NCBI RefSeq assembly: GCF_002095485.1
Contig: NZ_MLFS01000001.1
Coordinates: forward strand, 1 to 64,000
Length of the DNA: 64,000 bases
Source: Pantoea wallisii
GTDB taxonomy: Bacteria; Pseudomonadota; Gammaproteobacteria; Enterobacterales; Enterobacteriaceae
Reading direction: 5' to 3'
In this document: piece after piece, positions 1 to 64,000 of the stretch
Layout of the letters: every line of letters starts with the position of its first letter
How positions within the stretch are numbered: the first letter of the stretch is position 1
Made by a program: the position numbers and the translations under genes
Notes under the pieces: model-generated
Databases searched by the model: none
The model's input: only the letters and a program-made list of their open reading frames with translations
What the model was told of the DNA's origin: nothing

Positions 1-254
1 GACGTTCAGGGCTTTTTTACGTCTGCAGATCGTGCATAACCCTCTTTTTAACCCTCAACATTAGTGTTTTACTCGCCATAGTCTTAGTTCCCGTAAAAAA
101 AATAACCCTGAAAAGTGTTTTAAAATTACTCAATAGCGGTTTTGAAATCACGAATCCGGCGAAAATAGCCGCTAAAAATCATCTCTTGCCCCGCCCTGTA
201 CTCTGTTGCGATGTCACAACTGACCGGCCAAAAAATCGTTATCCCATCTAAAGC
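1..254. other. Intergenic left edge, no gene seen
   Basis: This AT-rich stretch lies upstream of metA and shows no open frame with a ribosome site on either strand. It presumably holds the end of a neighbouring unit outside the window and part of the metA control region. I see no tRNA or rRNA sequence in it. Confidence 0.5.
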
Positions 255-267
255 TGAAACATTTTCA
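255..267 (+). promoter_or_regulatory. MetR binding site upstream of metA
   Basis: The sequence TGAAACATTTTCA is a perfect match to the MetR consensus TGAA-N5-TTCA, about 100 bp before the metA start. MetR activates metA in E. coli, so position and sequence agree. Binding itself is inferred. Confidence 0.7.
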
Positions 268-321
268 TAAAGTGCATGAAGGCTCGACATAATGCACTGA
301 CCAGGCTAATCTCGGGCATCT

Positions 322-337
322 GGATGTCTAAACGTTT
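322..337 (+). promoter_or_regulatory. MetJ operator (two met boxes) of metA
   Basis: GGATGTCT followed directly by AAACGTTT gives two adjacent 8-bp met boxes, each 6/8 to AGACGTCT. The E. coli metA operator lies at the same place just before the gene. MetJ with S-adenosylmethionine would repress here. Confidence 0.7.
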
Positions 338-367
338 ATATGGTTATCAGTAAGAGGTAAGCAGGTT

Positions 368-1297
368 ATGCCAATCAGGGTCCCCGACGAATTACCGGCA
401 GTGAATTTTTTACGCAATGAAAATGTCTTTGTCATGACCTCATCGCGCGCCAGTGTGCAGGAAATTCGCCCGTTAAAAGTGCTGATCCTTAACCTGATGC
501 CAAAGAAAATCGAAACGGAAAACCAGTTTTTACGCCTGCTATCCAACTCGCCGCTGCAAATTGACGTTCAACTGCTGCGGATCGATAGCCGCGAGTCGCG
601 CAACACGCCCAGCGAGCATCTGAATAACTTTTACTGCAATTTTGAAGACATCCAGCATGACAACTATGATGGCCTTATTGTCACCGGCGCGCCGCTGGGG
701 CTGGTTGATTTCAACGATGTTGCCTACTGGCCGCAGATTCAGCGTGTGCTGCACTGGGCGAATGAGCATGTCACATCAACACTGTTTGTCTGTTGGGCTG
801 TGCAGGCTGCGCTCAACATCCTCTATGGCATTCCTAAGCAGACTCGCCAGAACAAACTCTCCGGCGTGTATGAGCATCAGATTCTGCATCCGCATGCCCT
901 GCTGACGCGTGGCTTTGACGATAACTTCCTTGCACCGCACTCACGTTATGCTGATTTTCCCAGCCAGCTGATTCGTGATTACACCGATCTGGAGCTGTTT
1001 GCGGAGTCAGAAAGCACGGGTGCCTATCTCATGGCGAGCAAGGATAAGCGCCTGGCTTTTGTCACCGGCCATCCTGAATATGATGCGCTGACGCTATCCG
1101 GTGAATACCATCGTGACTACGAAGCCGGGCTACATCCGGAAGTCCCGTTTAACTACTTCCCGCAGGACAACCCGGAGCTGCCACCGCGCGCCACCTGGCG
1201 TAGTCACGGTAACTTACTGTTCTCTAACTGGCTCAACTACTATGTCTACCAGATCACGCCGTTTGATCTTCGTCGTATGAATCCAACACTCGAATAA
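368..1297 (+). CDS. metA: Homoserine O-succinyltransferase MetA
   Basis: MetA transfers succinyl from succinyl-CoA to homoserine, the first committed step of methionine synthesis in the cytoplasm. The protein has 309 residues, the E. coli length, and near-identical N-terminal sequence ([16 protein letters not shown]). The catalytic cysteine lies in [11 protein letters not shown] (about residue 142) and the His-Glu pair in VTGHPEYDA (about 235-237), as expected for the class-I-amidotransferase-like fold. The start ATG has a GAGG about 10 bases upstream. MetR and MetJ sites precede the gene and a strong terminator follows, so it is a single-gene unit. Its neighbour aceB is the same as in E. coli. 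Confidence 0.98.
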
Positions 1298-1320
1298 TCC
1301 CTTCGTACGCTTGCCGGTTA

Positions 1321-1357
1321 ATGCCGCGACAACCTCTGGCTGTCGCGGCATTTTTTT
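1321..1357 (+). terminator. Rho-independent terminator of metA
   Basis: An 11-bp perfect stem (ATGCCGCGACA paired with TGTCGCGGCAT) with a 9-nt loop is followed by seven T residues, 24 bases after the metA stop codon. Confidence 0.93.
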
Positions 1358-1373
1358 ATCTGCGCTAAATATA

Positions 1374-1388
1374 TGGAAAGTATTGCCT
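1374..1388 (+). promoter_or_regulatory. Distal IclR box of aceBAK
   Basis: TGGAAAGTATTGCCT matches the IclR consensus TGGAAATNATTTCCA at 11 of 14 defined positions. It lies about 75 bp upstream of a second box, similar to the two-site arrangement described for E. coli aceB. The role is inferred. Confidence 0.55.
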
Positions 1389-1448
1389 TTAATTCGCTGG
1401 ATTAAATTACTTTTTAATCAGCTAGTTATTCTATATTTAATTCAAAAA

Positions 1449-1463
1449 TGGAAATAGTTTTTG
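1449..1463 (+). promoter_or_regulatory. Proximal IclR box of aceBAK
   Basis: TGGAAATAGTTTTTG lies in the aceB promoter region and closely resembles the E. coli aceB operator as I recall it (TGGAAATTGTTTTTG). The left half-site is perfect and the right half weak, as in E. coli. IclR would repress the glyoxylate-bypass operon here. Confidence 0.7.
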
Positions 1464-1565
1464 AAATTAAAATAAAAATCATTATGCTCTGATCTTGCCG
1501 GTTAAAAAACACCCTACATAACGATCCGTCTGAGACAGGGCGGATCAAACCAGGAGGCAGCCCGC

Positions 1566-3163
1566 ATGACAGATACGGTTATCAACACACGCTTACCTTT
1601 AGCCAGCCCTTTTCCCACGCGGAACAGCAGCTGTTTACGCCACAGGCGATCGATTTCCTGCACTCTCTGATTGCCCGCTTTGCGCCTGAACGTGAACGCT
1701 TACTGAAAGCACGTCAGCAGCGTCAGCAACATTACGATCAAGGCGCCCTTCCGGATTTCGATTCGGAAACCGCTTCCATTCGTGAGAGCGAATGGCAGGT
1801 ACGACCCATTCCACAGCTGCTGCGCGATCGTCGTGTGGAGATCACCGGCCCACCGGATCGCAAAATGGTCATTAACGCGCTGAATGCTAACGTCAATGTG
1901 TTTATGGCGGACTTTGAGGATTCGCTGGCGCCAACCTGGCAAAAACTGGTTGAGGGGCAGCTGACGCTGCGCGATGCCGTTAATGGGACCCTAAGTTTTA
2001 CCAGTGAAACCGGCAAAATCTACCAGCTGCGTTCCGACCCCGCTCTGCTGATGTGTCGCGTCCGCGGGTTGCATCTGGATGAGAAGCACGTTGAGTGGCG
2101 CGATCGTGCCATTCCCGGCGGACTGTTCGATTTCGCTCTCTATCTGTTTCATAACGTTGAAGCGCTGCTGGAGAAAGGGCACGGGCCATGGTTTTACCTG
2201 CCGAAAACCGAACACGCGAGTGAAGTCGCCTGGTGGCGTGAGATCTTCCGCTTTAGTGAGGATCGTTTTGATCTGCCACGGGGCACGATTAAAGCGACGG
2301 TGCTGATTGAAACATTGCCGGCGGTGTTTCAGATGGACGAGATCCTGTGGGAGCTGCGCGATCACATTGTCGGACTGAACTGCGGGCGCTGGGATTACAT
2401 CTTCAGCTATATCAAAACTCTGGGTCAGCACAGCGATCGTATCCTACCGGATCGCCAGCAAATCAGCATGGATCAGCCTTTCCTGGATGCCTATTCGCGG
2501 CTGCTAATCAGAACCTGTCATCGCCGTGGCGCGCTGGCGATGGGCGGCATGTCGGCTTTAATCCCGAGCAAAGATCCCGAGCGTAACGCCTGGGTAATGC
2601 AGAAAGTGCAGGAAGATAAAGCACGCGAAGCGGGTAATGGCCACGATGGCACCTGGGTGGCGCATCCCGGTCTGGCTGACATCGCGATGGCGGAGTTTGA
2701 CCGCCAGCTCGGCGATCGCCCTAACCAGCTGCACGTCAGTCGCGATCAGGATTCCGCCATTACCGCTGAACGCCTGTTGCGCCCCTGCCGTGGTCAGCGA
2801 ACGGAAGCGGGGATGCGCGCCAATATTCGCGTTGCGCTGCAGTACCTTGAAGCCTGGATCAGCGGCAACGGCTGCGTACCGATCGATGGCCTGATGGAGG
2901 ATGCCGCCACCGCTGAGATCGCCCGCACCTCTATCTGGCAGTGGATTCACCACAAGCAGATCCTCAGCGACGGTCAGCTGGTAACGGCAGCGCTGTTTGA
3001 GCAGTTTCTCGATGAAGAGCTGGCGGCCCTGCGGCACAGCATCGGTGAGGAGCGCTTCCGACAGGGCCGTTATGACGATGCCGCCGCCTTAATGGCGCAG
3101 ATCACCACAGACAAAGAGTTAGTCCCTTTCCTGACGCTGCCGGGCTACCGCCTGCTGCCCTGA
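1566..3163 (+). pseudogene. aceB: Malate synthase A AceB, frameshifted as read
   Basis: AceB condenses glyoxylate with acetyl-CoA to malate in the glyoxylate bypass. The only good start is ATG 1566, eight bases after GGAGG, but its frame gives nonsense after about seven codons (MTDTVIN). The matching frame (TLTFSQPFSHAEQQLF onward) begins at 1589. One missing base near 1587-1589 explains this, and restoring it gives about 532 residues against 533 in E. coli. From 1835 onward the frame is intact and highly conserved: VITGPPDRKM-like and GHDGTWVAHPGL motifs, and SGNGCVPIDGLMEDAATAEI near the C terminus. It is first of aceBAK, 16 bases before aceA, behind IclR boxes. A sequencing error is more likely than real loss, since aceA and aceK follow. 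Confidence 0.9.
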
Positions 3164-3179
3164 ACCTGGAGATAGTGCT

Positions 3180-4482
3180 ATGTCGAATCGTACACAACAG
3201 ATCGCTCAACTGGAATCGGACTGGCGTGGGACACGCTGGCAGGGCATTACGCGCCCGTACAGCGCTGAAGAGGTTATCAACCTGCGCGGCTCGGTTAACC
3301 CGGCCTGTACGCTGGCGGAACGCGGTGCGCACAAACTGTGGGCGCTGTTGAATGGCTCGTCCCGTAAAGGTACATCAACAGCCTTGGCGCTCTCACGGGC
3401 GGGCAGGCGGTACAGCAGGCTAAAGCCGGTATTGAGGCGGTCTATCTCTCTGGCTGGCAGGTCGCAGCAGATGCCAATCTCGCCGGGCAGATGTACCCGG
3501 ACCAATCACTCTACCCGGTGAACTCCGTACCGAACGTGGTGGAGCGTATCAACCAGAGCTTCCAGCGCGCCGATCAGATTCAGTGGGCCAGCGGGCTGTC
3601 ACCCGACGATGAAGCGTATATTGACTACTTCCTGCCGATAGTAGCGGATGCTGAAGCCGGCTTTGGCGGCGTACTCAATGCCTTTGAACTGATGAAGGCG
3701 ATGATTCAGGCGGGTGCGGGCGCGGTACATTTTGAGGACCAGCTGGCGGCGGTGAAGAAGTGCGGTCATATGGGCGGCAAAGTGCTGGTGCCTACCCAGG
3801 AAGCGATTCAGAAACTGGTGGCTGCCCGTCTGGCTGCGGATGTCATGAATGTGCCCACGGTATTGATAGCGCGTACCGATGCCGATGCCGCTGATCTGAT
3901 TACGTCAGACTGCGATGCACGTGATGCGCCCTTTATCACTGGCCAGCGCACAGCGGAGGGCTTCTTCCGTACCCGTGCCGGCATTGAGCAGGCGATCGGT
4001 CGCGGGCTGGCGTATGCGCCGTACGCCGATGTGCTGTGGTGTGAGACCTCCACGCCGGATCTCGCTCTGGCGCAGCGTTTCGCTGAAGCCATCCATGCGC
4101 AGTATCCGGGCAAGCTGCTGGCCTACAACTGCTCGCCATCGTTTAACTGGAAAAAGAACCTCGACGATCGCACTATTGCCCGCTTCCAGCAGGCGCTGAG
4201 CGACATGGGTTATCGCTTCCAGTTTATTACTCTGGCCGGCATCCACAGCATGTGTTCAACATGTTCGATCTGGCGCACGCCTACGCGCAGGGTGAAGGCA
4301 TGCGCCACTATGTAGAGAAAGTGCAGCAGCCGGAGTTCGCCGCGCGCGAAAAAGGCTACACCTTCTCTTCACATCAGCAGGAAGTTGGCACCGGCTATTT
4401 TGATCGCATCACCAATGTGATTCAGGGCGGGGAGTCGTCGGTCACCGCGCTCACCGGTTCTACCGAAGCCACACAGTTCTAG
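3180..4482 (+). pseudogene. aceA: Isocitrate lyase AceA, two frameshifts as read
   Basis: AceA splits isocitrate into succinate and glyoxylate. The start is MSNRTQQIAQLE, like E. coli MKTRTQQIEELQ. Two single-base deletions break the frame: after base 3370 (lost base in a Gly codon before [11 protein letters not shown], read as TSTALAL) and after base 4254 (a TGG Trp codon reduced to TG, before [15 protein letters not shown]). Restoring one base at each gives exactly 434 residues, the E. coli length. The catalytic KKCGHMGG motif (about residues 193-200) and the ending [11 protein letters not shown] are intact. It is the middle gene of aceBAK, with 47 bases to aceK. Two lesions in a central gene that otherwise shows full constraint point to sequence error. 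Confidence 0.92.
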
Positions 4483-4529
4483 CCTTCACGCTGGCCCACG
4501 GAGGGGCCTTGTCTGCCGGAGCACTGCCT

Positions 4530-6266
4530 ATGTCACCAGGAGAATCCCTGATCGCCCATACTATCCTGCAGGGTTTTGACGCCCAGTATGGCCGGTTTCT
4601 TGATATCACCGCCGGGGCGCAGCAACGCTTTGAGCACGCCGACTGGCATGCGGTGCAGCAGGCCATGAAAGCCCGTATCCACCTTTACGATCACCATGTC
4701 GGCCTGGTCGCCAACCAGCTGCGTATTTTGAATGCGCGATCGGACTGGGATGAGGCGTTCTGGCTGCGGGTCAAAAGCCACTATGAAACGCTGCTGCCCG
4801 GCTATCCGCGACATGAAATTGCCGAAAGCTTCTTTAACTCGGTGTATTGCCGCTTACAGGGACACAGCCATCTGTTTCCTGAGCGCCTGTTTATCTTTCC
4901 GTCGCAGCCCGTGGTGACCGCGCCGGAGCCGCAGCGCCCCATCTCCCGGCTGTACCGTCCGCAGCCGTGCTGGCAGGCGACGCTGCGCCAACTGCTCAAC
5001 GATATTCCGCTGCGCCTGCCGTGGCAGGATCAGACGCGTGACATCGGCTGGATTGTACGTCATCTGCATGAGCACTTTAGCGCCGCCCAGCTGGCACACG
5101 CCACGCTGGACGTGGCCAGTGAGCTGTTTTATCGCAATAAAACCGCGTGGATTGTCGCGCGCCTGCAGCTGAGCGAAGGCGACATCGTGCCGTGCCTGCT
5201 GCCGATTCAGCGCGATGATGCCGGACGTTTGTGGATCGACACCTGCCTGACTGACGGCAATGACGCCAGCATTGTGTTCGGCTTTGCCCGCGCCTATTTC
5301 ATGGTCTATGCGCCGGTACCGGCGGCGCTGGTGACGTGGCTGCAGCCGATTCTGCCGGGTAAAACCGTGGCGGAGCGCTATATGGCTATTGGTTGCCAGA
5401 AGCACGGCAAAACCGAGTGCTATCGTGAGTATCTGCACTATCTGGCCCACAGTCAGGAGGATTTCACCGTCGCGCCCGGCATACGCGGCATGGTGATGCT
5501 GGTGTTCACGCTGCCGGGCTTCGATCGCGTCTTCAAAGTGATCAAAGATCGTTTTGCGCCGCAGAAAGAGGTGACCGATGCGCAGGTGCGCGCCTGCTAC
5601 CGCCTGGTGAAAGAGCACGACCGCGTAGGGCGCATGGCTGATACCCAGGAGTTCGAATACTTTGCCCTGCCGCGTGCGCGTATTCCGGCCGCGCTGCTGG
5701 CGGAATTTCAGCGTGATATCCCGGAAAAAATCGAGGTACGTGATGATGTCGTGATCATCCGGCATCTGTGGCTGGAGCGGCGCATGGAGCCACTCAATCT
5801 GTGGCTCATGCAGGCTACGCCAGCACAGCGCCAGCACGCGATTGAAGAGTATGGCGATGCCATTCGTCAGCTGGCGGCGGCGAATATCTTCCCTGGCGAT
5901 ATGCTGTTTAAAAACTTTGGCATGACGCGCCACGGCCGCGTGGTGTTTTACGATTATGATGAGATTCGCCCGATGACGGAGTTGGTGTTCCGGGATGTGC
6001 CGGCCGCGCGTCATGAAGAGGATGAGCTGCAGGCCGAACCCTGGTACAGCGTCGGGCCGGATGATGTGTTTCCGGAGACGTTCCGCTATGCGCTGTGCAG
6101 CGAGCCGGCGACCGGCAAACTGTTACAGACTCTGCACCCGCAGCTGTTTGATGCCGGCTGGTGGCGCGCGCTGCAGGCACGCATCCGCGCCGGGCATATT
6201 GAAGAGGTGATCGCCTGGCGCGCGGCACAGCGCTTCAGCGCGCGCTACGCCTCGGTAGTCGCTTAA
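4530..6266 (+). CDS. aceK: Isocitrate dehydrogenase kinase/phosphatase AceK
   Basis: AceK phosphorylates and dephosphorylates isocitrate dehydrogenase, directing isocitrate to the TCA cycle or the glyoxylate bypass. Starting at ATG 4530 (GGAG eight bases upstream) the protein has 578 residues, the E. coli length, and opens [25 protein letters not shown] at 4509 would add seven unsupported residues. Conserved stretches include [29 protein letters not shown] (ATP-binding glycine-rich region, residues about 315-335), the long [13 protein letters not shown] block and [24 protein letters not shown], which carries the catalytic aspartates. It ends the aceBAK operon, and its stop overlaps the stop of convergent iclR by four bases. 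Confidence 0.97.
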
Positions 6267-7093
6267 CGGCCAGAGTAAGTTTGCGTTACCTGTTTGGCGG
6301 CACGAATCACCAGCGCGCCGAGTTCGGTGATGCGGTCATCGGTCATGCGCGCCAGCGGGCCGGAAAGCGAGATCGCTGCAAAAGGCTCGCCATGCTCATC
6401 GTAGACAGGCGCGGCAACGCAGCGCAGGCCAAGCGCGTGCTCCTCGTCATCGTGGGAAAAGCCCATCTTGCGGATCAGCGCCAGATTCTCTTTCAGGCTG
6501 TGCGGCGACATCAGCGTCTTTGGCGTGTAGTAGTGCAGGCCTTTCTGATGCAGCAGCGCGGTGACCTGTTCATCGCTCAGATGGGCGAGAAACGCTTTAC
6601 CCGCGCCGGAGGCGTGCATCGGCAGCTTACCGCCGATCGGCGCGGACATACGCATCAGCTGGGTGCACTGCACCTGATCAATAATCACCGCCTGATAATC
6701 ACTGAGATCCAGCACCGCAAGGTTGACCGTTTCACCGGACTCCTCCATCAGCTTACGCAGCACCGGATGCACGATAGCCAGCAGATTACGGCTCTGCAGG
6801 AAGCTGCTGCCGACCACAAACGCGTGAGAGCCGATCGTCCACAGGCCGAGATCGCCCACCTGATGCACAAAGCCCTGCTGCTGCATGGTGGTTAACAGAC
6901 GATGCGTGGTGGAGTTGGGCAAACCGGCCTGCTGCGCCAGCTCGGTCAGGGCCACGCTACCGTGAGATTCGGCAATCAATTCAAGTAAGCGCAGGCCGCG
7001 GGTCAGCGACTGAACCTGGCCGCCGGCCGGGGCACTGGCTGCCGTGGTGGTACGGGGTTTTTTGCCGCGTTTTGCGGGCACCGGGGTTGCCAT
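6263..7093 (-). CDS. iclR: Acetate operon repressor IclR
   Basis: IclR is the repressor of aceBAK and of itself; its effectors are glyoxylate and pyruvate. The 276-residue protein has the winged helix-turn-helix at about residues 28-90 ([35 protein letters not shown]) and the C-terminal effector domain ([41 protein letters not shown]) of the family. It begins [15 protein letters not shown], like E. coli. It faces aceK, with which it shares four bases of stop codon, and diverges from metH. The E. coli gene arpA is absent between them. An IclR-like operator lies 26 bases upstream of the start, consistent with autoregulation. Confidence 0.97.
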
Positions 7094-7118
7094 AACGTCT
7101 CCAGATTCACTGCAGTTG

Positions 7119-7133
7119 TGGAAACCATTTTCG
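7119..7133 (-). promoter_or_regulatory. IclR autoregulatory operator
   Basis: TGGAAACCATTTTCG matches TGGAAATNATTTCCA at 11 of 14 defined positions and lies just upstream of the iclR start. Autorepression of iclR is known in E. coli; its use here is inferred from sequence and position. Confidence 0.55.
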
Positions 7134-7290
7134 TTTTAAACGGCATGAATGCAAACGCTGGCTTACTGGTCGGATCTGCCAGCGAGCGCTTCCAAAAATG
7201 TCACATCTGCCTGACTTTTGCTCACCCTAAAGTTATGCCAGTATGTCTGGCTGGTATCTTAGCCAGCGTAATGACGCGGACGGGGCGAGA

Positions 7291-10974
<3,684 letters not shown>

Positions 10975-11006
10975 GCCGTGTTGCGCAAAAAATTGCATAA
11001 TCCGCC

Positions 11007-11074
11007 GGTCGCCATTAATGGCGACCCTGCATCGCCTGCTTTTGTCTTTCGTAGGGTGCGCATTCATGCGCACC
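11007..11074. repeat. REP/BIME palindrome pair between metH and yjbH
   Basis: Two 20-bp palindromes face each other: GGTCGCCATTAATGGCGACC (11007-11026, form A) and GGTGCGCATTCATGCGCACC (11055-11074, form B). Form B is preceded by GTAG. The same pair recurs at 20.3, 33.3, 44.3 and 61.5 kb. A GTAG tetranucleotide before an imperfect palindrome is the signature of REP elements moved by RAYT transposases (established for that class); membership is inferred. Confidence 0.85.
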
Positions 11075-11083
11075 GGAAAACCT

Positions 11084-11105
11084 GCGCGGGCGATTACCCC
11101 CGCGC
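11084..11105 (-). terminator. Hairpin downstream of yjbH
   Basis: GCGCGGG and CCCGCGC form a 7-bp GC stem just after the yjbH stop, followed on the minus strand by AGGTTTTCC. The U tract is short, so termination may be weak. Confidence 0.4.
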
Positions 11106-11111
11106 GGCTGG

Positions 11112-13202
11112 TTAATTAAAACGCGCATCGCGATCTGACGTCAGGTCATACAGCTGGTACTTACGGCCCAGCATCTGGCCACCGTCACGCGTCAGCGGTA
11201 CCCAGTTCACCTGCGCACGACCGCGGGTTGGCGTCACGGTAAACAGATCCATCGGAATCGAAATATAGAAACCTTTGGTGAAATCGCCTTCGCCGTACGC
11301 TTCTGCCGACACATTGGTTTTGGTGGCATAGAACCCGACCATCACGCCGCTGTCGAAGCGCTTCGATACATCCAGCGTTACGCCCTTATCCTTCGCCAGA
11401 TATTGGCCAACGCTGGCTTTCACCAGCACATCCTGCATGAACCACGGACGCCAGTATGCGGTCAGATGACCGGTTGGCGCCTTATAGTCGGTGAACTTCA
11501 TCATGTTGTCCCAGTCGCGCTGCTTCACGTAGTTTGCATCGAGACCAACCGCCCAGTTGCTGTCCACCGGACGGTACAACACTTCGCTGCCCACGCCGCC
11601 ATACATGGTCTCCAGGTAACCGCCATACACCTGGCCGTAGAAACCATTGCCCAGATAGCGCATGTAGTTGGCCTGCAAATCATTCACGTAGACGTTGTTC
11701 GCCACGTAATCGCGAATGTGCGTGCGCACGCGTGGCAACGTGGAGTCCGCCGGCGCGCCATTGTAGTTAAACTTGTCGTAGTTGTTGGCGATGTTACCAA
11801 ACAGGCTACCGCCCACCAGCAAGTGGTCGGTCAGCCAGTAATCGACATTGCCCATCACGCCAAGCTGATACATGTAGAAGCTTTCCGGGCCGCCAACCGA
11901 CTGATTCAGCACCGGCGACAGGCTGTAGTTCAGACGCTCTTTGCGAATGAAAAAGCCCTGCTCGGTGTTACCCGCATCGACCGGCTCTTCACGCGTCTGC
12001 TGCAGCGGCTGCTCATGGCCCAGCGGATAGCCGCTTAGCGTGTTGTGCAGGCTGGTTACGCGGGTGCGCGTTGTCACCTGCGGCATATTGAAGCGCGATT
12101 CGGTAACATCGATGGTATCGATGCCGGCAGGCAAATTATTCATGATGATGCGGTTAGCGCGATCCACGCCTTCACGCGTATCGCGATATTTGGTCTGCTC
12201 ACCGGAAACGTACAGCGTGCTGCCGCGGGTTTGAATACGCGGCCCGCTCAGGCCGGCGTTGTACTTCAGCTCCGTCAGTTGGTTCGCGACCACCGTCGGC
12301 TCCAGCAGCTCGCCCTGCGGCTGCGGCTGATAAGCCGGTTTGGCGCTGTCGATATGCGACTGATGTAAATCGTTGAAGTTGGTGCGTACCGTTACGCCGA
12401 ACATAAAGGTGTTGCCGCGCTCGTAGCTGGCATTGATATCTGCCCAGTCGGTAAGGCGATAAATGGCGCCGACGTTTACTTTGCTGCGCTGCTCCAGGCG
12501 GCCCGCAAAGTCATCCTGATAGTCGTTCCCTTCATACTCCAGCTTCAGGCGCAGCGGCTGCCACGGCGTCTGATACTCTACGCCGCCAAAGAGGGCAGCC
12601 GGGCCGTGAAACATCTGTGAACCATTGATTGAGCCTGCTGAACCGCCGCCGGTGCGGCTGCAGAAACTGTCGCTGTACGAGCAGAACGGGTTCCTGATGC
12701 TGCCGCTATTGCCCAGGTAACCCCAGCCGATACCGGCGGTGAAATCAAACGGGCCCCAGGCTTTGCTGGCCACCAGATATTCGCTGTCGAACAGGCCGGT
12801 GCCGCCCAAATCGCGCGAGCCAACCGCCACTTCCGGCAGCCAGTAGCTCTCCTGCCACAGGCGTAATTTCACGTCGAACGCTTTATCTTTGTAGCTCTGA
12901 TTGCCGCTAAACCCCTCTACCGCGCTGTAGCGACGGGTACGTACATCGGTGTAGCGCACGGTGGTCTCCAGCCAGGGAAACAGCTGTAACGACGCGGAGT
13001 AGTAGCGATACTGATCGTTATCGCGGAAGTTCAGGCTGAATTCGCCCTCTTTCGCCATACGCGCGGTAGGCGTCTGCATCAGACCAACGCCACCGAAATC
13101 CGATTGAGAAGGGCCGATGGGCTGCGGCCAGGTTTCAGCGTGCACCTGGCAAGCCGCAGAGACAGAAACAGCCAGCAGGCTGAGAAGCAGTTGTTTTTTC
13201 AT
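11112..13202 (-). CDS. yjbH: Outer-membrane exopolysaccharide protein YjbH
   Basis: YjbH belongs to the YjbH/GfcD family (Pfam YjbH), predicted outer-membrane beta-barrel proteins encoded with exopolysaccharide export genes. The 696 residues (E. coli about 698) begin with a signal peptide ([22 protein letters not shown]) followed by [20 protein letters not shown], typical of the family. The rest is rich in aromatic, alternating beta-strand segments and ends [13 protein letters not shown]. It is the last gene of yjbEFGH, overlapping the yjbG stop by one base (TGATG). The operon affects extracellular polysaccharide production in E. coli. The exact function of YjbH in export is not known. Confidence 0.93.
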
Positions 13203-13930
13203 CAGTCTGGAATCCGGTGAGTCAGGACGGAGAGCATGCGCGCATTCAAATCAGCCTGGCCCCAGGGCAGGCTCCACGAGGTAAAACCGAGCCAGATCAC
13301 GCTGCCAGGTTCGACTTCAATGTGGCGTTGATTCCAGTAAGCAATCGGCACCTGCTGTGTTGCGCCAGAGGGCGCAATGACCGTCGCGATGCTGCGTTCG
13401 CCGCCGGACAGACGATCGTGGGCTGCCAGGTAGTCCCGCACCGTGCGGCCAGGCTGCCAGCTCTCTTTGCCGGGATTGCTCAGCGCACCGAGCACCAGCA
13501 CCTGCGTGGGCGGCGCGACGGTATAGAGATCGTAGCTGCCCAGTAACGTGCGGTTGGCTTCGGGACGCAGCCGCACCCAGTCAGGATCGAGTGAGGTAAA
13601 CAGGCGGCCCGTTATCTGCAGCGTGCTCAGCTGGTGGATCACTGAACCGATAGTTGCCGCCAGCGACTCACCGCTCCCGGCCTGCCAGGCTCGCAGATCG
13701 GCCAGCAGCTGTTTCTGCTGCTGCTGCGCGACCACCGTGGCGTCGCGGCTGGCGATCACCGTACCAGGCCACCAGGTCTGCAGCGCCGGATTGGTGACCA
13801 GCTGGCTCAGATTCTGAGCGTGATCGATGCGCAGTGACGTCTGGCCATGGACCGTGACCTGACTATCGGCCTGCGCGACACCCATAACGGGCAGGGCCAG
13901 TATGGCCAGCAGAGAAGTTATTTTTTTCAT
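13202..13930 (-). CDS. yjbG: Periplasmic exopolysaccharide protein YjbG (GfcC family)
   Basis: The protein has 242 residues (E. coli 245) with a cleavable signal peptide ([23 protein letters not shown], cleavage after AQA). It belongs to the GfcC/YjbG family, paralogous to GfcC of the group 4 capsule operon, with SLBB-like domains in the solved homologue. The block [18 protein letters not shown] near the C terminus is characteristic. It overlaps yjbF upstream by four bases (ATGA) and yjbH downstream by one, so translation is probably coupled. It is expected in the periplasm. Confidence 0.92.
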
Positions 13931-14574
13931 GATTTTGCCGGCTTCAGAAGGGTAGTGACAATCGGATACGCGTCAGCGGCGAGCGTCTGCTGCGCCTGCA
14001 ACACGGTGCCATCGCGGTTATCGATCCAGAATGTGTTCTGCCACGTCGCACCCAGGCTATCGATGCGCACGGTCTCATGCCAGACGCGGCACGCCACCTG
14101 TTCACCCGCCAGGTTCAGCACGCTGTCATCGCCGCGCTGAAAGGTTGAGACGGCGGTAGCAGCGCGCACGTTAGCCTGTTCGCGCCACTGGACAACGCGC
14201 GTCCAGCCGGCCCCATTGTGCAGATGCAGCGCATCGGTCAGCGGGTCCTGTGCCAGATTGCTGACATCCTCCAGGTTATCGGGCAGGCCAAGGGTTTTCA
14301 CCAGGCGGCCATGCCGGAACACCAGCATGGCTTTATCCTGTGTAATCCACTTCTGCAGGCCATTTTCGTTGTAGCCCAGCACCACAAAAATACGCGGGCC
14401 GTCATTCACACGGGCGTACATGCTGGCGTAGGGCAGGTTTTGTACCTGTTCATCGGTGATGGTGACATCGTCCGGTCCGTTGATGGCCAGCATCACGGTC
14501 TGTTCGAGGCCTTTTTGCGTTTGAGTACAGGCCTGCAGCAGCAGGCAAAGCAGCAGCAAAGAGAGTTGGCGCAC
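13927..14574 (-). CDS. yjbF: Lipoprotein YjbF (GfcB family)
   Basis: A longer in-frame ATG upstream would add MVIFCFLVRFRQGYT, which does not fit a signal peptide start and overlaps the terminator region. GTG 14574, six bases after AGGGA, gives 215 residues (E. coli 212) starting MRQLSLLLLCLLLQAC, a lipoprotein signal with Cys at about 16. The body matches the YjbF/GfcB family of exopolysaccharide-associated lipoproteins (VTITDEQVQNLPYASMYARV, then GRLVKTLGLPDNLEDV). It lies 77 bases after yjbE, separated by an intrinsic terminator that would make yjbFGH less abundant than yjbE. Confidence 0.9.
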   Translation of the reverse strand: MRQLSLLLLCLLLQACTQTQKGLEQTVMLAINGPDDVTITDEQVQNLPYASMYARVNDGPRIFVVLGYNENGLQKWITQDKAMLVFRHGRLVKTLGLPDNLEDVSNLAQDPLTDALHLHNGAGWTRVVQWREQANVRAATAVSTFQRGDDSVLNLAGEQVACRVWHETVRIDSLGATWQNTFWIDNRDGTVLQAQQTLAADAYPIVTTLLKPAKS

Positions 14575-14598
14575 TGTGTATCCCTGTCTAAATCGAAC

Positions 14599-14635
14599 CA
14601 AAAAGCAAAAAATAACCACACGGCTGTGTGGTTAT
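14599..14635 (-). terminator. Intrinsic terminator between yjbE and yjbF
   Basis: A 10-bp perfect stem (ATAACCACAC with GTGTGGTTAT, 4-nt loop, 14612-14635) is followed on the minus strand by TTTTTTGCTTTTT. It sits inside the operon, so partial readthrough would set the ratio of YjbE to YjbFGH. Confidence 0.85.
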
Positions 14636-14651
14636 GTTTAAAGGTGCTACA

Positions 14652-14900
14652 TCAACGTGTGGTGCTCGTTGTGGTGGTGGTCGTTGTACCGGTATTGGCA
14701 CCGTCGCCGCCGCCAGCGGCAGCAACGCCAAGCCCTACTAACGCACCGAGCGCGCCGATACCGACGGCTGTGCTCGCACCGGTCGAGATTGCTCCCGCCT
14801 GTGCGCCCGCTGCGGCACCCGCTTCTTCCGGTGCGGCAATCGCAGAGGAGGAGACGGCAACGTAAAGGAGGGCTGCACTGGCAACCATAAGTTTTTTCAT
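14652..14900 (-). CDS. yjbE: Small secreted protein YjbE
   Basis: YjbE is the short first product of the exopolysaccharide operon. ATG 14900 (MKKLMVASAALLYVAVSSSA) with AGGA upstream gives 82 residues (E. coli 80); an upstream ATG at 14930 would add ten unlikely residues. A signal peptide is followed by a low-complexity Ala/Gly-rich segment, then GGGDGANTG and a run of threonines, the same tail as in E. coli. The mature protein is about 60 residues. Its role is unknown. RcsAB-like sites lie upstream, consistent with the Rcs control known for this operon in E. coli. Confidence 0.9.
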   Translation of the reverse strand: MKKLMVASAALLYVAVSSSAIAAPEEAGAAAGAQAGAISTGASTAVGIGALGALVGLGVAAAGGGDGANTGTTTTTTTSTTR

Positions 14901-15159
14901 AACATTCTGTCCTGCATTTAGATAAAGCATGAATGAAGGATTTACCCGGATTTTGGGCGGGTTCAGTATAGGGCAACAAATTACCAGAGTTCAGCACAAG
15001 GAAAAGAGGGCGATCAGGCAAGGCATTTCTGGTGAAAAATAAGGCGAATTGGCGATAGCTGCTTTTTTTAATTGTGCTTTTTTGGCGAAGTGACATGTTT
15101 GCGCTGTTACGCGTGGCGCGGCAGGATTTTCTGCTTTTGCATTAAAAATTGGTACGGAA

Positions 15160-15173
15160 TAGGAATATTCAGA
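15160..15173 (-). promoter_or_regulatory. RcsAB box upstream of yjbEFGH
   Basis: On the yjb strand the sequence TCTGAATATTCCTA matches the RcsAB consensus TAAGAATATTCCTA at 12 of 14 positions, about 260 bp upstream of yjbE. The Rcs phosphorelay is known to induce yjbEFGH in E. coli. Direct binding is inferred. Confidence 0.6.
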
Positions 15174-15309
15174 TTTTCCTGAAAGGCGTTAAATAGAAAC
15201 CTCAGGATAATCATTAAGATGGATTCGATTTACCCGCTAAACAGATCCATTTTTAACTAAAAATTGCCAGAGGCAATCTTTAAATCTTCCGATTTTCCTT
15301 AGGTCACTT

Positions 15310-15323
15310 TAAGAATTTTCTAA
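15310..15323 (-). promoter_or_regulatory. Second RcsAB-like box in the yjbE-pgi gap
   Basis: TAAGAATTTTCTAA (plus strand) matches the RcsAB consensus at 11 of 14 positions on either strand because it is near-palindromic. It lies 150 bp farther from yjbE than the first box and could be chance in AT-rich DNA. Confidence 0.35.
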
Positions 15324-15371
15324 GCGAGTCGCGGCGGGAAAGTCGCAATATTGCGACGGGGATGGATTGAC

Positions 15372-15406
15372 GAACATAAATAAGGCGGCATTTCAGCCGC
15401 CTTATT
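15372..15406 (-). terminator. Terminator of pgi
   Basis: An 11-bp stem (AATAAGGCGGC with GCCGCCTTATT, 6-nt loop) lies 17 bases after the pgi stop and is followed on the minus strand by TATTTATG. Confidence 0.75.
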
Positions 15407-15422
15407 CCGGTTGACCAGTAAA

Positions 15423-17454
<2,032 letters not shown>

Positions 17455-17661
17455 CTTGCACCTCCGGGTGCAAGCCAGAAGAGGCGCGTCGCCCAGGCAG
17501 TGTGTTCAAGGACCCGTATCCAGCGAGAACACATCAGGGGGTGCGACGCCGAGGTGGCGCAACACGCGGAGTGTTGTGCTGTCGGCTGCAGGGGCTGAAT
17601 CCTCTGGGTTGTCACCAGAATCGTCCGCAGTCGGACGATTCGCAAGGTGAAGTGCTTTTGG
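17455..17661 (+). promoter_or_regulatory. Lysine riboswitch (L box) of lysC
   Basis: The lysC leader matches the E. coli lysine riboswitch block by block: a leading hairpin (CTTGCACC/GGTGCAAG, 17455-17474), CCAGAAGAGGCGCG, the AGGGGGTGCGACGCCGAGGT core, GGGGCTGAATCCTCTGGGTT, and the CGCAGTCGG segment. P1 pairs CCAGAAG (17475-17481) with CTTTTGG (17655-17661). Downstream, ATCTCCT (17668-17674) is perfectly complementary to AGGAGAT (17746-17752) near the ribosome site, a possible part of the switch. Lysine binding is expected to lower LysC synthesis. Confidence 0.96.
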
Positions 17662-17775
17662 TGACTCATCTCCTGATCTTGTCTGTCCAATTCTGCTCTT
17701 CTCTTGTGCCAAGGCTGTTACCCGATCTTCTCTTCCGCGTATGGGAGGAGATAACCTGACACGAGGTTTTGTTAC

Positions 17776-19131
17776 ATGTCTCAATCGTTGATCGTGGCAA
17801 AATTTGGCGGCACCAGCGTTGCCGATTTCGATGCCATGAACCGCAGCGCGGACATTGTGCTGTCCGATGCCAATACACGCTTAGTGGTGCTCTCGGCTTC
17901 TGCCGGTATCACCAACCTGCTGGTCTCTTTAGCGGAGGGACGCGAGCTGGAGCAGCGTGCTTATCTGCTGGATGAAATCCGCACCATTCAATACGCCATC
18001 ATTGATCGTCTGCAGTCGCCTGAGGTTATCCGTCAGGAGATTGATCGCATGCTGGAGAACATCCTGATGCTGGCGGAAGCCGCTGCGCTCGCCACCTCCA
18101 CAGCGTTAACCGATGAGCTGGTCAGCCACGGTGAGCTGATGTCCACGCTGCTGTTTGTGGAGATCCTGCGTGAGCGCCAGGTGAACGCTGAGTGGTTTGA
18201 TGTGCGTAAAGTGATGCGCACCAGCGATCGCTTTGGACGCGCTGAGCCAGATGTGGCGGCGTTAAAAGCGTTGACCGCCGTGCAGCTGGCGCCACGCATT
18301 GCGGAAGCGCTGGTGATTACCCAGGGCTTTATTGGCAGTGAAGATAAGGGCCGAACTACCACGCTGGGCCGTGGCGGCAGCGATTATACCGCTGCACTGC
18401 TGGGTGAAGCGCTGCATGCGGCGCGGATAGATATCTGGACTGACGTCGCCGGCATTTATACGACCGACCCACGCGTGGTACCGGCGGCGAAACGTATCGA
18501 GGAGATCACCTTCGAAGAAGCGGCTGAAATGGCGATCTTCGGTGCCAAAGTGCTGCATCCGGCGACCTTGCTGCCCGCTGTGCGCAGCGACATCCCGGTG
18601 TTTGTCGGCTCAAGCAAAAATCCGGCTGCAGGGGGTACGCGCGTCTGCAATGAGACCAAAAACCCGCCGCTGTTCCGCGCGCTGGCGCTGCGTCGTAAGC
18701 AGACCCTGATGACGTTGCACAGTCTGAACATGCTGCATGCACACGGCTTCCTCGCCGAAGTGTTTGCCATCCTCGCGCGCCACAATATCTCTGTCGATCT
18801 GGTCACCACCTCCGAAGTGAGCGTGGCGCTGACGCTGGATACCACCGGCTCCACCAGCAGCACCGACAGTCTGCTGACACAGGCGCTGCTGACCGAGCTG
18901 TCATCGCTGTGCCGCGTAGAGGTTGAAGAGAACCTTGCGCTGGTGGCGATTATTGGTAATAACCTGTCGAAAGCCTGCGGCGTGGGCAAAGAGGTGTTTG
19001 GTGCGCTGGAGCCCTTCAATCTGCGCATGATCTGCTACGGCGCCAGCAGCTACAATCTGTGCTTCCTGGTACCCACGCCGGATGCTGAAGAAGTTGTGCG
19101 TGCGCTGCACAAGAATCTTTTTGGCTCCTGA
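17776..19131 (+). CDS. lysC: Lysine-sensitive aspartokinase III LysC
   Basis: LysC phosphorylates aspartate, the first step to lysine, threonine and methionine, and is feedback-inhibited by lysine. The protein has 451 residues (E. coli 449). The N-terminal kinase domain shows KFGGTSVADFDAM (residues 8-20), TLGRGGSDYTAALLG and DVAGIYTTDPRVV; the C-terminal third holds two ACT domains (LHAHGFLAEVFAILARHNISVDLV and LVAIIGNNLS). ATG 17776 follows ACGAGG. It is a single-gene unit with a lysine riboswitch leader and a terminator, so it is controlled both in synthesis and in activity by lysine. Confidence 0.98.
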   Translation: MSQSLIVAKFGGTSVADFDAMNRSADIVLSDANTRLVVLSASAGITNLLVSLAEGRELEQRAYLLDEIRTIQYAIIDRLQSPEVIRQEIDRMLENILMLAEAAALATSTALTDELVSHGELMSTLLFVEILRERQVNAEWFDVRKVMRTSDRFGRAEPDVAALKALTAVQLAPRIAEALVITQGFIGSEDKGRTTTLGRGGSDYTAALLGEALHAARIDIWTDVAGIYTTDPRVVPAAKRIEEITFEEAAEMAIFGAKVLHPATLLPAVRSDIPVFVGSSKNPAAGGTRVCNETKNPPLFRALALRRKQTLMTLHSLNMLHAHGFLAEVFAILARHNISVDLVTTSEVSVALTLDTTGSTSSTDSLLTQALLTELSSLCRVEVEENLALVAIIGNNLSKACGVGKEVFGALEPFNLRMICYGASSYNLCFLVPTPDAEEVVRALHKNLFGS

Positions 19132-19150
19132 TACGCCAGGCTCACCTGTT

Positions 19151-19176
19151 AAGCCGGACAATGTCCGGCTTTTTTA
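19151..19176 (+). terminator. Terminator of lysC
   Basis: AAGCCGGA pairs with TCCGGCTT around a short loop and is followed by a run of six Ts, 19 bases after the lysC stop. Confidence 0.9.
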
Positions 19177-19391
19177 TTGCCTGGTGCGCAGCCTGACGGC
19201 TTTTCGGAGAGATTGCAGCGTAATTTCCAGGCCAGCAGGCTGATTTCCAGCAGCCGATAGGCATTTAGGCTGCTCTGCGTACCTCAGGATAATGAAATGT
19301 TATGATCCGCTGTCTGCCTGCGGTCGTTCCCCGCAGTGCACTTCATCTGTGGCAAATCACACTATAAAGAAAACGCTAAGGACATCGCTTC

Positions 19392-20315
19392 ATGCTCGCC
19401 AAACTTACCCGCCTGTTCCCACTCTGGGCCGTGCTGCTCTCCGTTGCGGCCTACTATTCGCCGTCAACTTTCCTCGGTATTGGTCCGTGGGTCACTTATC
19501 TGCTGATGCTGATTATGTTCGGCATGGGCGTAACGCTAAATATTGACGATTTTAAACGCGTGCTGGTGCGTCCGGCGCCGGTTGTTGCCGGCACCTTCCT
19601 GCACTATCTGGTGATGCCGCTGGCGGCCTGGGCGCTGGCGAAGCTGTTCCAGATGCCGCCGGATCTGGCTGCCGGCATGATTCTGGTGGGCAGCGTTGCC
19701 AGTGGCACCGCATCCAACGTGATGATCTATCTGGCGAAAGGGGATGTAGCGCTGTCGGTTACCATCTCATCGGTTTCTGCGCTGGTGGGCGTCTTTGCTA
19801 CGCCGCTGCTGACGCGCTTCTACGTGGATACGCACATTCAGGTGGATGTGGTTGGCATGCTGCTAAGCATCGTGAAAATTGTGGTGATCCCGATTAGCCT
19901 CGGCCTGATCATCCACCATTCGATGAACAGCGTGGTACGCCGCGTTGAGCCTTATCTGCCGGCGTTTTCGATGGTCTGTATTCTGCTGATCATCAGTGCG
20001 GTGGTCGCGGGCAGTCAGGGCTTTATCGGTTCGGTGGGCCTGATGGTGATTGCAGCGGTGATATTGCACAACGCGATTGGTCTGCTCGGTGGTTACTGGG
20101 GCGGTAAGCTGTTTGGGTTTGATGAATCCACCTGCCGCACGCTGGCGCTGGAGGTCGGTATGCAGAACTCTGGCCTGGCGGCCACGCTGGGCAAGCTCTA
20201 CTTCTCACCGCTGGCGGCCCTGCCTGGCGCGCTGTTCTCGGTCTGGCACAACCTCTCCGGTTCTCTGCTGGCGGGTTACTGGTCGGGTAAAACGATTGAG
20301 AAGAAGCAGAAATAA
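19392..20315 (+). CDS. panS: BASS-family sodium symporter, probably pantoate transporter PanS
   Basis: This 307-residue protein has eight to ten hydrophobic segments and the bile-acid:sodium-symporter family marks: [13 protein letters not shown] (about residue 47-59), [21 protein letters not shown] (about 98-118) and the C-terminal [16 protein letters not shown] with sodium-site residues. It resembles Salmonella PanS, a ketopantoate/pantoate transporter, and Bacillus YocS; I recognise the subfamily but not the substrate with certainty. The start ATG 19392 follows CTAAGGACA. It stands alone: 260 bases from lysC upstream, and palindromic repeats follow. E. coli K-12 has no counterpart beside lysC. 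Confidence 0.75.
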
Positions 20316-20330
20316 TGGGTTATGCATATT

Positions 20331-20522
20331 GGTCGCCATCAATGGCGATCGGTTAAGTATCATAGATCTGTTGATACCGGTGCGCATAAATGCGCGCCCT
20401 ACAAAAAAAACCGCAATGACCTTGTACGGTCGCCATTCATGGCGACCGTACATGCTTATCGGACAAGTGTGTCGCCATAAATGGCAATTCAACAATATTC
20501 GACCGGTGCGCTAACGCGTACC
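20331..20522. repeat. REP/BIME cluster after panS
   Basis: Five related palindromes lie together: form A at 20331-20350, form B at 20379-20398 (followed by CTAC), a long form A at 20424-20451 that is a perfect 28-bp palindrome centred on ATTCAT, a decayed form A at 20470-20489, and a decayed form B at 20505-20522. This is the densest copy cluster in the window and fills most of the gap between panS and the convergent small gene. Confidence 0.85.
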
Positions 20523-20571
20523 TTTAAAATATGAAAAAATTTACTTAATCCTCTTCATGGGCCAGACCGAT

Positions 20572-20895
20572 TTATTCTTTTTTTACTGATGCAGGAAAAG
20601 CCAGAAAGGGGAAGAGTAAATAAGGTGCAACGATTAAAAGAATAAACACTCCCCGTGAATATCCCGCATCGTTTATTCTTCTGCTGCCACAAGCCAGCGA
20701 TGGCATAACAAAGAGCAGTAAAGGAATCCATGCTATTTCATTAGTGAGTGAAGCAAACATGCTAAGATAACAACAAAACCAGATAATCTGGAACATCATA
20801 AAAGCGATGTAATATAAGCGGCTATCTTTGCCACTATAATCAAACGTCTTAATCAATCCATTTTTTATTGGTGTTAATAAGAGAGTCAGCGCCAT
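20572..20895 (-). CDS. DUF805-family small membrane protein
   Basis: The protein has 107 residues, about four hydrophobic segments and the motif SRRINDAGYSRG (about residues 71-82), the hallmark of DUF805 inner-membrane proteins such as E. coli YhaH. The function of the family is unknown. ATG 20895 is preceded by GGTGG ten bases upstream. It follows the small gene at 20939-21262 by 43 bases on the same strand, so the two form one unit. Codon and base composition are distinctly AT-rich compared with the flanking genes, suggesting acquisition by transfer. Confidence 0.75.
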   Translation of the reverse strand: MALTLLLTPIKNGLIKTFDYSGKDSRLYYIAFMMFQIIWFCCYLSMFASLTNEIAWIPLLLFVMPSLACGSRRINDAGYSRGVFILLIVAPYLLFPFLAFPASVKKE

Positions 20896-20938
20896 TTTTT
20901 TCTAACCACCATAAAAATGATGAGAGACAGCAAGGCTG

Positions 20939-21262
20939 CTAAAGCATAAGCGGTAGCAAGGCTAAAATTATCAATATGTACCCCGCATAATCCAGTGCGA
21001 ACCGGGTGTCTTTATCAGCGGAGTTATGTTGGATGAGATGTGCGCCTGATAATATTTTTATTCGCTGCCACAAGGAAATGTTATCTGCAGTGATTTTATG
21101 ACCTTCGAGATACACGTCCTGTTTGCGATAAAGTTGGTAAACCATTTTGTGAACCTGGATCAGCGAGGCGCCAATACCATGCCAGTTAAGCGCATCACGG
21201 TTGTAGATCCGTTCGATGATAATGAATATCCCGGTTCCTTTATAAGATTCAATATTGTTCAT
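20939..21262 (-). CDS. Unrecognised small protein with C-terminal membrane segment
   Basis: I do not recognise this 107-residue protein. It opens MNNIESYKGTGIFIIIERIY, has a charged, mostly polar middle (GHKITADNISLWQRIKILSG) and ends in a single strongly hydrophobic helix (FALDYAGYILIILALLPLML), so it is probably tail-anchored in the inner membrane. Expression signals are good: AGGAGG seven bases before ATG 21262, and a promoter at 21288-21317. It leads a two-gene unit with the DUF805 gene. Composition is AT-rich, unlike the core genes on both sides. Confidence 0.65.
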   Translation of the reverse strand: MNNIESYKGTGIFIIIERIYNRDALNWHGIGASLIQVHKMVYQLYRKQDVYLEGHKITADNISLWQRIKILSGAHLIQHNSADKDTRFALDYAGYILIILALLPLML

Positions 21263-21287
21263 AGCGTCATCCTCCTTGAGTTAGTGG

Positions 21288-21317
21288 ATTATAACTAATG
21301 ATTAGAGTTGCTTACAA
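21288..21317 (-). promoter_or_regulatory. Predicted sigma-70 promoter of the AT-rich gene pair
   Basis: On the minus strand TTGTAA (21317-21312), an 18-bp spacer and TATAAT (21293-21288) lie about 25 bases upstream of the first start codon. The -10 hexamer is a perfect match to consensus. Confidence 0.55.
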
Positions 21318-21424
21318 TAAAAAATCAGGAGACTTGTCTATTGTATACCGGGAGATAGCAATGGTTAACGCATGTTATCTCTGGTACTGCTTTGTTTATA
21401 AAGGACTTATTCACTTTTCATGAT

Positions 21425-21452
21425 GGTTGCCTGTAAACAGGCAACCCATTTT
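21425..21452 (+). terminator. Orphan hairpin with T tract
   Basis: GGTTGCCTGT pairs perfectly with ACAGGCAACC (21425-21446), then CATTTTTATT follows on the plus strand. No plus-strand gene precedes it within a kilobase, and on the minus strand there is no U tract. It may end an unannotated short transcript starting in 21300-21380. Confidence 0.55.
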
Positions 21453-21596
21453 TATTATTTGGATTACTAATTTTTTATAATATTACCATTAGCGTTTTAG
21501 AGAACTCTGCGTCGCGATACCCGGGCATCGCGGTACTGTTCTCGTCAGCCCACCTGTGCCGCCAGTGAATCAGCAGAACCGCCAGCACGCCAAACA

Positions 21597-22189
21597 CTAC
21601 AGCTTCAGGTAAACCCGAATCCCGTCCAGGAACATCTGCGTCGCCAGCATAATTAATATCAGCCCCATCAGGCGCTCAAGCGCGTTAACGCCCTTATCAC
21701 CGAGCAGGCGCAGGAATAGGCCGGACATCAGTAAAATTGCCACGGTTACGCCCCAGGCGATCAGCAGCGCGCCCACCAGGTGCGTCATTTGATGGGGATA
21801 CTGATGCGAAAGCAGCATCAGTGTCGCCAGCAGTGACGGGCCGGCAACCAGCGGAATCGCCAGCGGCACCAGGAAGGGCTCTTCACCGGCCGGCAGGCCG
21901 CTGGTACTGGTCTCGCCAGAGGGAAAAATCATGCGGATAGCGATCAAAAACAGAATTACGCCGCCGGAGATCGACACGGTTTCGGTGCGCAGATTCAGGA
22001 AGGTCAGAATGCGCTCGCCGGCAAACAAAAACAGCAGCATCAGTGCCAGGGCGATTAGCAGCTCGCGGATCAGTACCACACGGCGACGCTTTGGCTCCAG
22101 ATGCTTCAGCACCGACATAAAGATCGGCAGGTTGCCCAGCGGTCCATAATCAACAACAGCAGTATGGTCGCGGATATCATCTCAGTCAT
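21597..22189 (-). pseudogene. yhgN: MarC-family membrane protein YhgN, frameshifted as read
   Basis: YhgN is an integral membrane protein of the MarC family with about six transmembrane helices; its function is unknown. The good start at 22189 gives MTEMISATILLLLIMD and then loses frame. One base is missing at about 22141 (a Pro codon CCG reduced to CG before LGNLPIFMSVLKHLEPKRR). Restoring it gives exactly 197 residues, the E. coli length. The remaining 173 codons are intact (SGGVILFLIAIRMIFPSG, GLPAGEEPFLVPLAIPLVAGPS, RLMGLILIMLATQMFLDGI). In E. coli yhgN also adjoins asd. A sequence error is likelier than a true mutation. Confidence 0.9.
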
Positions 22190-22407
22190 TATTAGTAAAC
22201 CATCCCTTCAGGTCGGCCACGGCCGTTATTAGTTGTACTGCTGAAAAAGTTAGCGCAATCGAATTAATTCACTTGCCAGAAGTGCTGCATTTTGTAGAGT
22301 TGAGGGTCCCAGGTAAACCTGAATTACGCAGACTGGCGTATAAACCGCGTCAGATCTTTTACTCGCACCATACAGGCCTCGGCCAGAGCTCCTGAGACGG
22401 ACAGAAA

Positions 22408-23517
22408 ATGAAGAATGTAGGTTTTATTGGTTGGCGTGGCATGGTCGGCTCTGTGCTGATGTCACGCATGAGCGAAGAACGTGATTTCGATGTCATCAAT
22501 CCGGTCTTCTTCTCCACGTCGCAACTGGGTCAGGCTGCGCCAGCGTTTGGCGGCAAGTCCACCGGGGCGCTGCAGGATGCTTTTGATATTGAGGCGCTGA
22601 AGGCGCTGGATATTATTATCACCTGCCAGGGCGGCGACTATACCAGTGAAGTCTACCCGAAGCTGCGTGAGAGCGGCTGGCAGGGCTACTGGATTGATGC
22701 GGCTTCCACGCTGCGCATGAAAGAGGATGCCATCATCATTCTCGATCCGGTCAACCATCAGGTGATTCGCCAGGGGCTGGATAACGGCATCAAAACCTTC
22801 GTGGGCGGTAATTGTACCGTCAGCCTGATGCTGATGTCGCTCGGCGGCCTGTTCGCGAACGATCTGGTAGAGTGGGCATCAGTGGCCACTTACCAGGCCG
22901 CGTCCGGCGGCGGCGCGCGGCATATGCGTGAACTGCTGACGCAGATGGGCATGCTGCACGATCACGTAGCCAAATCGCTCCAGGACCCGGCATCCGCGAT
23001 TCTCGATATTGAACGTAGCGTCACCGATTTCACCCGCTCCGGCACGCTGCCGACGGATAACTTTGGCGTGCCGCTGGCGGGCAGCCTGATTCCGTGGATC
23101 GACAAGCAGCTCGACAACGGCCAGAGCCGCGAAGAGTGGAAAGGTCAGGCCGAAACCAACAAGATCCTCAATACGGGGAACATCATTCCGGTTGATGGCC
23201 TGTGCGTGCGCGTTGGCGCGCTGCGCTGCCACAGCCAGGCGTTTACGCTGAAACTGAAAAAAGATGTGCCGCTGAACGAAATCGAGCAGCTGCTGGCTGC
23301 GCACAACGAGTGGGTGAAAGTAGTCCCTAACGATCGTGAGATCACGATGCGTGAACTGACCCCTGCAGCGGTAACCGGCACGCTGACAACTCCGGTGGGC
23401 CGTCTGCGTAAGCTGAACATGGGGCCGGAGTACCTTTCTGCCTTCACCGTGGGCGATCAGCTCCTGTGGGGCGCGGCCGAACCGCTGCGTCGCATGCTGC
23501 GTCTGCTTATCGACTAA
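22408..23517 (+). CDS. asd: Aspartate-semialdehyde dehydrogenase Asd
   Basis: Asd reduces aspartyl phosphate to aspartate semialdehyde with NADPH, the step after LysC and the branch point to lysine/diaminopimelate, threonine and methionine. The 369 residues (E. coli 367) start [21 protein letters not shown], the nucleotide-binding loop. The catalytic cysteine is in [10 protein letters not shown] (about 135), and the substrate-binding and catalytic His region is [16 protein letters not shown] (about 268-283). It is a single gene with a strong terminator, about 360 bases upstream of glgB, as in E. coli. Confidence 0.98.
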
Positions 23518-23536
23518 GCGCAGCGGCAAACCAGTC

Positions 23537-23561
23537 AGGCCGGGGGTTCCCGGCCTTTTTT
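23537..23561 (+). terminator. Terminator of asd
   Basis: AGGCCGGG and CCCGGCCT form an 8-bp GC-rich stem with a 4-nt loop, followed by six Ts, 20 bases after the asd stop. Confidence 0.92.
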
Positions 23562-23875
23562 ATAACGTCCGGCTGCAAAACTTAATGCAAATTGCGCCCG
23601 ACAAGTGATCCGCTTCCCCTTTTTGCTCGTCAGATAAGAATTTTTTGCGTTCCTCCCTGGCAACTGCCAACCCCAAGCTATGATTTAACAGTAATGTGCC
23701 GGTTGTTAACTGTTTTTACTTTGTGAATTGAATAGTTGTTGTACACGGCAGACATCTTTTCCATGGACGGTGTCCTTGCTTGCTGCTGTATGTATGGCTC
23801 AATGAAAAGCAGCGCACCAGTAGCGACATTGTCGTCTCTGCGGTCGCCTGCGCCAAAAATCATAGGAAGAAAGTC
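23562..23875 (+). promoter_or_regulatory. Leader and promoter region of glgBXCAP
   Basis: No gene is supported here. An open frame begins at 23780 but its first 32 codons have no family match, and the true glgB start is 23876. The region must hold glgB promoters; I could not pick a convincing -35/-10 pair or regulator site. Confidence 0.4.
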
Positions 23876-26061
23876 ATGTCAGAGCTTCCCGATCGCCAGG
23901 CGATCAATGCCCTTTTTGCCGGGAATTATGCCGATCCCTTTTCTATCCTTGGGATGCACCAGACGCTACAGGGTCTGGAAGTGCGTGCGCTGCTGCCGGA
24001 TGCATCCGAAGTGTGGGTCATCGAAACCAATACCGGGCGCAAATGTGCCCAGCTTAAATGCCTTGATTCACGCGGCTTTTTCAGCGGCGTGATTCCGCGT
24101 CGTAAAAATCTGTTCCGTTACCAGCTGGCGGTGAACTGGCACGGCCAGCAAAACCTGATTGATGATGCCTATCGCTTTGGTCCGCTGCTGCCGGAGATGG
24201 ATGCCTGGCTGCTGGCGGAAGGCACGCACCTGCGCCCTTACGAAACCATGGGGGCCCATGGCACCACCATTGATGGCGTAAGCGGTACGCGCTTCGCCGT
24301 CTGGGCGCCAATGCGCGCCGCGTCTCCGTAGTGGGTGAATTCAACTTCTGGGATGGCCGCCGCCACCCTATGCGATTCCGCCGCGAACTCGGCATCTGGG
24401 AGCTGTTTGTTCCTGGCGCAGTCAATGGCCAGCTGTATAAATATGAGATCATCGATAACAGCGGGCAGATGCGCATAAAAGCCGATCCGTTCGCGTTCGA
24501 GGCGCAGATGCGTCCGCAGACCGCCTCCATGATCTGTAGCCTGCCGCCGAAAGTCGAGATGCAGCCACAGCGCAAAGTGGCCAACGGATTTGATCAACCT
24601 ATCTCCATTTACGAAGTGCACCTTGGTTCGTGGCGCCGGCACACGGACAACAATTTCTGGCTGAGCTACAAAGAGCTGGCCGAGCAGTTGATCCCTTACG
24701 TCAAAGAGATGGGCTTTACCCATATTGAGCTGCTGCCGATCAACGAACACCCATTTGATGGCAGCTGGGGCTATCAGCCCCTTGGCATGTATGCGCCGAC
24801 GCGGCGTTTCGGAACGCGCGATGAGTTCCGCCATTTCGTTGCGGCGGCGCATGATGCGGGCATCAACGTGCTGCTCGACTGGGTGCCGGGCCACTTCCCC
24901 AGCGACGATTTCGGCCTGGCGAAGTTCGACGGCACCGAACTGTATGAGCACAGCGATCCGCGCGAAGGTTTCCATCAGGACTGGAATACGCTGATTTATA
25001 ACTTTGGCCGTCGCGAAGTCAGTAACTACTTATCCGGCAATGCGCTGTACTGGGTGGAGCGTTTTGGCATTGATGGCCTGCGCGTTGATGCCGTGGCCTC
25101 AATGATCTATCGCGACTACAGCCGGAAAGAGGGCGAGTGGGTACCCAATCACTTTGGTGGGCGTGAAAACCTCGAAGCCATCGCTTTCCTGCGCACCACG
25201 AACCGTACGCTGGGACGCGCGGCTGCGGGCAGCATCAGCGTGGCAGAAGAGTCTACCGACTATCCGGGCGTCACCCGTCCATCAGAGGATGGCGGTCTGG
25301 GCTTCTGGTTCAAATGGAACCTGGGCTGGATGCACGACACGCTGGATTACATGAAGCTCGATCCGGTGCATCGTCGTTATCACCACCATCTGCTGACGTT
25401 CGGCATGCTCTACAACTACACCGAAAACTTCGTGTTGCCGCTGTCGCATGACGAAGTGGTTCACGGCAAAAAATCGATCCTCGATCGTATGCCGGGCGAT
25501 TCATGGCAGAAGTTCGCCAACCTGCGCGCCTACTACGGCTGGATGTGGGGCTTCCCGGGCAAGAAGCTGCAATTCATGGGCAATGAGTTCGCGCAGGGGC
25601 GCGAGTGGAACCATGACAGCAGCCTCGACTGGCATCTGCTGGAGGGCCTGGATAACTGGCATCACGGCGTGCAGCGCCTGGTGCGCGATCTTAACCACAG
25701 CTACCGTCACTACACACCGCTCTACCAGCTCGATTTTGACCCGAACGGTTTTGAGTGGCTGGTGGTGGACGATCATGAAAACTCGGTATTTGTATTTGTG
25801 CGCCGCGATCGCGACGGTAACGAACTCATTGTTGCCAGTAACTTTACGCCAGTGCCGCGCCATGATTACCGCTTCGGCGTCAATCAATCAGGCGGCTGGC
25901 GCGAAGTGCTGAATACCGATCAGCACGACTATCATGGTAGCGATGTGCGTAATCACGGCATTGTGCACACGGACGCGATTGAGAGTCACGGTCGTGCGCA
26001 GTCGCTGAGCGTGTCGCTGCCGCCGCTGTCCACCATCTGGCTGGTGCGGGAGGGCGACTGA
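23876..26061 (+). pseudogene. glgB: 1,4-alpha-glucan branching enzyme GlgB, frameshifted as read
   Basis: GlgB makes the alpha-1,6 branches of glycogen. ATG 23876, with AGGAAG seven bases upstream, gives [23 protein letters not shown]. The frame breaks at about 24311, where CCA-AAT appears as CCA-AT (one A lost in a run of A), so [20 protein letters not shown] is truncated to a stop at 24331. Restoring the base gives exactly 728 residues, as in E. coli. The rest is intact: N-terminal CBM48 modules, then the GH13 barrel with [13 protein letters not shown] (nucleophile Asp about 405), AEESTDYPG (acid Glu about 458) and [12 protein letters not shown] (Asp about 526). It heads glgBXCAP. The downstream genes are intact, so a sequence error is likely. 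Confidence 0.93.
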
Positions 26062-28031
26062 TGCTCCTGCCGGGCCAGCCATCGCCACCCGGTGCGCACT
26101 ACGATGGGCGCGGCGTTAACTTCACGCTGTTTTCGCGTCATGCACAGCAGGTTGAGCTGTGCCTGTTTGACGCGCACGGCGTGGAGCAGCGCTATGCGTT
26201 GCCTGCACGCAGCGGCGATATCTGGCACGGCTATTTTCCGGCGCTGCAACCCGGCCAGCGTTATGGCTATCGGGTTCACGGCCCGTGGGCGCCCCGGCAG
26301 GGCCACCGTTTCAATCCCGCCAAACTGCTGATCGATCCCTGTGCCAAAGCCGTAAGTGGCACGGTGCCGGACGATGCACGTTTGTCAGGCGGCGAAGCGC
26401 AGCGCGACGACGCAGATAGCGCCGCCGTAGCGCCGAAATCGCTGGTGATAAGCGATGACTTTGACTGGCAGGACGATCGCGCGCCATGCACGCCGTGGGG
26501 AAAGACGGTGATCTATGAGGCCCACGTGCGTGGATTAACGCAGCAGCATCCGGAAATTCCGGAAACGCTGCGCGGGACATATGCGGCGCTCGGTCATCCT
26601 GCTATGGTGAGTTACCTGCGCCACCTGGGAATTACCGCGCTGGAGCTGCTGCCGGTGGCGGCGTTTGCCAGCGAGCCGCGCTTACAGCGCCTGGGCCTGA
26701 GCAATTACTGGGGCTATAACCCGATTGCGCTCTGGGCGCTGCATCCCGATTACGCGGCGGGTAATAACCCGCTGCGTGAGTTTCAGCAGGCGGTGAAGGC
26801 GCTGCATGCCGCAGGCATTGAGGTGATTCTGGATGTGGTGTTTAACCACAGCGCCGAGCTGGAAGAGATCGGCCCGACGCTCTCGCTGCGCGGCGTGGAT
26901 AACGCCAGCTACTACTGGCTGGATGAGCACGGGGCGTATCAAAACTGGACCGGCTGCGGTAATACGCTAAACCTCAGCCATCCGCAGGTACTGGCCTGGG
27001 CGCTGGATGCGCTGCGCTACTGGGTGCAAACCTGCCATATTGATGGCTTCCGCTTTGATCTTGCCAGCGTACTGGGGCGCACCCCTGAATATCGTCAGGA
27101 CGCGCCGCTCTTTGCCGCCATACAGGCCTGCCCGATTCTGTCGCAGGTGAAGCTGATCGCCGAGCCCTGGGATATCGGCCCGGGGGGATATCAGGTGGGC
27201 AACTTTCCCGTCGGCTTTGGCGAATGGAACGATCACTTTCGTGATACGGCCCGGCGGTACTGGCTGCACGGTGAGCTGAGCAACGGTGAATTTGCCCGCC
27301 GCTTTGCCGCCTCCAGCGATGTTTTTCAGCGTGCGGGCCGTCTGCCGCACGCCAGTATTAACCTGATTACCGCCCACGACGGCTTCACGCTGCGCGATGT
27401 GGTGAGCTTTAACCAGAAACATAATCAGGCCAACGGCGAGGACAATCGCGATGGCAGCAGCAGTAACTTCAGCCACAACCACGGGCAGGAGGGGCTGCAG
27501 GTCCATTTCGATATCGTTGAGCGGCGGCGGCGCAGCGTGCATGCGCTGCTGACTACGCTGCTGCTGGCGCAGGGGACACCGATGCTGCTGGCCGGTGATG
27601 AACGCGGCCACAGCCAGCATGGCAACAATAATGCCTATTGCCAGGACAATCCGCTGACCTGGCTAAACTGGCATCAGGATGACCTGGGACTGATCGATTT
27701 CACTGCCGCGTTAATTCGCCTGCGCCAGCAAATTCCGGCGCTGACGGCGGATCGCTGGTGGCAGGAGGGCGATGGGGATGTGCAGTGGTTGAATGCCAGC
27801 GGCAAACTACTGGAGAGGGATGAGTGGGAACAGGGGGCGCACAGGGTGCAGATCCTGCTCTCCAGCCGCTGGTTACTGACCATCAACGCCACGGACTCGG
27901 TGAGTAACCTTGCCTTACCAGACGGAGAGTGGCATGCCATACCTCCTTTCGCCGGGGAAGATAACCCTATCCTGACAACTGTCTGGCACGGTCCCGCACA
28001 CGGCGTGTGTGTGTTCCTGAAGCAATCATAA
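26061..28031 (+). CDS. glgX: Glycogen debranching enzyme GlgX
   Basis: GlgX is an isoamylase-type GH13 enzyme that removes short branches left after phosphorylase action. The 656 residues (E. coli 657) carry an N-terminal CBM48 domain (about 1-110), then the catalytic barrel with [13 protein letters not shown] (about 255-267), [13 protein letters not shown] (nucleophile Asp about 335), [14 protein letters not shown] (Glu about 371) and [16 protein letters not shown] (Asp about 440). Its ATG overlaps the glgB stop by one base (TGATG), which favours coupled translation. Confidence 0.97.
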
Positions 28032-28041
28032 GGAGTCAGAC

Positions 28042-29334
28042 ATGGTGAAATTAGACAGAACCGATCCTTTAATGCTGGCGCGCCAGCTCCCTACCCAAAC
28101 GGTTGCCCTGATCCTTGCTGGCGGGCGCGGTACGCGCCTGAAAGATCTCACGGCCAAACGGGCCAAACCTGCCGTGCACTTCGGCGGGAAGTTCCGCATC
28201 ATCGATTTTGCGCTCTCTAACTGTATTAACTCGGGCATCCGGCGCATCGGCGTGATTACGCAATACCAGTCGCATACGCTGACGCAACACATTCAGCGTG
28301 GCTGGTCACTGTTCAACGAAGAGATGAACGAATTTGTCGATCTGCTGCCGGCCCAGCAGCGCGCCTCTACTGAGCACTGGTATCGCGGCACGGCAGATGC
28401 GGTGACGCAAAACCTCGATATCATTCGCCGCTACAACGCGCAGTACATCGTGATTCTCGCAGGCGATCACATCTACAAAATGGACTACTCGCGCATGCTG
28501 CTCGACCACGTCGATCGCAACGCGAAGTGTACCATTGCCTGCTTGCCGGTTCCGCTGCATGAAGCCACGGCGTTTGGTGTGATGGCAGTGGACGCCGACA
28601 ACAACGTGGTCGATTTCGTGGAAAAACCGCCGAAGCCGCCCTCAATGCCAGGCGATGACACCAAAGCACTCGCCAGTATGGGTATCTATGTTTTCAATGC
28701 CGACTATCTTTATCAGTTGCTGGAAGAGGATCTCCAGGTTGCCGACTCCAGTCACGACTTTGGTAAAGATCTGCTGCCGAAGATTGTTGCGAGCGGCGAG
28801 GCGTATGCGCACTCGTTCACGCTTTCGTGCGTGCAGAACGATGAAAACGCCGAGCCGTACTGGCGCGATGTCGGAACGCTGGAAGCCTACTGGCGTGCCA
28901 ATCTCGATCTGGCATCGGTAACGCCAGAGCTGGACATGTACGACCATGAATGGCCGATTCGCACCCATATGGAGCCGCTGCCACCCGCGAAGTTTGTACA
29001 GGATCGCTCCGGCAGTCACGGCATGACGATGAACTCGCTGGTCTCCGGCGGTTGCATCATCTCCGGCTCCGTGGTGGTGAATTCGGTTTTATTCCCGCGC
29101 GTGCGGATTAATTCATTTTGCAACATCGACTCTACGGTGCTGTTGCCCGATGTGGTGATTGGCCGGTCCTGCCGACTGCGGCGCTGCGTGGTAGATCGCG
29201 CCTGCGTTATTCCGGAAGGCATGGTGATTGGCGAGAACCCTGACGAAGACAGCCGCCGTTTTTACCGTTCAGAAGAGGGCATCGTTCTGGTGACGCGCGC
29301 CATGCTGGCCAAATTAGCCACAGCGGGTCAATAA
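28042..29334 (+). CDS. glgC: Glucose-1-phosphate adenylyltransferase GlgC
   Basis: GlgC makes ADP-glucose from ATP and glucose 1-phosphate and is the allosterically controlled step of glycogen synthesis (fructose 1,6-bisphosphate activates, AMP inhibits, in E. coli). It has 430 residues (E. coli 431). The nucleotidyltransferase loop [20 protein letters not shown] lies at about residues 24-43, [20 protein letters not shown] follows, and [11 protein letters not shown] and [13 protein letters not shown] are typical. The C-terminal half is a left-handed beta helix ([18 protein letters not shown]). AAGGAG lies about eight bases before ATG 28042. Confidence 0.98.
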
Positions 29335-29397
29335 GTGACGAAAGGGCATAAAACATTGCCGCGTGGAACGCGGGCGATAACACAATAGGGGTTCAGG

Positions 29398-30831
29398 ATG
29401 CAGGTTTTACATGTCTGTTCAGAGCTATTTCCACTGCTTAAAACCGGTGGATTGGCTGATGTCGTCGGCGCATTACCTCAGGCGCAAATTGCCGATGGTA
29501 CGGATACGCGGGTGCTGATTCCCGCGTTTCCGGATCTGCGTAAAGGGATTCCTGATACTGAAATCACGGCGGAACTGCAAACGTTCGCCGGACCGGTACG
29601 CTTACTCTTCGGGCAGTTCAACGGTGTGGGCATCTACCTGATTGACGCACCAGGCCTGTACGATCGTCCCGGTAGCCCGTATCACGATACATCGCAGTTC
29701 GCTTACGTCGATAACTACCTGCGTTTTGCCCTGCTGGGCTGGATGGCAGCAGAGATTGCCAGCGGGCTGGATACTTACTGGCAGCCGGACATCGTGCATG
29801 CGCATGACTGGCATGCGGGCCTGGCACCGGCCTATATCGCTGCACGCGGACGCCCGGCCAAAACCGTGTTCACCGTGCACAACCTGGCGTATCAGGGGCT
29901 GTTTTCCGCCCGGCATCTGGACGAGATTGAAATTCCTCGTGCCTATTTTGATATGCACGGGCTGGAGTTCTTCGGACAGATCTCCTACCTGAAAGCCGGA
30001 CTGTTTTTTGCCGATCATATAACCGCAGTAAGCCCGACGTATGCTCTGGAGATCACGCGCCCGGAGTTTGGTTATGGCATGGAGTCACTGCTGGAACAGC
30101 GGCTGAAAGAGGGGCGGCTGAGCGGCATTCTTAACGGTGTCGATCCCGGCATCTGGGACCCGGCGCATGATCTGCTGCTCACCGCACGGTATGACCGCGA
30201 CACGCTGGAAAGCAAAGCCGAAAACAAGCGCCAGCTGCAAATTGCTATGGGGCTGAAGGTTGATGACAAAGTCCCGGTGTTCTGCGTAATCAGCCGTCTG
30301 ACTAAGCAGAAAGGGTTGGATCTGGTGCTGGAGGCGCTGCCAGGGCTGCTGGCGCAGGGCGGTCAGCTGGTGCTGCTCGGGCAGGGCGACGCCGAGCTGC
30401 AGCAGGGTTTTCTTGCGGCAGCGGCAGAGCACCCCGGCAGCGTTGGCGTGCAGATCGGTTATCACGAAGCGTTTTCGCACCGCATCGTCGGGGGTGCCGA
30501 TGTGATTATGGTACCGAGCCGCTTCGAGCCGTGCGGCCTGACGCAGCTCTACGGCCTGAAGTACGGCACGCTGCCGCTGGTACGCCGCACCGGTGGCCTG
30601 GCGGATACGGTGCAGGATAGCTCGCTGGAGAACCTCGCGGATGGCGTCGCCAGCGGTTTTAGCTTTGAAGACAGTAACGCCTGGTCGCTGCTGCGGGCGA
30701 TCCGGCGCGCCTTTGTTCTCTGGTCGCGTCCTTCACTCTGGCGCTATGTTCAGCGCCAGGCCATGGGGATGGATTTTAGCTGGCAGGTAGCAGCACAAGC
30801 CTACCGCGATCTTTATCAACGCTTGCTGTAA
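29398..30831 (+). CDS. glgA: Glycogen synthase GlgA
   Basis: GlgA extends alpha-1,4 glucan chains from ADP-glucose (glycosyltransferase family 5, GT-B fold). The length, 477 residues, equals E. coli. The N-terminal sugar-nucleotide motif [13 protein letters not shown] is at residues 15-27, [13 protein letters not shown] at about 136, and the C-terminal [20 protein letters not shown] holds the catalytic glutamate (about 377). It lies 63 bases after glgC, within glgBXCAP. Confidence 0.98.
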
Positions 30832-30850
30832 CGAGATTGGGATACCGGAT

Positions 30851-33298
30851 ATGAATGCACCTTTCACCTATGCTTCACCCACGCTGACGGTTGATGCACT
30901 CAAGCACTCAATCGCCTATAAGCTGATGTTTACTATTGGTAAAGATCCGTCGATCGCCAATAAGCATGAGTGGCTGAACGCTTCGCTGTTAGCGGTGCGC
31001 GATCGTATGGTGGAGCGCTGGCTGCGTTCCAGCCGTGCGCAGCTGTCCCAGGATGTGCGGCAGGTGTATTACCTGTCGATGGAGTTTTTGATGGGGCGCA
31101 CGCTGGGCAATGCGCTGCTGGCGATGGGCATTTATGACGATCTCAATCAGGCGCTGGATGAGATGGGGTTGGATCTTAGCGAACTGATGGAAGAGGAGAA
31201 CGATCCCGGCCTCGGTAACGGTGGTCTGGGGCGCCTGGCCGCCTGCTTCCTCGATTCGCTTGCCACCCTGGGTCTGCCAGGACGGGGTTACGGCATTCGT
31301 TACGACTACGGCATGTTTAAACAGAACATTGTGGATGGTCAGCAGCGTGAATCCCCCGACTACTGGCTGGAGTATGGTAACCCGTGGGAGTTCCAGCGTC
31401 ACAATACGCGCTACAAAGTGCGCTTTGGCGGGCGTCTGCAGCACGAAGGCGCGCGCGTACGCTGGGTGGAAACCGAAGAGATCGTGGCGATGGCCTATGA
31501 TCAAATCATTCCCGGTTTTGATACGGATGCCACCAACACGCTGCGGCTGTGGGGTGCGCAGGCGAGTAACGAGATCAACCTCGGCAAATTTAATCAGGGC
31601 GATTACTTTGCCGCCGTGGAGGATAAAAACCACTCGGAGAACGTGTCGCGCGTGCTCTATCCGGATGACTCCACTTACTCCGGGCGCGAGCTGCGTCTGC
31701 GCCAGGAGTACTTCCTCGTCTCCTCAACGGTGCAGGACATTCTGCATCGTCACTGGCAGATGCATGAAACCTGGGACAATCTGGCGGATAAGATCGCCAT
31801 CCACCTGAATGATACGCACCCGGTGCTGGCGATTCCTGAGCTGATGCGTCTGCTGATGGATGAGCATAAATTCAGCTGGGACGATGCGTTTGAAGTGACC
31901 TGTCAGGTATTCTCCTACACCAACCATACGCTGATGAGCGAAGCGCTGGAGACCTGGCCGGTGGATATGCTCGGCAAGATCCTGCCGCGCCACCTCAGCA
32001 TCATTTTCGAAATCAACGACTACTTCCTGAAAACTATTCAGGACTACTACCCGGAAGATTGGGATCTGATGTCGCGCATCTCGATCATCGATGAAAATGA
32101 TGGCCGCCGCGTGCGCATGGCATGGCTGGCGGTCGTGGTCAGCCATAAAGTGAACGGCGTCTCCGAACTGCACTCAAATCTGATGGTGCAGTCGCTGTTC
32201 GCGGATTTTGCTCGCCTGTTCCCGGGCCGCTTCTGCAATAAAACCAACGGCGTAACGCCACGGCGCTGGCTGGCACTGGCGAATCCGGCGCTGTCAGACG
32301 TGCTGGACAATGCCATTGGCCGCAACTGGCGTACCGATCTCGGCCAGCTCAACGAGCTGGTACCGCATGTCGACTATCCGGCCTTTATTGAACAGATTGC
32401 TGACGCCAAGTTTGCCAACAAAAAACGGCTGGCGGAGTGGGTAGCGAAAAACATGGATATCGTGCTCGATCCCCATGCGCTATTTGATGTGCAGATTAAA
32501 CGTATCCACGAATATAAACGCCAGCTGCTGAATGTGCTGCACGTGGTGACGCGCTATAACCGCATCAAAGCCGATCCCAATGCAAACTGGGTGCCGCGCG
32601 TAAATATTTTTGCCGGTAAAGCCGCCTCGGCCTATTACGTTGCCAAGCACATTATTCACCTGATCAACGATGTGGCTAACGTGATCAACAACGATCCGCA
32701 GGTGAAGAACAAGCTTAAAGTTGTGTTTGTGCCAAATTACGGCGTGAGCCTGGCGCAGATCATTATTCCGGCGGCGGATCTCTCGGAACAGATCTCTACT
32801 GCAGGAACGGAAGCCTCCGGCACCAGTAATATGAAGTTTGCGCTGAACGGCGCGCTGACAATCGGCACGCTGGACGGCGCGAACGTTGAGATGCGTGAGC
32901 ACGTAGGCGAAGAGAATATCTTTATCTTCGGCAATACGACGCCGCAGGTGGAGAAGCTGCGCAAAGAGGGTTATAACCCGCGCAAATATTACGAAGAGGA
33001 TGCCGAGCTGCACCAGGCGCTGACGCAGATTGCCAGCGGCGTGTTCAGTCCGCAGGAGCCGGGGCGCTATCGCAGTCTGTTCGATGCGCTGGTGAACTTT
33101 GGCGATCACTATCAGCTGCTGGCGGATTACCGCAGTTACGTCGATACCCAGGATAAGGTGGATAAGCTCTATCGCCAGCCGGAAGAGTGGCAGCGGCGCG
33201 CGGCCCTGAATATTGCCAACATGGGCTATTTCTCAGCCGACCGCACCATTCAGGAGTATGCCGATGAGATCTGGCATATTTCACCGGTAAGGCTGTAA
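30851..33298 (+). CDS. glgP: Glycogen phosphorylase GlgP
   Basis: GlgP releases glucose 1-phosphate from glycogen. It has 815 residues, the E. coli length. Conserved features include [17 protein letters not shown] (about residues 74-90), [36 protein letters not shown], and the pyridoxal-phosphate site [20 protein letters not shown] (Lys about 661). It is the last gene of glgBXCAP, 19 bases after glgA, and REP palindromes follow its stop. In E. coli glpD lies next; here dcrB does. Confidence 0.98.
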
Positions 33299-33302
33299 AA
33301 AA

Positions 33303-33368
33303 GGTCGCCATAAATGGCGACCCTATGAAAGATGTACGACGCTCGTAGGGTGCGCATAAATGCGCACC
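33303..33368. repeat. REP/BIME pair between glgP and dcrB
   Basis: Form A GGTCGCCATAAATGGCGACC (33303-33322) and form B GGTGCGCATAAATGCGCACC (33349-33368, preceded by GTAG) face each other, 26 bases apart. Both palindromes are perfect except for the central AA. This copy begins five bases after the glgP stop. Confidence 0.9.
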
Positions 33369-33376
33369 TGGCGAGA

Positions 33377-33934
33377 TTACTTCAGCGTAATGCTCTTCAC
33401 AATGCTGTCCGCATCGCTCTGCGCCTGCTGCTGGTTGTCAGCGGGCAGGGTAATCTGCAGCGTCAGCAATTTTCCGTCCACTTTCGCCAGAATAACCGAG
33501 GACCATGAGGTCTGATTATTGGCGGAGATCACCGTGTCCAGCTGCTGTGCCGGCTGATCTTTCAGGGTTACCGCTTTATTAGACACCACCTGTAGCTGTG
33601 GATCGCGGTTACGCTGCTGCTGCTCCAGACGCTGTGACAGCGCATCAAGCGTTTCGTTAGTCGGGTCGCCGGCAATCACGATAATCGCGCGCTGTCCGGT
33701 TTCATCGGCATACACGTGCATGTTGGTCGATTCAGAGCCCAGTTTACCGCTCTTATCTGACATACCGGCGGGCAGGCTGAAGCTCAGTTTGCCATCCATC
33801 AGGTTAACCGTCTGTGCGGACTGGCTGGCCGTCGCACCGCTGTTGTTTGCCGCTGCGTCATCTTTCTTCTGGTCACAAGCCGCAAGGCCGATTACCAGCA
33901 GACCAATACCTGCATATTTCACTAAGTTACGCAT
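33377..33934 (-). CDS. dcrB: Lipoprotein DcrB
   Basis: DcrB is an inner-membrane-associated lipoprotein needed for phage C1/C6 DNA entry in E. coli and linked to envelope lipoprotein maturation. ATG 33934, after AGGGATAAGA, gives 185 residues as in E. coli and the lipoprotein signal [20 protein letters not shown] (lipobox LAAC, Cys20). An upstream ATG at 33949 would add five residues. After a low-complexity linker the DUF1795-type domain follows ([33 protein letters not shown]). It runs tail-to-tail towards glgP. Confidence 0.95.
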
Positions 33935-34050
33935 TCTTATCCCTTTCATCAGATCCTAATCAGGCGTTATACAAGCGGATTTACCGGCCAAAAGCAACCA
34001 ACGCTTTGTCAGGAGATCTTAGCCTGCTGCAGCGTTTCGTCTACGTGCAA

Positions 34051-34716
34051 TTAGCCGAAATTCATCCGGCGCTGATTTTGTCGCTCCGCCAGACGTTTCA
34101 GCGCCGCGTTAAGCAGCACGCCGTAAGCGGGCAGGAAGAAAATCATGCAGATTAAGACCTTGAAGCTGTAATCGACCAGCGCGATCTCGACCCAGTGCGC
34201 AGACATAAACGGGTCCGGACTTTTGTAGAAAGCGATGAAGAAGAAAGCCAGCGTATCGCTGATATTGCCAAGGAACATGGCGCAGGCCGGCGCGATCCAC
34301 CACTGCGGAAGCTGACGCAGCCGGTTAAACACGTGCACATCCAGAATCTGGCCAAGGGCATACGCCATAAAGCTGGCGCAGGCGATACGGGCAACAAACA
34401 GATTCACCTCTGCCAGCGACGCCCAGCCCTGCCATTCACCCTGGAAAAACACGCATGACACGACATAAGAGATAAACAGCGCCGGGATCATGACCGCCAG
34501 AATAATGCGCCGCGCCAGCGGGGCACCAAAGATGCGTACGGTAAGATCGGTCGCCAGGAAGATAAACGGAAAGCTGAACGCACCCCAGGTGGTGTGGAAC
34601 CCGAAAATAGCCACCGGCAGCTGCACCAGATAGTTACTGGAGGTGATCACCAGCAGGTGAAAGAGCGACAGCCAAAACAGCGCATGCATGCGCTGACGTG
34701 CAGAGAAGTTGATCAT
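34051..34716 (-). CDS. yhhQ: Queuosine precursor transporter YhhQ
   Basis: YhhQ belongs to the ECF-like YhhQ/QueT-type family and imports 7-cyano-7-deazaguanine (preQ0/preQ1) in E. coli. The 221 residues (E. coli 221) include about six membrane segments and the family block HTTWGAFSFPFIFLATDLTVRIFG (residues about 41-64 in part). It diverges from tusA across a gap with a long inverted repeat. No preQ1 riboswitch was recognised upstream. Confidence 0.93.
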   Translation of the reverse strand: MINFSARQRMHALFWLSLFHLLVITSSNYLVQLPVAIFGFHTTWGAFSFPFIFLATDLTVRIFGAPLARRIILAVMIPALFISYVVSCVFFQGEWQGWASLAEVNLFVARIACASFMAYALGQILDVHVFNRLRQLPQWWIAPACAMFLGNISDTLAFFFIAFYKSPDPFMSAHWVEIALVDYSFKVLICMIFFLPAYGVLLNAALKRLAERQNQRRMNFG

Positions 34717-34767
34717 ATGAACCTTTTTAGTAATGGGGTTAGGGAACCCATCCCTTCCTCTTCATAC

Positions 34768-34874
34768 TTCAGTTTTCATGTGCGTTGGCTGCACCAGCTC
34801 ACTCCGGTCACTCACTGTAGTAAGCTCCCGGGGATGATCCGGCTTGCCGCCTTCCTGAAACCTGAATTATTTTG
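34768..34874. repeat. MITE-like imperfect inverted repeat upstream of yhhQ
   Basis: About 105 bp form an interrupted long hairpin. The left end CTTCAGTTTTCATG pairs with the right end CCTGAAACCTGAAT (10 of 14 against its complement), and an inner stem pairs CCGG...AGTAAG with the CCCGGGG side. The block (GCGTTGGCTGC, AAGCTCCCGGGGAT, GCTTGCCGCCTTCCTG) resembles a repeat I have seen in many enterobacterial intergenic regions; that recollection is not verified. Confidence 0.5.
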
Positions 34875-35024
34875 AGGAATTGGCAGTAACGTTTAAAAAT
34901 CGGTCGGCATCTTAACGCGTTGCGCAACGAATGCAATGGTTAATTTTAGCGCAATCGTTATCGCCTTGCGCTGCTGCGCCAGCGCGCTAGAATGAGCGCC
35001 CACACTGAACAAAGACAGAGAATC

Positions 35025-35276
35025 ATGAGCGATCCTTTTTCTGCGCCGGACCATACGCTTGATGCACTGGGTCTGCGCTGCCCGGAGCCGGTAATGATGG
35101 TGCGTAAAACCGTGCGCGGCATGCAGCCGGGTGAAACACTGTTGATCATCGCTGACGATCCCGCCACAACGCGTGATATCCCCGGCTTTTGCCGCTTTAT
35201 GGACCATCCGTTGCTGGCACAGCAGACAGAAACGCTGCCGTATCAGTATCTGATTCAGAAAGGTGCGGATGCCTGA
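35025..35276 (+). CDS. tusA: Sulfur-carrier protein TusA
   Basis: TusA takes persulfide sulfur from IscS and passes it to TusBCD for 2-thiolation of tRNA wobble uridine. ATG 35025 gives 83 residues (E. coli 81), [22 protein letters not shown]; an earlier in-frame ATG would add 11 residues not found in the family. The sulfur-carrying cysteine is in [13 protein letters not shown] (Cys19). [12 protein letters not shown] is also typical. It converges on zntA, 13 bases from stop to stop. Confidence 0.96.
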
Positions 35277-35289
35277 GCAACGGCATCCG

Positions 35290-37560
35290 TTAACCCTGGC
35301 GCTGACGCAGCAGACGTAACGCGTTCGCCGTCACCAGCGCCGTTGCGCCTGAATCCGCCAGCACCGCCAGCCACAGCCCGGTAAAGCCGAGCAGCGTGGT
35401 CACGAGGAAAATTGCCTTCAGGCCCAGCGCCAGCGCAATGTTCTGACGGATAATGGCGCGCGTGCGCCGCGCCAGCACCAGTATGCGGGGCAGAACCGTC
35501 AGGCGATTTTGCGTGAGCGCCGCGTCTGCGGCTTCCAGCGCGACATCGGTGCCGCTGCCCATGGCGATGCCGATCGTTGCCGCTTTCATTGCCGGCGCAT
35601 CATTAATGCCGTCACCTACCATGGCCAGCGACTGCTGTTCACTCAGCTGGCGCACCGCCGTGACCTTATCGGCAGGTAACAAGCCGGCGCGATAATCGAT
35701 ACCCGCTTCGGCAGCAATCGCCGCGGCGGCTCGCGGGTTATCGCCGGTCAACATCAGGCTGTGAATACCCAGCGCGTTCAGCGCGTTCAGGGCACTGATT
35801 GCATCGTCACGCAGCGGATCCTGTAACGCCAGCACGCCCAGCGGCTGCTGATCTTCCAGCAGCACTACCACGGTTTTACCCTGGCTCTCCAGCTGCGAAA
35901 TTATCTGCTGGCGGGAGTCGCTCAGCGTTGTGACCTCGCGCGGGGCCAGCAGCTGATACAGGACACCCTCGATCTGTGCGCGAATGCCGCTGCCGGCCAG
36001 CGTTTGCTGCTGCTGCGCCTGCGGCAGTGCCAGCTGACGCTGTTCAGCCTCTGTCACGATTGCCTGAGCCAGCGGATGGCTGGCGCCATACTCAACAGCG
36101 GCGGCCAGGCGGAGCAGCTGAGAGGGCGTCATGTCGTCAAAGGGCTGCACATCCGTTACCTGCGGCTTACCGGCGGTTAACGTACCGGTTTTATCAAAGG
36201 CGATAGCCTGAATGCGGCTGAGCCGCTCCAGTGCCGCGCCACCCTTAATCAGCGCGCCCTGGCGGGCTGCAGCGGCTAATCCGGAGGTGATGGCCGCAGG
36301 CGTCGAGATCACCAGTGCACACGGGCAGCCAATCAGCAGCAGCGTCAGCCCCTTATAGATCCACGGCAGCCATGCGCCCGCGCCCAGCAGCGGCGGCAGC
36401 ACCATCACCAGCAGCGCCAGCAGCATGATCGCCGGGGTATAGAGGCGACTAAAGCGATCGATAAAGCGCTCAACCGGTGCGCGGTGGCTTTCCGCTTCCT
36501 CAATCAGCTGCAGGATACGGTCGATCGCGCTGTTGCCTGGCTGCGAGACCACTTTCAGCTGCACCAGCCGATCAACGCTGGTGGCGCCCGCCATCACGGT
36601 TTCGCCGGGCGCACGCGTAACCGGCAGCGACTCGCCGGTCAGAGCGCTCTCATCAAAGCTGGCGCGGCTATGCAGTAGCTCACCGTCAACGGGTAAGCGA
36701 CCGCCGGCAGCGACCTCAATGACGTCGCCAGGCTGCACGTTGTCCAGAGCCACCTGTTCGCGCCGCCCGTGGGTAATGCGCATCGCGGTATCCGGCCGCA
36801 ACGCCATCAGTGCCGTCACGCCGCGGCGTGCGCGCGTGGCCGCATAGGCCTCAAGCCGTTCGCCCAGCTGAAACAGCAGCAGCACCATCGCGGCTTCAGC
36901 ATGCGCACCAATGATCAGCGCGCCGGCGGCGGCAATCGTCATCAGGGTTTCAATGCTGAACGGCGAGCCGCTGCGCAGCAATTTCCACGCGCTGCGTGCG
37001 ACCGGTGCCAGACCCAGCAGCGTGGTGACAATAAACAGGCGATCGCCCCACAGGGGAGAAGCCTGGCTCAGCAGCCAGCTGGCCAGCATCATGAGTGCCA
37101 GCAGCAGCAGGCCTGCATTATCGCGCCAGCCGCGCGGCGGGGCGGGGACATCGGTTGCGGTGAGCGTGAAGCCGGCATTTTTTACTGCCTGCTCAATTGC
37201 TGGCCCAATGTTGCCCGTGGCTTCGACCAACAGTTTTTCACTGGCAAAGATGACGCGGGCGCGCTGTACCTGGGGCAGTTTTTGTACGGCGGTTTCGATT
37301 TTGCGTGCGCAGCTCGGGCAATCCATTCCGGCAATGTGCCAGCGGAGTGGGTGAGAAGCCGTCAGGGCCCTGTCGCTTTCGGTGTCATCGCCGCCCGGAC
37401 TGCCTTCATCGCTGGCGCAGCAGTGGCAATCATCACCTGTGGCAACAGGTTGTAGAGCGGAGAGCGTGGCGGGAGCCGGTTTGACGCTGCGAATGGCGCA
37501 CAGCGGCTGCGGTTTGCTGTGCGTTTTACCACAGCGGCAAGAGTGAGCGTGTTGATGCAT
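35290..37560 (-). CDS. zntA: Zinc/cadmium/lead-exporting P-type ATPase ZntA
   Basis: ZntA pumps Zn, Cd and Pb out of the cytoplasm (P1B-type ATPase). It has 756 residues, about 24 more than E. coli. The N-terminal 70 residues are Cys/His-rich (HQHAHSCRCGKTH, then DDCHCCASDE), followed by a heavy-metal domain with GMDCPSC (CPSC at 81-84). Further on come the membrane metal motif IGCPCALVISTPAAI, the phosphorylation motif AFDKTGTLTAGK, HP in GASHPLAQAIV, and MVGDGINDAPAMKAA. Its promoter carries a near-perfect ZntR operator. It is monocistronic. Confidence 0.97.
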   Translation of the reverse strand: MHQHAHSCRCGKTHSKPQPLCAIRSVKPAPATLSALQPVATGDDCHCCASDEGSPGGDDTESDRALTASHPLRWHIAGMDCPSCARKIETAVQKLPQVQRARVIFASEKLLVEATGNIGPAIEQAVKNAGFTLTATDVPAPPRGWRDNAGLLLLALMMLASWLLSQASPLWGDRLFIVTTLLGLAPVARSAWKLLRSGSPFSIETLMTIAAAGALIIGAHAEAAMVLLLFQLGERLEAYAATRARRGVTALMALRPDTAMRITHGRREQVALDNVQPGDVIEVAAGGRLPVDGELLHSRASFDESALTGESLPVTRAPGETVMAGATSVDRLVQLKVVSQPGNSAIDRILQLIEEAESHRAPVERFIDRFSRLYTPAIMLLALLVMVLPPLLGAGAWLPWIYKGLTLLLIGCPCALVISTPAAITSGLAAAARQGALIKGGAALERLSRIQAIAFDKTGTLTAGKPQVTDVQPFDDMTPSQLLRLAAAVEYGASHPLAQAIVTEAEQRQLALPQAQQQQTLAGSGIRAQIEGVLYQLLAPREVTTLSDSRQQIISQLESQGKTVVVLLEDQQPLGVLALQDPLRDDAISALNALNALGIHSLMLTGDNPRAAAAIAAEAGIDYRAGLLPADKVTAVRQLSEQQSLAMVGDGINDAPAMKAATIGIAMGSGTDVALEAADAALTQNRLTVLPRILVLARRTRAIIRQNIALALGLKAIFLVTTLLGFTGLWLAVLADSGATALVTANALRLLRQRQG

Positions 37561-37602
37561 GTGACCTCCGGATTCAGGCGCGGGTCGATGCCCGCGTCCT
37601 GC

Positions 37603-37634
37603 ATGCTACACTCTGGAGTGGACTCCAGAGTCAA
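37603..37634 (-). promoter_or_regulatory. ZntR-controlled zntA promoter
   Basis: On the minus strand TTGACT (37634-37629), a 20-bp spacer and TAGCAT (37608-37603) surround the 22-bp inverted repeat ACTCTGGAGT/ACTCCAGAGT (37610-37631). The overlong spacer spanned by a palindrome is the MerR-family design, and the repeat differs from E. coli zntA by one base as I recall it. Confidence 0.93.
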
Positions 37635-37653
37635 GCATCACGTGTCACGCTTT

Positions 37654-38283
37654 TCAGTAGAGCCACAGCGAGCGCACGATCATAAAGTGACCGGCAAAGT
37701 AACAGGCGGCGACAATGGCGCTATCGGCGCTGAAACGGCGGCGATAGTGGGTGATAAACCAGACAATATTGGCTAATAGCAGCAAACCGGCGCCGATCAG
37801 CAGTGAGAAGCTGTAGTCGGTAGGGCGGAAGAAGTAGTTCTCTGCTGCCATCCAGTTCATCACCAGCGTCATGCCTATCAGCGTACAGATCGGCCAGCGC
37901 AACTCCTCCAGCTTCGACCAGATCACCCCAATCACAATGACGCCGATAATCAGGAAGGTGAGCGGAATCGGCCAGAAGAAACTCATGGTCATGTGGGCAG
38001 CGAAGCTGATGGTATAAAGCAGATGGGACAGGAAAAATGCCCCCAGCGCATAGAGCATCTGCTGGCGCGGCAGCAGCGTCAGGGCATCGCCAACCAGCGT
38101 GGCGACCAGCCCGGCAAGGATCAGATAATCGGTGGTGTTAAGCGTCGGTGCCTGCCAGGCCCAGGCTACCAGCAAGAGCAGCGTAACGGGTTTGAACAAC
38201 CAGCGCTGCCACTGCGGGCCGCGGTAGGAGGCGTCCACGTACAGCCAACCGGAAAAAAGGACTGCAAGGAAAGACCAAAGCAT
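37654..38283 (-). CDS. yhhN: YhhN/TMEM86-family membrane protein
   Basis: The 209 residues form about eight hydrophobic segments, and order and length match E. coli YhhN (208). The family (YhhN, TMEM86) includes the animal lysoplasmalogenase, but the bacterial activity is not established. Motifs seen: [10 protein letters not shown] (about residues 63-72) and [12 protein letters not shown] at the end. It shares strand with zntA but lies upstream of the zntA promoter, and it diverges from yhhM. Confidence 0.9.
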
Positions 38284-38445
38284 TTTTTCTCCCTTTTGCA
38301 GGCAATGCGCCCGCTTTGATGAATTTTCCCAAAATCGCGATCTCAGTTTAAGTTACCGCTGGCAAATGTGACAATCGGCTAACTCCGGATGTATGCTTTG
38401 TCGTCTTTATTTGTGCCACTTACCACGCAAAGTGCGAGAGAAAAC

Positions 38446-38802
38446 ATGAGCAAACCACCGCTAATCTTTTTTATCGTTCTGGCGATTATTGCCATCCTGG
38501 CGACCCGTCAGTTTATCAAGCAGCGCCGCGAAGCCGCGGTCAATGACGCCTCACCGGTGCGCTCAATGAGCGTGCAGGTAAAGACCAAACGTGAGTTTCC
38601 GGCACCCAATCGCCGTTCGCGTCAGCGGGAGGAAATTGTGGCGGAAGAGATGAAATATGAAGCCTGGTTCCATCCGCTGAACGGCGCGGGTGACTTTAAA
38701 GTGAACGTGAACGCCAGTGATTATCATCAGATGGATAAAGGCGTGAAGGGTGAGCTGAAGATGCAGGGCAGCCGGTTCGTCAGTTTTACGCCCGCGCAGT
38801 AA
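38446..38802 (+). CDS. yhhM: DUF2500 membrane-anchored protein YhhM
   Basis: ATG 38446 (MSKPPLIFFIVLAIIAILAT) gives 118 residues, close to E. coli YhhM (119); an upstream start at 38389 would add 19 residues with no match. A single N-terminal membrane helix is followed by a basic linker (KQRREAAVND, NRRSRQREE) and a small soluble domain ending MQGSRFVSFTPAQ. The function is unknown. It converges on yhhL. Confidence 0.9.
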   Translation: MSKPPLIFFIVLAIIAILATRQFIKQRREAAVNDASPVRSMSVQVKTKREFPAPNRRSRQREEIVAEEMKYEAWFHPLNGAGDFKVNVNASDYHQMDKGVKGELKMQGSRFVSFTPAQ

Positions 38803-38824
38803 CGCAGCGGACGTATGGCTGTGA

Positions 38825-39094
38825 TTAGCTCTTCGGGTAGTGCTTTTTCTGCCATGCCAGCAGTTCAAAAACGCCAAAGAAGAAGATTTTTGCCTGGGTC
38901 GCCCCGCTCAGCTTTGGCGCCTCTTTCGGCTGCGTGGCACGCAGCAGCACCAGCTGCAAGCCATGCATAATCACCATAAAGAACAGCGCCACATGCACAA
39001 AATAGCGCAGCGGCGTGGGGAACGGATGCACCAGATTAAGCAGCAGAAATGCCCAGACGCACAGCATCAGTAAACGGCCCAGATTAAGCCACAT
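38825..39094 (-). CDS. yhhL: DUF1145 membrane protein YhhL
   Basis: The likely start is the second of two adjacent ATGs (39094), seven bases after AGGAG, giving 89 residues (MWLNLGRLLMLCVWAFLLLN) as I recall for E. coli YhhL; 39097 is the alternative. Two to three hydrophobic segments precede a charged tail (LLAWQKKHYPKS). It starts inside the 3' end of rsmD (about 11 bases overlap), so it is translationally linked to it. Function unknown. Confidence 0.88.
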   Translation of the reverse strand: MWLNLGRLLMLCVWAFLLLNLVHPFPTPLRYFVHVALFFMVIMHGLQLVLLRATQPKEAPKLSGATQAKIFFFGVFELLAWQKKHYPKS

Positions 39095-39692
39095 CATGCT
39101 TCTCCTGTTGACGTTGATAGAGGCGATAAGCCACCTGGCCGGCAATCTTCTCGCGATACAGATTCCAGCTGGCGGGTGCCACTGGCGTGCCATGTTCCAC
39201 TTCGCTCTCCACGTAGATCAGTGCCTCTTCAGCCAGCCAGCCGTTGTTCTCCAGCAGCGTCAGGGTTTCCAGCAGCAATCCTTTACGGAACGGCGGATCA
39301 ACAAATACCACGTCAAACGGCTCGCCCGGTTGGCTGAGCCACTGCAGTGTATTGGTCTGCACCACGTTGCCTGTGGTGGCGCGCAGCGTATGCAGGTTTT
39401 GCGACAGCTGCTGCGCAACATTGCGCTCCAGCTCCAGCAAGGTCGCGGAGGCGGCATAGCGCGACAGCGCCTCAAGGCCCAGCGCGCCGCTGCCGGCAAA
39501 GCAATCCAGGCAGCGCGCCTGCTGGATATCAGCCGCCAGCCAGTTAAACAGGGTTTCGCGTACGCGATCGGTGGTGGGGCGCAGGCCGGCGCTATCCGGC
39601 ACGGGCAGTTTGCGGCCGCGCCACTGTCCGCCAATGATACGGATCTGACCTGCTGCGCCGCTGTTGCGGGGGGATTTACTCATTTCGCTCAC
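39084..39692 (-). CDS. rsmD: 16S rRNA (guanine966-N2)-methyltransferase RsmD
   Basis: RsmD methylates G966 of 16S rRNA. The 202 residues (E. coli 198) hold the substrate/AdoMet motifs GGQWRGRKLPVPDS (about 23-36), LDCFAGSGALGLEALSR (about 74-90) and the catalytic DPPFRKG (about 140; NPPY/DPPF class). It diverges from ftsY and overlaps yhhL, the same order as in E. coli. Confidence 0.96.
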   Translation of the reverse strand: MSEMSKSPRNSGAAGQIRIIGGQWRGRKLPVPDSAGLRPTTDRVRETLFNWLAADIQQARCLDCFAGSGALGLEALSRYAASATLLELERNVAQQLSQNLHTLRATTGNVVQTNTLQWLSQPGEPFDVVFVDPPFRKGLLLETLTLLENNGWLAEEALIYVESEVEHGTPVAPASWNLYREKIAGQVAYRLYQRQQEKHDVA

Positions 39693-39914
39693 AACTCGTC
39701 ATAATTTGTTGCGTAGTTTAACGGGCGTAGCAGGCAGAAGAAACGTTAAAAAAGGGTGCTGTGGTGCGCTGGCTGGAAAGTGTTAGACTACTGAGTTGGT
39801 ATCGTGCGCGTAATTGCCTGATTTTTACGCCGCTCACGAGCTGAAAATTGAATTTTTTATCCCCTGGGAACAGCGTGCTACCGGGAATAAGCCATCGAGG
39901 AGTGTGGTCACACA

Positions 39915-41396
39915 ATGGCAAAAGAGAAAAAACGCGGCTTTTTTTCCTGGCTAGGCTTTGGCAAAGAAGAACAGACACCGCAGCCGGCGGAAGAGCAAAC
40001 GGCAGAAGAGCAGCTACAGGAGCAGCCAGCCGACGCCCCGGTTCAGGAGCCCGTTGCGGAAGAGAGCGCGTTAGCAAGCGCCGAAGCGCAGGCGGAAGAG
40101 ACCGTTGCCGTCACGGCGCAGGTTGCAGAGCAGCAGGCTGAGCCAGAAGCAAAAGAAGCAGAGACCGCGCCGCAGGCTGATGTGGTGATCGGTGCGGTTG
40201 AAGAGGAGGTGCTGCCGGAAGAGGAGATTCAACCGGATGTCGCGCCGATCGAAGAGGAGCCGCAGGCAGAAGAGCTGATCATTGACGCGCCGGTGGAAGA
40301 GGCGATGGCGCCGGAAGCGGAAGAGGTGCCACTCAGCGATGAAGAGCTGGAAGCGCTGGCGCTGGCTGAAACCTACGTAGAGGATGCCGAAGAGGCCGCG
40401 CAGGCTGAAGATACCGTCAGCGATCTGCCGCTGGCCGCGGCGCCAATTATTGTGCAGGAGCAGGAGCGTCCGACTAAAGAGGGCTTCTTTGCCCGTCTGA
40501 AACGCAGCCTGGTCAAAACCCGTGCAAATCTCGGCTCCGGCTTTATCAGCCTGTTCCGGGGTAAAAAAATCGATGATGATCTCTTCGAAGAGTTAGAAGA
40601 GCAGCTGCTGATTGCGGATGTGGGCGTAGAGACAACCCGTCGCATTATCACCAGCCTGACACAACAGGCTAACCGCAAACAGCTTCGTGATGCTGAAGCG
40701 CTCTACGGTCTGCTGAAAGCCGAAATGGCAGGCATTCTGGAGAAGGTCGATCAGCCGCTGGATATCGAAGGCAAAACGCCGTTCGTGATTTTAATGGTTG
40801 GCGTTAACGGCGTAGGTAAAACTACCACCATCGGTAAGCTGGCGCGCCAGTATCAGGCGCAGGGCAAATCGGTGATGCTGGCGGCTGGCGACACCTTCCG
40901 TGCGGCGGCGGTTGAGCAGCTGCAGGTGTGGGGGCAGCGCAATAACATTCCGGTGGTAGCGCAGCACACCGGTGCCGATTCCGCTTCGGTCATCTTTGAT
41001 GCTATTCAGGCTGCCAAATCGCGCAACGTCGACGTGCTGATTGCCGATACGGCCGGACGTTTGCAGAACAAAGCGCACCTGATGGAAGAGCTGAAGAAGA
41101 TCACCCGCGTGATGAAAAAGCTGGACGAGAATGCGCCGCATGAAGTGATGCTAACGCTGGACGCCAGCACCGGGCAGAACGCCATCAGCCAGGCCAAACT
41201 CTTTAATGAGGCGGTCGGCCTGAGCGGCATTGCCCTGACCAAACTTGATGGCACCGCCAAAGGTGGCGTGATCTTCTCGATTGCCGATCAGTTTGGCATT
41301 CCGATTCGCTATATCGGTGTCGGGGAAGGCATCGAGGATTTACGGCCGTTTAAGGCCGAAGACTTTATTGAGGCACTGTTTGCCCGAGAGGAATGA
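39915..41396 (+). CDS. ftsY: Signal recognition particle receptor FtsY
   Basis: FtsY docks ribosome-SRP complexes at the inner membrane. It has 493 residues (E. coli 497). The N-terminal acidic A domain (about 1-190) is Glu/Ala/Gln-rich after the basic MAKEKKRGFFSWLGFGKEE. The NG domain follows: P-loop GVNGVGKTTTIGKLA (about 296-310), AAGDTFRAAAVEQL, DTAGRLQNK (about 377) and TKLDGTAKGGVIF (about 441). It is the first gene of ftsYEX and the upstream gap is shared with divergent rsmD. Confidence 0.97.
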   Translation: MAKEKKRGFFSWLGFGKEEQTPQPAEEQTAEEQLQEQPADAPVQEPVAEESALASAEAQAEETVAVTAQVAEQQAEPEAKEAETAPQADVVIGAVEEEVLPEEEIQPDVAPIEEEPQAEELIIDAPVEEAMAPEAEEVPLSDEELEALALAETYVEDAEEAAQAEDTVSDLPLAAAPIIVQEQERPTKEGFFARLKRSLVKTRANLGSGFISLFRGKKIDDDLFEELEEQLLIADVGVETTRRIITSLTQQANRKQLRDAEALYGLLKAEMAGILEKVDQPLDIEGKTPFVILMVGVNGVGKTTTIGKLARQYQAQGKSVMLAAGDTFRAAAVEQLQVWGQRNNIPVVAQHTGADSASVIFDAIQAAKSRNVDVLIADTAGRLQNKAHLMEELKKITRVMKKLDENAPHEVMLTLDASTGQNAISQAKLFNEAVGLSGIALTKLDGTAKGGVIFSIADQFGIPIRYIGVGEGIEDLRPFKAEDFIEALFAREE

Positions 41397-41401
41397 TTGG
41401 G

Positions 41402-42070
41402 ATGATTCGCTTTGAAGAGGTCAGTAAGGCTTATCTGGGAGGACGCCAGGCGCTGCAGGGGGTGGATTTTCATCTGCGTCCCGGCGAAATGGCGTTCCTG
41501 ACCGGCCACTCAGGCGCGGGAAAGAGTACGTTACTGAAGCTGATTTGTGGCATTGAGCGCCCGAGTGCCGGGCAGATCTGGTTCAGCGGCCATGATATTT
41601 CGCGACTGCGTCACAGCGAAGTGCCCTTTCTGCGCCGCCAGATTGGCATGATCTTCCAGGATCACCACTTGCTGATGGATCGCTCGGTATACGACAACGT
41701 GGCGATTCCGCTGATTATCTCTGGCGCCAGCGGCGAAGATATTCGTCGTCGCGTCTCGGCAGCGTTGGATAAAGTCGGCCTGCTCGACAAAGCGAAAAGC
41801 TACCCGATTCAGCTCTCCGGCGGTGAACAGCAGCGCGTCGGTATTGCCCGCGCGGTGGTGAACAAGCCGGCAGTACTGCTGGCGGATGAACCGACCGGTA
41901 ACCTCGATAATGCGCTGTCGGAAGATATCCTGCGCCTGTTCGAGGAGTTTAATCGCGTTGGCGTCACGGTGCTGATGGCGACGCACGATATCGGGCTGAT
42001 TTCACGGCGCAACTACCGCGTAATGACGCTTAATCAGGGACGTCTGCACGGAGGCCACGATGGTCAATAA
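41402..42070 (+). CDS. ftsE: Cell-division ABC ATPase FtsE
   Basis: FtsE with FtsX forms an ABC-like complex that controls septal amidase activation through EnvC. ATG 41402 gives [20 protein letters not shown] and 222 residues as in E. coli; the ATG at 41393 would add three residues and overlap ftsY. Walker A is GHSGAGKST (about 36-44), signature LSGGEQQR (about 138), Walker [13 protein letters not shown] (about 157). It starts five bases after ftsY and overlaps ftsX by 11. Confidence 0.97.
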
Positions 42071-43046
42071 ACGCAACAAGCGTCCGGCTGCGCCAAAAGC
42101 CGCGAAGCAGCCCTCGAAGAGCAAAGCGCTAAAAGGCGGCTGGCAGGAGCAGTGGCGCTATGCGTGGCGCGGGACGCTGTCGGATATGTATCGTCAGCCC
42201 CTGGCAACGCTGCTGACGGTGATGGTCATCGCTATCTCGCTGACGCTGCCCAGCGTCTGTTATATGGTGTGGAAAAACGTCAGCCAGGCCGCCACGCAGT
42301 GGTATCCGGCACCGCAGCTGACGGTCTATCTGGACAAAGCACTGGATGATACCGCAGCAGAGAGCGTAACCGCCCAGCTGAAGCAGCTGGATGGCGTGGA
42401 TAACGTCAATTATCTGACGCGTGAAGAGGCGCTGAACGAGTTCCGCAACTGGTCCGGGTTTGGTGGGGCGATGGATATGCTGGAGCAGAATCCTCTGCCG
42501 GCTGTGGCTATCATCACGCCAAAACTCAACTTCCAGAATTCAGATACCATGGCGAATCTGCGCGATCGCGTGGCGAAAGTGCAGGGCGTGCAGGAAGTGC
42601 GCATGGATGACAGCTGGTTTGCCCGCTTAGCCGCGTTGACCGGGCTGGTCGGCCAAATCGCCTCCATGATTGGCCTGCTGATGGTGGTAGCGGTGTTCCT
42701 GGTCATCGGCAACAGCGTGCGTCTCAGCATCTTTGCCCGTCGCGATACCATTAACGTACAGAAGTTAATTGGCGCCACCGATGGCTTTATTCTGCGCCCC
42801 TTCCTCTACGGTGGTGCACTGCTGGGCTTCAGCGGGGCCGTGCTGTCGCTGATCCTGTCTGAAGTACTGGTGCTGCGGCTGCAATCGGTCGTGGCGCAGG
42901 TGGCTTCCGTGTTCGGTACAACTTTTGCGCTGGAAGGCTTCTCATGGGATGAGGGATTACTGCTGCTGCTTGTCGCCGCCATTATTGGCTGGATTGCAGC
43001 ATGGCTGGCAACGGTTCAACATTTACGTCGATTTACGCCGCAGTAA
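42060..43046 (+). CDS. ftsX: Cell-division membrane protein FtsX
   Basis: FtsX is the membrane partner of FtsE with four transmembrane helices and a periplasmic loop that binds EnvC. The 328 residues (E. coli 352) start after GGAGG with a basic cytoplasmic segment shorter than in E. coli. Helix 1 is [20 protein letters not shown]; the periplasmic domain spans about 75-195; helices 2-4 follow, with the MacB-like segment [20 protein letters not shown]. The shorter N terminus accounts for the length difference. Confidence 0.96.
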
Positions 43047-43161
43047 CCACCAGCAACGTTTTTTTGGTATACTCTTCCTCTGCTGCCGACGACCTGGGAG
43101 CAGAGGAATTCTCCGATTTTCCCCGCCGTCATCTGTGTGTAAAATATTCACTGCTATAATT

Positions 43162-43188
43162 GAACTTGTGGATAACTTTGTCGTCCAA
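43162..43188 (+). promoter_or_regulatory. Sigma-E promoter of rpoH with embedded DnaA box
   Basis: GAACTT (43162-43167), a 15-bp spacer and GTCCAA (43183-43188) match the sigma-E consensus GGAACTT-N15-16-GTCTAA. Within the spacer TGTGGATAA (43167-43175) is a perfect DnaA box on the minus strand (TTATCCACA). TATAAT at 43155-43160 could serve sigma-70. E. coli rpoH has both a sigma-E promoter and DnaA control. Confidence 0.8.
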
Positions 43189-43286
43189 GTAGCACAGATT
43201 GCTTTTGGTTTTCCCGCGGCGTTGACATAATGTAACGTCTGCGCAGGGAAACGTGCAGCAAGTCCATTGAATTTGTGAGGGTTTGA

Positions 43287-44144
43287 ATGACCAAAGAAAT
43301 GCAAACTTTAGCGATTGCTCCTCTGGGCAACCTGGAATCATACGTCCGGGCTGCTAACCATTGGCCGGTCCTGACCGCCGAAGAGGAAAAAGCACTGGCT
43401 GAGAAGCTGCATTACCAGGGCGATCTGGATGCAGCCAAGACGCTGATCCTGTCTCACCTGCGCTTTGTTGTTCATATCGCGCGTAACTACTCCGGTTACG
43501 GCCTGCCGCAGGCGGACCTCATCCAGGAGGGTAACATTGGCCTGATGAAGGCGGTGCGCCGCTTTAACCCGGAAGTCGGGGTGCGTCTGGTCTCCTTTGC
43601 CGTGCACTGGATCAAAGCAGAGATTCACGAATACGTGCTGCGTAACTGGCGTATCGTGAAAGTTGCCACCACCAAAGCACAGCGCAAACTATTCTTTAAC
43701 CTGCGTAAAACCAAGCAGCGTCTGGGCTGGTTCAATCAGGATGAAGTAGAGATGGTTGCGCGTGAGCTGGGCGTGAGCAGCAAAGATGTGCTGGAGATGG
43801 AGTCCCGCATGGCGGCGCAGGACATGACGTTTGATATGTCCTCTGACGATGATGCTGGCGAAGGCAAGCCGATGGCACCGGTGCTGTATCTGCAGGATAA
43901 AACGTCTGACTTTGCCGATGGCATTGAAGAGGACAACTGGGATGCGCATGCAGCCGATAAGCTGAGCGATGCCATGCTGAGTCTCGACGAGCGCAGCCAG
44001 CATATCATCCGTGCCCGCTGGCTGGATGATGACAACAAAACCACGCTGCAGGAGCTGGCCGATAAGTACGGCGTCTCCGCCGAGCGCGTGCGACAGCTGG
44101 AAAAGAACGCCATGAAGAAACTGCGTATGGCGATTGAAGCCTGA
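43287..44144 (+). CDS. rpoH: Heat-shock sigma factor RpoH (sigma-32)
   Basis: RpoH directs RNA polymerase to heat-shock promoters. It has 285 residues (E. coli 284). Region 2 spans about 50-120 ([27 protein letters not shown] in parts), with the core-binding [11 protein letters not shown]. The RpoH-specific box [17 protein letters not shown] lies at about 132-148, and region 4 with its helix-turn-helix ends the protein ([20 protein letters not shown]). The ATG follows GAGG. In E. coli the early coding mRNA folds as a thermosensor; the same is likely here but not shown. Confidence 0.98.
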
Positions 44145-44163
44145 TAAGCATCAGGAAGAGAGA

Positions 44164-44190
44164 GGGCGACCAGCGTGGTCGCCCTTTTTT
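44164..44190 (+). terminator. Terminator of rpoH
   Basis: GGGCGACC and GGTCGCCC form an 8-bp stem with a 5-nt loop, followed by six Ts, 20 bases after the rpoH stop. Confidence 0.93.
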
Positions 44191-44230
44191 ATGCGCGTCA
44201 TAAAGGCAGCTGGCAGGCCGGCTGCGTGAG

Positions 44231-44338
44231 GACCGCCATAAATGGCGCTCCTGGAGTTTGTGCGGCGGGTGGAACGGTTGCCATGAATAGCGACCCTACA
44301 AGGTTAATGCGGGCGCAGGGTGCGCATTGATGCGCACC
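44231..44338. repeat. REP/BIME cluster between rpoH and panM
   Basis: A decayed form A lies at 44231-44250, a second form A with two arm changes at 44276-44295 (followed by CTAC), and a perfect form B at 44319-44338. It fills the gap between convergent rpoH and panM. Confidence 0.82.
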
Positions 44339-44360
44339 GTCATCCGAACGCGGGAGACGT

Positions 44361-44747
44361 CTACCGCACCCAGCCATCGCTCTGCGCACGAAACCCACAC
44401 GCCTGCATAAATGCGGCGCGTACGCTCTGATCGTTATTACCGTCATCAGCGATCCACCAGTGCGCCAGCGCGCTGTTCTGCGCAATGGTCTCTTCAAGCA
44501 AATACTGCCCGACACCGCGCCGGCGCGTTACATCCCGCACTTCCAGATGAGTAATCTTGCCCAGCGTGCCGCGAATCTCCAGCAGTAATCCCGCCAGCAG
44601 GCGATCGTTAAACCGCGCAGCATAGAGCCGGTTCGTTTCACTTAAGTTTGCTTCCAGCTGGCTAATATCCAGCTGTGACCACACTTTGGCTAAATCCAGT
44701 CGATCCTGCGGCGTTAACGTGCTGATACGCTGAATAGTGAGCTTCAT
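44361..44747 (-). CDS. panM: PanD maturation factor PanM (PanZ)
   Basis: PanM (YhhK, PanZ) is a GNAT-fold protein that binds acetyl-CoA and triggers self-cleavage of pro-PanD, which starts beta-alanine supply for pantothenate and CoA. The 128 residues (E. coli 127) include the acetyl-CoA loop TRRRGVGQYLLEE (about residues 74-86) and the AAFMQACGF block near the end. It diverges from livK; in E. coli it sits between livJ and livK. Confidence 0.94.
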   Translation of the reverse strand: MKLTIQRISTLTPQDRLDLAKVWSQLDISQLEANLSETNRLYAARFNDRLLAGLLLEIRGTLGKITHLEVRDVTRRRGVGQYLLEETIAQNSALAHWWIADDGNNDQSVRAAFMQACGFRAQSDGWVR

Positions 44748-45150
44748 AACCCTTACCTGTACTGGCTGAAAGGGCTTAGTGTAGCGAAAGTAGACAGTCA
44801 GAGCGCTGTCACTTTTTTGCGATGAAAAGAGGTCAAACAGCGGTCAGTTTGCCAGGATTGTGGAGTAAGCCCGCAATGATCGTTGAAAAAGCCAGCATAA
44901 CGCGCTGGCAAGCTGGTGAAAATCCGGCTATAACAACCAGACGAATCTGCTGTGCAGGGCAACTAATACTGAATGTGTCAGTTGATTTACAGAAGAAAAT
45001 TCCTGTTTAATAACCTGAAAAATAAAGTCTTCTTAACAATAAATGCCAGATAAGAGCGCTAACTCATTATTCTGAAATCAGTTTTCCTCTTTGACTGGCT
45101 GAAAATAAACCAAACACCACAGACACGACACAACAGATGGGGAAGTTCGC
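44748..45150. other. panM-liv divergent control region
   Basis: About 400 bp without a supported gene. A 62-codon open frame at 44822-45010 has no convincing ribosome site or match. A small palindrome GCCAGC/GCTGGC lies near 44890-44908. The liv promoter must lie here; Lrp controls liv genes in E. coli, but I could not define a site. Confidence 0.4.
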
Positions 45151-46278
45151 ATGAAAATGAGTAAAGGACGCGCGTTACTGGCGGGTTGCGTAGCGCTGGC
45201 GATGAGCCATGCGGTACTGGCAAAAGATATCAAAATTGCGATTGTCGGTGCGGCGACCGGTCCGGTAGCGCAGTACGGTGATATGCAGTTCACCGGTGCA
45301 GCGCAGGCTATTAAAGACATCAACGCTAAAGGCGGCGTCAACGGCGACAAACTGGTTGGCGTTGAATATGACGATGCCTGTGACCCGAAACAGGCGGTTG
45401 CGGTCGCGAACAAAGTCGTGAACGATGGCATCAAATACGTTATTGGTCACCTGTGCTCCTCCTCTACTCAGCCTGCGTCAGACATCTATAACGACGAAGG
45501 CATTCTGATGATCACCCCGGCAGCGACAGCGCCAGAACTGACCGCGCGCGGCTACGCGGACGTTATGCGTACCACCGGTCTGGACTCCGATCAGGGCCCC
45601 ACGGCGGCAACCTACATCCTGGAGCAGATCAAACCCAAGCGTATTGCTGTAGTGCATGACAAACAGCAGTATGGCCAGGGTCTGGCAGAGTCCGTGCAGA
45701 AAACCCTGAAAGCCAAAGGCGGCAATGTAGTGCTGTTTGAAGGTATCACCGCCGGCGATAAAGATTTCTCTACGCTGATTGCGCGCCTGAAGAAAGAGAA
45801 CGTCGATTTCGTCTACTACGGGGGTTACTACCCGGAGCTGGGCCAGATTCTGCGCCAGGCGAAAACTGCCGGTCTGAACGCGGGCTTCATGGGCCCGGAA
45901 GGGGTGGGCAACGCCTCGCTGTCTAACATTGCCGGCGACGCGTCAGAAGGTCTGTATGTCACGCTGCCTAAGCGTTACGACCAGCTGCCAGAGAACAAAG
46001 CGATTGTTGATGCGATCAAAACCAATACCGCGTCGAATCGTAAAGATCCAACCGGACCGTTCGTCTGGACAACCTATGCCGCGATTCAGTCGCTGGTGGC
46101 CGGTATTGAACGCAGCAAGAGCGATGAGCCGGATGCGATTGCGAAGAACCTGAAAGAGGGTGCCGCGGTGCCAACCGTGATGGGCAACCTGAACTGGGAC
46201 GAGAAGGGCGATCTGAAAGGTTTCGAGTTCGGCGTCTTTAAATGGCACAAAGACGGCTCCTCTACCGCAGTTAAGTAA
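45151..46278 (+). CDS. livK: Leucine/branched-chain amino acid-binding protein (LivK/LivJ type)
   Basis: This is the periplasmic binding protein of the Liv importer. A signal peptide ([24 protein letters not shown], cleavage after VLA) precedes a mature type-I fold of about 350 residues, with [34 protein letters not shown] and [19 protein letters not shown]. The sequence mixes features of E. coli LivJ ([15 protein letters not shown]) and LivK ([17 protein letters not shown]). Only one such gene lies here, directly before livHMGF, against two in E. coli. I use livK for its position; the specificity is not settled by sequence. Confidence 0.88.
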
Positions 46279-46323
46279 TGCCATAGCGTTCTCCTCCCGC
46301 ATGCGGGCAGGGCACAAACTATC

Positions 46324-46387
46324 CCCCTCTCGCGTGCGGGAGGGGTAGGGAGAGAGAGCGGTACCGGACGTTCGGGCCGCTCTCTCT
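46324..46387 (+). repeat. Tandem hairpins between livK and livH
   Basis: Two hairpins lie in the 171-bp livK-livH gap: CCCCTCTCGC with GCGGGAGGGG (46324-46345) and AGAGAGAGCGG with CCGCTCTCTCT (46351-46387). Neither has a T tract. They could stabilise the 3' end of the abundant livK message and reduce livHMGF expression, as intercistronic hairpins do elsewhere. Confidence 0.6.
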
Positions 46388-46449
46388 GACCCTGACCCTC
46401 CTCCACCGTGGATGAGGGAATTTATTTCGCTCCAGATCAGGTCCTCACT

Positions 46450-47372
<923 letters not shown>

Positions 47373-47376
<4 letters not shown>

Positions 47377-48644
47377 AACGCCTCGGTCTGGTTAACGCCG
47401 TGGTCTCCACGGTAATGTTACTGGTGCTTGCCAGCTTCTTTATGGGCATGCGCCTCGATCTCGACGGCACCAAACTGGTGGTCGCCAATGCCGGCGCGGT
47501 GCGCTGGAACTGGATTTTCATCGGCTGTGCCGTGGTATTTGTCTTCCAGCTGCTGCGTCCGCTGTTCCAAAATACGCTGAAGCGCAGCGGTAAAGGTCTG
47601 GTCCTGCCGGGCTTTGATGGCTCCACGCCGAAGCAAAAACTGCTGATGCTGCTGGTTATCGTGGCCGCCGTCGCCTGGCCGTTCGTTGTCTCACGCGGTA
47701 GCGTGGATATTGCCACCTTAACGCTGATTTATGTGATGCTCGGTCTCGGCCTTAATGTAGTTGTTGGTCTCTCCGGCCTGCTGGTGCTTGGCTACGGCGG
47801 CTTCTATGCCATCGGGGCCTACACCTTTGCGCTGCTGAATCACTACTATGGTTTCGGCTTCTGGGAGAGCCTGCCGCTGGCGGGGATAGTCGCCGGTGCC
47901 TTTGGTCTGCTGCTGGGTTTCCCGGTGCTGCGTCTGCGCGGTGACTATCTGGCGATTGTGACGCTCGGTTTTGGTGAGATCGTGCGTATTCTTCTGCTGA
48001 ACAGCACCTCTATTACCGGCGGTCCGAACGGCATTGCACAGATCCCCAAACCCAGCCTGTTTGGTATTGAGTTTGGCCGGCGCGTCAGCGAAGGCGGCTG
48101 GACCACCTTTCACGACCTCACGGGGCTGGCGTATAACCCGAACCATCGCGTGATCTTCCTCTATCTGGTGGCGCTGCTGCTGGTGGTGCTGACGCTGTTC
48201 GTCATTAACCGTCTGCTGCGCATGCCGCTGGGACGCGCGTGGGAAGCCCTGCGTGAAGATGAGATCGCCTGTCGCTCGCTGGGTCTGAGCCCGACGCGCA
48301 TCAAACTCACCGCGTTTACCATCAGCGCCGTGTTTGCCGGCTTCGCCGGTACGCTGTTTGCCGCACGCCAGGGGTTTGTCAGCCCGGAATCCTTCACCTT
48401 TGTGGAGTCGGCATTTGTGCTGGCGATTGTGGTGCTGGGCGGCATGGGCTCGCAGCTGGCGGTGATCCTCGCGGCGGTGCTGCTGGTGGTATCGCGTGAG
48501 CTGATGCGTGATCTGAATGAGTACAGCATGCTGGTACTGGGTGGTTTAATGGTGCTGATGATGATCTGGCGTCCGCAGGGGCTGCTGCCGATGAAGCGTC
48601 CGCATCTGAAATTGAAGCAGGCGAAACAAGGAGAGCAGGCATGA
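47373..48644 (+). CDS. livM: Branched-chain amino acid permease LivM
   Basis: LivM is the second membrane subunit of the LIV importer. It has 423 residues (E. coli 425), with the long N-terminal extension typical of enterobacterial LivM (about 1-120), then [22 protein letters not shown] and the coupling segment [19 protein letters not shown] (about 288-306). Its start overlaps livH and its stop overlaps livG, each by four bases. Confidence 0.97.
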
Positions 48645-49408
48645 GTCAGCCTTTATTAGCCGTAGAGGGCCTGATGATGCGCTTCGGCGGCCTGCTGGCC
48701 GTGAACAACGTAGCGCTGGAGCTGCATCCGCAGGAGATCGTCTCACTGATCGGCCCGAACGGGGCTGGCAAAACCACGGTGTTCAACTGCCTGACCGGCT
48801 TCTACAAGCCCACCGGTGGCAGCATCCGGCTGCGCGATCAGCAGCTTCAGGGACTGCCGGGGCAGAAAATTGCGCGCATGGGCATCGTACGTACCTTCCA
48901 GCACGTGCGCCTGTTCCGTGAGATGACGGTGATTGAAAATCTGCTGGTAGCCCAGCATCAGCACCTGAAAAGCGGCGTATTCTCCGGCCTGTTCAAAACC
49001 CCGGCGTTCCGTCGCGGTGAGAGTGAAGCGCTGGATCGTGCCGCCACCTGGCTGGAGCGGATCGGTCTGCTGGAGCTGGCCAACCGTCAGGCCGGCAACC
49101 TCGCTTACGGCCAGCAGCGCCGGCTGGAGATCGCGCGCTGTATGGTTACGCGCCCGGAGATTCTGATGCTCGACGAACCCGCTGCCGGCCTCAACCCGCG
49201 TGAAACCCACGAGCTGGATGAGCTGATTGCGGAGCTGCGCGGCGAGCATAAAGTTACGGTGCTGCTGATTGAGCACGATATGAAGCTGGTGATGGGCATC
49301 TCCGACCGCATCTATGTGGTCAACCAGGGCACGCCGCTGGCGAACGGCACGCCGGAAGAGGTGCGTAACAACCCGGATGTGATCCGTGCTTATTTAGGTG
49401 AGGCGTAA
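48641..49408 (+). CDS. livG: Branched-chain amino acid ABC ATPase LivG
   Basis: LivG is one of the paired ATPases of the LIV importer. 255 residues, as in E. coli. Walker [13 protein letters not shown] (about 37-48), the family segment [20 protein letters not shown] with its Q-loop, signature [14 protein letters not shown] (about 152-165), Walker [14 protein letters not shown] and the switch histidine in LLIEHDM are present. It overlaps livM by four bases and ends one base before livF. Confidence 0.97.
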
Positions 49409-49409
49409 G

Positions 49410-50123
49410 ATGGCGAACCCGATTTTAACGTTGCAGGGAGTCAGCGCCCACTACGGTCCGATTCAGGCACTGCACAACATCAATCTGCATATCAATCAGG
49501 GTGAGATCGTCACGCTGATTGGGGCCAACGGCGCGGGGAAAACCACGCTGCTCGGCACGCTGTGTGGCGAACCGCGCGCCACCAGCGGCACCATCACTTT
49601 TGATGGCAAGATCATTACAGACTGGCAGACCGCAAAGATCATGCGCGAAGCGATTGCGATCGTGCCGGAAGGGCGCCGCGTGTTTTCGCGCATGACGGTG
49701 GAAGAGAACCTGGCAATGGGCGGCTTTTTCGCCACGCGTCAGCAGTATCAGGAGCGTATCGAGCGCGTTTACCACCTGTTTCCCCGGCTGGCCGAGCGTA
49801 AGCTGCAGCGCGCCGGCACCATGTCCGGTGGTGAGCAGCAGATGCTGGCGATTGGCCGTGCGCTGATGAGCCAGCCGCGTCTGCTGCTGCTGGATGAGCC
49901 GTCACTGGGGCTAGCGCCGATCATTATTCAGCAGATTTTCGATACCATCGAGCAGCTGCGTAAAGAGGGCATGACTATCTTCCTCGTGGAGCAGAACGCC
50001 AACCAGGCATTGAAGCTGGCCGATCGTGGCTACGTGCTGGAGAACGGGCATGTGGTGCTGGAGGATAGCGGGGAAGCGTTACTTTCCAACGAAGCGGTAC
50101 GCAGCGCTTACTTAGGCGCGTGA
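49410..50123 (+). CDS. livF: Branched-chain amino acid ABC ATPase LivF
   Basis: LivF is the second ATPase of the LIV importer. ATG 49410, seven bases after GAGG, gives 237 residues as in E. coli; a GTG at 49398 would overlap livG and add four. Walker A is GANGAGKTTLLG (about 37-48), signature MSGGEQQMLAIGRALM (about 134-149), Walker B LLLLDEPSLGLAP, and the switch region FLVEQNANQAL. It ends livKHMGF and is followed by a large hairpin. Confidence 0.97.
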   Translation: MANPILTLQGVSAHYGPIQALHNINLHINQGEIVTLIGANGAGKTTLLGTLCGEPRATSGTITFDGKIITDWQTAKIMREAIAIVPEGRRVFSRMTVEENLAMGGFFATRQQYQERIERVYHLFPRLAERKLQRAGTMSGGEQQMLAIGRALMSQPRLLLLDEPSLGLAPIIIQQIFDTIEQLRKEGMTIFLVEQNANQALKLADRGYVLENGHVVLEDSGEALLSNEAVRSAYLGA

Positions 50124-50135
50124 CCTGGCTTACTT

Positions 50136-50170
50136 GTCAGATTGCGGTTGGGCAGTGCCCGCAATCTGAC
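50136..50170 (+). terminator. Long hairpin after livF
   Basis: GTCAGATTGCGG pairs perfectly with CCGCAATCTGAC over 12 bp with an 11-nt loop, 12 bases after the livF stop. There is no T tract after it, so it may protect the mRNA end or cause factor-assisted termination rather than act alone. Confidence 0.55.
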
Positions 50171-50263
50171 TGCGCCGCCGACGGCCATCAACTCAGGTGC
50201 GGAATAACGAATCATTCCGCGCCACCCTATAATCCACTACCGCTACGCTTGCCTGTCACGATG

Positions 50264-50307
50264 CTGTCATAAACCTGTTATTTTTCCGTCATTTCCCCGT
50301 GTCATGT
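50264..50307 (+). promoter_or_regulatory. Pho box array of the ugp promoter
   Basis: Four PhoB-type 7-mers recur every 11 bp: CTGTCAT (50264), CTGTTAT (50275), CCGTCAT (50286) and CCGTGTC (50297). This is the direct-repeat layout of two tandem Pho boxes, about 60-100 bp before ugpB, which PhoB activates in E. coli under phosphate starvation. Confidence 0.88.
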
Positions 50308-50365
50308 TACTTCGCGAACAAAATATGCGTGATTTCGCGCGCGTCTAACAGCACAGGAAAACTTT

Positions 50366-51682
50366 ATGTCCGCTTTTACGCTTCGTCCCCGCCTGATAAG
50401 TCTCTTGCTCGGTCTGGCGCTCAGCGGTAATGCGCTGGCTGCTACTGAGATCCCTTTCTGGCACTCCATGGAAGGTGAGTTAGGCAAAGAGGTCGACTCT
50501 CTGGCACAGCGCTTCAACCAGGCGCATCCGGATTACAAAATCGTTCCGACTTATAAAGGCAACTACGAGCAGAGCCTGGCCGCAGGGATTGCCGCGGTGC
50601 GGAGCGGCAAAGCGCCGGCGATTCTGCAGGTGTACGAAGTGGGCACGGCCACCATGATGGCCTCGAAAGCCATTGTTCCTGTGCATGAGGTCTTTAAAGA
50701 CGCGGGCGTGCAGATGGACCCGAAACAGTTTGTGCCGGCCGTGGCGGGCTACTACAGCGACAGCAACGGCCAGCTGATCTCCCAGCCCTTCAACAGCTCC
50801 ACGCCAGTGCTCTACTACAACAAAGACGCCTTTAAAAAAGCGGGCCTGAACCCGGATGAGCCGCCGAAAACCTGGCAGGCGCTGGCAAAAGACGCCGAAG
50901 CGCTACGTAAAGCGGGCCTGACCTGTGGTTACGCCAGCGGCTGGCAGGGCTGGATTCAGATTGAGAACTTCAGCGCCTGGCATGCACTGCCGGTGGCCAC
51001 TAAAAACAACGGCTTTGATGGCACCGATGCGGTGCTGGAATTTAATAAGCCGGTGCAGGTGCGCCATATCCAGATGCTGGAAGAGATGAACAAGAAGGGC
51101 GATTTCACCTACTTCGGCCGTAAAGATGAGTCGACCGCGAAGTTCTACAACGGTGACTGCGGCATTACCACTGCCTCTTCCGGCTCACTGGCGGATATCA
51201 AGCACTACGCGAAGTTCAACTTCGGCGTAGGCATGATGCCGTACGATGAAACCGTACCCAACGCGCCGCAGAACGCCATTATCGGCGGTGCCAGCCTGTG
51301 GGTGATGAAAGGCAAAGATGCCAGCACCTACAAAGGCGCAGCGGAGTTTATGAAGTTCCTCGCCCAGCCGGAAATCGCTGCGGAGTGGCACCAGAAAACC
51401 GGCTACCTGCCGATCACTACCGCCGCTTATGAGCTGACCAAACAGCAGGGCTTCTATGATAAGAACCCGGGCGCGGATATCGCTACGCGCCAGATGCTGA
51501 ACAAAGATCCGCTGCCGTTCACCAAAGGGATGCGCCTCGGCAACATGCCGCAGATTCGTACCATCGTAGACGAAGAGCTGGAGGGCGTATGGACCGGCAA
51601 ACAGGCGCCTCAGGCTGCGCTGGATAACGCCGTTAAACGCGGTAATGAACTGCTGCGTCGCTTTGAGCAGCAGGTGAAGTAA
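50366..51682 (+). CDS. ugpB: Glycerol-3-phosphate-binding protein UgpB
   Basis: UgpB is the periplasmic binding protein for sn-glycerol 3-phosphate and glycerophosphodiesters. 438 residues, exactly E. coli, with a signal peptide ([17 protein letters not shown], cleavage about residue 23). The mature part starts [39 protein letters not shown] and the [14 protein letters not shown] block are typical of this solute-binding family. It heads ugpBACEQ behind a Pho box array. Confidence 0.97.
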
Positions 51683-51742
51683 TTCCGTTGTTCCGGGATG
51701 GGCGCGCGGCGTCCGTCCCGACTCTTTTCTGGCGAGTCTGCT

Positions 51743-52633
51743 ATGTCCTCATCATCACGACCGGTTTTCCGCTCCCGCTTTTTGCCCTATCTGCTGGTGG
51801 CGCCGCAGCTGATCATCACGGCGATCTTTTTCCTGTGGCCAGCCGCAGAAGCGCTGTGGTATTCGCTGCAGAGCATTGACCCCTTTGGTATCTCCAGCAC
51901 CTTTGTCGGTCTGGAGAACTTTAAACGTCTGTTCAGCGACGACTACTATCTGGCATCGTTCTGGACCACTCTTGTGTTCAGCGCCCTGGTCACGGTGTGC
52001 GGCATGACCTTTTCACTGCTGCTGGCGGCGCTGGTGGATTACGTTATCCGCCTGAAGAAGCTCTATCAAACGCTGCTGCTGCTGCCGTATGCGGTCGCGC
52101 CAGTGGTGGCCGCGGTGCTGTGGATGTTCCTGTTTAACCCCGGTCTTGGCCTGTTCAGCCACCTGCTGAACCAGATGGGCTATAACTGGAACTACGCGCA
52201 AAACAGCGGTCAGGCGATGTTTCTGATCGTGCTGGCGTCCATCTGGCAGCAGATGAGTTACAACTTCCTGTTCTTCTTTGCTGCACTGCAATCCATCCCT
52301 AAATCACTGGTGGAAGCGGCGGCGATTGACGGCGCCGGGCCGGTACGCCGCTTCTTTAATCTGTCACTGCCGCTGATTACGCCGGTGAGCTTCTTCCTGC
52401 TGGTAGTCAATCTGGTGTACGCCTTCTTTGATACCTTCCCGGTGATCGATGCGGCCACCGGCGGCGGTCCGGTGCAGGCGACCACGACGTTAATCTATAA
52501 AATCTATCGCGAAGGCTTTACCGGGCTGGATCTCTCCTCCTCTGCCGCGCAGTCGGTCGTGCTGATGCTGCTGGTGATTGGCCTGACTATTCTGCAGTTC
52601 CGCTTTGTCGAGCGTAAGGTGCAATACCAATGA
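51743..52633 (+). CDS. ugpA: Glycerol-3-phosphate permease UgpA
   Basis: UgpA is one membrane subunit of the Ugp ABC importer. ATG 51743 gives [20 protein letters not shown] and 296 residues (E. coli 295); an earlier GTG/ATG frame start would add 15 unrelated residues. It has six hydrophobic helices and the EAA loop [20 protein letters not shown] (about 205-224). It lies 60 bases after ugpB and overlaps ugpE by four. Confidence 0.97.
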
Positions 52634-53472
52634 TTGAGAATCGACGCGGGCTGGATATCTTCAGCCATACCCTGTTGGCGCTGGGCGTGCTGACTATTCT
52701 GTTCCCGCTGTATGTGGCGTTTGTCGCGGCCACGCTGGATAACGACGCGGTCTATCAGGTGCCGATGACGCTGGTGCCGGGCAGTCACCTGTGGGAGAAC
52801 GTCTCCCGCATCTGGACACAGGGCGTCAACGGCAGCGCCGCCTTTGGCATGATGATGCTCAACAGCCTGATCATGGCGCTGGGTATTACTATCGGCAAAA
52901 TTGCGGTCTCCATGCTCTCGGCGTTCGCGCTGGTGTGGTTCCGCTTTCCGCTGCGCACGCTGTTCTTCTGGCTGATATTTATCACCCTGATGCTGCCGGT
53001 AGAGGTGCGTATCTTCCCGACGGTTGAGGTGATCTCAACGCTACACATGCTTGACAGCTACAGCGGATTAACCCTGCCGCTGATGGCGTCCGCCACCGCG
53101 ACATTCCTGTTCCGCCAGTTCTTTATGTCGCTGCCGGATGAGCTGATCGAAGCGGCCCGCATTGATGGCGCCAGCCCGATGCGCTTTTTTTGGGATATCG
53201 TGTTGCCGCTGTCAAAAACCAACCTTGCGGCCCTGTTTGTTATCACCTTTATCTACGGCTGGAACCAGTATCTGTGGCCGCTGCTGATCATCAACGACGC
53301 CACGCTGAGTACGGCAGTCGCCGGGGTAAAAAGCATGATCAACACCAGCGGCGGGCCCACGCAGTGGAACGAAGTGATGGCGGCAATGTTATTAACCCTG
53401 ATTCCACCGGTTGTGGTGGTGCTTGTGATGCAGCGTGCCTTTGTACGCGGCCTGGTGGAGAGTGAGAAATAG
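52630..53472 (+). CDS. ugpE: Glycerol-3-phosphate permease UgpE
   Basis: UgpE is the partner membrane subunit of UgpA. It has 280 residues (E. coli 281), six hydrophobic helices, and the EAA loop [20 protein letters not shown] (about 177-196). Its start overlaps ugpA by four bases and its stop abuts ugpC with no gap. Confidence 0.97.
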
Positions 53473-54545
53473 ATGGCAGGCGTAACCTTACAGACCGTCA
53501 CCAAATCGTACGACGGCAAAAATCAGATCATCCAGCCGCTGAATATCACCATTAACGACGGCGAATTTATGGTGATGGTGGGGCCTTCCGGCTGCGGTAA
53601 ATCAACGCTGCTGCGCATGGTGGCCGGGCTGGAGCGCGTCTCCTCGGGCGATATCTATATCGACGACCAGCGCGTAACCGACATGGAGCCCAAAGATCGC
53701 GGCATCGCATGGTGTTCCAGAACTACGCGCTCTATCCGCATATGACCGTGGGTGAAAACATGGCCTATGGCCTGAAAATTCGCGGCATGGGCAAACAGCA
53801 GATCGAGCAGCGCGTGATGGAAGCGGCGCGCAGTCTGGAGCTGGATCACCTGCTGCATCGTCGCCCGCGTGAGCTCTCTGGCGGCCAGCGTCAGCGTGTG
53901 GCAATGGGGCGCGCCATCGTACGGGAGCCCGCCGTGTTCCTGTTTGATGAGCCCTTGTCGAACCTGGATGCGCGCCTGCGCGTACAGATGCGCCTGGAGC
54001 TGCAGCAGCTGCACCGTCGTCTGCAAACCACCAGCCTGTATGTCACGCACGATCAGGTTGAAGCGATGACGCTGGCGCAGCGCGTGATGGTGATGAACAA
54101 AGGCGTGGTTGAGCAGGTGGGCACGCCGGTTGAGGTATACGAGCGTCCGGCCAGCCAGTTTGTTGCTTCGTTTATCGGTGCACCGGCGATGAACCTGCTG
54201 TCGGGGCAGATCAACAGTGACGGCACGCGCTTTACGCTGGACGCGCTTAACAGCCTGCCACTGGGTGAGAGCAAAGCCAAATGGGCGAACCGCCCGCTGA
54301 CGCTGGGCATCCGTCCGGAGCATATTCAGATCAGCAGTCGTGCGGCCGGCGGTATTCCGCTGGTGGTGGATACGCTGGAAATTCTGGGGGCGGATAACCT
54401 TGCTCACGGCCATATTGGCAACGCGCGGCTGGTGGTGCGTTTACCGCACAGCGAACGTCCGCAGGCGGGCAGCAGCTTATGGCTGCAACTGCCGCCAGAT
54501 GCGTTACACTTCTTCGATTCTACCCATGGAAAGCGTCTGGAATGA
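53473..54545 (+). pseudogene. ugpC: Glycerol-3-phosphate ABC ATPase UgpC, frameshifted as read
   Basis: UgpC energises the Ugp importer and is a MalK-type ATPase with regulatory C terminus. The first part (MAGVTLQTVTKSYDGK; Walker A GPSGCGKSTLL about 37-47) is in one frame; one base is missing at about 53708, where GIA-MVFQNYALYPHM reads as GIAWCSRTT. Restoring it gives 357 residues (E. coli 356). The second part is intact: signature LSGGQRQRVAMGRAIV, Walker B FLFDEPLSNLDA, VTHDQVEAMTLAQ, and the C-terminal TOBE-type domain ([20 protein letters not shown]). The stop overlaps ugpQ by four bases. Probably a sequence error. Confidence 0.92.
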
Positions 54546-55284
54546 GTCAATATAACTGGCCGTATCCGCACATTGTCGCGCATCGCGGCGGCGGCAAACT
54601 GGCCCCGGAAAACACCCTCGCAGCAATCGATGTTGGTGCAGAGTATGGTCACACGATGATCGAGTTTGATGCCAAACTCTCGCAGGATCGGCAGATTTTC
54701 CTGCTGCACGATGACACGCTGGATCGCACCAGTAATGGCTGGGGCGTGGCGGGTGAGTTACCCTGGGAGAAGCTGGCACAGCTGGATGCCGGCAGCTGGT
54801 TCAGTCGTGAGTTCAACGGCGAGCCGCTGGCGCTGCTGAGTGATGTCGCCGCACGCTGCCGTCAGCATCAGCTGATGGCCAATATTGAGATCAAACCCAC
54901 CACCGGCAAAGCGGTGGAAACCGGACGCGACGTGGCGCTGGCCGCGCGTGAACTGTGGCAGGGACAGACGGCGCCGCTGCTGTCGTCGTTCTCCTGCGAG
55001 GCGCTGGAAGCGGCCATGCAGGCGGCACGGAGCTGCCGCGCGGTTTACTGCTGGATGAGTGGCACGATGACTGGCAGGCGCTGACTTCGGCGCTGGCGTG
55101 CGTCTCCATTCACCTTAACTATCGTCTGCTGGATGCGCACCGTACCGCGCAACTTAAGGCGGCCGGGTTACGTATTCTGGTTTATACCGTGAACCAGCCC
55201 GCGCGGGCGCGCGAGCTGCTGAGCTGGGGCGTTGACGCCATCTGTACCGATCGCATCGATATCATCGGCCCCGACTTCCGTTAA
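54542..55284 (+). pseudogene. ugpQ: Glycerophosphodiester phosphodiesterase UgpQ, frameshifted as read
   Basis: UgpQ is the cytosolic phosphodiesterase that hydrolyses glycerophosphodiesters brought in by the Ugp importer, giving glycerol 3-phosphate. It starts [18 protein letters not shown], with the catalytic [12 protein letters not shown] (His about 13, Glu-Asn 22-23) and [10 protein letters not shown]. One base is missing at about 55028 (a Pro CCG codon reduced to CG in MQAAPELPRG), giving a stop at 55084. The remainder ([40 protein letters not shown] in parts) is intact in the next frame. Restored length is exactly 247, as in E. coli. Its stop overlaps convergent yhhA by four bases. Confidence 0.92.
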
Positions 55285-55568
55285 TTCCCGCTCTGAGAAC
55301 CGTTCTGCTGGCCCGGCTGCGACTGAATCACGCGCTCCCGGGCACTGTCGCGCCGCTCCTGCAGTTTACGCTGCAACTCCTGATTCTGCTGCTGCTGATC
55401 CTGACGCAGTTTTTGCTGCTGCTGTTGCTGCTGCGTACGCATCTGCGACTGCATGCGCTGCTGGCTCGGGTTGTAACCCGGCTGGTTAGGTTGATTAGTG
55501 TTGTTCAGCATATTCGCCATGCTGCTTAACGGCAGCAGGGCGGCAATCACGATGAGCCATTTTTTCAT
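55281..55568 (-). CDS. yhhA: Gln-rich periplasmic protein YhhA (DUF2756)
   Basis: The 95-residue protein has a signal peptide ([18 protein letters not shown]) and a mature part rich in glutamine (runs of Q at about 47-65) with heptad-like charged residues ([15 protein letters not shown]), which suggests a short coiled coil. It corresponds in position to E. coli yhhA, which is longer (146). The function is unknown. It shares stop-codon bases with ugpQ and diverges from ggt. Confidence 0.82.
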
Positions 55569-55769
55569 GGTAATCCTCCATCAAGGCGGCTTGCTGTGTG
55601 AGGGGGCTGCCAACGGGCAGCACTCGCCGCAATCATAAGTCTATGCGATATCACAAACTGCATAACCAGGAGTGCACCTAATTTGGCTTAACTGCTATCT
55701 TTTTTGTGCGTTTGCAAACACTTGCATCAATCAATAACAAATGTAAACAACTGAAAGGGTGGGGACAGG

Positions 55770-57521
55770 ATGAGGATACAGAGCGGCATGCGTCAGCTTG
55801 GCTGGGCGCTGTTGATGAGTTTTACCGTGGTGCAGGGCGCGCAGGCGGCACCCGCCAGTGCGCCGCCGGTATCGTACGGCGTGGACAGCGACACCTTTCA
55901 CCCGGTGAAAGCGCAGCACGGCATGGTGGCTTCGGTGGATGCGATGGCCACGCAGGTGGGTGTCGATATCCTCAAACAGGGCGGTAACGCTGTCGATGCA
56001 GCCATTGCGGTCGGTTTTGCGCTGGCGGTGACGCATCCGCAGGCCGGTAACCTCGGCGGCGGGGGCTTTATGCTACTGCGCACGGCATCAGGCCGCGCGA
56101 CGGCAATCGACTTCCGCGAGATGGCACCGGCGCGCGCCTCACGCGATATGTTCCTCGACAAGCAGGGCAATGCGGACAGTAAGTTATCACTCACTTCTCA
56201 TCTGGCCTCCGGTACGCCGGGCACGGTGGCGGGCTTTGCGCTGGCGGCGCAGAAGTACGGCACGCTCCCGCTCAGTACGCTGCTGGCGCCGGCCATCAAA
56301 CTGGCGCGCGAGGGCATTATCGTGAACGATGCGCTGGCTGACGATCTCGCCACGTATGGTAAAGAGAACATTATTAATCACGCCAATAGCCGCGCGATTT
56401 TCTACAAAGCCGACGGGCAGCCTTACCAGAAGGGCGATCGTCTGGTGCAGAAAAATCTTGCGCACAGTCTGCAGCTGATTGCGCAGCAGGGGCCGGATGC
56501 GTTTTATAAAGGCACCATTGCCGATGAGATTGCCGGCGAGATGGCGCAGCACGGCGGGCTGATTGGCAAGCCGGATCTGGCCGCCTATCGTGCGGTGGAG
56601 CGCAAGCCGGTCAGCGGCACTTATCGCGGCTATGAGGTGTTCTCTATGCCGCCGCCGTCATCGGGCGGTATTCACATCGTGCAGATCCTCAATATCCTGG
56701 AAAACTTTGATCTGGCGAAGTGGGGCTTCGGCAGTGCCGATGCGATCCAGGTGATGGCCGAGGCGGAGAAATATGCCTATGCCGACCGCTCGGAGTATCT
56801 GGGTGACCCGGATTTCGTGAAGGTGCCACAGCAGGCGCTGACCAGCAAAGCCTATGCGAAGACGCTGGCACAGCAGATTGACGTCAATAAAGCGCGTCCG
56901 TCGGCGGAGATCAAGCCAGGCAAACTTGAACCCTATGAGAGCAATCAGACCACGCACTTCTCGGTGGTGGATAAAGAGGGCAATGCGGTCGCCGTCACCT
57001 ATACGCTGAATACCTATTTTGGCAGCGGTATCGTGGCCGGTAACAGCGGCATTCTGATGAATAATGAGATGGATGACTTCTCTGCCAAGCCGGGCACACC
57101 GAATGTGTACGGTCTGGTCGGTGGTGAGGCCAATGCGGTGCAGCCAGCCAAGCGCCCGCTCTCCTCTATGTCACCGACGATTGTGGCGAAAGACGGCAAA
57201 ACCTGGCTGGTGACCGGCAGTCCGGGCGGCAGCCGCATTATCACTACCGTGCTGCAGATGGTGGTGAACAGCATCGATTTTGGCATGAACGTGGCGGAAG
57301 CCACCAATGCACCACGTTTCCACCATCAGTGGCTGCCGGATCAGCTGCGCGTTGAGAAGGGGTTCAGCCCGGATACGCTGCGTCTGCTGGAGGCGAAAGG
57401 TCAGCATGTGAAAGTGCTGCCGGCGATGGGCAGCACGCAGAGCATTATGATCGGCCCGGATGGCATGCGTTACGGTGCATCCGATCCACGCTCGGTGGAT
57501 GATCTAAGCGCAGGATATTGA
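55770..57521 (+). CDS. ggt: Gamma-glutamyltranspeptidase Ggt
   Basis: Ggt hydrolyses or transfers the gamma-glutamyl group of glutathione in the periplasm. 583 residues (E. coli 580) with a signal peptide ending GAQA (about residue 27). The large subunit holds GNLGGGGFMLLR (about 91-102). The self-cleavage site and catalytic threonine are in NQTTHFSVVDKEGNAVAVTY (Thr about 393). Small-subunit motifs PLSSMSPTIV and GSPGGSRIITTVLQ bind the glutamyl group. It is a single gene, followed by paired palindromes. Confidence 0.97.
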   Translation: MRIQSGMRQLGWALLMSFTVVQGAQAAPASAPPVSYGVDSDTFHPVKAQHGMVASVDAMATQVGVDILKQGGNAVDAAIAVGFALAVTHPQAGNLGGGGFMLLRTASGRATAIDFREMAPARASRDMFLDKQGNADSKLSLTSHLASGTPGTVAGFALAAQKYGTLPLSTLLAPAIKLAREGIIVNDALADDLATYGKENIINHANSRAIFYKADGQPYQKGDRLVQKNLAHSLQLIAQQGPDAFYKGTIADEIAGEMAQHGGLIGKPDLAAYRAVERKPVSGTYRGYEVFSMPPPSSGGIHIVQILNILENFDLAKWGFGSADAIQVMAEAEKYAYADRSEYLGDPDFVKVPQQALTSKAYAKTLAQQIDVNKARPSAEIKPGKLEPYESNQTTHFSVVDKEGNAVAVTYTLNTYFGSGIVAGNSGILMNNEMDDFSAKPGTPNVYGLVGGEANAVQPAKRPLSSMSPTIVAKDGKTWLVTGSPGGSRIITTVLQMVVNSIDFGMNVAEATNAPRFHHQWLPDQLRVEKGFSPDTLRLLEAKGQHVKVLPAMGSTQSIMIGPDGMRYGASDPRSVDDLSAGY

Positions 57522-57527
57522 TGTGAT

Positions 57528-57590
57528 GGCGGCCTGTGGGCCGCCAGAGCCTGCATCTGTTTAATCGTAGTGGTGGCCTACAGGGCCGCC
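57528..57590. repeat. GGCGGCC/GGCCGCC palindrome pair after ggt
   Basis: GGCGGCCTGTGGGCCGCC (57528-57545) and a related GGTGGCCTACAGGGCCGCC (57572-57590) flank a 26-bp AT-richer spacer containing GTAG. The layout copies that of the form A/B repeats elsewhere in the window, but with different stem arms. It lies between convergent ggt and yhhY. Confidence 0.65.
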
Positions 57591-57606
57591 AAAATCGCGC
57601 ACGCTG

Positions 57607-58101
57607 CTAACCTTTCACGCGCGCCATGTAGTGCGCATCAATCCGCTCACCATTACGCACGGCGAAACGCTTTGCGGTCCCTTCAATCTCAAAACCAAAC
57701 TGCCGATACAGGCCAATCGCCTTTTCATTATCGGTAAATACCGTGAGCTCAACGCGCGTGACCTGCAGCCAGTTGTCGCACAGGTCCACCATTGCCGCCA
57801 TGAGCGCTTTGCCTGCGCCGCGCCGGTGGAAGGCAGGATCAACGCCCATGCCGATCGTTGCCGCATGACGGCGCCGCGCTGTGCTTTGCACCTCCAGCGT
57901 TAGCTGCCCGGCAACCCGATCGTCAATGCACGCCACCAGCATAACCATGCCTGGCCGCATGTTATTGAGCCGCTCCTGCCAGAGCGCAGGCGACTGGTAC
58001 GGCAGATGCAGTGTCCCCGCCTGGGTCTCTTCCTGGCTATACACATGGGTTAGCGCGGCCGCATCGGCGGGCGTAGCGTGGCGAATGACGATCTGACTCA
58101 T
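57607..58101 (-). CDS. yhhY: GNAT-family N-acetyltransferase YhhY
   Basis: ATG 58101, six bases after AGGAG, gives 164 residues (E. coli 162), MSQIVIRHATPADAAALTHV; an upstream frame start would add 27 residues with no match. The acetyl-CoA loop is HRRGAGKALMAAM (about 93-105), and the C-terminal FGFEIEGTAKRFAVRNGERI matches the family. E. coli YhhY acetylates some amino acids, but its physiological role is unclear. ryhB lies upstream in the divergent direction. Confidence 0.92.
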   Translation of the reverse strand: MSQIVIRHATPADAAALTHVYSQEETQAGTLHLPYQSPALWQERLNNMRPGMVMLVACIDDRVAGQLTLEVQSTARRRHAATIGMGVDPAFHRRGAGKALMAAMVDLCDNWLQVTRVELTVFTDNEKAIGLYRQFGFEIEGTAKRFAVRNGERIDAHYMARVKG

Positions 58102-58190
58102 GAGCGACTCCTTGTGCTGAGAGGATAAAATCCCTTTTAACATCAAGGAATTCTCCCAATGCGTCAATGAAAAATAGATCACGAAACAGG

Positions 58191-58220
58191 TTTACAAACG
58201 AGAATGATAATGATTATTAT
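58191..58220 (+). promoter_or_regulatory. Fur-controlled ryhB promoter
   Basis: TGATAATGATTATTA (58205-58219) matches the Fur 7-1-7 consensus TGATAATNATTATCA with one mismatch. It overlaps a promoter with TTTACA (58191-58196), an 18-bp spacer and TATTAT (58215-58220), ending seven bases before the inferred ryhB start. Confidence 0.9.
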
Positions 58221-58226
58221 TGCTAT

Positions 58227-58323
58227 GCGAGCTCGGGACGTCTCCTGACTAAACGGGTAAGCACGACATTGCTCACATTGCTTCCAGTATTTCTTAGCCA
58301 GCACGGGTGCTGGCTTTTTTTTT
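58227..58323 (+). ncRNA. ryhB: Iron-responsive small RNA RyhB
   Basis: RyhB is an Hfq-dependent small RNA made under iron limitation that lowers iron-using proteins (sodB, sdh and others in E. coli). The target-pairing core GACATTGCTCACATTGCTTC and the flanking CAGTATT(T/A)CTTAGCCAGC are essentially identical to E. coli. The terminator is AGCCAGCAC/GTGCTGGCT (58296-58315) followed by nine Ts. The first 30 nt, which form the 5' stem in E. coli, have diverged. It lies beside yhhY as in E. coli, with a Fur box over its promoter. Length about 97 nt against 90. Confidence 0.95.
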
Positions 58324-58443
58324 GTCTGTGATTCCCGCAGCACGGCAGGACGCGCTCTGCCAGACTCCCTTCCGGCGGCCCTGAAACCTGAACATGACAA
58401 AAAAATGATAGACTCAGCGTATCTCCGATTTCAGGCGCATACG

Positions 58444-59439
58444 ATGAAGAAGAAAAGACCGGTACTACAGGACGTTGCCGATCGCGTCGGCATCACAAAA
58501 ATGACCGTCAGCCGCTACCTGCGTAATCCCGATCAGGTCTCTGTCGCGCTGCGCGATAAGATCGCCGTGGCGCTGGATGAGCTGGGTTACATACCTAATC
58601 GCGCGCCCGATATGCTCTCCAATGCCACCAGCCGCGCCATCGGCGTGCTGCTACCCTCGCTCACCAACCAGGTATTCGCTGATGTGCTGCGCGGTATTGA
58701 GACCGTAACCGACGAAGCTGGCTATCAGACGCTGGTGGCGCACTTCGGCTATAACCCGCAAAAAGAGGAGTTACAGCTGCGCTCGCTGCTCGGCTGGAAT
58801 ATTGATGGCGTCATCCTGACGGAACGTACCCATACGCCCGGTACGCTGCGCATGCTGGAGGTGGCGGGCATTCCGGTGATTGAGATGATGGATTCAGTGA
58901 CGCCGTGCCTGGATATGGCGGTGGGTTTCGATAACGTCGAGGCCGCACGCCAGATGACGCATGCTATCCTGAAAAAGGGCCATCGCCATACTGTTTACCT
59001 CGGTGCGCGGCTGGATGAGCGTACGCTGCAAAAACAGCAGGGCTATGAGCAGGCGATGCGTGAAGCGGGATTAACGCCGCACAGCGTCATGATGGAGGAT
59101 GCTTCCTCCTTTAGCGCCGGTGCGCAACTGCTGCGTGAGGCGCAAAAGCGTCATCCGCAAACAGATAGCCTGTTCTGTACCAATGATGACCTGGCGGTCG
59201 GCGCAATGTTTGAGTGCCAGCGTCAGGGGCTGAAGGTGCCGGAACAGATGGCCATCGCCGGTTTTCACGGTCACGACATCACCCAGGTGGTCACGCCGCG
59301 CCTGGCAACGGTGCTGACGCCGCGCGAACGCATGGGGCGTGAATCAGCAGCTATGCTGCTGGCGCGCATTGGCGGCGATCGCAGCGTGACGCAGCCGCTG
59401 GATGTGGGTTTTGAAATTGCCGAAGGTGGCAGCATCTGA
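58444..59439 (+). CDS. gntR: Gluconate operon repressor GntR
   Basis: GntR is the LacI-family repressor of gntK, gntU and related gluconate genes, released by gluconate. ATG 58444 gives MKKKRPVLQDVADRVGITKM and 331 residues, as in E. coli; an upstream ATG at 58405 adds 13 unrelated residues. The helix-turn-helix is VLQDVADRVGITKMTVSRYL (about 7-26) with hinge SNATSRAIGVLLPSL; the sugar-binding domain includes CTNDDLAVGAMFECQR. It precedes gntKU in the same orientation with a 141-bp gap holding its operator. Confidence 0.97.
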   Translation: MKKKRPVLQDVADRVGITKMTVSRYLRNPDQVSVALRDKIAVALDELGYIPNRAPDMLSNATSRAIGVLLPSLTNQVFADVLRGIETVTDEAGYQTLVAHFGYNPQKEELQLRSLLGWNIDGVILTERTHTPGTLRMLEVAGIPVIEMMDSVTPCLDMAVGFDNVEAARQMTHAILKKGHRHTVYLGARLDERTLQKQQGYEQAMREAGLTPHSVMMEDASSFSAGAQLLREAQKRHPQTDSLFCTNDDLAVGAMFECQRQGLKVPEQMAIAGFHGHDITQVVTPRLATVLTPRERMGRESAAMLLARIGGDRSVTQPLDVGFEIAEGGSI

Positions 59440-59535
59440 TTTTGGCGAATATTTGAGTCAGTTCACACTTTCGTGCTTTTCCGGCTAACAAGGGTTGCCA
59501 GCGTTTGAGCGCGCTCAGACAATGGCTGCTGAATT

Positions 59536-59549
59536 TGTTATCGGTAACA
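59536..59549 (+). promoter_or_regulatory. GntR operator before gntKU
   Basis: TGTTATCGGTAACA is a near-perfect inverted repeat matching the GntR operator core TGTTACCGGTAACA with one mismatch. It sits 31 bp upstream of gntK, fitting repression of gntKU. Confidence 0.75.
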
Positions 59550-59580
59550 TTGGCAGAGAAGCTGCCGGAGCGCAAAAACA

Positions 59581-60117
59581 ATGACAACGCCATCTCCTTC
59601 GCACCACGTCTTTATCCTGATGGGCGTTTCCGGCAGTGGTAAATCTGCCGTCGCCAACCAGGTTTCACACCAGCTAAGTACCGCCTTCCTTGATGGCGAT
59701 TTCCTGCATCCGCGCAGCAACATCACGAAAATGGCCGAAGGGCATCCGCTGGATGATCAGGATCGCCAGCCGTGGTTACAGGCGTTGAATGATGCGGCTT
59801 TCGCCATGCAGCGTACGCAGGCAATCTCTATTATCGTCTGCTCGGCGCTGAAAAAGTCCTATCGTGACATGCTGCGTAATGGCAATCAGAACCTGAAATT
59901 TATCTATCTGAAAGGCGACTTCGAGACCATCGAATCACGTCTGAAAGCGCGTAAAGGTCACTTCTTCAAACCGCAGATGCTGGTCACCCAGTTTGAAACC
60001 CTGCAGGAGCCGGGTACGGATGAGCCCGATGTGCTGGTGGTGGATATCAATCACTCACTGGATGAGGTTGTTGCAGCCACGGTTGCGACCATCGAGGATG
60101 CCATCAACAAGGGTTAG
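59581..60117 (+). CDS. gntK: Gluconokinase GntK
   Basis: GntK phosphorylates gluconate to 6-phosphogluconate for the Entner-Doudoroff or pentose-phosphate routes. The 178 residues (E. coli 175) include the P-loop LMGVSGSGKSAVA (about 13-25), FLDGDFLHP and KGHFFKPQMLVTQFETLQEP. It is two bases upstream of gntU, and GntR is encoded just before it. Confidence 0.97.
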   Translation: MTTPSPSHHVFILMGVSGSGKSAVANQVSHQLSTAFLDGDFLHPRSNITKMAEGHPLDDQDRQPWLQALNDAAFAMQRTQAISIIVCSALKKSYRDMLRNGNQNLKFIYLKGDFETIESRLKARKGHFFKPQMLVTQFETLQEPGTDEPDVLVVDINHSLDEVVAATVATIEDAINKG

Positions 60118-60119
60118 TC

Positions 60120-61460
60120 ATGAGTACCGCTACGCTGGTGTTAACCGCAGCAGGCTCTGTCCTGCTGCTGCTGTTTTTGGTGATGAAAGCCCGTATGCAC
60201 GCTTTTGTTGCCCTGATGTTGGTCTCAATAGGGGCCGGTCTGTTCTCCGGCATGCCGCTGGATAAGATCGCCGAAACCATGGAAAAAGGCATGGGCGGCA
60301 CCCTGGGTTTCCTGGCCATTGTGGTGGCGCTGGGCGCGATGTTTGGCAAGATCCTGCATGAGACCGGTGCAGTTGATCAGATTGCGATCCGCATGCTGAA
60401 GACCTTTGGTGAAAGCCGGGCGCACTATGCGATGGGCATTGCCGGGCTGATCTGTGCGCTGCCGCTGTTTTTTGAGGTGGCGGTGGTACTGCTGATCAGC
60501 ATCGCCTTTGCCGTGGCGCGCCGTACCCACGATAACCTGGTCAAACTGGTGATTCCGCTGTTTGCCGGTGTAGCCGCTGCGGCCGCGTTTCTGCTGCCGG
60601 GCCCGGCGCCTATGCTGCTGGCCGCGCAGATGCACGCGGATTTTGGCTGGATGATTCTGCTGGGTCTGTGCGCCGCTATTCCGGGCATGCTGATTGCCGG
60701 CCCGCTGTTTGGCAATATTATTGCGCGTCACGTGCGCTTCAGCGCGCCGCCGGAAGATCATCAGCCGGCGATCGAAGAGGGAAAACTGCCGTCGTTCGGT
60801 TTTAGCCTGTCTTTGATTCTGTTTCCGCTGCTGCTGGTTGGCCTGAAAACCATCGGTGCACGTTTTACCACGCCGGATACGCAGCTGTATGAGTGGCTGG
60901 AGTTTATCGGCCACCCTTTCACCGCCATTCTGCTGGCGCTGCTGGTAGCGATTTATGGCCTGGCGTATCGCCAGGGGATGGATAAAGAGAAGGTGATGCA
61001 GGTTTGCGGCAGCGCGCTGCAGCCGGCGGGCATTATTCTGCTGGTGATTGGCGCGGGCGGTGTCTTTAAGCAGGTGCTGGTGGATTCCGGCGTGGGCCCG
61101 GTACTGGGCCATGCGCTGACCGGTGCGGGCATGCCGATTGCGCTGGCCTGCTTTATTCTTGCCGGCGCCATCCGTGTAATTCAGGGGTCGGCCACGGTGG
61201 CCTGTTTAACTACGGTTGGTCTGGTCATGCCGGTGATTGAACCGCTGCACTACAGCGGCGCGCAGCTGGCGGCGCTGTCGATCTGCATTGGCGGCGGCTC
61301 GATCATTATCAGTCACGTTAACGATGCCGGTTTCTGGCTGTTCGGCCGGTTTACCGGCGCCACCGAAGGCGAGACGCTGAAGACCTGGACGCTGATGGAG
61401 ACCATTCTGGGCACCACCGGCGCGATTGTCGGGATGATTGCGTTTAGTTTGTTGTCGTGA
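60120..61460 (+). CDS. gntU: Gluconate permease GntU
   Basis: GntU is a proton-coupled gluconate importer of the GntP family with about 12 to 14 membrane helices. Its length, 446 residues, equals E. coli. Conserved parts include EKGMGGTLGFLAIVVALGAMFG (about 44-65 in parts), the GPAPMLLAAQMHADFGWM region and GGGSIIISHVNDAGFWLFGRF in the last third. It follows gntK immediately, so the pair is one operon controlled by GntR. REP palindromes begin seven bases after its stop. Confidence 0.97.
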   Translation: MSTATLVLTAAGSVLLLLFLVMKARMHAFVALMLVSIGAGLFSGMPLDKIAETMEKGMGGTLGFLAIVVALGAMFGKILHETGAVDQIAIRMLKTFGESRAHYAMGIAGLICALPLFFEVAVVLLISIAFAVARRTHDNLVKLVIPLFAGVAAAAAFLLPGPAPMLLAAQMHADFGWMILLGLCAAIPGMLIAGPLFGNIIARHVRFSAPPEDHQPAIEEGKLPSFGFSLSLILFPLLLVGLKTIGARFTTPDTQLYEWLEFIGHPFTAILLALLVAIYGLAYRQGMDKEKVMQVCGSALQPAGIILLVIGAGGVFKQVLVDSGVGPVLGHALTGAGMPIALACFILAGAIRVIQGSATVACLTTVGLVMPVIEPLHYSGAQLAALSICIGGGSIIISHVNDAGFWLFGRFTGATEGETLKTWTLMETILGTTGAIVGMIAFSLLS

Positions 61461-61467
61461 ATGACCG

Positions 61468-61533
61468 GGTGCGCAGAAATGCGCACCCTACAACAATCGT
61501 GCACTTTTCACACGGTCGTCATTAATGGCGACC
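61468..61533. repeat. REP/BIME pair between gntU and yjbB
   Basis: Form B GGTGCGCAGAAATGCGCACC (61468-61487, followed by CTAC) and form A GGTCGTCATTAATGGCGACC (61514-61533, one arm mismatch) occur in reverse order compared with the copies at 11.0, 33.3 and 44.3 kb. They fill the gap between convergent gntU and yjbB. Confidence 0.87.
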
Positions 61534-61539
61534 TGATGC

Positions 61540-63165
61540 TCAATCCACTTCGCGCTCATCATCCGGCTGGTCCAGTACCGTGTACGCCACGGCACAGAAC
61601 AGGGAGTTCAGGCGCTTCATATCCCCTAACAGCCCCAGATGCAGCGAGCTGGTCTCAATGCTCTGCACATTATTAAGGTGCAACCGCTCGACGTGCGCAT
61701 GGGAAAAACGGCGAATCAAAATACGGAAGCGATGCTTGGCGCGGCGCAGGCGTTTGGCGCTGGCGATATCGTGTGACAGGAACACCGACAGGCTCAGGCG
61801 TAAATTGTTCAGCACCTGCTCCTGCAGCGTATTCAGCTCCTCCAGCCCCTCCGGGGAGAAGGCGCGACGCGCCTGCAGTGATTTATCCGCTACGTCAGCA
61901 CTCATCCGCTCAATGATATCGCCTGCCTGCTCGAGGTTTAGCGCCATCTCAATGATCTCCGCCCAGCGGCGTGAGTCATCTTCGGCCAGATCCTCTTTGG
62001 GCATGCGCGCCAGGTAGAGTTTGATGGCGGTGTAGAGCACATCGACATCATCATCCAGTCGTCGCACCGTGCGCTCTTCGCGCAGCTCGCCCTGAACCAC
62101 TTTATTAAATGACTCCATCATATGTTCCACCACATCGCCGATGCGCAGCGTTTCGCGTGCCGCGTTCGCCAGCGCCAGCGCCGGCGTATCCAGCGCGCTG
62201 CTATCGAGATGCTTTGGTTTGAGATGCAGCTGGTTTTCGGTGTCATCGGCGATGATGCGGCGGCACAGTCGCGCCATCGGGTCAGCAAAGGGCACCATCA
62301 CCAGGCAGCGCACCAGGTTGTAGAACACGTGGAAGAAGATCACCATCTCTTCATCGTTCACCGGCAGCTTATCCAGCCACACTGCTACGCTATCGACAAA
62401 TGGCAGGATGGCGATACTGCCGATCAGCTTGAACAGCAAACTGCCGAGCGCCACGCGCTTACCGGCGGCATTTGAACCGCTGGCGTTGATCATCGCCAGC
62501 AGGCCGCTGCCCAGGTTGGCGCCAATCACCAGACAGAGCGCGACCTTGAAAGAGATTACGCCAGTGGCCGTCAGCGTGGCGGTAATCAGCACGGCTGCGA
62601 GGCTGGAGTAGCTGACGATAGCGAACACCGCGCCAATCAGCGCATCCAGCATGATATCGCCGGTGAGCGTGGAGAACAGTACCTGTACGCCCGCCGCCTG
62701 GGTAATAGGTTTGGCGGCGGCGACAATCAGCTGCAGCGCCAGCAGAATCAGGCCGAGACCAATCGCCGCGCGGCCCATCTGCCCGGCACGCGTCTGCTTG
62801 CGACTTAAGAAAAACACCACGCCGAAGAAAATAAACAGCGGCGACAGCCACGAGAGATCAAAGGTGAGGATACGCGCCATGATCGCCGTACCGACGTCAG
62901 CGCCCAGCACCACCACCAGCGCTGGCGTCAGGCTGACCAGATTCTGGGCGACAAACGAGGTCACCAGCAGCGTGGTGGCGTTGCTGCTCTGTACCAGCGC
63001 GGTAACCCCAATGCCGGCGAGAAACGCCATCGGTTTTTTTTCCACGCTGTGGCTGAGCACGCGGCGCAGATCGGCGCCGTACACGCGCATGATGCCGGTA
63101 CGGACGATATGTGTGCCCCACACCAGCAGGGCCACGGCGGAGAGAAGATTAAGCAGAGTCAGCAC
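61540..63165 (-). CDS. yjbB: Na+/phosphate cotransporter-type exporter YjbB
   Basis: YjbB is a PNaS-family membrane protein linked to phosphate export in E. coli. The likely start is GTG 63165, seven bases after AGGAG, giving 541 residues (E. coli 543), MLTLLNLLSAVALLVWGTH; an upstream ATG at 63258 would add 31 unrelated residues. The membrane half has two QSSNATT-type repeats (GVTALVQSSNATTLLVTSF, about 45-63, and the SYSSLAAVL repeat). The C-terminal 200 residues form a PhoU-like helical domain (LNLEQAGDIIERMSADVADKS). In E. coli it lies next to metH; here it lies about 50 kb away. Confidence 0.95.
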   Translation of the reverse strand: MLTLLNLLSAVALLVWGTHIVRTGIMRVYGADLRRVLSHSVEKKPMAFLAGIGVTALVQSSNATTLLVTSFVAQNLVSLTPALVVVLGADVGTAIMARILTFDLSWLSPLFIFFGVVFFLSRKQTRAGQMGRAAIGLGLILLALQLIVAAAKPITQAAGVQVLFSTLTGDIMLDALIGAVFAIVSYSSLAAVLITATLTATGVISFKVALCLVIGANLGSGLLAMINASGSNAAGKRVALGSLLFKLIGSIAILPFVDSVAVWLDKLPVNDEEMVIFFHVFYNLVRCLVMVPFADPMARLCRRIIADDTENQLHLKPKHLDSSALDTPALALANAARETLRIGDVVEHMMESFNKVVQGELREERTVRRLDDDVDVLYTAIKLYLARMPKEDLAEDDSRRWAEIIEMALNLEQAGDIIERMSADVADKSLQARRAFSPEGLEELNTLQEQVLNNLRLSLSVFLSHDIASAKRLRRAKHRFRILIRRFSHAHVERLHLNNVQSIETSSLHLGLLGDMKRLNSLFCAVAYTVLDQPDDEREVD

Positions 63166-63180
63166 AAAGAGGCTCCTATG

Positions 63181-63215
63181 CGCCAGGCTGAAAACACGCG
63201 GCTGTCTGCCTGGCG
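63181..63215 (-). promoter_or_regulatory. Hairpin in the yjbB leader
   Basis: CGCCAGGC and GCCTGGCG form a perfect 8-bp stem with a 19-nt loop, its base six bases upstream of the AGGAG ribosome site of yjbB. It could influence translation or mRNA stability; no regulator is known to me. Confidence 0.4.
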
Positions 63216-63271
63216 ATAAGCGCAGCCGGTGAAGACCTTCGCCGCGCTGCCTTGCCATTTTTTCGTTAAAT

Positions 63272-64000
63272 TTAAGCGACCTGGCGCAACGTCGACATCT
63301 CTAACTGTAGCCCAATCTGCATGCCAGCGGGGTGCAAATCTGCCACGCTGCGGTTCAATACATCTACCGAAAGCTCAACCTGGTTGGCCAGCACGCGATA
63401 ACGAATCACATTACCGAGCAGGCTGTGGCTGATAATGGTAGCGGCAATGCCGGCGTGCGGCGCACAGAGCTGGATCGACTCCGGACGAATCGCTACCTGA
63501 CTGCTGAACGGCTGACCGGTAAGTCGGGTCGCCTGTTCAGCGCTCAGCAGGTTGTAGTTGCCAATAAAGCCGGCGGCAAACAGATCCACCGGCTGAGTAT
63601 AGAGCGCCTCGGCATTGCCGTTCTGCACGATTTTACCGCGATTCATCAGCACAATGCGGTCCGATAAGGTCAGCGCCTCCTCCTGATCGTGCGTGACAAA
63701 AATCGTGGTAAGCCTGAGCTCCTGCTGAATGTGGCGGATCTGCTCGCGCAGATGGCGGCGGATGCGCGCATCCAGCGCCGAGAGCGGTTCATCCAGCAGC
63801 AGCAGGCGCGGACGCGTCACCAGCGAACGCGCCAGTGCCACGCGCTGACACTGACCGCCGGAGAGCTGATGCGGATAGCGACGCGCGAAGTCGGTCAGCT
63901 CAACCAGCTCCAGCACCTCCAGCACGCGTTTATCGATCTCATGGCCCGGCAGCTTCTGCATCTTCAGGCCAAACGCGACGTTTTTCTCTACCGTCATGTT
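63272..64000 (-). CDS. ABC transporter ATPase, C-terminal part (cut by window edge)
   Basis: The gene runs off the right edge, so the N-terminal 80-90 residues with Walker A are missing; the apparent ATG at 63997 is the internal MTVEKNVAFGL after the Q-loop. Seen are the signature LSGGQCQRVALARSLV, Walker B RLLLLDEPLSALDA, the D-loop, the switch histidine in FVTHDQEEALTLSDRI, and a C-terminal TOBE-type domain with QVAIRPESIQL. This is the CUT1/polyamine/iron (MalK-PotA-FbpC) class. The substrate cannot be told from this part; other subunits would lie beyond the window. Confidence 0.85.
   Translation of the reverse strand, partial: NMTVEKNVAFGLKMQKLPGHEIDKRVLEVLELVELTDFARRYPHQLSGGQCQRVALARSLVTRPRLLLLDEPLSALDARIRRHLREQIRHIQQELRLTTIFVTHDQEEALTLSDRIVLMNRGKIVQNGNAEALYTQPVDLFAAGFIGNYNLLSAEQATRLTGQPFSSQVAIRPESIQLCAPHAGIAATIISHSLLGNVIRYRVLANQVELSVDVLNRSVADLHPAGMQIGLQLEMSTLRQVA

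Follow-up and report, generated by a model that had tools for sequence, protein, structure and literature searches.

Gene content of the AT-rich unit beside yhgN

The stretch of Pantoea wallisii DNA analyzed here (the window) is 64,000 nucleotides long and carries on its minus strand two ORFs that encode 107 amino acids each, at positions 21262–20939 and 20895–20572. The first-pass annotation had described them as a two-gene unit, an unrecognized protein followed by a DUF805 membrane protein. That both ORFs run in the same direction was borne out, as was the contrast in composition with the neighboring DNA: the GC content of 20572–21262 is 0.395, compared with 0.571 for the whole window, and is matched or undercut in only 5 of 1267 sliding windows. 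All sliding windows with a GC content of ≤0.42 overlap the AT-rich unit. Ahead of the first ORF is the AGGAGG ribosome-binding site noted in that annotation (21271..21276, minus strand), 8 nt before the ATG. A sigma-70-like promoter, TTGTAA-18-TATAAT, lies farther upstream (21288..21317, minus strand). TATAAT and AGGAGG both recur in the closest relative, genome G054, and as a pair are absent from the other upstream stretches compared. The promoter assignment thus stands in part: the sequence has 10 of 12 matches and is kept in G054, but a scan returned 2 sites of this quality in the region versus 3.9 ± 2.3 in shuffled sequences, which is not above chance.

The unit is flanked by an ORF at 19392–20315, which we take to be panS, and by an ORF starting from 21597, which we take to be yhgN; these names, like asd, glgB, gyrA, and ubiG below, were assigned by inspection of the protein sequences. 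Of the rearrangement boundary proposed between panS and yhgN, what stood is that the flank beyond the unit differs among relatives. The unit sits between yhgN and either panS or a putative gluconate permease, and the site is therefore variable. Two genes nearby are themselves interrupted. The frame of yhgN (21597–22190, minus strand) is broken near its start, leaving an ORF of 173 amino acids compared with 197 in relatives, and glgB (23780–26061, plus strand) appears as two ORFs, of 183 and 576 amino acids, compared with a single 727-amino acid ORF in G032. Such interruptions may be either errors of the draft or real breaks.

Origin of the upstream ORF

The upstream ORF matched nothing in Pfam up to an E value of 1. 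A match of this fragment to the NCBIfam model PaiA, at 17.8 bits against a cut-off of 250, was rejected as chance. When 99 genomes, including that of the window, were searched with the ORF, it was found in 12. Nine of the matches stop at residues 95 to 97; the corresponding frame is open for 198 to 215 codons in eight of these genomes and for 121 in the ninth, G054. The match reaches residue 103 in G010 and only residue 43 in G030. Over residues 1 to 95, identity is 93% to G054 and 65 to 76% to eight others.

Relatives carry at this locus a module of three genes in one direction, which we call A (~195 residues), B (~142 residues, with several hydrophobic stretches), and C (~107 residues, DUF805), and in most loci neighboring genes overlap by a few bases. 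The window DNA follows G054 through A as far as codon 94, from where it passes directly into the tail of B: in the blastn alignment, window bases 20982 and 20980 map to G054 positions 1781 and 2415, which are ~633 bp apart, corresponding to a deletion of ~0.63 kb. Identity to relatives, alignment, and dN/dS define codons 1 to 94 of A (20981..21262, minus strand). The segment that encodes residues 95 to 107 and the stop of the upstream ORF (20939..20980, minus strand) is 3′ DNA of gene B read in the wrong frame, as seen by blastn against G054 and by three-frame translation. Read in frame 0, positions 20886..20980 (minus strand) give a C-terminus like that of whole B proteins, with a hydrophobic stretch and a stop; as relatives also show, this end of B overlaps the beginning of C.

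On this sequence evidence, a single deletion almost certainly joined and destroyed A and B, leaving the upstream ORF as a wreck within a decayed module. What had been taken for an unrecognized 107-residue protein is accordingly the degraded first half of the longer A, and the C-terminal membrane helix assigned to it belongs to out-of-frame B DNA past the junction. The supposed two-gene unit represents the remains of a three-gene module with an internal deletion, and the unknown gene becomes a recognizable fragment. In G054, the sister of the window genome in a yhgN/asd tree, A is interrupted by stops and the frame of B is broken, and C is whole.

We considered whether the fusion might instead be a new working gene made of the N-terminal half of A and a new hydrophobic tail. 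Its frame is open and its promoter and ribosome-binding site are kept, but the tail consists of B DNA read out of frame, A is interrupted by stops in the sister lineage G054, and it is wrecked in other ways in G030, G019, G045, and G015/G037/G053; we judge a new gene very improbable. That the deletion is an assembly error in a strain that really has a whole A–B–C module is scarcely credible: the draft does have the broken frames in yhgN and glgB, but a clean 0.63-kb deletion is atypical of base errors, and the same gene carries different lesions in related genomes.

Distribution and decay of the module

Of the 61 genus-group genomes, 21 have at least one of A, B, and C, with matches to A in 12, B in 15, and C in 20; these genomes are related, and the counts are not numbers of independent events. 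After the loci were read, A was scored as clean in seven genomes (G010, G017, G020, G031, G032, G043, and G050), and among the 21 genomes, B was whole in 13 and C in 19. G009 was left out of the clean set because ATG is missing from the usual start position, leaving only a GTG directly behind the ribosome-binding site; including it would raise the number to eight. All seven clean A genes are accompanied by a whole B and six of them by C, which has no match in G031 and is partial in G019. Elsewhere, A has lost its start codon (G045), carries stops (G054), or is cut by deletions (G000, G019, G030, and, through one deletion in common, G015, G037, and G053), and it has no match in G001, G016, G034, G038, and G049. 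Counted as distinct lesions with remnants rather than as losses on a tree, there are at least six (G000, G030, G019, G015/G037/G053, G054, and G045), to which Rosenbergiella gaditana adds one. In G030 (locus L012, 1492–2034), the deletion leaves about the first 40 codons of A joined in frame to B, and the resulting 180-amino acid ORF might pass for a new gene.

A scan of named genomes returned six loci, of which three were already counted; L022, L023, and L027 were taken as G009, G020, and G010 and counted once. Outside the group, Brenneria sp. 4F2 has A–B–C, Rosenbergiella epipactidis has A–C and no B, and R. gaditana has a cut A and a whole C. The location of the module varies. It can lie next to yhgN; Pantoea ananatis LMG 2665 carries it in the gyrA–ubiG interval, and Rosenbergiella and Brenneria have it at still other sites. 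G001 has C alone at another site, and in four other genomes with C only, C lies 15 bp behind yhgN. More widely, gene A is rare: samples of 394 genomes from the order and 398 from the phylum each contained 3 with A, one of them the window's own genome. The pairing of the two ORFs, which the first-pass annotation had offered for checking in other genomes, holds in one direction: the clean-A modules read in Enterobacterales all have C except for G031 (A–B), but C often occurs without A, and the rhizobial and Escherichia coli homologs of A described below have no adjacent C. G020 (L010) and G038 (L078) are sisters in the yhgN/asd tree, with A–B–C in the former and C only in the latter and with different C proteins; the locus has therefore been exchanged or lost repeatedly.

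Gene C and selection on the module

Gene C (20572..20895, minus strand) is intact, encodes a 107-amino acid protein with 92% identity to that of G054, and is the DUF805 member it had been called, scoring 31.5 bits against PF05656 (gathering cut-off 25.7). C of L003 scores 34.6 bits, and Pfam gives no DUF805 hit for the divergent C of P. ananatis (L011). The sequence is hydrophobic by eye, and an AlphaFold2 model of middling confidence (mean pLDDT 69.7) is all-helical, with helices at residues 26–51, 56–77, 81–89, and 91–99, so that C is probably a small polytopic membrane protein. We take E. coli YhaH and YhaI to be DUF805 members as well. A profile of C matched nothing among PDB sequences up to an E value of 1, a Foldseek search of the PDB with the model gave nothing convincing (best E value 3.2), and plasmid records searched with the window's C yielded no match up to an E value of 0.001. 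Compared with most genomes, G043 and G045 have a C that is shorter by three residues.

We estimated dN/dS using only pairs with pS below 0.6. Clean A pairs gave 0.06 to 0.29 and B pairs 0.10 to 0.43. Between the window and G054, dN/dS is 0.17 for C and also 0.17 for the A fragment over 95 codons, from which we infer that A probably remained functional for a large part of the period after the two lineages split. In four genomes without A and B (G016, G034, G038, and G049), dN/dS of C is 0.07 to 0.10 at dS of 0.17 to 0.58, and for the lone C of G001 compared with C of G010 it is 0.08. In the group around G032, values for C are higher and range from 0.15 to 0.72, with 1.9 in two pairs that have almost no synonymous change.

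Homologs of A in type VI secretion loci

Searches with A by tblastn returned Rhizobium plasmid records, one Salmonella record, and one E. coli record. The rhizobial and E. coli homologs have 23 to 27% identity to the reference A (L022) and share positions such as G-x-D-P-x-P. In 18 of 18 Rhizobiales loci (13 Rhizobium plasmid records and five genomes), A starts ~70 to 170 bp behind hcp. In the annotated rhizobial records, the next gene is vgrG, which one record names otherwise; three rhizobial records are without annotation. Three genome stretches likewise continue into vgrG, and the remaining two of the five end too early to show it. Some of these loci read hcp–A–vgrG with no candidate immunity gene between, and where annotated, rhizobial A precedes varying effector pairs. 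Within a sample of 297 Rhizobiales genomes, Hcp was found in 47 and A in five, all of them among the 47, and A is therefore an optional extra of type VI secretion system (T6SS) loci, as a cargo would be.

Among E. coli genomes, 534 of 5426 have a homolog of A. In the two annotated regions read, it lies in a T6SS island near yafV, behind the place of cpe1/cpi1 and an ISAs1 remnant; the homolog (L028, 16110–16613) is called a hypothetical protein in the annotated E. coli records. Neither B nor C is adjacent to the rhizobial or E. coli homologs. In Salmonella Senftenberg (L015, 5900–6363), a homolog that appears frame-broken lies beside sseK1.

In the window's own group, Hcp is present in 57 of 61 genomes, and co-occurrence of A and Hcp there therefore carries no information; the window's genome has three hcp genes. 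Neither the unit in the window nor the Erwiniaceae loci that we read show linkage to hcp or vgrG; these loci contain no T6SS core gene, the nearest being an orphan hcp ~3 kb away in G032 and G050. In G032 (L082, 6735–7984), the asd–glgB interval holds this orphan hcp together with genes for an 88-amino acid hydrophobic protein and a Tlde1-domain protein, ~3 kb from A.

Whole A of L003 had no match in Pfam, NCBIfam, PADLOC, or PHROGs, and rhizobial and P. ananatis A had none in Pfam. The family libraries gave no toxin or delivery domain in A (MIX, PAAR, or Hcp/VgrG fusion), and neither these libraries, a PDB profile search, nor structure prediction gave a catalytic motif or fold. Two hits of the A profile among PDB sequences (E values of 0.48 and 0.97) were set aside as chance, and A was rejected as a relative of Hcp (hhalign probability of 0.2%). 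Structure prediction from five sequences gave no usable model (mean pLDDT 39.3). No relatives of A were detected in viral contigs with the Enterobacterales alignment, E. coli A, and one rhizobial A as queries or in phage records with rhizobial A. Gene order and sequence similarity are strong grounds for tying the A family to T6SS loci, and such a tie is very probable; judged by these, A belongs to a protein family that has no library entry and is linked to the T6SS in two classes of bacteria.

A possible cargo/immunity cassette

We propose that the unit may be an orphan T6SS cargo/immunity cassette, one that lost its weapon, A, and kept its membrane protector, C, and we put the chances of this reading at about even. 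A–B–C would be a small cassette present at several chromosomal sites. A would be a small soluble cargo that is sent through the Hcp tube and is harmful in the cell envelope of a neighbor; its size, the lack of an evident signal sequence, its place behind hcp, and its patchy presence all point this way. B and C, as hydrophobic proteins encoded in the same operon as A, may be inner-membrane proteins that protect the producer. Lineages would lose A easily, through deletions, stops, or a lost start codon, and retain a membrane partner, and it is this asymmetric decay, with A lost in several ways, that suggests a toxin and its protectors. The window bacterium would be left with C only, a protector without a weapon and perhaps a leftover immunity function. 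For the toxin and immunity roles of A and its partners as such, we place the probability slightly below even. The broader proposal, that A represents a family of T6SS toxins linked to Hcp and so far undescribed, with this branch of DUF805 as their immunity proteins, is tentative and on balance somewhat unlikely.

Several observations count against the cassette. The rhizobial and E. coli homologs stand without B and C, some rhizobial loci have no candidate immunity gene between A and vgrG, the Erwiniaceae loci read are without T6SS core genes, and A is rare. The searches with A also yielded no delivery domain, catalytic motif, or fold. C is absent beside the whole A–B of G031 and B is absent beside the whole A of R. 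epipactidis, so that neither partner is indispensable. Where C stands alone it is strongly conserved, which would also suit a role of its own for this DUF805 protein.

A could alternatively be a T6SS accessory rather than a toxin, for example an Hcp-binding adaptor or chaperone, orphaned in Enterobacterales together with membrane partners of other function. Its fixed place directly behind hcp in all of the Rhizobiales loci agrees with this, as does its position there ahead of varying effector pairs with no immunity gene of its own. An accessory fits poorly with the small share of Hcp-bearing Rhizobiales genomes that have A, with its separation from T6SS core genes in Erwiniaceae, and with the repeated lesions in A while C stays; we consider it unlikely. 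Less plausible again is that A–B–C is an envelope module unrelated to antagonism, in which C is a housekeeping or stress DUF805 protein able to live alone. The low dN/dS of C in the four genomes where it stands alone behind yhgN, and of the lone C that G001 keeps at another site, is what such a module would lead one to expect, but the occurrence of A homologs in T6SS loci of two bacterial classes would be left unexplained.

On the broader proposal, the window would record a disarmament, with the toxin deleted and its DUF805 protector under selection; if the immunity reading is true, one branch of DUF805 would gain a testable role. Independently of this, the fragment points to a protein family that lacks a library entry and has T6SS ties in two classes of bacteria.

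Comparison with known systems

The window's C resembles DUF805 (PF05656) in passing the gathering score and in its all-helical model and differs in that the match covers profile positions 2 to 91 of 111 and that C of L011 is unmatched. A and B were not met as partners of DUF805 in the accessible parts of the literature mentioning this family; in the portion available of one such paper (PMC6329079), DUF805 appears in one line of a table on a J-domain protein. A literature search, with subscription journals mostly outside its reach, found no paper joining DUF805, type VI secretion, and immunity.

As far as the available portions of the reports go, there is also a likeness to T6SS effector–immunity modules and orphan immunity genes, as in the Vibrio cholerae arrays (PMC5361080) and Bacteroidales rAID (PMC12247911), where, as in A–B–C, a cargo-like gene is lost, a membrane partner kept, and the locus exchanged between strains. 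The module here differs in having no adjacent T6SS gene, no known toxin domain, and a C that is conserved in C-only genomes. In one case studied in the latter report, orphan immunity genes accumulate amino acid changes, whereas lone C is strongly conserved, which argues against the cassette reading.

The hcp/vgrG islands of Pantoea and Erwinia, as described in the accessible part of PMC3235180, likewise contain low-GC genes and occur in the same genera; those islands are in T6SS loci, whereas A–B–C is found at yhgN or between gyrA and ubiG. The Re78/Re79 effector–immunity pair of Rhizobium etli Mim1 (PMC10215855) resembles rhizobial A in belonging to a rhizobial T6SS cluster with hcp and vgrG nearby and differs in the signal peptide of Re79 and the transmembrane domain predicted for Re78.
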